Source of the DNA: a virus
DNA length: 36,935 nucleotides
Strand: one strand, 5' to 3'
IMG/VR virus record: IMGVR_UViG_3300036768_000595
Coordinates: 1 to 36,935 of that record
The notes under the pieces were generated by a model that worked only from the letters and a program-made list of their open reading frames with translations, was not told where the DNA came from and ran no database searches. Shown here piece by piece: positions 1-36,935 of this stretch; within the stretch, counting starts at the first letter, position 1, and each line of letters starts with the position of its first letter. The position numbers and the translations under genes are program-made.

Positions 1-155
1 CGATACGGTTATGCTCGTACCTACTTGTTGCTGCACTAACGTTTGACAATTACGTGAGTGAACTGGCAATAAAAACTTGTTTCTTGCTTGAAGAACTTGT
101 AAAGTATTATCCTCCTCAATGGTTTGCAACATTTAATCCGAATGGTTTTAATTAA
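1..155 (+). CDS. Small virion-region protein, 5'-truncated copy
   Basis: The open frame enters at base 3 and ends at TAA 153-155. It is the C-terminal half of the protein encoded completely at 34829-35137. Differences between copies in this stretch include G/T at 8, A/G at 11, G/C at 17 and T/G at 32, nearly all silent. The truncation is caused by the window edge and is not a mutation. Function is unknown; see the full copy. Confidence 0.8.
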   Translation, partial: IRLCSYLLVAALTFDNYVSELAIKTCFLLEELVKYYPPQWFATFNPNGFN

Positions 156-167
156 TTAATCAATACT

Positions 168-1814
168 ATGCCGATAGCATCAGACTTTTCAATTGACAGG
201 ACTACAAAGAACATACGCCACACATCAGGAACGAGTACGTACCGTGTAATAGAGTTGCACAGGTGGCTTCAAGACGTTGCTGACGATGCTTCCTATGTTG
301 GTGATGATGAATTGGACATCACCGACCCGACACCATCGGAGCGGAGCACGGATAATATAATTACCCTAACTAACGGATACAACATTGACGATGATGCAGC
401 ACGGTATTTCTACGATGGTTCGATAATTCAGAACGGTGGCAACACCATCTATGACGGCCTTGTTGTACTTGGGGCCTCCGGTATGAGGCTTGAAATTATT
501 CAGAACGGTTCGCTGGTGAGTCCGAATTTCTGGACTAATGGAATAAATGCTGACCCGGCTAACGGTATATCGCACAGGTTTCTTATTAAGGTACGCAATG
601 CGGGTGCGGACATAGACGGAAGAAGGCTTATTGGTATTACACGTGAGTTTAATTTCAGCTATTCTGAATTTAAGATTAACGGTACATCACGTGGCAACAA
701 CGTGCTTGCCATGACCTATGTCAGCGACCTGAACAACCAGACGCCAGCAGCGACAGTGGCAACGTGGACGGATATTACCAACACAACTGTAGGGTACAAC
801 GGCATAGATGTTAACAACGATGGCACAGATGAGTTCTTCTATTCTGAATGGAACCGTTCAACACGATCGATAAATGATTTGTACGAGCGCATGAAATACC
901 TAACACGCAGGGGGGAAACTGCGTTGTTTTACGGAATACAGGGCCAGCTATTCAGGGGCATCACGCATGAGATTGTCGTTGACAATCCATCTGGGACTTT
1001 CAATGCAGTTGAACCGGTGTCGTGGGCAACTGGTACAGGGCAGATGCTCGCCATTAACAGCGTTACCGCACCAACTAAGATGTGGATACAGTTGTTAACA
1101 GGTGTTGCGCCAATTGACAACCAGGTTATTACTGGTAACACGTCATCGGCAACGTGTCAGGTGAACGTTACAGTTACGGAGAGGAATATATCAACGCCAT
1201 TCTGCGGTTTGTCAACGGGTTCATCATTAATCGGTGCTTACGGTTTTGGCGTTGAGGCATTAGACCTTTCTGCATCGGATAAGGTGTTCGACCTCGACAA
1301 TGTTCAGTATTCAGCACCAAACTTCCAGGTAGGTACTGTCAATGGACTTGTACCTGGTGAGGACTACGTTTTAGTTACCAACAACGATGGTGGCAATATT
1401 GACTATGACCAGTTCACGCTTAACGGTGCATTGACAGGAGCTTCTGTTACTGCTGTAGTTATCAACGTGTCAATCCCGGCAGATACTCCAAATACGGGTA
1501 CTATACGGATACGCAGAGCAAATGGTGTATATACACGACATACATACACATCATGGAGTGGTTCAACGTTTACGATACCTCCTACTAATTTTTCAACAAA
1601 CAACGCACCAAACGGCACGAATGTGTTTATCAGTTACATAGATAAACTTGCATCGTCAACTTCTGAAGCGTTCACCGCAGTATTCACAACGCCACGAAGC
1701 ATGTTTATACGTGTTCGTGACGGTGGTTCAACACCTATAAAGCCGTTCGACACCACGGCAACATTCGGAAGTGGAGGGTTCAGCGTTACAGTTTCGAGGA
1801 TTTCTGATTCTTAA
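168..1814 (+). CDS. Large virion (tail tip/fibre) protein, variant A
   Basis: A 548-residue protein rich in Thr, Asn, Ser and Gly, with no signal peptide or membrane segment, and with the low-complexity beta-strand character of phage tail-tip and fibre proteins. The start region (MPIASDFSIDRTTKNIRHT) resembles N-termini of large structural proteins in environmental phages. The C-terminal part (about 380-548) looks like small beta-sandwich modules and ends in an MFIRVRDGG segment. It sits 3 bp before the next virion gene and 12 bp after a small one. The second copy at 35150-36796 differs at about ten residues (for example S114A, N122T, T202N and A290Q by hand count). A role in adsorption is inferred from composition and place. 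Confidence 0.8.
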   Translation: MPIASDFSIDRTTKNIRHTSGTSTYRVIELHRWLQDVADDASYVGDDELDITDPTPSERSTDNIITLTNGYNIDDDAARYFYDGSIIQNGGNTIYDGLVVLGASGMRLEIIQNGSLVSPNFWTNGINADPANGISHRFLIKVRNAGADIDGRRLIGITREFNFSYSEFKINGTSRGNNVLAMTYVSDLNNQTPAATVATWTDITNTTVGYNGIDVNNDGTDEFFYSEWNRSTRSINDLYERMKYLTRRGETALFYGIQGQLFRGITHEIVVDNPSGTFNAVEPVSWATGTGQMLAINSVTAPTKMWIQLLTGVAPIDNQVITGNTSSATCQVNVTVTERNISTPFCGLSTGSSLIGAYGFGVEALDLSASDKVFDLDNVQYSAPNFQVGTVNGLVPGEDYVLVTNNDGGNIDYDQFTLNGALTGASVTAVVINVSIPADTPNTGTIRIRRANGVYTRHTYTSWSGSTFTIPPTNFSTNNAPNGTNVFISYIDKLASSTSEAFTAVFTTPRSMFIRVRDGGSTPIKPFDTTATFGSGGFSVTVSRISDS

Positions 1815-1817
1815 TAT

Positions 1818-4190
1818 ATGCCTGCAATACGCGACAGTTCTTTTGCATTTGAAACACTCACGACAGATGCAGGTATAACTATACCTGTGCCAACAAATAG
1901 TGCGAATGACTTATTGATTGCATTCGTGATGGGCGATACAGGTACGCCAACGTGGACGTTGCCTACCGGATGGACACAACTGTTTGCACAAAACAACACC
2001 TGCTCAACGTTGTGTGCGTATAAAATCAGCAACGGCTCCGAGCCGAGCACTGTAACATTCGGGGCAAATGTGAACGAAACGTACAATGGTACAATACTAT
2101 CCATAATGGATGTTGACACCACGAACCCGTTCGGCAGCCCATCTGTTTTCAACAACACCACACAGGCGGCAGCGTTTAAGTTTAACATGCAGACGATAAC
2201 TACTAACCGGAATAATGCGTTGTGTATCGTCTTTTATGCCAACTCATCCGCAGGTGTTCCGAGTTTCATAGAAAACAAAGGCATGAGCATCGTTGCTGCT
2301 GACGGTGCTGCCGAGTCAATGGGTGTGGGTTGGTTCTTTATGCCTACCATTGGGACAACTCCGAACAATATAACATGCTCAAATGTTGTCACTGGGCCTG
2401 GCGTTAAAGCAGTAATTCAGGTAGTGCCTCCACTGTCAGGTGCTACTGTAATACCAACGTATATCGCTGCAGACAACTGCACGTATTTGGAACCAATCAA
2501 CGGTTTGGTAAGCTATAACGGGAACACAGCACTTGCGCCAACTGCAGATACAAACTTCGGAACCACGCTTGGAGGCATAGCAGCTGCTGATGCTACTGTG
2601 GCAGGAGCGCCAGATACGGGTATAAACTCGTTTCACTCTTCTGGTCAATTGACGAGTGTTGCGAATGAAACAACTATGTATGGTGCTGAACTTGTATTTG
2701 CTGCGGCCAACAGGCCGAACATCACGTCAAAGAATTTGTTGTGCCATGTACAGGCATCAACACCTACGCAGTTACAACGCTTGCCTAACATAGCATCCGA
2801 CAAGGGAATATGGTTTGGTGTTCGAAGCGGCAGCGGAACTGATTTTAAAATTTGGCAGGTACTCGGAACTGACAGCCCAGATGCTGTTAACAGGCCTGTG
2901 CCAATAATTATCAACGAGCAAGCTGGCAACGTGAAAGCAAGTGCTGGAACGTTAGACCCATCGAACATATTAGCTGTCGGCTTCTGGGTTGGTGGCAAGG
3001 CGGTAGGAACAACTGTGTGGCAGTTCATGTCGCTATGGCTTATGGACAGCACTGTTGTTTGCGGAGGCATTGCAGCATTTCCGGTAAACATTTCTGGCAT
3101 CGTTAAAGCGATAGCTGATTCGCATGAAAGAAAGTCAGCCCTTTTGCAGGGTTCTAATCAGATGTTGTTGCTTCAAGACTTACAACTCGGTGACGGAGGA
3201 ACACACCCGATATATCTTGATTTGAATGCTACTGCGATAGAATTTCCATCGTTGTACAATAAGTCAAATAAGCAGGTAAAATATAATTCCGTTGAAAACA
3301 AGATAGGCATTACATACTATGCAGGTGCATCAGACACGATAAAACATCGCAACTCTGTTATTTCAAGTCCATCAAGGTACAAGTGGGGACTTCATCCATC
3401 GAGTTCTACTTCGGCTACCTATGATTTTTCCGGTCTATCTGTTATCGGTGCAGGAACAATTACGCTTGCGAGAGCAATAACGATACGTGAATTGACGATA
3501 AACGACTATTCAACGCTTGACGTGTCGAATGCCACACTTGTTGACTGCACGATACTCAATGTTCCGGCAGCTAACGATTCGCTTACCGTTAATGCCTCAA
3601 CTAAGTTTGATGGATGTTTTTTAAACGTTTCAACGGTAACCGCAGGAAACAGGTGGGTGTCACTTGCGAATCCATCTATCTTTGAATACTGCGAATTTAC
3701 GGGTGGCGGTGGCCATGCTATCAGGATAACGACACCGGGTACATATACGCTTAAAGGAAACCAGTTCACAGGTTTTGGTGCAAATGGTTCCACGGGTGCA
3801 GCCATATTCAATGACAGCGGAGGCGCGGTTACCCTTAACATTACCGATGGTGGCAACACGCCTACGGTTCGAAACGGAACAGGTGCGTCAACAACGGTAG
3901 TCAATTCGGTTACTGTGAGGGTTAAGGTTTTGGATGTAAATACGGGTGCACCGATTGAAAACGCAAGGGTATTTCTTGCAACAACACCAGGTGGTGTTGG
4001 TATATTCAACAACCTCACCAATGCGAGCGGAATTGTTGAAAACACAGCGTATAATTACACGGCAGATGTTAACGTTACCGGCCGGGTGCGAAAGGGGTCA
4101 ACTGCTCCGTACTATAAGACCTCGCCAATAACTGGTACGATAACTTCTTCAGGTTTTCAGGTTACAGTTTTCTTAATCCCTGACGAATGA
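1818..4190 (+). CDS. Large virion fibre/adsorption protein with beta-helix-like C-half
   Basis: A 790-residue protein. Residues 1-205 form a Thr/Asn/Gly-rich domain of the sort found in phage tail-tip proteins (TLPTGWTQL near residue 50). Residues 235-440 look like a concanavalin-type beta sandwich. Residues about 545-690 have regular short strands with recurring Asn and Cys (TINDYSTLDVSNATLVDCTI), typical of a parallel beta-helix. The last 90 residues resemble a carboxypeptidase-regulatory-like Ig module (VRVKVLDVNTGAPIENARVF). The stop overlaps the next start as ATGA. The protein is probably part of the host-recognition apparatus; no enzyme motif was seen. Confidence 0.78.
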   Translation: MPAIRDSSFAFETLTTDAGITIPVPTNSANDLLIAFVMGDTGTPTWTLPTGWTQLFAQNNTCSTLCAYKISNGSEPSTVTFGANVNETYNGTILSIMDVDTTNPFGSPSVFNNTTQAAAFKFNMQTITTNRNNALCIVFYANSSAGVPSFIENKGMSIVAADGAAESMGVGWFFMPTIGTTPNNITCSNVVTGPGVKAVIQVVPPLSGATVIPTYIAADNCTYLEPINGLVSYNGNTALAPTADTNFGTTLGGIAAADATVAGAPDTGINSFHSSGQLTSVANETTMYGAELVFAAANRPNITSKNLLCHVQASTPTQLQRLPNIASDKGIWFGVRSGSGTDFKIWQVLGTDSPDAVNRPVPIIINEQAGNVKASAGTLDPSNILAVGFWVGGKAVGTTVWQFMSLWLMDSTVVCGGIAAFPVNISGIVKAIADSHERKSALLQGSNQMLLLQDLQLGDGGTHPIYLDLNATAIEFPSLYNKSNKQVKYNSVENKIGITYYAGASDTIKHRNSVISSPSRYKWGLHPSSSTSATYDFSGLSVIGAGTITLARAITIRELTINDYSTLDVSNATLVDCTILNVPAANDSLTVNASTKFDGCFLNVSTVTAGNRWVSLANPSIFEYCEFTGGGGHAIRITTPGTYTLKGNQFTGFGANGSTGAAIFNDSGGAVTLNITDGGNTPTVRNGTGASTTVVNSVTVRVKVLDVNTGAPIENARVFLATTPGGVGIFNNLTNASGIVENTAYNYTADVNVTGRVRKGSTAPYYKTSPITGTITSSGFQVTVFLIPDE

Positions 4191-4744
4191 TTACGATAAA
4201 CTGGTCAACGAAAGTGATATATGTACCAATTGCGTACCTTACCAACCTTGGCGGAGGCATCTATGAGTTGGATGTGAATGCTTTCAGGCTTGCGTTACGC
4301 GACCTTGAAGACAGCGATGAGGGCATCGCCTTTCCTCCTACGCACAGGCACAACACTACAGTTACGTTGTCCGGTGTTACTTATGCCCGTACCGTTGAGA
4401 TTATCAACGGTTATACAATTGAATTTGAAAATGGACTATACACTGTCAAGTGTGTAGGTGCTAATCACAACATAGGTGACGTTAAGGTAGTCAATTCCGT
4501 GTCGTTGATTATCGGAAACTCCGCTGGATTGATTGAAGGTAGTGGCGGTAATATGTGGGATGAGGTAATTGAAACTGGATATACAGCAGCAAATCTGTTG
4601 CGACTTATTGCTGCAGTTGCAGCCGGTAAGAGTTCTATTGTTGGTTCAAATGTTAAATTCAGGGACATGAACGACACGAAGGACAGGATAGATGCTACCG
4701 TTGTTGGCGGTGCGCGTACGAACGTGACAAGGGATGGAACCTAA
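4187..4744 (+). CDS. Conserved phage tail-region protein, 185 aa
   Basis: The start overlaps the preceding stop by 4 bp (ATGA), indicating translational coupling. The N-terminal 100 residues contain a pattern I recognise from proteins after tail-tip genes in many tailed phages: IYVP, then ELDVNAFRLALRDLEDSDEG, FPPTHRHNT and VEIINGYTIEFE. The C-terminal part has a short amphipathic Ala-rich helix (about 135-155) and ends near a TRDGT tail. This family is usually annotated only as a phage protein. A structural or fibre-accessory role is inferred from the neighbours. Confidence 0.72.
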   Translation: MITINWSTKVIYVPIAYLTNLGGGIYELDVNAFRLALRDLEDSDEGIAFPPTHRHNTTVTLSGVTYARTVEIINGYTIEFENGLYTVKCVGANHNIGDVKVVNSVSLIIGNSAGLIEGSGGNMWDEVIETGYTAANLLRLIAAVAAGKSSIVGSNVKFRDMNDTKDRIDATVVGGARTNVTRDGT

Positions 4745-4759
4745 AAAAAAGGTATAAAA

Positions 4760-5116
4760 ATGAACAAAATAAACATTATCATCATTCTTGCAGTAGCGTT
4801 GTTCACCGCGCTCTTTGTGTTGTTCACACGCGAAAGGCAATATGATATAACAGTTAGAGATTTGAAGAAAGAGCATGAGCGCTTGCGTGATGAGCGCAAA
4901 ACATTGGAAATGTTGTATCTTAAAAAGTCTGATGAACTTCAAAACTGGATTGAACTATATAAGTATCAGAAAGCACTTGCGGAGCAACGGTATAATGATG
5001 TGGTTAAACTTCAGAAAAAATATGACAGCAAAAAAAATAATCCTGTTGTTATTGTTAACGACCATCAGCGCGACAGTATATTGTCAGCCCTATATCCCGA
5101 ATTATTCAATAAGTAG
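4760..5116 (+). CDS. Putative inner-membrane spanin-like protein
   Basis: A 118-residue protein with one N-terminal transmembrane segment (about residues 5-22, IIIILAVALFTALFVLF). A long charged, coiled-coil-prone helix follows (about 30-95). That is the topology of an inner-membrane spanin: anchored by its N-terminus with a periplasmic coiled coil. Its 3' part is overlapped out of frame by the gene starting at 5022, as in Rz/Rz1 pairs. It lies at the end of the late transcript, after the fibre genes. An alternative is an unrelated membrane-anchored structural protein. No family-specific motif was found. Confidence 0.55.
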   Translation: MNKINIIIILAVALFTALFVLFTRERQYDITVRDLKKEHERLRDERKTLEMLYLKKSDELQNWIELYKYQKALAEQRYNDVVKLQKKYDSKKNNPVVIVNDHQRDSILSALYPELFNK

Positions 5117-5414
5117 AGAAGTTTTCGACCGGATGGTTAACGATGTGTTGCGTGGGCGTGCATGTGATACGTTGCAACAACAACAACGCCTTACGATAGA
5201 TGAACTAAGCAGGACTGTAGCTGTTGCGGATTCTGTGATTGAAAAAAAAGACCAGCTTATTAGTCTTCTTGAATACAGGCTTAAAAATCAGCAATACGAC
5301 TGCGACATTGATAAAAGGCTAAATGAGGAGAAGTTAATAAGATTACGTAAAAGGATGTTGGTGCTTTCGGGAATTTCAGTATTTGAACTGATGTTGCTTT
5401 TGTTATTGTTCTAA
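5022..5414 (+). CDS. Secreted spanin-partner-like protein, nested start
   Basis: 130 residues from ATG 5022; the frame is open further upstream, but this start gives a clean signal peptide. Residues 1-22 have two lysines, a Leu/Ile-rich core and end in TVYC-QP, like Bacteroidota signal peptides that end A-Q. The Cys could instead be lipidated, but the lipobox is not canonical. A helical region (about 50-105) precedes a C-terminal hydrophobic segment (about 110-130). The start overlaps the previous gene by 95 bp in another frame. It is perhaps the outer-membrane partner of a spanin pair. The C-terminal hydrophobic segment is atypical for Rz1. Confidence 0.55.
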   Translation: MTAKKIILLLLLTTISATVYCQPYIPNYSISREVFDRMVNDVLRGRACDTLQQQQRLTIDELSRTVAVADSVIEKKDQLISLLEYRLKNQQYDCDIDKRLNEEKLIRLRKRMLVLSGISVFELMLLLLLF

Positions 5415-5713
5415 ATAATTATTTCAAGTTTTTTCTTTTTGAGTTTATGTACAAATTTTTTTGCTTCTTTTAATGTCTTGAATGAAGCAGTTGACCGTCC
5501 AAAGATAAAGGTATAATTATAAGAATGTATTGGATCGCCAAAGTTATCTATTGGCCGCCAATGTAAATCATTTTCGTCAAAGTAGTATTCAAAAATAATT
5601 CCTAAAAATTTCTTTCTTTTTTTCATTTTAGGGCATTCAACATAAACTCTGTAGTCAGTAGTTGTCTCTATTATTTTATACCTTCTTTTTCTTCGCAAAC
5701 ACTTCGCAAACAC
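5411..5713 (-). CDS. Small basic hypothetical protein, last gene of leftward operon
   Basis: 100 residues with a Lys/Arg-rich start (KCLRRKRRYK) and a basic end (KLKKKKLEIII). The middle (EYYFDENDLHWRPIDNFG) looks like a folded small domain; I do not recognise it. The frame opens with GTG at 5713 and has no ATG near its N-terminus, so the start is uncertain. Its TAG overlaps the TAA of the opposite-strand gene ending at 5414 by a few bases, so the two transcripts converge here. The gene is AT-rich like the rest of the leftward cluster. Confidence 0.55.
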   Translation of the reverse strand: MFAKCLRRKRRYKIIETTTDYRVYVECPKMKKRKKFLGIIFEYYFDENDLHWRPIDNFGDPIHSYNYTFIFGRSTASFKTLKEAKKFVHKLKKKKLEIII

Positions 5714-5722
5714 AAACGTTAC

Positions 5723-6085
5723 CTACGACGAAGCTATGATAATAGCATCAGGATATTCTTTACATGCCTCTAAATACTTTTCCAAAAAAGGAACAAAATC
5801 TTCATAAGTCCCCCACCCATTAGGTGAATTAAACGTCTTAAAATGTTCAGGTCTTGCTTTTAAATCAGTTAACCCATTTTCAAGTAATTCAACTATCTCA
5901 CTTGCCTTTATTTTACCAATCTCTTCTGGTCGCCAAATTGCTTCATAAATCCCAGCCTCACGTGCCATTTTACCTAAGTTATTGGTAATATTTGCATCGT
6001 AAACAGTTTCTTCTTCTTCAATTAATGTTTTGCCAGCATCGTAGCTGATCCATTTTTTTCGTTTTAAATAAACATCTAAACTCAT
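5723..6085 (-). CDS. Conserved phage protein of the MSLDVYL family
   Basis: 120 residues from ATG at 6085. The frame is open upstream to 6187, but that stretch overlaps the preceding gene and the family normally starts MSLDVYL. Recognisable blocks are VYDANITNNLGKMAREAGIY, WRPEEIGKIKA, NGWGTYEDFV and LEACKEYPDA. Proteins with these blocks occur in phages and prophages of many hosts, with no function known to me. The size is near or slightly below usual. It is the sixth gene of the leftward early operon, 16 bp after its neighbour. Confidence 0.82.
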   Translation of the reverse strand: MSLDVYLKRKKWISYDAGKTLIEEEETVYDANITNNLGKMAREAGIYEAIWRPEEIGKIKASEIVELLENGLTDLKARPEHFKTFNSPNGWGTYEDFVPFLEKYLEACKEYPDAIIIASS

Positions 6086-6101
6086 TTTAGTACTTTTTAA
6101 A

Positions 6102-6353
6102 TTAATGAAACTTTTTTTCCGACTCGCGCTTGTCATGTTCAGCGAGTTGCTCCATATGAAAAAGTAGTCCGTCCAAAAATGCCGCATTTGGATTATCTCT
6201 TTCTAATTCTTTTAATGCTATCCTGTGAAGTAGTTCCATTGTTGTTGTCTGTGGTGTTTTACCCAATGCGGTAATTATGGTGTTTTTAAAATCAAACGCT
6301 GCTGTAGATATTTTAAATAAGAGTTTTAACGTCTGTATTTGTTGATTTTCCAT
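6102..6353 (-). CDS. Small helical hypothetical protein
   Basis: 83 residues, starting at ATG 6353 with an A-rich leader and an 11-bp gap after the preceding gene. It is mostly alpha-helical by composition: a segment about 1-35 (LKLLFKISTAAFDFKNTIITAL) and a second from about 38 to 78 ending in charged residues. No cysteines or catalytic motif were seen, and I do not recognise the family. Its place inside a tightly packed leftward operon of small proteins makes a role in early host interaction possible, but that is inference only. Confidence 0.6.
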   Translation of the reverse strand: MENQQIQTLKLLFKISTAAFDFKNTIITALGKTPQTTTMELLHRIALKELERDNPNAAFLDGLLFHMEQLAEHDKRESEKKFH

Positions 6354-6364
6354 CGTTAAAAAAA

Positions 6365-6529
6365 TTAAGTTTGCTTAGCAACATGTTTATTCAAGGCTTG
6401 GATTAGGCTATTGTTAAAAGATTTGAGCAATTTGTTTTCTGCTCTTAATTCAGCGAGTTCAATACACATCTTGATTACTTCTCCAGCCGAAAAGGTTCGG
6501 GTGCCTCCTATTGTTTCTTTTTTCTTCAT
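6365..6529 (-). CDS. Small hypothetical protein, 54 aa
   Basis: Reading the minus strand from ATG 6527-6529 to TAA 6365-6367 gives 54 residues. The sequence begins MKKKETIGGTRTFSAGEVIK and continues with a leucine-rich helix (IELAELRAENKLLKSF) resembling a short leucine-zipper-type dimerisation helix. Its start codon overlaps the stop of the upstream gene as ATGA, good evidence that both are translated. Unknown family; perhaps a small dimeric regulator. Confidence 0.6.
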   Translation of the reverse strand: MKKKETIGGTRTFSAGEVIKMCIELAELRAENKLLKSFNNSLIQALNKHVAKQT

Positions 6530-6813
6530 AATGTTTTAAAGTAATTTAATAAAGTGCAAAACTTTTTTTTGTATTGATTTCTAACGTAATTGTTTAAAAC
6601 TGTAAATCTTTCTCGTTGGCTTGGCATTATTGCGGTTATGCCTAAAGTTTTTGCAGCAAACTCAATAAAGTTTTCAAGTTTTTTGTCAAGCCATTTTATA
6701 TCGCAATCTCTTAATTCACGGTTATCTAACAGGTTAATTATCTTCTCGATAGGTTCAATTAAAGCTACTTCGATAATAAATTGGTCAATTGCGGGGTTAT
6801 TTGTTGCTTTCAT
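6526..6813 (-). CDS. Small helical hypothetical protein, 95 aa
   Basis: 95 residues from ATG 6813 to TGA 6526-6528, sharing an ATGA with the next gene. Helical composition: residues 8-30 (DQFIIEVALIEPIEKIINLL), 38-58 and 62-95, ending in a basic aromatic segment (NQYKKKFCTLLNYFKTL). No known motif. The ATGA overlap and 3-bp gap to its upstream neighbour place it in the leftward operon. Confidence 0.6.
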   Translation of the reverse strand: MKATNNPAIDQFIIEVALIEPIEKIINLLDNRELRDCDIKWLDKKLENFIEFAAKTLGITAIMPSQRERFTVLNNYVRNQYKKKFCTLLNYFKTL

Positions 6814-6816
6814 ATT

Positions 6817-7017
6817 TTAAACAAAAAAAACATCATAGACACGCCGAGTTAATTTAGTTTTCGAACTATATGGGTCTGTAAGAAAGGAAAGAAAAACCTG
6901 CTTATCGCTGTTACGGTGTTTTTTACAACTTGCCTCAATTTCTTTAATCAATGCTTTTTCATCTTTGATGTAAACATCCGAATGTATATATCCGGCATTG
7001 AACCAGCTATTAACCAA
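6817..7017 (-). CDS. Hypothetical protein with probable TTG start
   Basis: 66 residues ending at TAA 6817-6819, just 3 bp before the next gene. The only start in the frame near the N-terminus is TTG at 7017 and there is no internal ATG, so the start is a guess. Residues 15-60 alternate charged helix (KALIKEIEASCKKH) and strands (KQVFLSFLTD). The end is basic and aromatic (KLTRRVYDVFFV). Not recognised. Supported mainly by tight packing within the operon. Confidence 0.45.
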   Translation of the reverse strand: MVNSWFNAGYIHSDVYIKDEKALIKEIEASCKKHRNSDKQVFLSFLTDPYSSKTKLTRRVYDVFFV

Positions 7018-7042
7018 ACAATCACTTTTGGTTGTATTTCAA

Positions 7043-7174
7043 TTACCTATCATCCATCTTCTCCACGATTGGCCTAACTTTCGCATCTATGGAAGCCTTG
7101 TTTTTTGTTTGAACGTAATAAGTAAGAGCTATCTTTTTTTGTTCAGGGTCTATTTTTTTTCTCCCGCGTTTCAT
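7043..7174 (-). CDS. Small basic protein, first gene of leftward operon
   Basis: 43 residues from ATG 7172-7174 to TAA 7043-7045 on the minus strand. The start MKRGRKKIDPEQKKIALTYY has the 'GRKxxDPxxKK' opening seen in small phage and plasmid proteins that bind DNA or carry a ribbon-helix-helix-like fold. The rest is helical (KASIDAKVRPIVEKMDDR). It lies about 17 bp downstream of the putative leftward promoter, making it the likely first gene of the operon. A small transcription regulator is possible, but no family was confirmed. Confidence 0.55.
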   Translation of the reverse strand: MKRGRKKIDPEQKKIALTYYVQTKNKASIDAKVRPIVEKMDDR

Positions 7175-7190
7175 GTGTATAACGTTTTTG

Positions 7191-7221
7191 CAAAAGAAAA
7201 AAGCAATTAAGAAAAAAGCAA
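7191..7221 (-). promoter_or_regulatory. Putative Bacteroidota-type promoter, leftward operon
   Basis: On the minus strand there is TTG (7219-7221), a 20-base spacer and TTCTTTTG (7191-7198). This matches the Bacteroidota consensus of a TTG-containing -33 box and TAnnTTTG -7 box at seven of eight -7 positions (A replaced by T). Predicted transcription would start around 7185, ten or so bases before ATG 7174. The region is T-rich, so a chance match is possible. Confidence 0.4.
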
Positions 7222-7473
7222 GTTTTTTTTACTTTTTTAAACCTATAAAAAACTATACCCAAAACATACCCAGCAGGTTTTTGCGCTTTTTTAGAGTGCC
7301 TTTTTTTAAACGCCATATAAACGTTTTACAGCATATCATGCCTTGGGGTATATAAATATACATCCAGGCAAAAAAAGTGGCTGTAATGCGCTTTAATAAA
7401 GCCGTTTTTTAACGGGTGATTTTTAAAAACTGCGAAATTATGCTGTTTTAAGGGGTATGCCAAAAAGCACCCG

Positions 7474-7492
7474 CGAAATTAGCGCAATTTCG
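7474..7492. repeat. Perfect inverted repeat, operator candidate
   Basis: CGAAATT and AATTTCG arms of 7 bp flank a 5-base centre AGCGC. The left arm with its flank (GCGAAATTA) also occurs at 7432-7440, 41 bp upstream. There is no following T-run on either strand, so a terminator is unlikely. A dimeric repressor site about 70 bp before the rightward promoter fits better. Confidence 0.5.
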
Positions 7493-7562
7493 AAGATTTT
7501 CCGTGGGTGGCAATGGCATGTATAAAAAAAAGAAAAAAAAGTAAAAAAAAAGTAAAAAAAAC

Positions 7563-7593
7563 TTGCAAAATACAAACAGGTGTATTATCTTTA
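7563..7593 (+). promoter_or_regulatory. Putative early rightward promoter
   Basis: TTG at 7563-7565, a 20-base spacer and TATCTTTA at 7586-7593, matching the Bacteroidota TAnnTTTG -7 consensus in all but the last base. An A-tract run (7525-7562) immediately upstream could act as an UP-type element. The first rightward gene begins 25 bp downstream at 7619. Confidence 0.55.
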
Positions 7594-7618
7594 AATCATA
7601 ATTAAACCCCTTAAAAAA

Positions 7619-8074
7619 ATGACAACTGAACTGAAAATCAAAAAAACCAGCGCAAAAGGCGCACACCTGTTGACAGATGGTACCGTTGAGTTCTGGGTTA
7701 AACCCAGCTGCGTACGTGCAGATGGTACATTCACCCCTTCCGTTGAGAATGCGTACAAAGATGCCTTGAAGCTACACGAAAAAGAGGCTGACTTTATTTC
7801 CAAATTTGGGAAAGTTAAGTTTTGGACGCCAGATGACGAAAAATTCCGGATTTACCTCGAAGACGGAACATTTGTTGCCGGTGCACGGAAAGAAAGTGCC
7901 CCAGAGGGGTACTATGAGAGACACCGCTACGCAAAAGGAATACGCCAGCATATTGTTCTCATTTATGAGCCTAACAGGTTTTCAAATGCCGAGCTGTGGA
8001 AACTGTGCTTTCGTTTTTTAGATTTTGACAGAATGGTCGTTAAGCGTGAGTCCGGCTGGGAAAAAGTGAATTAA
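7619..8074 (+). CDS. Hypothetical early protein, 151 aa
   Basis: First gene of the rightward early operon. It is preceded by an A-rich leader (ACCCCTTAAAAAAATG) almost identical to that of the next gene. It is a mixed alpha/beta soluble protein. Residues 1-60 include two short strands (HLLTDGTVEFWVKP) and a helix (SVENAYKDALKLHEKEADFI). The middle has KVKFWTPDDEKFRIYLEDG, and the end has a His/Tyr-rich stretch (YYERHRYAKGIRQHIVLIYE). Not recognised. First-position early genes often encode host-takeover factors, but nothing here shows that. Confidence 0.65.
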   Translation: MTTELKIKKTSAKGAHLLTDGTVEFWVKPSCVRADGTFTPSVENAYKDALKLHEKEADFISKFGKVKFWTPDDEKFRIYLEDGTFVAGARKESAPEGYYERHRYAKGIRQHIVLIYEPNRFSNAELWKLCFRFLDFDRMVVKRESGWEKVN

Positions 8075-8125
8075 AAAATACTAATTAATAATTAATAATT
8101 ACTAATTAACAAAACCCCTAAAAAA

Positions 8126-8515
8126 ATGAAAACAACAATAAAAAACACAATCATTAAGCAAGCAATTGAACTTGGCTTTGACTTTGAATCGGTTGAAAAA
8201 GAAACTACCCTTGAAGAACTCGATGAGCTATTGCAAGAGTTCTTTGAAGAAAAAGCTGACGAATTACCGCAGGTTGAGGATGAATGCGATGTTCATACAA
8301 ATGGACGGTACCAAACTGTGTCTTATGGTGATTTTATTGCAACTGGTGAGATTGTTGATTTTTCACTGTATTGGCACGAACCACCGGATACAAAGGTTTA
8401 CCACGAAAAGTTCGTGTTTTTTGATGATGATGATGGTCTTGTAAAAAGGATGAATCTGTACTACTTGGTTGGAGAAACGGACTATAACACATTTAACTAT
8501 GAAAACGAAAGATAA
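8126..8515 (+). CDS. Acidic hypothetical protein, 129 aa
   Basis: A strongly acidic 129-residue protein. Residues 18-55 are Glu/Asp-rich helices (TTLEELDELLQEFFEEKADEL). Residues 60-129 are beta-rich with aromatic residues (SYGDFIATGEIVDFSLYWHE, FVFFDDDDG). The net charge would suit a DNA-mimic or protein-inhibitor role, as in some anti-restriction proteins, but no family match is claimed. Its leader repeats the ACCCC-TAAAAAAATG pattern of the gene before it. The 51 bp between them are AT-only-like (TAATTAATAATTAA). Confidence 0.62.
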   Translation: MKTTIKNTIIKQAIELGFDFESVEKETTLEELDELLQEFFEEKADELPQVEDECDVHTNGRYQTVSYGDFIATGEIVDFSLYWHEPPDTKVYHEKFVFFDDDDGLVKRMNLYYLVGETDYNTFNYENER

Positions 8516-8663
8516 ACAACAAGCTCAAGAACAAGCGCAGGAATACATAACGTTGATTAAGTCTGTGTTTCCCAATTGCCTTTGGAGATTCGTTGAAAAC
8601 TACGATGGAGTTTGTTGTGGCCTTGAAATTGCCCCGGAGCCAGGAGTTATGCTCACGTTTTGA
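8499..8663 (+). CDS. Small hypothetical protein, 54 aa
   Basis: 54 residues from ATG 8499, overlapping the end of the preceding gene by 17 bp. An ATG-free extension to 8469 exists but would deepen the overlap. It has a Gln-rich helix (KDKQQAQEQAQEYITLIK) followed by a Cys/Trp-containing strand region (NCLWRFVENYDGVCCGLEI). Not recognised. Confidence 0.55.
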   Translation: MKTKDKQQAQEQAQEYITLIKSVFPNCLWRFVENYDGVCCGLEIAPEPGVMLTF

Positions 8664-8705
8664 GTTTATCAAAAAAATATTGGTTAACTACAAACTGTTT
8701 TCACA

Positions 8706-8957
8706 ATGAAATACGAACCTGAACTTATATCATCGAGCTGCAAGGCTGTCTTCTATGAAGATAATGATGAGGACAAACCTTTTGAAGTTGAGGTCTTCTT
8801 CGAATACTATGGCTTATATAATATAATAATTGAAGATTATTGGGTCTCACAGGAGGACTGGAACAGGATTGTGTCTGCAAATCAGAAAGAATACGCCAAA
8901 GAAACCTTCATTGAAGCAATCGAAGCAGCCCTTGGGCGTTCTTGTGAATTTAGATAA
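8706..8957 (+). CDS. Acidic hypothetical protein, 83 aa
   Basis: 83 residues, acidic, with a beta-rich first half (KAVFYEDNDEDKPFEVEVFF, then YGLYNIIIEDYWVSQEDW) and a C-terminal helix (KETFIEAIEAALG). Not recognised. It sits 17 bp before the annealing-protein gene, after a 42-bp gap, and is probably in the same early transcript. Confidence 0.58.
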   Translation: MKYEPELISSSCKAVFYEDNDEDKPFEVEVFFEYYGLYNIIIEDYWVSQEDWNRIVSANQKEYAKETFIEAIEAALGRSCEFR

Positions 8958-8974
8958 AAAAACATTGAATAATT

Positions 8975-9589
8975 ATGAGCATACAACTTCAAGAATGGAA
9001 AGCGTTGCTTAACCGCGACCCTGACCCTAAAGAAATTGAACCAACACCGGACGGTCGTGCTAAGACATTGCCTATATCATTCGTTGAAATGACGTTAGAT
9101 GAACTGTTCGAGGATTGGGGCACAAAAAATTTCACCACAAAAGTAGTAGGAAATGAAGTTGTGGGAGAGTTGGAGTTATGGTGTATTAATCCTATAACAA
9201 AAAGAACGATAACCAGGGTGGGTGCGGCAGCCATTATCATACAGGTTGATAAGGCTCCGGAAGGGATTCAAGGGGTTGACCGCAACCGGTGGGCGTTAAA
9301 TCCTGACAACAAAAAGCCCAACGCACTCGACCTCGGTTATCCTAAACTTAAAGCGGAATGCGTGAAGAACGCAGCGCAGTCGCTCGGTAAGATTTTCGGC
9401 AGGGATTTAAACAGAAAGAAAAGCGACACATACAAACCACCTTTAAAGGCCCTTTCACCGGAGGCGTTTAATGCCTTGAAGAAGCGAATAGAAGATGGTG
9501 ATACGCTTGCGCTTGAGCGCGCAATGCTGTACTTTGTTTTTACCGAAGAACAACTTAATGAGTTGAAACCTAAGCAGTTAGCGCAATGA
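8975..9589 (+). CDS. Putative Rad52-like single-strand annealing protein
   Basis: 204 residues. The core (about 35-150) has the pattern of Rad52/Sak-like phage annealing proteins: a beta-meander with WCINPITKRTITRVGAAA, then a helix with GYPKLKAECVKNAAQSLGKIFGRDL. In the family this helix lines the DNA-binding groove. Such proteins anneal complementary single strands during phage recombination, usually with a 5'-3' exonuclease; a YqaJ-type exonuclease is four genes on. The last 45 residues (SPEAFNALKKRI onwards) form a separate helical tail duplicated at 10187-10300. The family call rests on motif memory; a RecT-type protein is the alternative. Confidence 0.6.
   Translation: MSIQLQEWKALLNRDPDPKEIEPTPDGRAKTLPISFVEMTLDELFEDWGTKNFTTKVVGNEVVGELELWCINPITKRTITRVGAAAIIIQVDKAPEGIQGVDRNRWALNPDNKKPNALDLGYPKLKAECVKNAAQSLGKIFGRDLNRKKSDTYKPPLKALSPEAFNALKKRIEDGDTLALERAMLYFVFTEEQLNELKPKQLAQ
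9455..9568 (+). repeat. Direct repeat copy 1, tail of the annealing-protein gene
   Basis: 114 bp encoding the C-terminal helical tail of the annealing protein. It matches 10187-10300 at 111 of 114 positions without indels (offset 732). Two of the three differences are silent; the third is Asp to Gly. Confidence 0.95.
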
Positions 9590-9825
9590 TTCGTGTTGTG
9601 TGTATTGATTCAAAAAACACAGGCAATGCGCCTGAACTTGTTGAAGGTAAAACCTACATGATGGAATACCGTGGCAGAATCGTAGGGCATGATGTCGATG
9701 TTGATTTTATCAAATTAAAAGGAATTAACACACTATATAGTACGAATCGTTTTTTGACTGAAGAAGAAAACAATATTATCGAACGTGAAATAACTAACTT
9801 GATTAACTATGATAACCGGATTTGA
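9586..9825 (+). CDS. Small hypothetical protein, 79 aa
   Basis: The start overlaps the annealing-protein stop as ATGA. It has a compact beta-rich N-terminus with the look of a small SH3-like or KOW-like fold: VEGKTYMMEYRGRIVGHDVDVD. A C-terminal acidic helix follows (TEEENNIIEREITNLI). Small proteins of this type ('elvegktY.v.......g') are common in Bacteroidota phages, without known function. It overlaps the next gene by 17 bp. Confidence 0.62.
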   Translation: MIRVVCIDSKNTGNAPELVEGKTYMMEYRGRIVGHDVDVDFIKLKGINTLYSTNRFLTEEENNIIEREITNLINYDNRI

Positions 9826-10159
9826 AGCACAAACAATTGAACTAAGCAATGAAGAACTTCGCTGTGTTCAACTTATGATTCCTTCCCTCAAGGCAAGGGT
9901 TGGAAAAGAAAAAGCTGTAACGTCACAACAGATTATCAACTGGCTTAAGAATAATTACGGTATTCTGACTACCGGGCCACGTGTTCGGAAGATGATTAAC
10001 TACATCCGAATTAACAGATTGGTGGAAAACCTTGTCGCTACATCTGAGGGCTATTACGTTGAAACAGACCCTAAAAAAGTTCGAGAATATGTTATGAGCT
10101 TGCACCAGCGTGCGGAAGCTATCATGGCCGTTGCAAATTCTTACTCAAAATTATTGTGA
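9809..10159 (+). CDS. Conserved phage protein, winged-helix-like
   Basis: 116 residues. The middle looks like a helix-turn-helix with wing: VTSQQIINWLKNNYGI, then GPRVRKMINYIRINRLVENLV, then a short hairpin (ATSEGYYVETD). The C-terminus is a helix (EYVMSLHQRAEAIMAVANSY). Proteins of this design sit in recombination/replication clusters of Bacteroidota phages. A DNA-binding role is inferred from the fold pattern and neighbours. Its TGA (10157-10159) lies directly at the edge of the inserted segment discussed in the findings. Confidence 0.62.
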   Translation: MITGFEAQTIELSNEELRCVQLMIPSLKARVGKEKAVTSQQIINWLKNNYGILTTGPRVRKMINYIRINRLVENLVATSEGYYVETDPKKVREYVMSLHQRAEAIMAVANSYSKLL

Positions 10160-10173
10160 ATTATGGATGCGTT
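10159..10173 (+). repeat. 15-bp direct repeat at left edge of inserted segment
   Basis: AATTATGGATGCGTT here is repeated exactly at 10348-10362 and contains the start codons of both the 59-residue ORF and the exonuclease. Removing one copy and the intervening bases (189 bp in all) would join the preceding gene directly to the exonuclease with normal spacing. Confidence 0.9.
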
Positions 10174-10342
10174 AAAAAAGTCTTTGTCACCGGAGGCGTT
10201 TAATGCCTTGAAGAAGCGAATAGAAGGTGGTGATACGCTTGCGCTTGAGCGTGCAATGCTGTACTTTGTTTTTACCGAAGAACAACTTAATGAATTGAAA
10301 AATGTATTATTAATAAGTTGCATATACCATGCGTTGAAATGA
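10163..10342 (+). CDS. Duplicated annealing-protein tail as a 59-aa stand-alone ORF
   Basis: 59 residues from ATG 10163 to TGA 10340-10342. Residues 8-46 copy the C-terminal tail of the annealing protein (SPEAFNALKKRIE onwards) with one substitution. The copy is joined in frame to a new start (MDALKKSL) and followed by a new 13-residue end. Its start region repeats the start of the exonuclease gene (ATGGATGCGTT). It is either a functional peptide using the same partner-binding tail, or debris of a recent duplication. The open frame and mainly silent changes slightly favour retention. Confidence 0.5.
   Translation: MDALKKSLSPEAFNALKKRIEGGDTLALERAMLYFVFTEEQLNELKNVLLISCIYHALK
10187..10300 (+). 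repeat. Direct repeat copy 2
   Basis: The second copy of the 114-bp annealing-gene tail, 732 bp downstream of the first (111/114 identical). It lies inside the segment bounded by the 15-bp direct repeats at 10159-10173 and 10348-10362. Confidence 0.95.
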
Positions 10343-10347
10343 ATCAA

Positions 10348-10362
10348 AATTATGGATGCGTT
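10348..10362 (+). repeat. 15-bp direct repeat at right edge of inserted segment
   Basis: Exact partner of 10159-10173; it includes the exonuclease start codon at 10352. Confidence 0.9.
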
Positions 10363-11014
10363 TGAAAAGGAATTGATTGAAGCTGTTGAACAACGTTCTG
10401 ATGTATGGCGTGATGCCAGATGCGGGAAGTTTACATCATCTGAAATCTGGCGGTTGATGGTAGAACCTCGGTCTAAAAATGCAGACTGGTCTGAAACAGC
10501 TATCGGATATATCCACACTAAAGTAGCTGAAGAACTATCTGGTGTAGTGCATCAGGCAAGCAACGCATATCCGTTGGTATGGGGTGAAGAACAGGAACCG
10601 TTTGCGCGTGAATTGTTCATGAAAAAAACCGGATTGCAAGTGGAGGTTACAGGTTTTAAAATGCTTAATAATCACTACGGAGGCAGTCCTGATGGTATCG
10701 TTGAAAGTGAAAAATCTATAATTGAAATCAAATGCCCTTTCAATTCCGCAAACTTTGTTGATTACCTATTGACAACCGAAATAACGGAGCAGAATTACCG
10801 TGAATATTACTGGCAGATGCAGAGCAATATGCTGATAACCAGCAGTGAATTATGCTACTTTATTGCATATGACCCAAGGTTTCCGGACAATATGCAGTTG
10901 AAAATTATCAAAGTTAAGCGAAATAATGAGGCTATTGACAGGTTGCTTGATAAGTTGCCGAAGGCGATAACGTTGAAAATGGATTTGGTAAACGAAATAA
11001 AGAACTCCTTATGA
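10352..11014 (+). CDS. YqaJ-type (lambda exonuclease-like) recombination nuclease
   Basis: 220 residues, normal for the family. PD-(D/E)XK nuclease core: GKFTSSEIWRLM at about 25-36, WGEEQEP with E82, GGSPDG with D114, IIEIK with E125 and K127, and YYWQMQ near 153-157. D114, E125 and K127 match the catalytic metal-binding set. Such enzymes degrade the 5' strand of double-stranded ends, leaving 3' tails for an annealing protein such as the one at 8975. The start follows the second 15-bp repeat; the stop overlaps the next gene as ATGA. Confidence 0.92.
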   Translation: MDAFEKELIEAVEQRSDVWRDARCGKFTSSEIWRLMVEPRSKNADWSETAIGYIHTKVAEELSGVVHQASNAYPLVWGEEQEPFARELFMKKTGLQVEVTGFKMLNNHYGGSPDGIVESEKSIIEIKCPFNSANFVDYLLTTEITEQNYREYYWQMQSNMLITSSELCYFIAYDPRFPDNMQLKIIKVKRNNEAIDRLLDKLPKAITLKMDLVNEIKNSL

Positions 11015-11259
11015 AGAAAAAACCTGCTGAAATGTTCCCGGATGCAACAAAGGAGTACAGGTTGCGGAGGATGTTGAAGAAAATGAATGAAAACAATTCA
11101 GAAAAGCAAGCTATACTGTTTTTTGTTGCTGTGCTCATCACGGTTGGATTCATCTTGCTATGCCTCTACTTGTGGAGTTTGGCAGAGTTTGACAGCAACC
11201 CGATAACTGGGTTATTCATTATTGCGCTTGTTTCGTTGTTTTTTGTCTTGAAAAAATAA
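11011..11259 (+). CDS. Small membrane protein, two transmembrane segments
   Basis: 82 residues: a basic N-terminal helix (about 1-32, KEYRLRRMLKKMNENN), then two hydrophobic segments at about 33-55 (AILFFVAVLITVGFILLCLY) and 66-80 (ITGLFIIALVSLFFVL), ending KK. Translation is coupled to the exonuclease by ATGA. A holin-like topology is possible, but the position among recombination and replication genes argues against lysis. Superinfection exclusion or an early membrane function is a speculative alternative. Confidence 0.6.
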   Translation: MKKKPAEMFPDATKEYRLRRMLKKMNENNSEKQAILFFVAVLITVGFILLCLYLWSLAEFDSNPITGLFIIALVSLFFVLKK

Positions 11260-11263
11260 CATC

Positions 11264-12037
11264 ATGGCTAAAGACCCTGCTTTTTTATTCTATCCCGGTG
11301 ATTGGCTTCAGGGCACATTGGGTATGACATTCGAAGAAAAGGGTGCATACATGGAGCTACTCATACTCCAGTTTAATTGCGGGAAATTCACCAGAAAACA
11401 GGCCGAAAATGTTTTGAGCATATGCTCAGCATATGTATTCGAAAATGTGCTGAAAAAGTTTGAAACCGATGGCGTGTATTATTGGAAAACCAGGCTGGCA
11501 TTGGAAATGAAAAAGCGGGAAAACTACACGGAAAGCCGCAGAAAAAACGCAAAATCAAAGAAATCAGCCAAAAGTTCTGAACCATATGCTCAAGCATATG
11601 CTGGTACATATGCTAACCATATGCATAAGCATATGGAAAATGAAAATGTAAATGAAAATGAAAATGAAAATAATAATGAAAATGAGCCTGATTTTTTTAA
11701 ACCTGATATAGAAGGCGATTCGCTTGTTTTCCCTCTTGACACGCAGGCTGTACGTGAACTGTGGGCATCGTGGAAAAGATACAGGTGGCACAAGCATAAT
11801 CAACGCTACGCAATGATGGGTGAACAGGCTGACTTGAAAAGGTTGGAAGGGATGTCGTTTTCGCAGATTAAGCAGACCATCCTTGCGGCAATTGCCGGCA
11901 ACTGGAAAAATCTTTACCCGGAAAACGTAAACGCAAATGGAAAACCAAAAACAACTACAAAGGAACAACAGTCAGCAGCAACAGCTGACTACTTGCGAAA
12001 GCATTACAGCCAAAAACTTGGCAAGAAGGGATTTTGA
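11264..12037 (+). CDS. Replication initiator, DUF1376/YdaU-like N-terminal domain
   Basis: 257 residues. The N-terminus has the DUF1376 signature: PAFLFYPGDWLQGTLGMTFEEKGAYMELLILQ. It is followed by helices of a winged-helix-like initiator domain (to about 90). Residues 92-145 are a linker rich in Lys/Ser/Tyr/Ala, then Asn/Glu repeats (ENENENNNENE). The C-terminal domain (about 155-257, ELWASWKRYRWHKHN, LKRLEGMSFSQIKQTILAA) resembles initiator-to-loader contact regions. Proteins of this type act as phage replisome organisers at the origin. The linker DNA contains phased CATATG repeats and an AT-rich hexamer tract, as in lambda O. Confidence 0.8.
   Translation: MAKDPAFLFYPGDWLQGTLGMTFEEKGAYMELLILQFNCGKFTRKQAENVLSICSAYVFENVLKKFETDGVYYWKTRLALEMKKRENYTESRRKNAKSKKSAKSSEPYAQAYAGTYANHMHKHMENENVNENENENNNENEPDFFKPDIEGDSLVFPLDTQAVRELWASWKRYRWHKHNQRYAMMGEQADLKRLEGMSFSQIKQTILAAIAGNWKNLYPENVNANGKPKTTTKEQQSAATADYLRKHYSQKLGKKGF
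11419..11435. repeat. Two CATATG sites, outlier pair of the origin cluster
   Basis: CATATG at 11419-11424 and 11430-11435, 11 bp apart, inside AGCATATGCTCAGCATATG. They encode part of ICSAYVF in the initiator, and the two sites lie in different reading phases. They may be an auxiliary initiator-binding pair 150 bp before the main cluster. Confidence 0.55.
11583..11635. repeat. Five helically phased CATATG repeats, candidate origin iterons
   Basis: CATATG begins at 11583, 11595, 11607, 11618 and 11630, with steps of 12, 12, 11 and 12 bp, about one helical turn. The hexamers occur in different codon phases (second position for the first three, first position for the last two), so the repeat is kept at DNA level and not because of the protein. 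Spacer bases are partly shared (GCTCAAG, GCTGGTA, GCTAAC). All sites would face one side of the helix, as expected for binding of an oligomeric initiator. Function is inferred by analogy with the lambda O gene. Confidence 0.7.
11636..11686. repeat. AT-rich tandem hexamer tract, candidate unwinding element
   Basis: About eight near-perfect AATGAA-type hexamers, directly following the last CATATG. It encodes the Asn/Glu repeat of the initiator linker. It is strongly A-rich on one strand and lacks internal GC-rich words, so it would melt easily. Its place next to the iteron-like cluster matches the arrangement of lambda ori. Confidence 0.6.
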
Positions 12038-12647
12038 GGCCATAGAAAAATCAGTGCCTTCCGTTGTATCAGCCATTCTTGACAGGCCTAACATAGCGAT
12101 GTTGACCAATGCACTTGGAGACAGTACGCTTATTGAAATTTTTTTAAGCCGTCAGCTGCAACGTCTTGCAGACAGCGTGAACATTGACGCACGTTTGAAC
12201 CTTCAGCCTCATCAGATACCGGCCATCGCGGAAGAGTTAGTGAAAAAATATCCGGTTGAAACGCTTGAGGATTTTGTGTTGTGTTTCAAACGCGGAGCTT
12301 TTGGGTACTACGGTTCGATATACCGGATTGATGCAGCTGTATTGTGTGAGTGGATGGCTGCTTACTTGGAAGAAAAATATGCGCTTGTTGAAGCTGAACA
12401 CACGCGGAGGACGCAAGAAGCAAACAGTGTGGAAATAAACTACGCTGAGTACATCAAACGGATGGAGCGTGAGGATAGCCAACCGAAAGAGCGTGTACTA
12501 AGTGCTGATGAAAATGCGTATCAACGTTGGAAGCTCGAAAGGAAAAAGATGTTGAAAAAGTTTGTTGTGAATGGTGTGGAGGTGGAGGCGTTTGACGAAA
12601 AACAAGCGGAAGAAATTTATCACAAAATATATGGAACGGATAAATAG
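11937..12647 (+). CDS. Putative DUF6633-like replication protein (helicase-loader candidate)
   Basis: 236 residues if translation starts at ATG 11937, which overlaps the initiator gene by 101 bp. The recognisable domain begins only at about residue 39 (SVPSVVSAILDRPNIAMLTNALG), and the next ATG is at about residue 54, inside that domain. The real start is therefore 11937 or an upstream-of-domain TTG/GTG. Core features are IEIFLSRQLQRLADSVN, AEELVKKYPVETLEDFVLCFKRGAFGYYGSIYRIDAAVL and a charged helical C-terminus. This layout resembles DUF6633 proteins of Bacteroidota phages. A loader or replisome role is inferred from its place after the initiator. Confidence 0.62.
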   Translation: MENQKQLQRNNSQQQQLTTCESITAKNLARRDFEAIEKSVPSVVSAILDRPNIAMLTNALGDSTLIEIFLSRQLQRLADSVNIDARLNLQPHQIPAIAEELVKKYPVETLEDFVLCFKRGAFGYYGSIYRIDAAVLCEWMAAYLEEKYALVEAEHTRRTQEANSVEINYAEYIKRMEREDSQPKERVLSADENAYQRWKLERKKMLKKFVVNGVEVEAFDEKQAEEIYHKIYGTDK

Positions 12648-12894
12648 CAGACCATTTACTGAAGATGAACTCATGATGCATTCTGATTACGTTCGTCTTG
12701 AACTAACCCTAAAAAGTGATAAAATAACATACCTTGCAGCGTGTATAGATGCTACCGGCAAGTTGGTGCATAGTGGTTACATAACAGCGAAGGAATTGTT
12801 TTTTGTTTTAGACGGCGAGCAGTTCGCATGTTTTTGTGCTGGGCAGCGTATTTTTTTCATTTCCTTGGCAAAAATCAAAAGCAGAATGAAATGA
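12631..12894 (+). CDS. Small hypothetical protein, 87 aa
   Basis: 87 residues from ATG 12631, overlapping the previous gene by 17 bp. Residues 20-60 alternate strands (VRLELTLKSDKITYLAACID, KLVHSGYITAKELFFVLD) in a compact alpha/beta pattern. The end is hydrophobic, then basic (FACFCAGQRIFFISLAKIKS). Not recognised. The stop overlaps the next start as ATGA. Confidence 0.58.
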   Translation: MERINSRPFTEDELMMHSDYVRLELTLKSDKITYLAACIDATGKLVHSGYITAKELFFVLDGEQFACFCAGQRIFFISLAKIKSRMK

Positions 12895-13079
12895 GACAGA
12901 TAAACTCAAGGGCTTCATCGAAGAACTCCGGCCAGCATCCGTACATGCGTACAGATTTCTGGCTTCAAAGCCAGAATCATTTCTGGAACAACAGTTTGTA
13001 CACGGAAAAAGCAAAAATGTATTTCACCAAGTGGATAAACAAACTTGTCAACGCACATAAAAACCCATCAACGCTATGA
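12891..13079 (+). CDS. Small hypothetical protein, 62 aa
   Basis: 62 residues from ATG 12891. Both ends overlap neighbours through ATGA junctions (12891 and 13076), which is good evidence of translation. It is Asn/Gln/aromatic-rich (DFWLQSQNHFWNNSLYTEKA) with a basic helical end (YFTKWINKLVNAHKN). Not recognised. Confidence 0.6.
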   Translation: MRQINSRASSKNSGQHPYMRTDFWLQSQNHFWNNSLYTEKAKMYFTKWINKLVNAHKNPSTL

Positions 13080-13468
13080 GCTATTATGTGAGGAAAACTA
13101 AAACTAAGTACAACAACAGCAAGCAGACATATAACGGGAACCGCTATGATTCAGCAGGTGAGGCAAACTACGCAAAAGAGCTGGACTTGCTGAAAAAAGC
13201 CGGTGAGATAAAAGGCTACGAAAGGCAGGTGAAGATACCGCTGAAGGTGAATGGTGTTTTGATAACCACCTACTATGCCGATTTTGTAGTAACCGATAAA
13301 CACGGCCAGGTGCAGGTTCACGAATACAAGGGCTTTAAGACTCGTGAGTTCTTGCTGAAGTGGAAATTGTTAAATGCATTAAAAGACGATATTTTTGGCA
13401 AGGGGGGTGTAGAACTACACCTCATCGAACATCGTGGCCGTTTTGCCAATATGGTACGCAAAAAATAG
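13076..13468 (+). CDS. DUF1064 family PD-(D/E)XK-like nuclease
   Basis: 130 residues with the DUF1064 layout: KYNNSKQTYNGNRYDSAGEANYA at the start, then KAGEIKGYERQVKIPL, YYADFVVTDKHGQVQVHEYKG, and KWKLLNAL. D69 of YADF, the Glu of HEYKG and its Lys (E93 and K95 by my count) would be the metal and catalytic residues. HEYKG replaces the more usual EDVKG, keeping Glu and Lys. The family is common in phage replication clusters, where it may act as an endonuclease on branched or replicating DNA; the exact substrate is not known. Confidence 0.8.
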   Translation: MSYYVRKTKTKYNNSKQTYNGNRYDSAGEANYAKELDLLKKAGEIKGYERQVKIPLKVNGVLITTYYADFVVTDKHGQVQVHEYKGFKTREFLLKWKLLNALKDDIFGKGGVELHLIEHRGRFANMVRKK

Positions 13469-13475
13469 GCATTTT

Positions 13476-13742
13476 ATGAGGAGGTCTATCCTTGCAAAAG
13501 AACCATCAGCGGAGTTTACAGGAATTGGTGAGGTTAAGGGCTTCAAATTCAAGCGTGTTTTTGCGAATGAAAAATATTTTATTTATTCTGTAACAAATGA
13601 ACATTCTACCTGGTATGAAGTGTTCCAATTGAGGCGACATGGCGTTTACGGCCATATTATGTACCCAAAGGCAAAAGCATTCGGTATATGGGCATGGTCT
13701 GTAAGTACGTTTGAAAAGGCATTGTTAAAAACTAACCCATAA
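13476..13742 (+). CDS. Small hypothetical protein, 88 aa
   Basis: 88 residues from ATG 13476, 7 bp after the DUF1064 gene. It has a beta-rich core (FKFKRVFANEKYFIYSVTNE, TWYEVFQLRRHG) followed by GIWAWSVSTFEKAL. Small proteins with the 'yevfq..r...yp.de.FG.wAw' pattern recur in Bacteroidota phages. Function unknown. Confidence 0.6.
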   Translation: MRRSILAKEPSAEFTGIGEVKGFKFKRVFANEKYFIYSVTNEHSTWYEVFQLRRHGVYGHIMYPKAKAFGIWAWSVSTFEKALLKTNP

Positions 13743-13744
13743 AT

Positions 13745-14386
13745 ATGGCAACAATTAATTACGTTACGCTAAAATTTCCTGAGATACTTTTTAAGTATAT
13801 TGAAAAAATTCAAGAAACACCAAACTTTATCGTTTACCGTTACACTCACCGTCCAGGTATAATATTTAGAATACCTCACGGTGTAAAAACAGATGACGTT
13901 TGTCATTTCTTTTTGGAACACGAAATCAATTTGTCCAACACGCTAAAAACCGGAACGCTTACTTTAAAAGTTCAAGTTACTATTGTGCCTTGTCACATGG
14001 GAGTTTTTTCAGGATTTGAAAAATTACCTGGAACTTACAAAACTAAATGGTATGATGAAGATGAGTATAAATATGGTTATGAAATATTTGTTCCTGATTA
14101 CGATCGTGGAACTAAAAGAGTAGTTCCTATCCCTGTTGGAGGTAAAACAAATCTTTATGAATACCTGAACGAAATACTATTTAAACAAAATGAAAATCTC
14201 GACATTGTCAGTGAGTATGCTGTTAATCTTGGTTGCAAAAAAGAAGAATTAAAAGATAAAGTTGTATTTGCAATAGCCCCTGAATATAGTTCAAAGATGA
14301 ACACAGAAAAAAGCAAGAAAGCATTTCATGAAACTCAATTACTTTTTGATTTTTTATCTAATCAAAATCTTCAATTGATGCCATAA
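13745..14386 (+). CDS. Hypothetical protein, 213 aa, in an AT-richer block
   Basis: 213 residues, alpha/beta, soluble, not recognised. A first part (1-85) has strands around FIVYRYTHRPGIIFRIPHG. The middle has acidic/aromatic patches (WYDEDEYKYGYEIFVPDYD), and the C-terminus is helical (KKAFHETQLLFDFLSN). Codons look more A/T-ending than in the replication genes before it. With the short genes that follow it may be accessory cargo acquired separately. Confidence 0.6.
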   Translation: MATINYVTLKFPEILFKYIEKIQETPNFIVYRYTHRPGIIFRIPHGVKTDDVCHFFLEHEINLSNTLKTGTLTLKVQVTIVPCHMGVFSGFEKLPGTYKTKWYDEDEYKYGYEIFVPDYDRGTKRVVPIPVGGKTNLYEYLNEILFKQNENLDIVSEYAVNLGCKKEELKDKVVFAIAPEYSSKMNTEKSKKAFHETQLLFDFLSNQNLQLMP

Positions 14387-14397
14387 TTGAACGACTG

Positions 14398-14556
14398 ATG
14401 AAAATGTTTCCCAGAAAGTCAAAAAAGATGACTACGAAAAAACAAATTGCTCGGCAACTCCGCCAAGGTAAAAAGCCTAACCCCATTGACAACATCATTG
14501 GCAAATGGCCTGGAGATGAAAGTCTGGAGGATTTATTGAAAATGCTTAAAAGTTAA
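14398..14556 (+). CDS. Small protein with GKWPGDE motif, antitoxin-like
   Basis: 52 residues from ATG 14398 to TAA 14554-14556. It has a basic start (RKSKKMTTKKQIARQLRQ) and then NPIDNIIGKWPGDESLEDLL. The NPxxxxIGxWPGDE pattern is common in small bacterial proteins annotated as antitoxin-like or hypothetical. No toxin gene is evident next to it. Regulation of the adjacent genes or neutralisation of a host toxin are both speculative. Confidence 0.55.
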   Translation: MKMFPRKSKKMTTKKQIARQLRQGKKPNPIDNIIGKWPGDESLEDLLKMLKS

Positions 14557-14572
14557 ACTAAACGAAATAACT

Positions 14573-14740
14573 ATGAACTATCTAATTGTAACAAACAAAT
14601 ATGAACCATTTTACACAAACTGGTTTGATGCTGACAATGATTTTAATAAGGAATTGGGAATGATTGTGTTTAACCTGCTATCGCATAAGTACACAACCGA
14701 TGGGAAAACTTGGTATGATATATTTCAAGATCATCTTTAG
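14573..14740 (+). CDS. Small conserved phage protein, 55 aa
   Basis: 55 residues from ATG 14573 to TAG 14738-14740, 16 bp after the previous gene. The pattern KYEPFYTNWFD, then GMIVFNL, then KYTTDGKTWYDI and DHL, is one I associate with tiny Bacteroidota phage proteins of unknown function. Aromatic residues make up a quarter of the chain, suggesting a compact beta fold. Confidence 0.6.
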   Translation: MNYLIVTNKYEPFYTNWFDADNDFNKELGMIVFNLLSHKYTTDGKTWYDIFQDHL

Positions 14741-14775
14741 GAAAAGTAATTTTGAAAAAAACTAAATCAAACGAT

Positions 14776-15066
14776 ATGAATAATATAGAAAAATGCCCTA
14801 CATGCGGTGCTCCGGCTAAAATGACATGGAGCGGATTAGACCTTGTTGCAGAAAGTGGTGATGAAACACTCGCTTCAAAACATTACGAGTACCAGCCCAA
14901 TGGCAACAACACGGTGTTAGTGCCAAGCGGCCCGCAGGAATTTAAAGACACGGTTTCAGAAGCGTTGGAAGAAACCAGAAAGGATTTTTGTATATGGTAC
15001 TACGCTCAATCACAACCACTGGACGCTAATAAAGTATTTGAATGGTTTCATGCACGGAAAAACTAA
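14776..15066 (+). CDS. Hypothetical protein with a zinc-ribbon-like CxxC
   Basis: 96 residues from ATG 14776; a TTG at 14752 would add eight residues. The N-terminal CPTCGAP is half of a zinc ribbon, but a second CxxC is missing (one later Cys only), so metal binding is doubtful. The remainder is acidic with a helix (FKDTVSEALEETRKDF) and a Trp-rich end (WYYAQSQPLDANKVFEWFHA). The next gene begins inside or just after its 3' end. Confidence 0.55.
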   Translation: MNNIEKCPTCGAPAKMTWSGLDLVAESGDETLASKHYEYQPNGNNTVLVPSGPQEFKDTVSEALEETRKDFCIWYYAQSQPLDANKVFEWFHARKN

Positions 15067-15712
15067 ATTGAAAGTATTAATTGCTTGTGAATACTCAGGC
15101 ATAGTCAGGGATGCCTTCTCTCGATTGGGTCATGATGCCTGGTCGTGTGACTTACTACCTACCGAAAGTGAATTGACAAAAAAAGAAGGTAAACATATTC
15201 AAGGCGATGTTTTGAATGTGTTGAATGATGGATGGGACATAATGATAGGCCATCCGCCTTGTACATACATAAGTTATGCAGGTGTTCATGTTTGGAACAA
15301 GCCTGGTCGTGTGTTTAAACGACTTGAAGCCTTAAACTTTTTTGCGAAACTATGGGAAGCTCCGATACCTCACATTTGTTTGGAAAATCCTAAAAGTTGC
15401 GCATCACCTGTCATTGCAAAGTATTCTCAAGAAATACAACCTTACTATTTCGGTGACCCGCATTTAAAAACTACTTGGTTATGGCTTAAGAATCTTCCTC
15501 CATTGACTTACTCAATGTCTTCCGATTTATTCACAACTAAAACAGCAACCGAAAGACCAGAACCGATAAGTATTGATAACACCGAAAGAAAAAAGAAACG
15601 ATATTTTACAGAGTCAACTTATTCAGCAAAAGAACGTGCAAGGTTTTGGCCTACTGTAGCTGAGGCTATGGCAACTCAATGGACTCTGTATTTGTGCGGT
15701 GGTGAAAACTAA
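15050..15712 (+). CDS. Cytosine-C5-type DNA methyltransferase-like protein
   Basis: About 220 residues from ATG 15050. A TTG at 15068 gives the more usual family start (M)KVLIACEYSG and removes the 17-bp overlap. Motifs: ACEYSG (SAM loop, residues 12-17), D34 of SCDLLP, GHPPC (C71, motif IV-like nucleophile) and LENP (E112, motif VI-like). The C-terminus (KKRYFTESTYSAKERARFWPTVAEAMA) matches phage methyltransferase-like proteins that lack a large target-recognition domain. It may methylate phage DNA against host restriction. Activity is inferred because the full set of C5 motifs is not obvious. Confidence 0.75.
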   Translation: MHGKTKLKVLIACEYSGIVRDAFSRLGHDAWSCDLLPTESELTKKEGKHIQGDVLNVLNDGWDIMIGHPPCTYISYAGVHVWNKPGRVFKRLEALNFFAKLWEAPIPHICLENPKSCASPVIAKYSQEIQPYYFGDPHLKTTWLWLKNLPPLTYSMSSDLFTTKTATERPEPISIDNTERKKKRYFTESTYSAKERARFWPTVAEAMATQWTLYLCGGEN

Positions 15713-15719
15713 ATAAAGC

Positions 15720-16358
15720 ATGGTAAAACCAATACACATTTTAAACATTGACTGCATGGAATACATGAAAACCGTGCCAGATAAACACTTTGACCTTGCC
15801 ATTGTTGACCCACCGTACGGTTTAGATATTGCTAACAGTCCAAGAATTTGTTTAGATAAAGGCATTAAAGGCAAGGATTGGGATAAAATAAAACCAAAAG
15901 CTGATTATTTTAATGAACTGTTTCGTGTTAGTAAAGAACAAATTATTTGGGGTGGCAACTACTTTGTCGAATTATGGCGGTCACCTTGTAAGGGCTTTAT
16001 AGTTTGGTACAAATTTCAACCAACACCAAGTTTTGCCGATTGTGAGTTCGCTTGGACATCATTTGATAAGCCAGCAAAATGCTTCAACTTTAGATATTAC
16101 GGAAATTTAGAAGGCGACACATCTGCAACAAAAAAAATACATCCAACGCAGAAACCTGTTGATTTGTATAAATGGCTCCTTAAAAACTATGCCATTGAAG
16201 GCATGAAAATATTGGACACCCATTTAGGTAGCGGCTCTATTGCAATTGCTTGCCATGATTATGGATTTGAATTAACTGCTTGTGAAATTGACAAAGACTA
16301 TTACGATGCAGCAGTTAAAAGGTACTCTAATCACATTGCCCAAACTTCATTGTTTTGA
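15720..16358 (+). CDS. DNA N6-adenine/N4-cytosine methyltransferase
   Basis: 212 residues. The catalytic DPPY is at 30-33, HPTQKPVDLYKWLL lies in the second half, and the SAM-binding DTHLGSGS at 166-173 takes the place of FxGxG. With the catalytic motif first and the SAM motif last, this is the beta-type (permuted) order. DPPY favours adenine-N6. No restriction endonuclease accompanies it, so it is an orphan enzyme, probably protecting phage DNA. It starts 7 bp after the C5-like gene and forms a pair with it. Confidence 0.92.
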   Translation: MVKPIHILNIDCMEYMKTVPDKHFDLAIVDPPYGLDIANSPRICLDKGIKGKDWDKIKPKADYFNELFRVSKEQIIWGGNYFVELWRSPCKGFIVWYKFQPTPSFADCEFAWTSFDKPAKCFNFRYYGNLEGDTSATKKIHPTQKPVDLYKWLLKNYAIEGMKILDTHLGSGSIAIACHDYGFELTACEIDKDYYDAAVKRYSNHIAQTSLF

Positions 16359-16412
16359 TGCGGTTGTGGCTAAACAGATACAAACGAAAAACCTTATATT
16401 TACTTCAAAATT

Positions 16413-16552
16413 GCCGCTAACGTATTGGGTATTGTAGCATGTGGGAGCTTCACACGCCAACCGCTTGGCGAAAATAAGGAAAGTAAGGGATGCGGAAAAC
16501 CCTGAAATTGAACGGAGGTAGCCCACTTGCTAACAATACCAAGTTATGGAGG
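16413..16552 (+). ncRNA. Structured element with long closing stem before terminase genes
   Basis: No good gene lies between 16359 and 16580, but the sequence folds strongly. GGTATTGT (16428-16435) pairs with ACAATACC (16533-16540), AGCA (16436-16439) with TGCT (16528-16531), and GTGGG (16441-16445) with CCCAC (16522-16526). That gives 17 pairs with one bulge and one mismatch. Inside are CGCCAA-CCGC-TTGGCG (16455-16470) and AGGG...CCCT (16486-16503). TAAC/GTTA outside may extend the stem. It could be a small RNA, a MITE-like insertion or part of the packaging site. The strand is assumed from the surrounding transcription. Confidence 0.5.
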
Positions 16553-16580
16553 TTGCCCGATTAGGAAAACCTGAAAAACT

Positions 16581-16775
16581 ATGTTTCCAGACTTTGAAAA
16601 ATTCACATTACTGGAACAAAGTGAAACGACTACTACAAGCGGCACTACCTTCAAAGCAAATTCCAATTTTTATTTAACTTTGTTTCAGAAAAACATCAGA
16701 AACAAATGCCATTCGAAAAAGGAAAGACACCGGAAGGCGCAATTCCCTTCAAAAAAGGGCAATCAGGTAACTTAG
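16581..16775 (+). CDS. Doubtful 64-aa ORF across the late promoter
   Basis: ATG 16581 opens 64 codons, running through the promoter-like TAACTTTG and 70 bp into the next gene. The first half (MFPDFEKFTLLEQSETTTT) looks protein-like, the second half is a Lys/Arg-rich read-through of non-coding sequence. Probably not translated as a whole; listed for completeness. Confidence 0.2.
   Translation: MFPDFEKFTLLEQSETTTTSGTTFKANSNFYLTLFQKNIRNKCHSKKERHRKAQFPSKKGNQVT
16675..16682 (+). promoter_or_regulatory. Putative late promoter (TAACTTTG -7 box)
   Basis: A perfect match to the Bacteroidota TAnnTTTG -7 box, 24 bp before the first packaging gene. No clear TTG lies at the expected -33 distance (CTTC/TTCAAAG only), which may point to activator-dependent late transcription. 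Confidence 0.55.
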
Positions 16776-17083
16776 CCGGTCGCCCAAAAGGAACCCGAAA
16801 TCTTTCAACATTATTGCGCGAGATGCTGGAGCAGGAAATCACGGTTACAACAGAAGACGGGAAAACTGAAAGGAAGAAGCTCCAGGAGGTCTTAGTTAGT
16901 AAGCTGATAAAGAAAGCTGTGAAAAAAGAGGATTTACGTGCAATCCAGGAGATATTTGACCGCACAGAAGGAAAACCTGCGCAGATGATAAGCGTTAACA
17001 CAATATCGCCGGAAGAAGTGAGGGAATTATTCCCCTTCGGAAAAGATGAAGAAGATAAACCCGAACCTGAAAGCACTACATGA
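16706..17083 (+). CDS. Small terminase subunit candidate, DUF5681-like
   Basis: 125 residues. The N-terminal FKKGQSGNLAGRPKGTRN is the DUF5681 signature. It is followed by a helical domain (LREMLEQEITV, LQEVLVSKLIKKAVKKEDLRAIQEIFDRTEGKP) and an acidic tail. Proteins of this type lie immediately before large terminases and are taken as the DNA-recognition (small) subunit. Its 3' end overlaps the large subunit gene by 38 bp. It is the first gene after the putative late promoter. Confidence 0.75.
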   Translation: MPFEKGKTPEGAIPFKKGQSGNLAGRPKGTRNLSTLLREMLEQEITVTTEDGKTERKKLQEVLVSKLIKKAVKKEDLRAIQEIFDRTEGKPAQMISVNTISPEEVRELFPFGKDEEDKPEPESTT

Positions 17084-18203
17084 TGCCTATGTCAATGGCA
17101 AGTACGGGTGCGTGTTGGAGGGTTCGAGTCGCAGTGGAAAAACATTTTCTGGCATAGATTTCCTCGTATGGCTGTGCTCAACACACACTGACCTCATCAT
17201 TAACATCTTCAGGCCTACCTACGAATCTTTCAAAACAACACTTTACAATGACTTCAACAGGCGATTGCCTGACTTTGGCATTGCCTCACCATTCATAGCA
17301 CGTAAAGAGGTAAAGACGTTTTACCTTTTCAGCAATAAAATAACTCTTATTGGTTGCGAAGACCCGGCCAAGTTTCAGGGCGTTATGTCTGATATTGCCT
17401 TCTTCAACGAGGCTATGGACATGAGCTACGATGCGTTCGCACAGGTTACAATGCGGTGCCAACGGTTCTGGTGGATGGATTACAACCCTAAATTCTCAGA
17501 CCATTGGATATATGATAAGGTTATACCGCGTGATAATGTTTCTTTTTTCCACAGCACGTTTAAAGACAATCCACATGTTAGCAGGACTGAATATGAGACA
17601 CTCATGAGTTATGAGCCCACGGAAGAAAACAAAAAACGAGGAACTGCCGATGAATACAAGTGGCGTGTTTTCGGCCTCGGCCTTCGAACATCACCGGAAG
17701 GGCAGATTTTTCCGAATGTTTTATTCATTGAAAAATTCCCTGAAAACGTTGAAAACATCTTTTTTGGCCTCGATTTCGGATACACTAACTCACCGAGTGC
17801 GCTCGTAAAATGTGGCATACAAGGTGAAAATCTTTTTCTCGAATTACTTTTTTACGCCCCCACTCCATCGCCTAATGATTTGATACCGGTTTTAAAAGTT
17901 TGCGGGAAAAATTATATTTGGGCCGATCCTTCTGGAGAAGCAGGTGGCAGGGGCATGATAACGGAATTGCGAAAAGCCGGTTTTAACATCTTAGCTGCAA
18001 ACACTTTTCCAGGGTCAATTAACTACGGCATCGCCAAGATGAAAAAGTACATAATCAACATCGTTGACCATCCGGCAGCGAGAAGAGAGCAGCAGAACTA
18101 TGTGTATGCAAACGTAAGGGGCATACCGCTTGACAAACCGATAGATGATTTCAACCACTTCTGGGATGCAGCGCGCATCGCATTACTTTCAACTGTTAAA
18201 TGA
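17046..18203 (+). CDS. terL: Terminase large subunit
   Basis: 385 residues, somewhat short but complete. ATPase: Walker A GSSRSGKT at 26-33 and Walker B-like DIAFFNEA with E122. Nuclease: D243 in GLDFGYT, D294 in WADPSGE and D374 in HFWDAARIAL. It belongs to the PBSX/Terminase_3-like group. It cuts concatemeric DNA and pumps it into the prohead through the portal encoded next. The start overlaps the small subunit gene by 38 bp in another frame; the stop overlaps the portal start (ATGA). Confidence 0.95.
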   Translation: MKKINPNLKALHDAYVNGKYGCVLEGSSRSGKTFSGIDFLVWLCSTHTDLIINIFRPTYESFKTTLYNDFNRRLPDFGIASPFIARKEVKTFYLFSNKITLIGCEDPAKFQGVMSDIAFFNEAMDMSYDAFAQVTMRCQRFWWMDYNPKFSDHWIYDKVIPRDNVSFFHSTFKDNPHVSRTEYETLMSYEPTEENKKRGTADEYKWRVFGLGLRTSPEGQIFPNVLFIEKFPENVENIFFGLDFGYTNSPSALVKCGIQGENLFLELLFYAPTPSPNDLIPVLKVCGKNYIWADPSGEAGGRGMITELRKAGFNILAANTFPGSINYGIAKMKKYIINIVDHPAARREQQNYVYANVRGIPLDKPIDDFNHFWDAARIALLSTVK

Positions 18204-19372
18204 GTAACATAATTCAACGTATAACTAATCTATGGCGCAGGCGCGTTGGCAATGTGTGGTTTTATCCGATTCGCGGTAACAGCTTTGAAAAGGTTGACCC
18301 GTTGCTTTCGTATTTGCAAATACCTGAAGTCAACGCTGTCGTTAACATGAAGGCCAACTCCTTCAGCAATGTTTTGTTTGAAGGAACAAGCAGCGCAGAT
18401 AAGCAATTAATCACACTGTTAAATCAACCGAACTGGTATCAATCAGGAAAGGAGTTCTTGTTTCAGACAAAAGTTTTTCAGGAAATTTTCGGAAACGAAT
18501 TTATCTATGTACTAAGACCTTTTGCCATGCAGGATGTGAAGGCTTTGTATAGCCTTCCTAAAAACCTTTTCAAGGTCGAATACACGTCTAAGTTGCCCTA
18601 CTTTCTAACTGATAAGCCTCAAGTAAAATACAGCTACATGGGTCCCATGGGTGAATGGAAAGAACTTGACAGTGAGAATGTCATTCACCTTGCCGGTGCT
18701 CGCATTAACTACACTTCGTTCACGGATAGCAAAAACCTGATGGCTACATCACCGATGGATTCACTTGCTGTGAACATTAACAATATCAGGATGGCGTACG
18801 AAACACGTGGTGTATTCTTGCGCAACAGGGGTGCAGTTGGTATCCTTTCAAACGAAGGTAAGGACGGAATTGGCAACCCGTTTCCTTTTAACCAGGAAGA
18901 AATTGACAGGTTGCAAGAACTGTATCGCAATTACGGTAGCCTTGATGGCCAATATCAAATTATTATATCGAATCAGTCAGTCAAGTGGCAACAGATGGCA
19001 ATTGCACCTGATAAACTTGGATTGTTTCAGGAAGTGGATGCAGACTTTGACAGGATATTGGATGCGTTTGGTGTGCCGGGTGACTTATTTGTTCGCAAAC
19101 AAGGAAGCACGTACGAAAACCAAAAACAGGCTGAACTTGGTCTTTACGTTAGGACTATAATACCTGAAATGAACGAATGGATAGCCGGCATCAATGGGTA
19201 TTTTGGCACTACAATTACCGCATCGTATGCACACCTGCCTGTGTTTTCTGATGAACAATTAAAGAAAACTAAGGCGCTTTCCGAGATTGTAAATGTTTAC
19301 AGCCAACTGCTTGCGCAGGGGATTATTACAAAAGATGATTATCTTCGCGCAGTAGAAGGATATTTAATTTGA
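18200..19372 (+). CDS. Portal protein
   Basis: 390 residues, HK97-type portal in length and order. Recognisable parts are LQIPEVNAVVNMKANSFSNV near the N-terminus, VIHLAGARINYTSF in the middle, SPMDSLAVNINNIRMAYETRG, and GVPGDLFVRKQGSTYENQKQAELGLYVRTI before the C-terminal helices. It forms the dodecameric channel at the capsid vertex. It is coupled to terL by ATGA. The C-terminus (LSEIVNVYSQLLAQGIITKDDYLRA) is the usual crown-like helical end. Confidence 0.9.
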   Translation: MSNIIQRITNLWRRRVGNVWFYPIRGNSFEKVDPLLSYLQIPEVNAVVNMKANSFSNVLFEGTSSADKQLITLLNQPNWYQSGKEFLFQTKVFQEIFGNEFIYVLRPFAMQDVKALYSLPKNLFKVEYTSKLPYFLTDKPQVKYSYMGPMGEWKELDSENVIHLAGARINYTSFTDSKNLMATSPMDSLAVNINNIRMAYETRGVFLRNRGAVGILSNEGKDGIGNPFPFNQEEIDRLQELYRNYGSLDGQYQIIISNQSVKWQQMAIAPDKLGLFQEVDADFDRILDAFGVPGDLFVRKQGSTYENQKQAELGLYVRTIIPEMNEWIAGINGYFGTTITASYAHLPVFSDEQLKKTKALSEIVNVYSQLLAQGIITKDDYLRAVEGYLI

Positions 19373-19379
19373 ATGACCT

Positions 19380-19487
19380 ATGAAAAAGGAAAAAAAGGTT
19401 TCAAAAAAGATGTTTAAATTCATTAAGGAAAAAGAACTTGAAAAACATGGACAACTTGTTTCCAAAAAAGATAAAAAGCAGGGCTGA
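19380..19487 (+). CDS. Possible 35-aa basic peptide between portal and protease
   Basis: ATG 19380 to TGA 19485-19487 gives a Lys-rich helical peptide (MKKEKKVSKKMFKFIKEKE and onward). It overlaps the protease start by about 40 bp in another frame. It fills the only gap in a tightly packed stretch, where some related phages carry a tiny gene. Low-complexity A-rich DNA could equally give such an ORF by chance. Confidence 0.35.
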   Translation: MKKEKKVSKKMFKFIKEKELEKHGQLVSKKDKKQG

Positions 19488-20259
19488 ACGTATTGCGTGG
19501 CTGTCAAAAAACAGTCAATTCGTAATTGACTGCAAGAAGTCTGCTATAAAAGTAGCTGACCCTATAGGTTGTGCGTTTACGTTGTTAAATGACAACGGTG
19601 TTGCGATAAAGAATCTTAGTGAACTTAAACCGAAGTCTGTTGATAGGATTAAAGTTCGTGCAGTTATCAATACCACTAAATTGTTGGACTCACACATGGA
19701 CGTCCACATTGACCAGTTGTGGAATAAGTCGCTGAAAGAAAACCGGAAGAATTATCTTGTTAGGGAGCACAACTTCACTTTCGATGGCATCATAAGCGAT
19801 GACGTGCATGCTTTTGTGAAGCAGATGACGTGGAATGAGTTGGGATTCAGTTTTCCTGGCAATACGCAGGCATTGATTTACGATGCTGTGATAAACCGGA
19901 GCGATAATCCGTATATGTTCGAAAAGTACCTTGAAAACAAGGTTCCTAACCACAGTGTAGCGATGCGCTACATTAAAGTGCATTTAGCCGTTAACGACCC
20001 GCAATATCCTGAATATGAAAACTGGGAGAAATACTATCCTGTTATAGTTAACCCTGAGATGGCAGATAATGCAGGGTATTTCTTTGCGGTTACGGAAGCG
20101 AAAAACATAGAAGGCAGTGCAGTTGTGGCTGGCAGCAACTTCGCCACACCTACGTTGTCAGTTGAGGAAAAAAGTGAGCCGGTAGTAGCCACTCACAAAA
20201 AGGAGCCGATTAAAGTCACTCCGCAAGAGTTGCTGAAGTATTATCGATTAAGGATTTAA
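19447..20259 (+). CDS. Prohead protease (HK97/S78-like)
   Basis: 270 residues from ATG 19447; a TTG nine bases upstream is an alternative. The strand motif DSHMDVHIDQLWN (about 81-93) corresponds to the 'DSxxDxxxPGA' region of S78 proteases. VPNHSVAMRY holds the His-Ser pair (H169, S170), and REHNFTFDG adds another conserved His. The Pro/Val/Lys-rich tail (after 220) may be cleaved or act as scaffold. It matures capsid subunits and fits between portal and capsid. The catalytic assignment is by motif only. Confidence 0.82.
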   Translation: MDNLFPKKIKSRAERIAWLSKNSQFVIDCKKSAIKVADPIGCAFTLLNDNGVAIKNLSELKPKSVDRIKVRAVINTTKLLDSHMDVHIDQLWNKSLKENRKNYLVREHNFTFDGIISDDVHAFVKQMTWNELGFSFPGNTQALIYDAVINRSDNPYMFEKYLENKVPNHSVAMRYIKVHLAVNDPQYPEYENWEKYYPVIVNPEMADNAGYFFAVTEAKNIEGSAVVAGSNFATPTLSVEEKSEPVVATHKKEPIKVTPQELLKYYRLRI

Positions 20260-20270
20260 ACAACAAAAAC

Positions 20271-21479
20271 ATGGACGAAAAAGAAATTAAAGAACTAATG
20301 GATGGAATATCGAAGAAGAACAGCGAAGCCATCCGTGATGCTGTTGAAGAAGCAGCTAAGGGTTTGATGAAAACCAGCGAATTTGAGCAGTTGATGAAGA
20401 ATTACGGTCTTGAAAAAGAAACCGTTAAAAAACTTCTTGATGCTGTTGAAAAACAAGGCATCGAGATTACGCAGTTGCGTGAAGGTGAGAATAAATCAGA
20501 TAAACAAAAAACCTTGCATGAAGTTTTGCAGCCACACGCAGAGGCATTAAAGCGGGTACATGATACCGGCAGAGGAAGTGTACGCTTTGCATTGAAGGCT
20601 GATGTAACGCGTTCGAGCATAGCTAACTCAACACTTGCTATGCGTGAAACTGAAATCGGGCAGTTGCCTACGTTGCAACCGCAGTTGATGAACTTGTTCT
20701 CACGCGGTACTGTATCACCAAACAACAATGGAGTTATACGTTACTTTGAGCGCACGTCAGTAACAAATGCAGCCGCGCCTGTTAGTGAAGCATCCGTCAA
20801 GCCAGAGAGTGCGTTTACTTGGACTGAGAAATTCGCGCGCATTGAAACCATTGCGCACTGGGTTCCTGTAACCAAGCAGTCTTTAACTGACATTGATTTA
20901 ATGGCTTCCGAAATTGACGATTTGCTAAGGCTTTATCTTTCGCTTAAAGTTGACCAGCAGTTGTACGATGGAAGTGGAACCTCACCGGAGTTGCGTGGTG
21001 CTTACACAGCTGCTCCTACTTTTGTAGGTACACCGTATCAAACTACTGCACCAACAATCTATGATTTGATTGTGACAGTTGCGAGCGACATCAACAAAAA
21101 CAAAGACAGTCTATATTCAGCAAACATTGCGTTGATGAACCCGGACGATGTGCTGAAGTACAAACTCGCAAAGGGTAGCGACAATCATTATCTGTTACCT
21201 CCATTCGTAGGCGGTGATGGTAACTTGATTGCCGGTATTCAGGTGATACCTACTGCGCGAGTAACTGCGAACACGATGCTTGTTGGCGATTTCCGCTTCG
21301 GTCGTGTGTTCCAAGATGGCGATGTTATTATAGAGGCTGGACTGATTGACAACCAATTCGTGAAGAATATGGTGACAATTCTTGCTGAAGTTAAGCTATG
21401 CCTCCGCATCAAGGATGTAAATGTTGATGCCTTCCGCAAGGTGACCAACATAACCAACGCATTAAATGATATAGCATAA
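20271..21479 (+). CDS. Major capsid protein, HK97 fold
   Basis: 402 residues. Residues 1-100 are a charged coiled-coil region (delta/scaffold-like, likely removed by the protease). From about 110 the typical HK97 sequence follows: RETEIGQLPTLQPQLMNLFS, TWTEKFARIETIAHWVPVTKQSLTD, LKVDQQLYDGSGTSPELRG (E-loop and spine helix region), and NIALMNPDDVLKYKLAKGSD. It ends FRFGRVFQDGDVIIEAG and FRKVTNI. It builds the icosahedral shell. Confidence 0.93.
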   Translation: MDEKEIKELMDGISKKNSEAIRDAVEEAAKGLMKTSEFEQLMKNYGLEKETVKKLLDAVEKQGIEITQLREGENKSDKQKTLHEVLQPHAEALKRVHDTGRGSVRFALKADVTRSSIANSTLAMRETEIGQLPTLQPQLMNLFSRGTVSPNNNGVIRYFERTSVTNAAAPVSEASVKPESAFTWTEKFARIETIAHWVPVTKQSLTDIDLMASEIDDLLRLYLSLKVDQQLYDGSGTSPELRGAYTAAPTFVGTPYQTTAPTIYDLIVTVASDINKNKDSLYSANIALMNPDDVLKYKLAKGSDNHYLLPPFVGGDGNLIAGIQVIPTARVTANTMLVGDFRFGRVFQDGDVIIEAGLIDNQFVKNMVTILAEVKLCLRIKDVNVDAFRKVTNITNALNDIA

Positions 21480-21483
21480 GAAA

Positions 21484-21978
21484 ATGTTTCTCGTTGCACA
21501 GGATTTTGTTGCTCCATACACAATACCGAATGCGGATAGAGTTATCAACACATTAGGTGACTTTATCAATCGTGAGGAATTGAACGTGTTGCGCAAAGTT
21601 CTGGGCGTGGGATTCACCAAGGAGTTCATTGAAGGTATTAGTGCTCCAACACCTCTGCAGAAGTGGATTGATTTGCGCGATGGCAAATACTACACGTATT
21701 ACCAAGCAGAGTATTACGGTGGGATAAAGACAGTGTTGCTTCCGTATGTTTACAGCCGGTGGGTGCGTTACAATGTAGCGCACTTCACAGGTGTAGGCGT
21801 GGTTCAGAGCGATGCTGAAAATGCCAATGTTATTTCATCCGCAGTTGTAGAGGTGCAGTTTTACAACGAAGCGAGCGATGCGCTGTGCAAACTGCATCAG
21901 TTCATCATGGCCAATGCCAATGATTATCAGGGTGTAGAGTTCGGAAATCTTGGATATATGAACATGCTATGCCTGTAA
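21484..21978 (+). CDS. Head-tail connector, DUF6712-like
   Basis: 164 residues. The N-terminal pattern (FVAPYTIPNADRVINTLGDFINREELNVLRKVLGVGFTKEF) and the helical centre (LLPYVYSRWVRYNV) recall the adaptor-like proteins after capsid genes in Bacteroidota phages (DUF6712). It is probably the first connector under the portal. It overlaps the next gene by 10 bp. Confidence 0.72.
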   Translation: MFLVAQDFVAPYTIPNADRVINTLGDFINREELNVLRKVLGVGFTKEFIEGISAPTPLQKWIDLRDGKYYTYYQAEYYGGIKTVLLPYVYSRWVRYNVAHFTGVGVVQSDAENANVISSAVVEVQFYNEASDALCKLHQFIMANANDYQGVEFGNLGYMNMLCL

Positions 21979-22466
21979 TTGTTGATGAAATTGGCGAAGT
22001 GGTTGCGCGTATGCGTGGCACAGGTGATATACCTTACTACCTGTATGGTCATAGACTGGAAATTGCAAACCGGTTAATTGAGAAAGACAAAGACCGGGTT
22101 GCTATGTTGCAGAAGTACCCGCTCGTAGCGTTGCGGCAAGACATCGAAGAACAATACAGTAATGGGATTGTAACATACACCTTGAACATGGCTATTCTTG
22201 AGTACACCGATAAGAATTACACCGCAGAACAGCGGTATGCCAATGTGTTCAAGCCTATACTGTATCCACTTTATGAATTGCTGATAAAATCCTTGCGCGA
22301 GAGTTTTTTCTGGCCGGCATGGCAGAACGTTCCGCCACACACGAAGATAGACCGCCCTTTCTGGGGTGTCGCGCAGCAAGAGAAAAACACTAAACCGATA
22401 TTCAATGACCCCTTGGATGCTATTGAATTGGTTAGTTTGAAGATTTCAAAAAGAATTTGTAACTAA
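21969..22466 (+). CDS. Head-tail joining / stopper-like protein
   Basis: 165 residues. Residues 40-75 (LQKYPLVALRQDIEEQYSNG, TYTLNMAILEYTDKNYTAEQRYANVFKPILYPLY) match a conserved protein following the DUF6712 gene in Bacteroidota siphophages. The C-terminus contains PPHTKIDRPFWG, then NDPLDAIELVSLKI. A stopper or tail-terminator role follows from gene order; no biochemical motif supports it. Confidence 0.68.
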   Translation: MPVIVDEIGEVVARMRGTGDIPYYLYGHRLEIANRLIEKDKDRVAMLQKYPLVALRQDIEEQYSNGIVTYTLNMAILEYTDKNYTAEQRYANVFKPILYPLYELLIKSLRESFFWPAWQNVPPHTKIDRPFWGVAQQEKNTKPIFNDPLDAIELVSLKISKRICN

Positions 22467-22480
22467 AAACAAGAAAGAAA

Positions 22481-23338
22481 ATGGCAGAGTGCAACATAAG
22501 GAAAGTACCGCTTGGAGTTGGGAACTGCGCAAAGATGCCGCAGTTGATTTCAAGTATGATTTGGACACCGGATAGTTTTACCGCCACCGAAACCGAGGTG
22601 GTATCAAAAACTTTCTGGCAAAATGCAGTTAAGGCGGCAGAGGCTTCACGTGCCAACATTTGGCCCTACTTTGACACGTTTGAAAACATCAGCCAAGAGG
22701 CTATTTACGAAGACACGAACCTGAGCTACCTTGCTGTTCGTGACGGTAATTATCGTTTCAAGTTTGGAATAGCACAAGGCCTGTGCCTGCATCGTGCTAT
22801 GTTTACGCACAGGGCTAAGAACGGCCGCGTGTGGTTTTACGACAACGAAGGGCAGTTGCTTGCAACGAAGGGTACTGACAACAAGTACAGGGGATTGAGT
22901 GTTCAGTTGCTTAACACAGAGAAGTTGCTGTTCAATGACGGTTCAGTTGTGACTAAGTCACCGATTGTTGTTGCGTTGCGAAACAACGTTGAAGTGGACA
23001 AGAACGGGTATGTTATAGATGCCGACTGGTTCACAGAGGTTGTGCGCCTGAAGGATGTTACTTTGAAAGTTATATCCGCATCCTCGAGTACAATTGTTGT
23101 TTCGGTAACTGTAACCTGTGACGGCAGTGCTGTGAACGGGCTTATTGCAGCTGACTTCAGCATTCTGACCACATCGGGAAGTTCGCAGTCGAAGACACTG
23201 TCAGGTTCGAGCAACGGGGTATATACGTTATCGGCAACGGGTACCTTTGTTGATGGCACGATAGACCTTGTTGCGCCTTCTGTGTTGTCTATTGATGCAT
23301 ACGAGTCAAGTGGTGCAGTAACTGTTGACGTACCGTAA
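22481..23338 (+). CDS. Putative major tail tube protein with C-terminal Ig-like domain
   Basis: 285 residues. The N-terminal 190 residues are a beta-rich domain with helical insert (FWQNAVKAAEASRANIWPYF, GLCLHRAMFTHRAKNGRVWF). The last 90 (VTLKVISASSSTIVVSVTVT onward) are Thr/Ser-rich strands like the Ig-fold domains often found on tail-tube subunits. Its position between joining proteins and the tape measure is that of a siphovirus tail tube. No sheath gene follows, so the tail is taken as non-contractile. Confidence 0.65.
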   Translation: MAECNIRKVPLGVGNCAKMPQLISSMIWTPDSFTATETEVVSKTFWQNAVKAAEASRANIWPYFDTFENISQEAIYEDTNLSYLAVRDGNYRFKFGIAQGLCLHRAMFTHRAKNGRVWFYDNEGQLLATKGTDNKYRGLSVQLLNTEKLLFNDGSVVTKSPIVVALRNNVEVDKNGYVIDADWFTEVVRLKDVTLKVISASSSTIVVSVTVTCDGSAVNGLIAADFSILTTSGSSQSKTLSGSSNGVYTLSATGTFVDGTIDLVAPSVLSIDAYESSGAVTVDVP

Positions 23339-23344
23339 AGAGAG

Positions 23345-23530
23345 ATGGGAAGGGCGAGTGTGGTAATTGTTGTAGTTTGGTTAGTAGGATTACTCTTTTC
23401 ATGGTTAGTTTTCCACCTCGTCCTTTCATTTTTCTCAGTAACGGCATTGCAGTCGTTAGCAGTAGTGCTTGCATGGTGGTTGATTGCTTATGTCATTCTC
23501 ACGGTTAATAAGCGCGTTAAAAAAACTTGA
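23345..23530 (+). CDS. Small membrane protein with two transmembrane segments
   Basis: 61 residues, almost entirely hydrophobic: segments at about 4-30 (ASVVIVVVWLVGLLFSWLVF) and 33-54 (VTALQSLAVVLAWWLIAYVI), ending NKRVKKT. Holin-like size and topology, but placed inside the tail module, where lysis genes are unusual. The 3' end overlaps the next gene by 41 bp. Confidence 0.5.
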   Translation: MGRASVVIVVVWLVGLLFSWLVFHLVLSFFSVTALQSLAVVLAWWLIAYVILTVNKRVKKT

Positions 23531-23921
23531 CATCGAGGAAATAATACTTGATGTCATCGGGGAAAACGAAGAATTTATTTCCGATCTTAACCGTGAGCAG
23601 TTGTTAGAGGGCAAGACCTCTACAGGTGAATTGTTGCCGGATTACAGTGAGGCGAGTGTGGTGTTGTTCGGCAAGCGGCCTGGGCCTTGGACGCTTTTTG
23701 AAACGGGAGATTTTCAGGATAGCATATTCGTTAGTTCGGAAAAGTTTCCTGTTTTCCTTGACGCAACGGATGTGAAAACCGATACCATATTGAAAAAACT
23801 TGAAGCGCGAGGATATGACAGCGTACAGATATTTGGCCTCACTGAAGAAAATCTTGAGAAATTACGCGAGCGCATTAAAGCAGGTCTTGGCCCGAAGGTT
23901 AGGAAGTTACTGGGAATATGA
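23490..23921 (+). CDS. Tail-completion / virion morphogenesis protein
   Basis: 143 residues from ATG 23490 (a TTG at 23484 adds two). Landmarks: NREQLLEGKTSTGELLPDYS, GPWTLFETGDFQDSIFVSSEKFPVFLDATDVK, YDSVQIFGLTEENLEKLRERI. These blocks occur in phage proteins annotated as tail-assembly or virion-morphogenesis factors. Such proteins often sit just before the tape measure with one small chaperone-like gene between, as here. Confidence 0.7.
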   Translation: MSFSRLISALKKLDIEEIILDVIGENEEFISDLNREQLLEGKTSTGELLPDYSEASVVLFGKRPGPWTLFETGDFQDSIFVSSEKFPVFLDATDVKTDTILKKLEARGYDSVQIFGLTEENLEKLRERIKAGLGPKVRKLLGI

Positions 23922-24432
23922 TGACATCACGCTTAGGCGATATGTTGCTATAGTAAACAGCGGTGACTTGAGGATGTTGCTGAAGCGTGGGTTGTTCGAT
24001 GGGGAGCTTGCAAAGGAAAAGTGGGAAGCATTGATACGAAAAGCAACGTTAGGCGGAACGTACAACAAGGTGTTGTTTACGAGCAAGGCACTTGCGAAAA
24101 AGTACAACGAATACCTGCTTGTCCGTTCTATTGTAATTGTTCTTAGTTTCGGTTACAACAAAGAAATGGTTGCAACGCTCGAGAAAATGGGTTATCATGT
24201 TGACAGGCGTAACTATGCGCAGAGCCTCGCTTCTATTTTGGTGAAGAATGAAAACAACATAACGCAGGTGAACGTGTTGCGTAGTGAGATGCCTGTAAGT
24301 AAAAAGGTTGATGCAAATTTTCACAGCATGATAACATCATTATCTGTTGCTGTTGGATTCAAAGTAGATGCGGAGATATTGCTTGCAGAATACATTGAAT
24401 TTGTCAAGATGTTAAAACAAAAAGAGAAATGA
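23815..24432 (+). CDS. Tail assembly protein, start uncertain
   Basis: 205 residues if ATG 23815 is used, which overlaps the previous gene by 107 bp. A TTG at 23887 is a shorter option. No ATG in this frame exists near the previous stop, where the domain seems to begin (EYDDITLRRYVAIVNSGDLRMLLKRG). The remainder is helical (SKALAKKYNEYLLVRSIVIV, EILLAEYIEFVKMLKQKEK). Position directly before the tape measure, coupled by ATGA, suggests a tape-measure chaperone. Expression could involve a +1 frameshift from the previous gene. Confidence 0.6.
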   Translation: MTAYRYLASLKKILRNYASALKQVLARRLGSYWEYDDITLRRYVAIVNSGDLRMLLKRGLFDGELAKEKWEALIRKATLGGTYNKVLFTSKALAKKYNEYLLVRSIVIVLSFGYNKEMVATLEKMGYHVDRRNYAQSLASILVKNENNITQVNVLRSEMPVSKKVDANFHSMITSLSVAVGFKVDAEILLAEYIEFVKMLKQKEK

Positions 24433-27059
24433 GCCTCATAAATAAGAGCGATGTTTTTGATGACGACTTGGTCGAGGCTCCACTGATTTTGTCAAAAAAT
24501 CTTGAAGCAGCGGTCGCTTCGGCACAAAGGTTAGCGGCTGCGTTGGCGGAGAGTTCAAAAACAATATCGTCAGCAAAAACGGTTAGCGAATTGGGTGATG
24601 CAACAAAGGAACTTACACTTGCTGAACAAGAGCTTTTGAAAATACAGAATCAGATAGCCGTAGCGGAGGCAAGGAATACGGATGCGTACCGTGAAAAGCA
24701 ACAAGAACTTGAAAACGTTAAGGAGGCTACAAAAAAAGCAAATCAGGAAGCGAAGCTAAACAAACAGATAGCAGAGCAGCAGGCTGGCAGCATTAAAAAA
24801 CTTGAGCTTGAACTGAAAAAAAACAGGCTTGCGTATGAGCAGATGAGCAAAGCGCAGCGTGAAAACAGTGTTGAAGGCAAGAAACTGCTTGCTACTATTC
24901 AGCAGCAGGACAAAGAACTCAAATCGTTAAAGGCGAGCATAGGGCAGAACCAATTGGAGGTTGGCAATTACAAGAACGCTATTTTGGAAGCACTTGGCGG
25001 ATTGACAGGATTCAACACAGGACTAAGCAGTCTGTCAGGTGGTATAGGCACTGCAAGTAAAGGCATTACGTCGTTTAGCACTGCATTACGTGCTATTCCT
25101 ATTTTCCTTGTGATAGGTGCTATCGTGTCACTTGTTAGTTATTTCAAAAAAACAGAGGACGGTGCGATGAAGCTACATATTGTAATGTCAGCAATAGGTA
25201 CTGTATTCGATACGTTACTTGATTATGTAATTGGTTTGGGCAGGAGTTTGTCGGAGTTGAGCCTGGAAAAAGTAAAGCAAGGGTTCATTGATATGGGCAA
25301 TGCTATCCGTGATTTTGTAGTTTCAAGGATACAGCTTGTAATAAGAGGGTTTAACGGAATTGGAGATGCGTTTGATTTATTGTTCAAAGGAGAATTTAAG
25401 CAGGCAGCACAAGTAGCAGGTAAAGCGTTGGCAGATATTACGCTTGGTATTGTCCCAGTAGATGCAGCTATAGACCTTACTACAGATGCAGTTGAGAAAC
25501 TTGGAGAAGTTGCAAGCAAGGCTTACGATGACATAAGTGATAGGGTGAAAAAAAGCATTGAAGTTGCTAAGGCCGAAAATGCTTTATTGCTGAAAAAGAG
25601 AGCTTTTTTAATCGAAGAAGCAAAACTAAACAGAATCATAAACGAATCGCGCGAAGAAGCAGCTGACTCAGAATTGGATTCGCAGGCGAGGTTGGATGCG
25701 CTTCTAAAAGCAGAGAAAGCTGTAAACGACCTGTTTGACAAACGCATAGCAATAAAGAAAGAGGAAAACCGGTTAGCGCAGATAAGGGATGATTTGGCGG
25801 AGAATGACATCAAAGCAAATGATGAGGCTGCACAGCGTCAGGCTGATTTAATTCAACTTGAAGCAGACCGTGCAGCGCAGGCAAAGACGTTGACAAAGCA
25901 GATTTCAGCGTTAAAGAAAAAAATAGCTGAAGAAGACAGGCAGAGGGAAATTAATGAGATAAAGAAAACAAACGAAGAAGCGTTAGCTGAATTACAGAAT
26001 AGGCTTGATTCTGAGGTTAAGTTGATTCAAGATTCAGCTATTCGTGGTGAGATTAGTAAGGCCGATGCGCAGAAAAAAATTGATGCGTTACGCAAATCAA
26101 TGGCAGATGATTTTATCGAGCAACAGATTAAAGGATTAAAAAAATTACTTGGTTACAAAAAACTTACAGCCGAGGAGGAAAAGCAGATAGAGGACGAAAT
26201 TGTCAAACTGAAAGCTAAACTAAATGATGCACTGTTTGACCAAATTGAAGAAAAGAACGATGAGATTGTTGAGGATGAGAAGGTAAAGTTAGATGACATT
26301 GAAAAGTCGTACCAAGATTTCGCTAACGCTTTTGTTTCGCTTTTTAAATCAGCAAGCGACAGAAGGATAGCTGCGATAGATGCGGAGATAGCAAAAGTGG
26401 ACGAACAGGCAAAGAGGGAGTTGGCTATAGCTGGTGATAATGAGGAGGCGAAGGCATTAATTAATGCTGAGGCGGAGCGGAAGCGCGAAGCGTTGGAAAA
26501 AAAGAGGAAAAAAGAAAGGCAGGAACAGGCGCGGTTGGAAAAAATTGCGGCAATTATACAGGCTACAATAAGTGTAAGTAAGGCTGTGGCAGAAGCCTTG
26601 GATAAGTCCATCCCCTATGCGATAGCTGTGGGCGCGATAGGTGCTGCACAAATTAAAACTATTGAAGCGCAGCCTATTCCACAATTTGAGAAGGGAACTG
26701 ACAGCGCACCTGGAGGTCTTGCAATTGTAGGTGAGAAAGGGGCGGAATTGATAAAAACAAAATACGGAAGCTATCTGTCACCTTCACAGGCTTCTTTAGT
26801 AAACCTGCCGAAAGGTGCGGAAGTTATACCGCATGATGAAACGATGCGTGTATTAGCTATGGCAGGAATGGGTAAGCCTGAAAAGAAAGCAGATGGCATT
26901 GTAAAAGAGTTAGCGGATTTGAAAAAGATAAACAGTGAAATAGTTAATGCTATTTACGAAACAAAGACAGACATCGTCAGCAGCGGAAGCATGATTTACA
27001 CAGTTCGTAAGACGAGGGAAGGTAACAAAGAATATATTCGTAAACGGATATTCGGATGA
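24429..27059 (+). CDS. Tail tape measure protein
   Basis: 876 residues. It has long coiled-coil stretches (about 20-185, 375-560 and 590-720) and a hydrophobic segment near 218-237 (AIPIFLVIGAIVSLVSYF). A glycine-rich C-terminal end holds the common tape-measure pattern EKGTDSAPGGLAIVGEKGAELI and KGAEVIPHDET. The protein sets tail length; at the usual 0.15 nm per residue this implies a tail near 130 nm. No muralytic domain was seen. It is the largest gene and overlaps both neighbours by 4 bp. Confidence 0.9.
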   Translation: MSLINKSDVFDDDLVEAPLILSKNLEAAVASAQRLAAALAESSKTISSAKTVSELGDATKELTLAEQELLKIQNQIAVAEARNTDAYREKQQELENVKEATKKANQEAKLNKQIAEQQAGSIKKLELELKKNRLAYEQMSKAQRENSVEGKKLLATIQQQDKELKSLKASIGQNQLEVGNYKNAILEALGGLTGFNTGLSSLSGGIGTASKGITSFSTALRAIPIFLVIGAIVSLVSYFKKTEDGAMKLHIVMSAIGTVFDTLLDYVIGLGRSLSELSLEKVKQGFIDMGNAIRDFVVSRIQLVIRGFNGIGDAFDLLFKGEFKQAAQVAGKALADITLGIVPVDAAIDLTTDAVEKLGEVASKAYDDISDRVKKSIEVAKAENALLLKKRAFLIEEAKLNRIINESREEAADSELDSQARLDALLKAEKAVNDLFDKRIAIKKEENRLAQIRDDLAENDIKANDEAAQRQADLIQLEADRAAQAKTLTKQISALKKKIAEEDRQREINEIKKTNEEALAELQNRLDSEVKLIQDSAIRGEISKADAQKKIDALRKSMADDFIEQQIKGLKKLLGYKKLTAEEEKQIEDEIVKLKAKLNDALFDQIEEKNDEIVEDEKVKLDDIEKSYQDFANAFVSLFKSASDRRIAAIDAEIAKVDEQAKRELAIAGDNEEAKALINAEAERKREALEKKRKKERQEQARLEKIAAIIQATISVSKAVAEALDKSIPYAIAVGAIGAAQIKTIEAQPIPQFEKGTDSAPGGLAIVGEKGAELIKTKYGSYLSPSQASLVNLPKGAEVIPHDETMRVLAMAGMGKPEKKADGIVKELADLKKINSEIVNAIYETKTDIVSSGSMIYTVRKTREGNKEYIRKRIFG

Positions 27060-27730
27060 TAAAGGTACCTAAAGGATTGCCGGTTAAGTTCTGGGTTGAA
27101 GGCGAGCAGACCTTCAACGAAAAGGAACAGTATGGCGTTGACAAGCACTACTACGTTCAGAAGTACCCATGCGACAAGCCATTGACAATACAAGTTCAGG
27201 ATGATGCCTTGCGTGGGTACAATGTAAAGGTAGTGGAGAGTGCTACTGTTTCCCACTATGTGCCGATGACCAGAGAGGATAAAGACGGCATGTACATATA
27301 CACGGCAACGTTCACGATGAACAGTATCGGTGTTTGTGAGAAATGTGTATCTATTGAGATTGTATCAATTGAAACTGAGATAAGCGGAACGCTTACTGAT
27401 GCAAATGATACGATAACTGGAAATGTATTGGTAACTACAGATGTGTTTGAAGTGTCAGGAACGCTTAGTGATTCAAACGATGTAATAAGCGGTAGTGTCA
27501 CGTGGAACACATTTAATAGTGCATCATTTGGGCTTAACCCGTCACCGTGTTCATTTGTTTACACGCTTTATTGGTCAGGTACATGGGGAACCGGAACGCA
27601 GATGTATTGGGATGCTACGTTGTCAACACCTGTTACAGGTTATTCAATAATATCGCCAGAATGGAGCGGTGAGCATTACAACATAAGCACGTCAGGTGTG
27701 GTTGGTACGTCAACTGGTATATTTTGTTAA
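27056..27730 (+). CDS. Distal tail-region protein with tandem Ig-like repeats
   Basis: 224 residues, coupled to the tape measure by ATGA. The N-terminal 100 residues are beta-rich (PVKFWVEGEQTF, KPLTIQVQDDALRGYNVKVV). Then come two copies of a motif, ISGTLTDANDTITGNV and VSGTLSDSNDVISGSV, about 28 residues apart. The end is Ser/Thr/Trp-rich. It is probably a tail-tip (distal tail-like) protein by position. Confidence 0.6.
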   Translation: MIKVPKGLPVKFWVEGEQTFNEKEQYGVDKHYYVQKYPCDKPLTIQVQDDALRGYNVKVVESATVSHYVPMTREDKDGMYIYTATFTMNSIGVCEKCVSIEIVSIETEISGTLTDANDTITGNVLVTTDVFEVSGTLSDSNDVISGSVTWNTFNSASFGLNPSPCSFVYTLYWSGTWGTGTQMYWDATLSTPVTGYSIISPEWSGEHYNISTSGVVGTSTGIFC

Positions 27731-27734
27731 AGAA

Positions 27735-28181
27735 ATGGAAACAAGACTTTATAGGAGCGATACGATACAGGTAACTTCAAATCTTGAACGGTGGGTAGAG
27801 ATAGAATACACTAATGGTTTGGATTTTGCAGGTGTAATCTATTCAGGCTCTGCACCTCCGGTATTCAAGATATACGTTGAAGCCTTGTTTTTCAAGGAGA
27901 GGTTCCAAGAAGAAACCGAATCTGAAAAAGATAATGCAGATGTTATTAAACTTAGGAGTGCTGTAAAAAAACAGCGCAACCTTGAGATTGAGCCTGTGCC
28001 GTATTATGTTGTGGAAATTATTAAACTTGCGCTACATCATAACACCGTAAAGGTTGGGGGCATCGAATACGTTAAAGAGGAGGAGATAAGCCAACGCAAC
28101 TTAAACACGCATTTTCCTTTTGAAAGCGTTGAGGTATGGCTTACAGAAAAGAGCAGCAGAAATGTTAATATTTTAACTTAA
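27735..28181 (+). CDS. Tail-tip region protein, 148 aa
   Basis: 148 residues from ATG 27735; an upstream in-frame start would overlap the previous gene. Features: SNLERWVEIEYTNGLDFAGVIYSGSAP, then a charged helix (FKERFQEETESEKDNADVIKLR) and VPYYVVEIIKLALHHNTVKV. Not assigned to a family. The gene order (tape measure, this pair, large hub-like protein) suggests a baseplate/tail-tip component. Confidence 0.6.
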   Translation: METRLYRSDTIQVTSNLERWVEIEYTNGLDFAGVIYSGSAPPVFKIYVEALFFKERFQEETESEKDNADVIKLRSAVKKQRNLEIEPVPYYVVEIIKLALHHNTVKVGGIEYVKEEEISQRNLNTHFPFESVEVWLTEKSSRNVNILT

Positions 28182-28186
28182 TTTTT

Positions 28187-28579
28187 ATGGCATACAAAAA
28201 AAATACGCAAACAAGGAACACGCAGATAGCAGCGTTGGGTGCGATATTCAACGGTGGTAAACTGCAAATCAGGACAGGGTCGCAGCCTGCATCGCCAAAC
28301 GATGCGGCAACAGGAACGTTATTGGTTGAAATAAACTTGCCTAACCCCGCCTTCGGTGCAGCATCAGGAGGTTCCATTTCAAAAAGCGGTACGTGGTCGA
28401 ATATAGCTGTGGCAAGTGGTACAGCAGGGTGGGCACGGTTTATATCTTCGGACACTACAAAGACAATGGACTGTACAGTGGCTGAAAGTGGCGGGGATTT
28501 AACAATTGACGATGATGCAATTACGTCAGGAGCAGTTGTTACTGTTACAGCTTGTACATTGACGGCCGGTAATGCCTGA
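28187..28579 (+). CDS. Small virion protein, beta-rich
   Basis: 130 residues. The pattern FNGGKLQIRTGSQPASPNDAA, then GTLLVEINLPNPAFGAA and GWARFISSDTT, is known from small structural proteins of diverse phages. A minor tail or decoration role is usually assumed. The stop overlaps the next start by 1 base (TGATG). Confidence 0.68.
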   Translation: MAYKKNTQTRNTQIAALGAIFNGGKLQIRTGSQPASPNDAATGTLLVEINLPNPAFGAASGGSISKSGTWSNIAVASGTAGWARFISSDTTKTMDCTVAESGGDLTIDDDAITSGAVVTVTACTLTAGNA

Positions 28580-30585
28580 TGCAGTTTAAAACAACACTAT
28601 ATCACCAATCCATACCTGCAGGGCAGGTAGTAAACAATCCGTTGGGACTTGAGGACGCTTCGCTTGTGTTGCAGAGGAATAAGTACAACGGTATTGTTGA
28701 ACAATTCGATGCCGAACTTATATTTTATGGCGATGCACATTCGCTGATAAATTCAATCGTTGAAACCTACGGCATCCATCGTGAGGTGAGGATAGTGATA
28801 GAGGCAGCTTTCAACTTAAATGAGTGGTTCGTACTATACACAGGCAACCTTGATTTGTACGCAAGGGAAGTTTTTTATGAAAACGATGTTGGGTTCAAAT
28901 CCAAGATTCATATTATTCAGGACAATAATTGGACTCGTTTCATCAATAAGACGAGCCAAAAATATGAGTTTATTTTCAACAGTAAGATAAATTTTCCATC
29001 AAACACGCTCGTCCAACGTTACGTGCGTAGCACAACGCATGACCTTACAAGCATAGCACCAGGAATAGGAAGGGGCAACTATCTTATGATTAACACGATA
29101 GAGGCCGAGAGTACAATTGCAGACAGGTTTGAATACGGTAACCAACTTAGCGATGAACTTCCTACTTCCGTTAAGAAGTATTTTATCAAATGCAAATATT
29201 CTGGAACGTATGTATTCACGTACAATATTGGCATACGGTTCAGGACAGTGCCATCAGGCAGGACGCTTGAATATGTTATTGTTAGGAGGAGCGGCTCATC
29301 GGTTACTACCGAGAGCTTAGGTACAGGTGTTACAGGTTCAGGGCCTATTTATTTTTCAGGAACGAAAACATTTTCATGCCAACGTGGCGATGAATTATAC
29401 CTATATGCAACATTATCTGGTTCTTTTACTTCCGATGTCATTTTTGATGCAGACTTTTTTACAGGTACGGATGTTTTTTATTCCAAACTTGAAGTAAAAG
29501 CAACAACAACGTATGTAGCAACGAATGTTTACGGCATAGACGTTGACGGAGCAGCTACTGCAATCATAGATGGCCTTGATTCGGAAGCAGATGTTGACAC
29601 AGGTGTTAATGCTTCACTCGTTCATGCGCAGAATGTTGTAAACAAAAACGTTGTACAGGTTTCATACGGACCTGTCAACACAACATATGATGTTATAGTA
29701 AACGTAATCGAAGGGCTGTATCTTGGTATTCCTTGGAGCATGTCGTTCGATGAATGGTACAACGGGATATTTCCAATTTTCCCGATAGGAGTAGATTACA
29801 ACAACAACAAGGTACGTGTTCGCCAACTTGACTTTTTTTACACTGATGGCATTGCACCGTTATACCTTAATACGTACGATGCCACAGCTTCTGTTGACAA
29901 CTCGCTTATTAAAAGTTCAATTAAAGTTGGTTTTGAAAAAGTTGAAACTAAATATCGTGGTGATGAACACCCTACTGAATTTGGAAATGCTCAATATGTC
30001 AGCGGTTTAAATGTTGGTGATAATGAGTTGAATTTAACGAGCAAATTCATTGCTGACGTTAATGTCATTGAAGAACTGCGCAGGAAAGAAAAGGAATTGG
30101 ACGGAATAATAATTCTTGAAACCATTACAGAAAACTTCACTGACCCTATTTCAGGATTGCCGTTGACATACACAACTGTACAGATGCCGGTAAATGAAAA
30201 TCTGAAACTGATTAACAACACAAGGTATGACCGGTTGGTTTCCATTTCACTTGCACTAAAAGGCACTGACCTGTTTTTTAAGAAAACAGAAGCATACGGG
30301 AACCACCGACCGTTTGTTATTCAATTTGACAATCCCTATCATACGCCTGTGGTGATTAGGTTCAAGTCTGCAATGTCGTATGATGACTACCTTACAATTA
30401 AGGATTACCGATATGGCATATTTTCATGCGAAATTGGGGATTTTCGGCTTAAGGGTATAAAATACTACCTTAGCGGAGGATATGCGGAGATTGAAGGATA
30501 TGTGATGCAAAAAACAGGGTTCCTGCTGCTCGAAGATGGCGGATACCTATTGTTTGAAGATGGCGAGAAAATAAAACTTAAATAA
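28579..30585 (+). CDS. Large tail-tip (hub/tail-associated) protein
   Basis: 668 residues. The N-terminal half (MQFKTTLYHQSIPAG, EQFDAELIFYGDAHSLI, EWFVLYTGNLDL) and later segments (WSMSFDEWYNGIFPIFPIG, VGFEKVETKYRGDEHPTEFG) match large proteins downstream of tape measures in Bacteroidota siphophages. The end carries a twofold LLLEDGGYLLFEDG repeat. It is probably the hub connecting tube to fibres. No peptidase or lysozyme motif was seen. Confidence 0.72.
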   Translation: MQFKTTLYHQSIPAGQVVNNPLGLEDASLVLQRNKYNGIVEQFDAELIFYGDAHSLINSIVETYGIHREVRIVIEAAFNLNEWFVLYTGNLDLYAREVFYENDVGFKSKIHIIQDNNWTRFINKTSQKYEFIFNSKINFPSNTLVQRYVRSTTHDLTSIAPGIGRGNYLMINTIEAESTIADRFEYGNQLSDELPTSVKKYFIKCKYSGTYVFTYNIGIRFRTVPSGRTLEYVIVRRSGSSVTTESLGTGVTGSGPIYFSGTKTFSCQRGDELYLYATLSGSFTSDVIFDADFFTGTDVFYSKLEVKATTTYVATNVYGIDVDGAATAIIDGLDSEADVDTGVNASLVHAQNVVNKNVVQVSYGPVNTTYDVIVNVIEGLYLGIPWSMSFDEWYNGIFPIFPIGVDYNNNKVRVRQLDFFYTDGIAPLYLNTYDATASVDNSLIKSSIKVGFEKVETKYRGDEHPTEFGNAQYVSGLNVGDNELNLTSKFIADVNVIEELRRKEKELDGIIILETITENFTDPISGLPLTYTTVQMPVNENLKLINNTRYDRLVSISLALKGTDLFFKKTEAYGNHRPFVIQFDNPYHTPVVIRFKSAMSYDDYLTIKDYRYGIFSCEIGDFRLKGIKYYLSGGYAEIEGYVMQKTGFLLLEDGGYLLFEDGEKIKLK

Positions 30586-30586
30586 A

Positions 30587-31117
30587 GTGGATAAAAAAAT
30601 ATCAGAATTACCTGTTTTAACTGACATCCGGGGTGCAAGATACCCCGTTGAAAAGAGTGGCCTCAATTACAAGGTAAGCCCTTTTTCAAATTACCTTTTT
30701 ACGACATCGGGAACGGCAAACAACTACACGTTAACAGTTGATGGCGTTAGTGCATACTTCAACGGATTGATGATAGTCACGCAGTTTAATGTCAATAACA
30801 CCGGCCCTTCTGTAATTAACATCAATGGTTTAGGTTCAAAAAGCATTGTAAAAGAAGGTAGTACACCGGTTAGTGCTGGTGACTTGCCTGCAAATAAGGC
30901 AACCATTCTTATATATGACGGCACAAACTTTCAGTTGATAGTAGGGAATAACGCAATAGGAATATTTGCTACCGAAACTGTTGCCGGTGTAGTCGAGAAG
31001 GCTACCGATGATGAGATGGTTAGCAGGGCAGAAACAGGAGGCACGGGTGCGTTTCTCGTAGCAACTCCAAAACAAGTATATGAACAGGTTTTACGTTACA
31101 CCTATATAAGCGATTAA
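30587..31117 (+). CDS. Tail fibre-like protein with GTG start
   Basis: 176 residues. The GTG at 30587 directly follows the previous stop and gives the common fibre start MDKKISELPVL; no ATG fits. Residues 35-115 are a beta-rich Thr/Asn domain (NYTLTVDGVSAYFNGLMIVTQF, GPSVININGLGSKSI). The end (TETVAGVVEKATDDEMVSRAETGG) is a fibre-repeat-like segment often linking to receptor-binding domains. Confidence 0.75.
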   Translation: MDKKISELPVLTDIRGARYPVEKSGLNYKVSPFSNYLFTTSGTANNYTLTVDGVSAYFNGLMIVTQFNVNNTGPSVININGLGSKSIVKEGSTPVSAGDLPANKATILIYDGTNFQLIVGNNAIGIFATETVAGVVEKATDDEMVSRAETGGTGAFLVATPKQVYEQVLRYTYISD

Positions 31118-31121
31118 AATT

Positions 31122-31553
31122 ATGGCAGCAAAAAATTCAGACCCAAGACAATTACATGATGCAGTTGGTGGTTATTATCAGTTCACCAATGCTGATACAA
31201 CTTCACCTGTGGATATTCTCACTGCACCATCGGGACAGGAGAATGAAATTTACATCCATTCAGTTGTGATTAACAGCACAGACGCAGGAGCAAACAACCT
31301 TACTTATTACATAAGAAACACAAGCGGTGTGTACATAAATATCGGTTCACGCACTGTCGCTGCAAACTCAAATCAGGAATTAATTGCAAACACAACCACG
31401 CTGCTGTCAAGGTTTATGACCGACTTGGCAGGAAATTATTACATCAGATTAAAGCCCGGTGAGCGCTTTGCGGTTGCGATTGGAACAGTTTTAACGGGTG
31501 GCGAAACTATACGTGTTGATGTAGATGCAAGTTCGTTTAAGAAATCAGTTTAA
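31122..31553 (+). CDS. Small virion protein, 143 aa
   Basis: 143 residues, beta-rich, with PVDILTAPSGQENEIYIHSVVIN, ANNLTYYIRNTSGVYINIGS, and LKPGERFAVAIGTVLTGGETIRV. This is the jelly-roll-like pattern of small tail or capsid-associated proteins. It ends 1 bp before the next gene. Confidence 0.65.
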   Translation: MAAKNSDPRQLHDAVGGYYQFTNADTTSPVDILTAPSGQENEIYIHSVVINSTDAGANNLTYYIRNTSGVYINIGSRTVAANSNQELIANTTTLLSRFMTDLAGNYYIRLKPGERFAVAIGTVLTGGETIRVDVDASSFKKSV

Positions 31554-32633
31554 ATGGAAAGCAGTAAACTGTTATTAAGAAGAAAGCCGGTTAAGCAACT
31601 GTTTCAATCGCCTAACTTAGGCGGTAACTTTCGGTACATGTACATTTGTAATCGTACCGATAAAAATATGTACATATACGATACCAACACATCATTTCCT
31701 CATACGTTGGTTGGTACTATTTCAATGAGTTCGATGGCAGCGGTTACAGCAATAGCATACAGGGCTGAAGATGATAGTATCTATGTGCTTGGCAGCAATG
31801 AATATGGCGTTTACACACAAGCAAGCAATCCTGGTAGTGGTTCTTTCACAAGATTTACGTCAAGTATAACACTAAACTCCACTTCAGCAGCAGCAGGCTG
31901 GGCTTATGATTACAGGTCAGATTTATTTTTTAACCTCGATGGAAATTCAGGACAAATAAAAGTCCTCAACCCCCAAACCGGGTCAATGGTTACAGTTTCA
32001 AGTTTTAACGATGGTTTCGGGGCTGGTTCGTTGTACTATAATGGCGAACTTGATGTGCTTGGAGTGTGCAGCGGGGTTAGCTTCTTTGGATTGTGGAACA
32101 CAAGAGAACAGCGTTCAATATTTGGCAGGGTTGGTTCAGGTGTTACTGCAGGGGGGAGAGACGCTACATTCATTGGCGATGCGTTGTTTATTGCAACTCA
32201 ATCATCTGTTTTAAAAGTTCGATTACTACCGAGCGAGGAATTGCAGCTTGATACAATAATTGCAACAACACAACTAACAAGAACTATTTGCGCAGACAGA
32301 ACAAACAATAAAATTGTTTGCGTATGCGTTAACGACGGGGGTGGTCAGGATATTCACTTTAAATTCATCAATCCGGTAACAGCAACAATAAACAGTTCGC
32401 CAACCATTGCTGTTGTAAGCGATGAACGTAGCACTCATTCGGCTGTTTGGTGTCCTTTCAACAATAAAATCTATTGCATAACACGTCAGATAACAGGAGG
32501 CAACCCAACACGTTTAATTCAGGCAGATGCTGCAACTGAAACTATTGATGGTAGTATGAACCTGCCGGCAAACGTTGGAACATCTTTAACCGAAGTGAAT
32601 AACATGATTTGTTTTAACGGCATTGAGTTATGA
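31554..32633 (+). CDS. Beta-propeller-like virion protein, receptor-binding candidate
   Basis: 359 residues. After an N-terminal basic segment (SSKLLLRRKPVKQLFQSPN), there are about six repeats of 45-50 residues with a four-strand pattern and recurrent aromatic ends (YMYICNRTDKNMYIYDTNTS, DDSIYVLGSNEYGVYTQAS, and similar near 130, 175, 265 and 310). This suggests a beta-propeller. Such folds occur in phage adhesins and glycan-binding proteins. No catalytic residues are identified. Confidence 0.6.
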   Translation: MESSKLLLRRKPVKQLFQSPNLGGNFRYMYICNRTDKNMYIYDTNTSFPHTLVGTISMSSMAAVTAIAYRAEDDSIYVLGSNEYGVYTQASNPGSGSFTRFTSSITLNSTSAAAGWAYDYRSDLFFNLDGNSGQIKVLNPQTGSMVTVSSFNDGFGAGSLYYNGELDVLGVCSGVSFFGLWNTREQRSIFGRVGSGVTAGGRDATFIGDALFIATQSSVLKVRLLPSEELQLDTIIATTQLTRTICADRTNNKIVCVCVNDGGGQDIHFKFINPVTATINSSPTIAVVSDERSTHSAVWCPFNNKIYCITRQITGGNPTRLIQADAATETIDGSMNLPANVGTSLTEVNNMICFNGIEL

Positions 32634-32812
32634 GGGTAACACTTGTAAACAACAGACCAACATATTACGGCAAAGATAAAGACCTTGCTGTACCGAATGA
32701 GATTAACAGCTCAAACTTTCCTGACTGGATTTACAACGGTGGAGATAGCGAGGACATTAACAATTGGACGTATGACCCGCAACAAATAATTGAAGAAATT
32801 GAATTGCCATGA
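32630..32812 (+). CDS. Small acidic hypothetical protein, 60 aa
   Basis: 60 residues, overlapping both neighbours by 4 bp. Asn/Asp/Trp-rich (NFPDWIYNGGDSEDINNWTYD) with an acidic end. Perhaps a linker or accessory to the propeller protein; not recognised. Confidence 0.58.
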   Translation: MRVTLVNNRPTYYGKDKDLAVPNEINSSNFPDWIYNGGDSEDINNWTYDPQQIIEEIELP

Positions 32813-33096
32813 TTACGTTACTATACGATAAACTAAACGTTGATGAAGTGAGAAAGATGTTCGAAGTTCTTATTGTAAGACTTGGTATGGACATTCAGGC
32901 CACACTTGATTTGATGAAATCGGATATTGCTAACGCTAATTCGGCACAATGGGTTGCGGAGTTAAATAATAAGGTCGGTGTTTACAACGAGTGGAGCAGA
33001 AATAAATACTACATTGTTTGTGACAAGTTTACATTTAAAGGTGAGGTTTGGCGTGTTGTACAAGAACACCAATCGCAGACACAGTTTCCACCATAA
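32809..33096 (+). CDS. Small protein with carbohydrate-binding-like C-terminus
   Basis: 95 residues. The helical N-terminus (about 1-50, DEVRKMFEVLIVRLGMDIQ) is followed by WSRNKYYIVCDKFTFKGEVW, then HQSQTQFPP. The spacing W, Y-x-x-x-D-x-F/V-x-x-x-G-x-x-W, H-x-S-Q, P resembles the short CBM5/12-type module widespread in phage fibres and endolysins. Sugar binding is therefore plausible. It lies just before the endolysin. Confidence 0.55.
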   Translation: MITLLYDKLNVDEVRKMFEVLIVRLGMDIQATLDLMKSDIANANSAQWVAELNNKVGVYNEWSRNKYYIVCDKFTFKGEVWRVVQEHQSQTQFPP

Positions 33097-33137
33097 TCGG
33101 GAACATTATCGCTTTACAGAAAGGTAGATGTACGAAT

Positions 33138-33683
33138 ATGAGTATAAATCAATCAATTGAGGAAGCTATAAACCAACTGAACACGTTTCAGGGTAAAGGT
33201 TATCTGTGGCCGTCAAACATTGACGGAAGTGTAGGTGATGTCTTGTATGAAAACAAGATTGTTCTGAAAGGGAACCCGGACAACTACACGTACTGTTGTG
33301 GTTTGACGTTGCAGGTGTACCTGATGGCGTGCAATAAGTTGGGAAAACATCTTGGTTCGTTATCTGACGTGTATGCCATCAAACGAAAGTGGTTTATTGC
33401 AGACCCGGTCCAACCTTTAAGTGCTAACAAAGGGCAGGTTGACGCATTGGTACCGAGGCAGTTGGGTGTTGAGGTGTTTGAAAACAACGTACAGAAGTTT
33501 GATTTTGCGCAATTGTGGCGTAAAACTGGTTCGGGACATTCTGTGGTATTTATTACTTTTGTCGAGGAGCGTGGCAGGAAGGCTATAAAATACTGGTCAA
33601 CGCAACGCTCCACGAATGGAATAGGCTACAAGACAGAATGGTTGGATAACATGGAAAAGGTTTATTATTGTCATCCGATATGA
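33138..33683 (+). CDS. Endolysin candidate, papain-like (CHAP/NlpC-type)
   Basis: 181 residues from ATG 33138; the open frame upstream overlaps another gene. Motifs of a cysteine peptidase: YTYCCG with C54 at the start of a helix (LTLQVYLMAC), GSGHSVVF with H134, and KYWSTQRSTNG giving Q156/N160 as third residue. Such enzymes cut peptidoglycan stem peptides or amide bonds. There is no signal peptide, so export would need a holin; holin-like genes follow. The exact bond is unknown. Confidence 0.72.
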   Translation: MSINQSIEEAINQLNTFQGKGYLWPSNIDGSVGDVLYENKIVLKGNPDNYTYCCGLTLQVYLMACNKLGKHLGSLSDVYAIKRKWFIADPVQPLSANKGQVDALVPRQLGVEVFENNVQKFDFAQLWRKTGSGHSVVFITFVEERGRKAIKYWSTQRSTNGIGYKTEWLDNMEKVYYCHPI

Positions 33684-33922
33684 TAACGATACCCGATATG
33701 TATTTCTGGTACTCGCTCAGTATAGCGATGGCCGGTCTATTGATTTGGATTATTCAACGGTACATTTCAAAAACGGAGAAGCTGTTGGAGAAACTTGTAA
33801 CCGATGTAAGCGAGTTGAAGGAAAGGACATCAGTTCATAATCATCGCATCAATGAACTTGAAGATAACCTTGCTGATGAAATTGTTTTGAAACTTAAAGC
33901 GATAACCCCAAAGGCAAAATGA
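33680..33922 (+). CDS. Membrane-anchored coiled-coil protein of the lysis cluster
   Basis: 80 residues from ATG 33680, which overlaps the endolysin stop (ATGA). It has one transmembrane segment at about 8-27 (WYSLSIAMAGLLIWIIQRYI) and then a coiled coil (about 30-70, LLEKLVTDVSELKER). It resembles hemolysin-XhlA-like or spanin-like accessory proteins, although XhlA has its membrane segment at the other end. Its role is inferred from the neighbours. Confidence 0.62.
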   Translation: MITIPDMYFWYSLSIAMAGLLIWIIQRYISKTEKLLEKLVTDVSELKERTSVHNHRINELEDNLADEIVLKLKAITPKAK

Positions 33923-34125
33923 AATTCTGGAAAAAAACTATATTCTGGGAGAACATAAAACGTACACTTGCAACGTTCAGCGGCCCTACTGTGGTAGGTT
34001 TGCATGAATTTGGTGCTGCCGACAAGTGGATGATAACGGCAGCGGTGATGTCAATGGTTGCCGCAGTGTTGGCGATATGGATGACGGATAATGATAATAA
34101 CGGATTAGTTGACATCTTTCAATAA
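33919..34125 (+). CDS. Putative holin, Bacteroidota phage type
   Basis: 68 residues. An amphipathic start (KFWKKTIFWENIKRTLATFSG) and one clear hydrophobic segment (about 37-55, MITAAVMSMVAAVLAIWM) precede the end WMTDNDNNGLVDIFQ. That 'W.TD.DNNG.VDIF' end is typical of small holin-like proteins next to Bacteroidota phage endolysins. It would release the endolysin to the periplasm. Confidence 0.65.
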   Translation: MKFWKKTIFWENIKRTLATFSGPTVVGLHEFGAADKWMITAAVMSMVAAVLAIWMTDNDNNGLVDIFQ

Positions 34126-34493
34126 TGATATACCTTTGGTTACTATTCATATTGCTTGACGTGTACCGTAATTGGTACATGATTGAGAAAAAGAAAACGA
34201 AGCCGATATACATTCAGTCTTTCCTGATAAGGGGTATAGCTGCACTTCTGCATGGAATACTGATGGGTGTTGAAAACATTGACGAGTGGACGCCATTGTT
34301 ATTCTTTCAGCTTGCTTCTTTTTGGGTTATCTTCGATTTGTCGTTGAATTTACTGCGTAAAAAATCAGTTTTTCATGTAGGCGAATCAAATTTGATTGAC
34401 AAATATATAGGGGCAATACCGGAGATATACTGGACGCTTAAAGCAATAGCGTTTATAGCGATGTTGGTACTTTTTGTTGGTATTCAAAGTTGA
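34125..34493 (+). CDS. Polytopic membrane protein, lysis-associated
   Basis: 122 residues with three to four hydrophobic segments: 2-14 (IYLWLLFILLDV), 30-50, 58-80 (LLFFQLASFWVIFDLSLNLL) and 100-120 (TLKAIAFIAMLVLFVGI). It starts on the last base of the previous stop (TAATG). It could be a second holin or an antiholin; it is unlike the preceding small holin in size. Confidence 0.6.
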   Translation: MIYLWLLFILLDVYRNWYMIEKKKTKPIYIQSFLIRGIAALLHGILMGVENIDEWTPLLFFQLASFWVIFDLSLNLLRKKSVFHVGESNLIDKYIGAIPEIYWTLKAIAFIAMLVLFVGIQS

Positions 34494-34497
34494 AACT

Positions 34498-34842
34498 ATG
34501 TCGGTAACTCTTTTAAAAGGTGAAAACAAAATCATACGCAGGAACCTGTTTCAGAGTGATGGCACAACGCCATTAAATGTTAGTTCATTGTCGTTGGCAA
34601 AGGTTACGCTCATACAGAATGGCACAACGATAGTAACGTACACGTATGGTACTAATCCTGAACTAAGGTTAGGTACTGCAGCAAATCAGCTTGAACTTGA
34701 ACTAAAGAAAACGGTTACTGCTGCGTTGTTAAAAGGTTCGGTGATAATCGAATGGGAGTTTGAAATAGCAAGTACCGAGTTTGTGGTGGACGGTGTGAAC
34801 AATCAGCAATTCAGGGAAACTGCGGTATATGTGTCCGATTGA
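34498..34842 (+). CDS. Small beta-rich virion-region protein, 114 aa
   Basis: 114 residues from ATG 34498. Strands such as VTLLKGENKIIRRNLF, LAKVTLIQNGTTIVTYTYG and GSVIIEWEFEIAS make an Ig-like or lectin-like sandwich. It overlaps the next gene by 14 bp. The family is not recognised; position suggests a fibre accessory. Confidence 0.6.
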   Translation: MSVTLLKGENKIIRRNLFQSDGTTPLNVSSLSLAKVTLIQNGTTIVTYTYGTNPELRLGTAANQLELELKKTVTAALLKGSVIIEWEFEIASTEFVVDGVNNQQFRETAVYVSD

Positions 34843-35137
34843 TACGAATAGTTTTGTTTTCAAGGCGACAAGCGACACGTTATCGTTTGAGTTTAAGCCT
34901 TTTGTGTATGCAGAAAAGTTTGAATTTTCGCCATTTTCGCATGAAAAGGAGCTTATGTTTAATGAATTTGTAAACGTTTCAGCGATACGTTTGTGCTCCT
35001 ACCTACTTGTTGCGGCACTAACGTTTGACAATTACGTGAGTGAACTTGCAATAAAAACTTGTTTCTTGCTTGAAGAACTTGTAAAGTATTATCCTCCTCA
35101 ATGGTTTGCAACATTTAATCCTAATGGTTTTAATTAA
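34829..35137 (+). CDS. Small virion-region protein, complete copy
   Basis: 102 residues; residues 53-102 are also present, 5'-truncated, at bases 1-155. The N-terminal half has Phe-rich strands (FVFKATSDTLSFEFKPFVYAEKFEFSPF). The C-terminal half has helices (LCSYLLVAALTFDNY, FLLEELVKYYPPQWF). Not recognised. It precedes the 548-residue fibre gene by 12 bp. Confidence 0.65.
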   Translation: MCPIDTNSFVFKATSDTLSFEFKPFVYAEKFEFSPFSHEKELMFNEFVNVSAIRLCSYLLVAALTFDNYVSELAIKTCFLLEELVKYYPPQWFATFNPNGFN

Positions 35138-35149
35138 TTAATCAATACT

Positions 35150-36796
35150 ATGCCGATAGCATCAGACTTTTCAATCGACAGGACTACAAAGAACATACGC
35201 CACACATCAGGAACGAGTACGTACCGTGTAATAGAGTTGCACAGGTGGCTTCAAGACGTTGCTGACGATGCTTCCTATGTTGGTGATGATGAACTGGACA
35301 TCACCGACCCGACACCATCGGAGCGGAGCACGGATAATATAATTACCCTAACTAACGGATACAACATTGACGATGATGCAGCTCGGTATTTCTACGATGG
35401 TTCGATAATTCAGAACGGTGGCAACACCATCTATGACGGCCTTGTTGTACTTGGGGCATCCGGTATGAGGCTTGAAATTATTCAGAACGGTGCGCTTGTG
35501 AGTCCGAATTTCTGGACTACAGGAATAAATGCTGACCCTGCAAACGGTATCTCGCACAGGTTTCTTATCAAGGTACGAAATGCCGGTGCGGACATAGACG
35601 GCAGAAGGCTTATTGGTATTACACGTGAGTTTAATTTCAGCTATTCCGAATTTAAGATAAACGGAACATCACGGGGCAACAACGTGCTTGCCATGAACTA
35701 TGTAAGCGACCTAAACAACCAGACGCCAGCAGCAACAGTTGCAACGTGGACGGATATTACCAACACAACGGTAGGGTACAACGGCATAGATGTTAACAAC
35801 GATGGAACAGATGAGTTCTTCTATTCGGAATGGAACCGGTCAACACGCTCGATAAATGATTTGTATGAGCGAATGAAATACCTAACACGCAGGGGTGAAA
35901 CTGCGTTGTTTTACGGAATACAGGGCCAGTTATTCAGGGGCATAACGCATGAGATTGTCGTTGACAATCCATCGGGGACTTTCAATCAAGTTGAACCTGT
36001 GTCGTGGGCAACTGGTACCGGACAGATGCTCGCCATTAACAGCGTTACCGCACCAACTAAGATGTGGATACAGTTGTTAACAGGTGTTGCTCCAATTGAT
36101 AACCAGGTTATTACTGGCAACACGTCATCGGCAACGTGTCAAGTGAACGTTACAGTTACTGAGAGAGCTATATCAACTCCATTCTGCGGTTTGTCAACAG
36201 GTTCATCTTTAATCGGTGCTTACGGTTTTGGCGTTGAGGCATTAGACCTTTCTGCATCGGATAAGGTGTTCGACCTCGACAATGTTCAGTATTCACCGCC
36301 AAACTTCCAAGTAGGTACTGTCAATGGACTTGTACCTGGTGAGGACTATGTTTTAGTTACCAACAACGATGGTGGCAATATTGACTACGACCAGTTCACG
36401 CTTAACGGAGCATTGACAGGAGTTTCTGTTACTGCTGTTGTTATCAACGGGTCAATACCAGCAGATACACCAAACACGGGTACTATACGGATACGCAGAG
36501 CAAATGGTGTATATACAAGACATACATACACATCATGGAGTGGTTCAACGTTTACGATACCGCCTACTAATTTTTCAACAAACAACGCACCAAACGGCAC
36601 GAATGTTTTTATCAGTTACATAGATAAATTGGCATCGTCAACTTCTGAATCGTTCACCGCAGTGTTCACAACGCCACGCAACATGTTTATACGTGTTCGT
36701 GACGGTGGTTCAACACCTATAAAGCCGTTCGACACCACGGCAACATTCGGTAGTGGAGGGTTCAGCGTAACAGTGTCGAGGATTTCTGATTCTTAA
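35150..36796 (+). CDS. Large virion (tail tip/fibre) protein, variant B
   Basis: The same 548-residue protein as at 168-1814, with about ten substitutions scattered through the chain (for example A114, T122, N202, Q290, A338, P379). There are no indels or stops. Most DNA changes are silent, so both versions appear functional and under purifying selection. On the circular unit this is the same locus as variant A, seen from a second strain in the population. Confidence 0.8.
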   Translation: MPIASDFSIDRTTKNIRHTSGTSTYRVIELHRWLQDVADDASYVGDDELDITDPTPSERSTDNIITLTNGYNIDDDAARYFYDGSIIQNGGNTIYDGLVVLGASGMRLEIIQNGALVSPNFWTTGINADPANGISHRFLIKVRNAGADIDGRRLIGITREFNFSYSEFKINGTSRGNNVLAMNYVSDLNNQTPAATVATWTDITNTTVGYNGIDVNNDGTDEFFYSEWNRSTRSINDLYERMKYLTRRGETALFYGIQGQLFRGITHEIVVDNPSGTFNQVEPVSWATGTGQMLAINSVTAPTKMWIQLLTGVAPIDNQVITGNTSSATCQVNVTVTERAISTPFCGLSTGSSLIGAYGFGVEALDLSASDKVFDLDNVQYSPPNFQVGTVNGLVPGEDYVLVTNNDGGNIDYDQFTLNGALTGVSVTAVVINGSIPADTPNTGTIRIRRANGVYTRHTYTSWSGSTFTIPPTNFSTNNAPNGTNVFISYIDKLASSTSESFTAVFTTPRNMFIRVRDGGSTPIKPFDTTATFGSGGFSVTVSRISDS

Positions 36797-36799
36797 TAT

Positions 36800-36935
36800 A
36801 TGCCTGCGATACGCGACAGTTCTTTTGCATTTGAAACACTCACGACAGATGCAGGTATAACTATACCTGTGCCAACAAATAGTGCGAATGACTTATTGAT
36901 TGCATTCGTGATGGGCGATACAGGTACGCCAACGT
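36800..36935 (+). CDS. Start of the large beta-helix fibre gene, 3'-truncated copy
   Basis: The first 45 codons of the protein encoded at 1818-4190, identical at the residue level and cut by the end of the window. Only the base at 36808 differs, silently. Confidence 0.8.
   Translation, partial: MPAIRDSSFAFETLTTDAGITIPVPTNSANDLLIAFVMGDTGTPT

Follow-up and report, generated by a model that had tools for sequence, protein, structure and literature searches.

A probable replication origin of short CATATG iterons inside the gene of a DUF1376-like phage protein

Described origins inside initiator genes and the DUF1376-like locus

Origins located inside initiator genes are already known. For lambda O and the O protein of Stx phages, the origin lies in the middle of the gene, its repeats are bound by dimers, an A/T-rich unwinding tract is found alongside, and a loader-like gene comes next (PMC5043065, PMC7466680). 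The replisome organiser gp38 of SPP1 binds direct repeats in its own gene 38 (oriL), where an A/T-rich DNA unwinding element (DUE) is also found (PMC6316719), and the lactococcal organisers ORF13 of TP901-1 and Rep2009 of Tuc2009 bind direct repeats within their own genes (PMC8965321). For the RepA_N plasmid pSK41, the Rep boxes occupy the centre of rep, between the parts coding for the winged-helix N-terminal domain and the C-terminal domain, and the protein sequence of the Rep-box region is a dispensable linker; in the hybrid pPR9, the N-terminal domain and the origin were exchanged and the C-terminal domain was kept (PMC5703833). The Rac prophage of E. coli has an active origin, oriJ (PMC3945230).

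The DNA analysed here, referred to as the window, is IMGVR_UViG_3300036768_000595 at its full length (36,935 nt, positions 1 to 36,935). It belongs to a tailed phage with terminase, portal, and tape-measure genes, and the named relatives of the portal are mainly Flavobacterium and Polaribacter phages. The original prediction placed a lambda-like origin within the plus-strand gene at 11264..12037 (774 bp, 257 aa), whose product consists of a DUF1376-like N-terminal domain, a low-complexity linker, and a C-terminal domain. The parallel with lambda stood at the level of layout, since repeats and an A/T tract inside an initiator gene would work alike in both, but homology was not supported, as Pfam and PHROGs gave DUF1376 and phrog_9327/phrog_3992 ('primosomal protein') only. 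The window shares with lambda a putative origin within the initiator gene, repeats, an A/T tract, and then a gene that is a candidate loader. The lambda iterons, however, are inverted repeats of about 19 bp (18-19 bp), four to six in one cluster, whereas those of the window have 6-bp palindromic cores at 11-12 bp, form two clusters, and are associated with a different domain family. Accordingly, neither the similarity to O (Pfam, PHROGs) nor the 18-19 bp iterons that define the lambda O family are found in the window gene. What the gene does contain is seven CATATG repeats within the initiator coding sequence, with selection at the DNA level, and an A/T-rich element next to them.

SPP1, TP901-1, and Tuc2009 are likened to the window by architecture. 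The exchange in pPR9 is of the same kind as the swap with a sister phage described below, but pSK41 differs in being a plasmid of Firmicutes whose C-terminal domain binds DnaG primase; no relation in sequence was detected, Pfam found no RepA_N match in the window protein, and the structure 4pta was a non-significant fold match only. By analogy, the window system appears to work like the origins of lambda, SPP1, TP901-1/Tuc2009, and pSK41, and homology to any of them is not claimed. A further likeness is offered by ydaU of the Rac prophage, which codes for a DUF1376 protein (E = 2.7e-26). In the ydaU-ydaV locus of E. coli K-12 (L543, 3620-5230), repeats lie within ydaU between the domain and the C-terminus, and the AAA+ gene ydaV follows; the differences are a GTTCAA-type iteron and a weaker A/T tract (37% GC). 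No link of the family to origins was found in the literature on DUF1376 or YdaU, in which subscription journals were scarcely covered.

The protein, its iterons, and the adjoining A/T-rich tract

The DUF1376 (PF07120) match of the window protein covers residues 9-79 with E = 1.7e-6 and 28.7 bits against a curated Pfam cut-off of 30.1, and the match of a relative (L003) lies above the cut-off at 36.5 bits. Residues 1-101 (11264..11566, plus strand) form a predicted DNA-binding domain, for which AlphaFold2 gave helices and a small beta wing with a pLDDT of 91.5. Foldseek with the whole protein and with the N-terminal domain returned no significant match (best E = 0.19); the non-significant matches were mostly winged-helix proteins, including the 'MDR initiator' 4pta, with transcription regulators of the HxlR, MarR, and SmtB types dominating and AspA also present. 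A sequence search of solved structures found no match. The C-terminal domain (coded by 11740..11940, plus strand) is common to L001 and L003 despite their other N-terminal domains or repeats, with 95% identity to L001, and identity across the whole protein is 37-38% to L002, L003, and L005; this domain may contact the helicase or its loader. In INPHARED, the window protein had no relatives; MT837034, the sole DUF1376-domain match to close relatives, carries GGTAATACC/GGTATTACC repeats and lacks CATATG. No relatives of another family member (L277) were found in PLSDB.

Five CATATG palindromes had been predicted in a late cluster, and all are exact, at 11583..11588, 11595..11600, 11607..11612, 11618..11623, and 11630..11635, the last of which directly abuts the GAAAAT tract. 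Two further sites are likewise exact and form an early cluster at 11419..11424 (context GAGCATATGCTC) and 11430..11435; the former occurs at the same site and in the same phase (offset 155) in L081, L082, and L084. The predicted one-turn spacing was regular in the late cluster (12, 12, 11, and 12 bp), but 11-12 bp slightly exceeds one turn of B-DNA, so that each site is turned a little around the helix relative to the one before. As had also been claimed, the word occurs in all three codon phases (offsets 155, 166, 319, 331, 343, 354, and 366 in phases 2, 1, 1, 1, 1, 0, and 0), and protein constraint does not explain it: with the protein held fixed, 1.8 copies were expected from the codon usage of the phage and 2.6 from a synonymous shuffle within the gene, compared with the seven observed (p = 5e-5 in each case; about 1 in 20,000 trials reached at least 7). 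Seven of the ten CATATG sites of the window fall in this gene, which makes up 2.1% of it (P = 2e-10). An enrichment of CATATG across the window was considered and rejected, as the count of 10 equals the shuffled mean (9.99) and the clustering alone is unusual. Apart from runs of a single base and GAAAAT in its shifted registers, no other word reaches five copies within 60 bp.

The hexamer tract predicted beside the last CATATG is present, with its end at 11685 instead of 11686. This candidate DNA unwinding element (11636..11685, 50 bp) contains 8.3 copies of GAAAAT (TRF) and codes for ENENVNENENENNNEN. Its GC content of 17.6% is among the lowest 0.5% of 51-bp windows. Across relatives, the Asn codon in the tract was AAT in 100 of 100 cases versus 185 of 306 (60%) elsewhere, and the Glu codon was GAA in 70 of 71 versus 324 of 416 (78%); by this codon choice, the tract is evidently under synonymous selection for A/T. 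The CATATG-GAAAAT junction (or GAAGAT/GGAAAT) is kept in most divergent relatives, and in A/T-rich phages the tract translates as an alternating E-x pattern. GC-richer relatives (L220, L251, L167, L177, and L262) have phase-2 CATATG arrays (DGICDGIC), after which a pyrimidine-rich SMSMSYSPPPPPP tract takes the place of GAAAAT.

The initiator gene is overlapped by a gene at 11937..12647 (plus strand, 236 aa, phrog_35728), which stands in a P-like position and is a candidate helicase loader. The overlapping position of the next gene recurs in many relatives (phrog_35728/phrog_26016), and some have a DnaB-like helicase or primase-helicase gene nearby instead. No helicase, primase, or polymerase genes were recognised among the window proteins scanned. 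A switch in GC skew, which had been suggested as a check, does not occur at 11.6 kb, and skew proved uninformative as an origin marker; almost all of the genes point the same way, and a switch would likewise be masked by replication that is unidirectional or recombination-dependent.

Several other features were observed in the window. Its two ends (1-1953 and 34983-36935) repeat each other in direct orientation, with 95.75% identity across 1953 bp and an ORF of 548 aa in each copy; either a circular contig was over-closed, with variants joined, or the duplication is genuine. A 114-bp repeat (9455-9568 and 10187-10300, 97% identical) corresponds to the 3' end of the ORF at 8975-9589, and its second copy sits in the gap ahead of a YqaJ-type exonuclease gene. 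The C-terminal part of the product of 15720-16358 matches N6_N4 DNA methylase (E = 1e-14).

Recurrence in relatives and exchange of domain and iterons as a block

A search with the whole protein gave 80 viral loci, nearly all of which had CATATG near offsets 120-170 and 280-370, the later group standing just ahead of an E-x-E-x tract. Because this query contained the HMHKHM peptide, the first 50 residues alone served as the query of a second search, in which at least two CATATG were found in 19 of 23 clusters (75% identity), or 20 of 24 including the window. According to the original prediction, the word should be concentrated in the gene and its phasing retained in relatives. Both were observed: in relatives, the density of CATATG was 6.9 per kb within initiator genes and 0.12 per kb outside them, and nearly all spacings within clusters were 11 bp (32 times) or 12 bp (39 times; 71 pairs), with few doubled steps (22-24 bp). 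The 11-bp steps in many genes rotate the word through the frames, giving xIC, xY[DEA], and HM in turn, and the early/late layout is constant while the encoded residues vary (HMTTHM versus SICSAYV). For 28 divergent genes, a set partly recruited by the DNA pattern and compared with a null that ignores relatedness, phases 1 and 2 contained 28 and 22 CATATG versus 10.0 ± 2.3 and 3.6 ± 1.6 expected, and 65 were in frame versus 53 in the null. The out-of-frame phases of a protein-recruited set contained 13 and 4 versus 4.4 and 0.8 expected under a null that likewise ignores relatedness. Furthermore, the bases flanking CATATG were complementary in 52% of cases, where 24% was expected, and they were alike within one phage, as would be expected of dimer sites with phage-specific preferences.

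The pattern was also recovered from DNA alone. A scan of IMG/VR for three CATATG at 11-12 bp found at least 118 loci, and 85 of the 118 listed have the array within a DUF1376-like ORF. For GTATAC, scanned likewise as the control, at least 102 loci were found, with 0 of the 102 listed in such ORFs. When genome contigs were scanned for 11-bp triplets, the array was in a DUF1376-like gene at 5 of the 119 loci listed, and the remaining loci listed were mostly a different interspersed repeat of Rhodobacterales; all of these frequencies hold among the matches listed and are not population estimates. Several Rhodobacterales (L279-L358, e.g. L281, L302, and L313) carry many CATATG-N5-CATATG-N5-CATATG arrays outside DUF1376-like genes, and these are a separate repeat family. 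CATATG arrays recur in phages of Bacteroidota, Bacillota, and a Saccharibacteria bin, the host labels being those of the assembled genome bins. The word is not universal in DUF1376 genes, as L085, L089, L093, L116, L540, and ydaU have none or other repeats; CATATG is one among several iteron types of DUF1376 proteins. The same layout was seen with another domain in Psychrobacter phage vB_PmaS_Y8A (L541), where the gene at 669-1478, for an HTH_36/DnaD_N-like protein, contains GTGACA repeats, encodes an EPINEPINEPI tract, and adjoins a gene annotated as replication protein P.

Comparison with the sister phage L001, which has at least 90% DNA identity to the window over long stretches on both sides, revealed an exchanged block at 11260..11630 (plus strand) that contains the N-terminal domain and all seven iterons. 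Nucleotide homology breaks off at 11259, five bases ahead of the start codon, and restarts at 11631, within the last CATATG and at the edge of the GAAAAT tract. The block of L001 codes for an unrelated N-terminal domain and has TTTGCT/AGCAAA repeats at matching positions, both early and late, after which GAATAT/GAAAAT hexamers come. The L001-type domain was found at 40 viral loci; among the 39 genes examined, 33 had at least four TTTGCT/AGCAAA repeats and 2 had at least two CATATG, and TTTGCT-type repeats occurred in 1 of the 24 DUF1376 clusters. The swap and this association of repeat with domain therefore show that the N-terminal domain travels with its own repeat, and the C-terminal domain is common to different repeat types. 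This linkage is the strongest evidence for the N-terminal domain as the reader of the repeats.

Alternative readings and the proposed origin

The array could instead be an operator, through which the DUF1376 protein or another regulator controls transcription or translation of the replication operon, with the A/T tract a mere acidic linker. Palindromic, regularly spaced sites are typical of operators too, the weak fold matches are mostly transcription regulators, and autoregulation would be compatible with origin function. However, the array lies about 320-370 bp into the gene, away from a promoter, and an operator would not need the adjoining tract, which is under synonymous selection. The combination of repeats and tract is, moreover, the proven origin architecture of lambda O (PMC5043065, PMC7466680) and SPP1 gene 38 (PMC6316719), and we consider an operator improbable.

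Lower still is the probability that HMxxHM and ENENEN are functional peptide repeats (a linker, or a metal or helicase contact) merely encoded by the DNA repeats. The sites are in frame as His-Met in many relatives, and the tract gives alternating E-x in A/T-rich phages, but the in-frame sites are just modestly above the codon null, and one DNA word in three phases gives unrelated residues (xIC, [TSP]Y[EAD], and HM) at equivalent positions; the codon nulls are exceeded, and there is hardly any synonymous variation in the tract. We give equally little credence to a partition (centromere-like) or packaging site for another protein. Although winged-helix proteins bind phased palindromes in centromeres, and AspA, a centromere-binding protein, was among the weak fold matches, the window proteins scanned included no recognised member of the ParA/ParB family, the L001 swap moves the repeats together with the N-terminal domain of the initiator, and the A/T tract would be left unexplained.

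The segment is very probably a phage replication origin inside the gene of its own activator protein, a reading based on what the sequences display: selection acts on the iterons and the tract, the geometry is fixed, the design recurs in divergent phages, and domain and iterons are exchanged as a block. The N-terminal DUF1376-like domain, probably dimeric, would bind the CATATG palindromes within its own gene, and the two clusters (two early and five late sites, 11-12 bp apart) would assemble into a nucleoprotein complex. This complex may strain and melt the adjoining GAAAAT tract, the presumed DNA unwinding element, after which the C-terminal domain and the product of the overlapping next gene would load the host replicative helicase. 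Four features appear to be new: the family of the initiator, palindromic iterons that are very short and set at single-turn spacing, their recurrence across phyla, and the cassette exchange.

On balance, we favour the view that DUF1376-like proteins make up a large class of phage initiators that has gone undescribed, and that their origins can be exchanged as cassettes, each an N-terminal domain with its cognate iterons. The CATATG core would be preserved in phages from several bacterial phyla, with the flanks giving phage-specific (incompatibility) specificity, and HMxxHM, ENENEN, YEYEYE, and IDIDID in 'primosomal' proteins would be translated origins. A function is thereby offered for the domain DUF1376, including that of ydaU of E. 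coli K-12, which is a ready laboratory test case for both the origin hypothesis and the location of oriJ, and the cassettes exchanged in nature allow initiator-origin specificity to be tested directly. Origins may then be located by searching initiator genes for repeats that shift phase, and puzzling low-complexity peptides would be explained as translated origin DNA.
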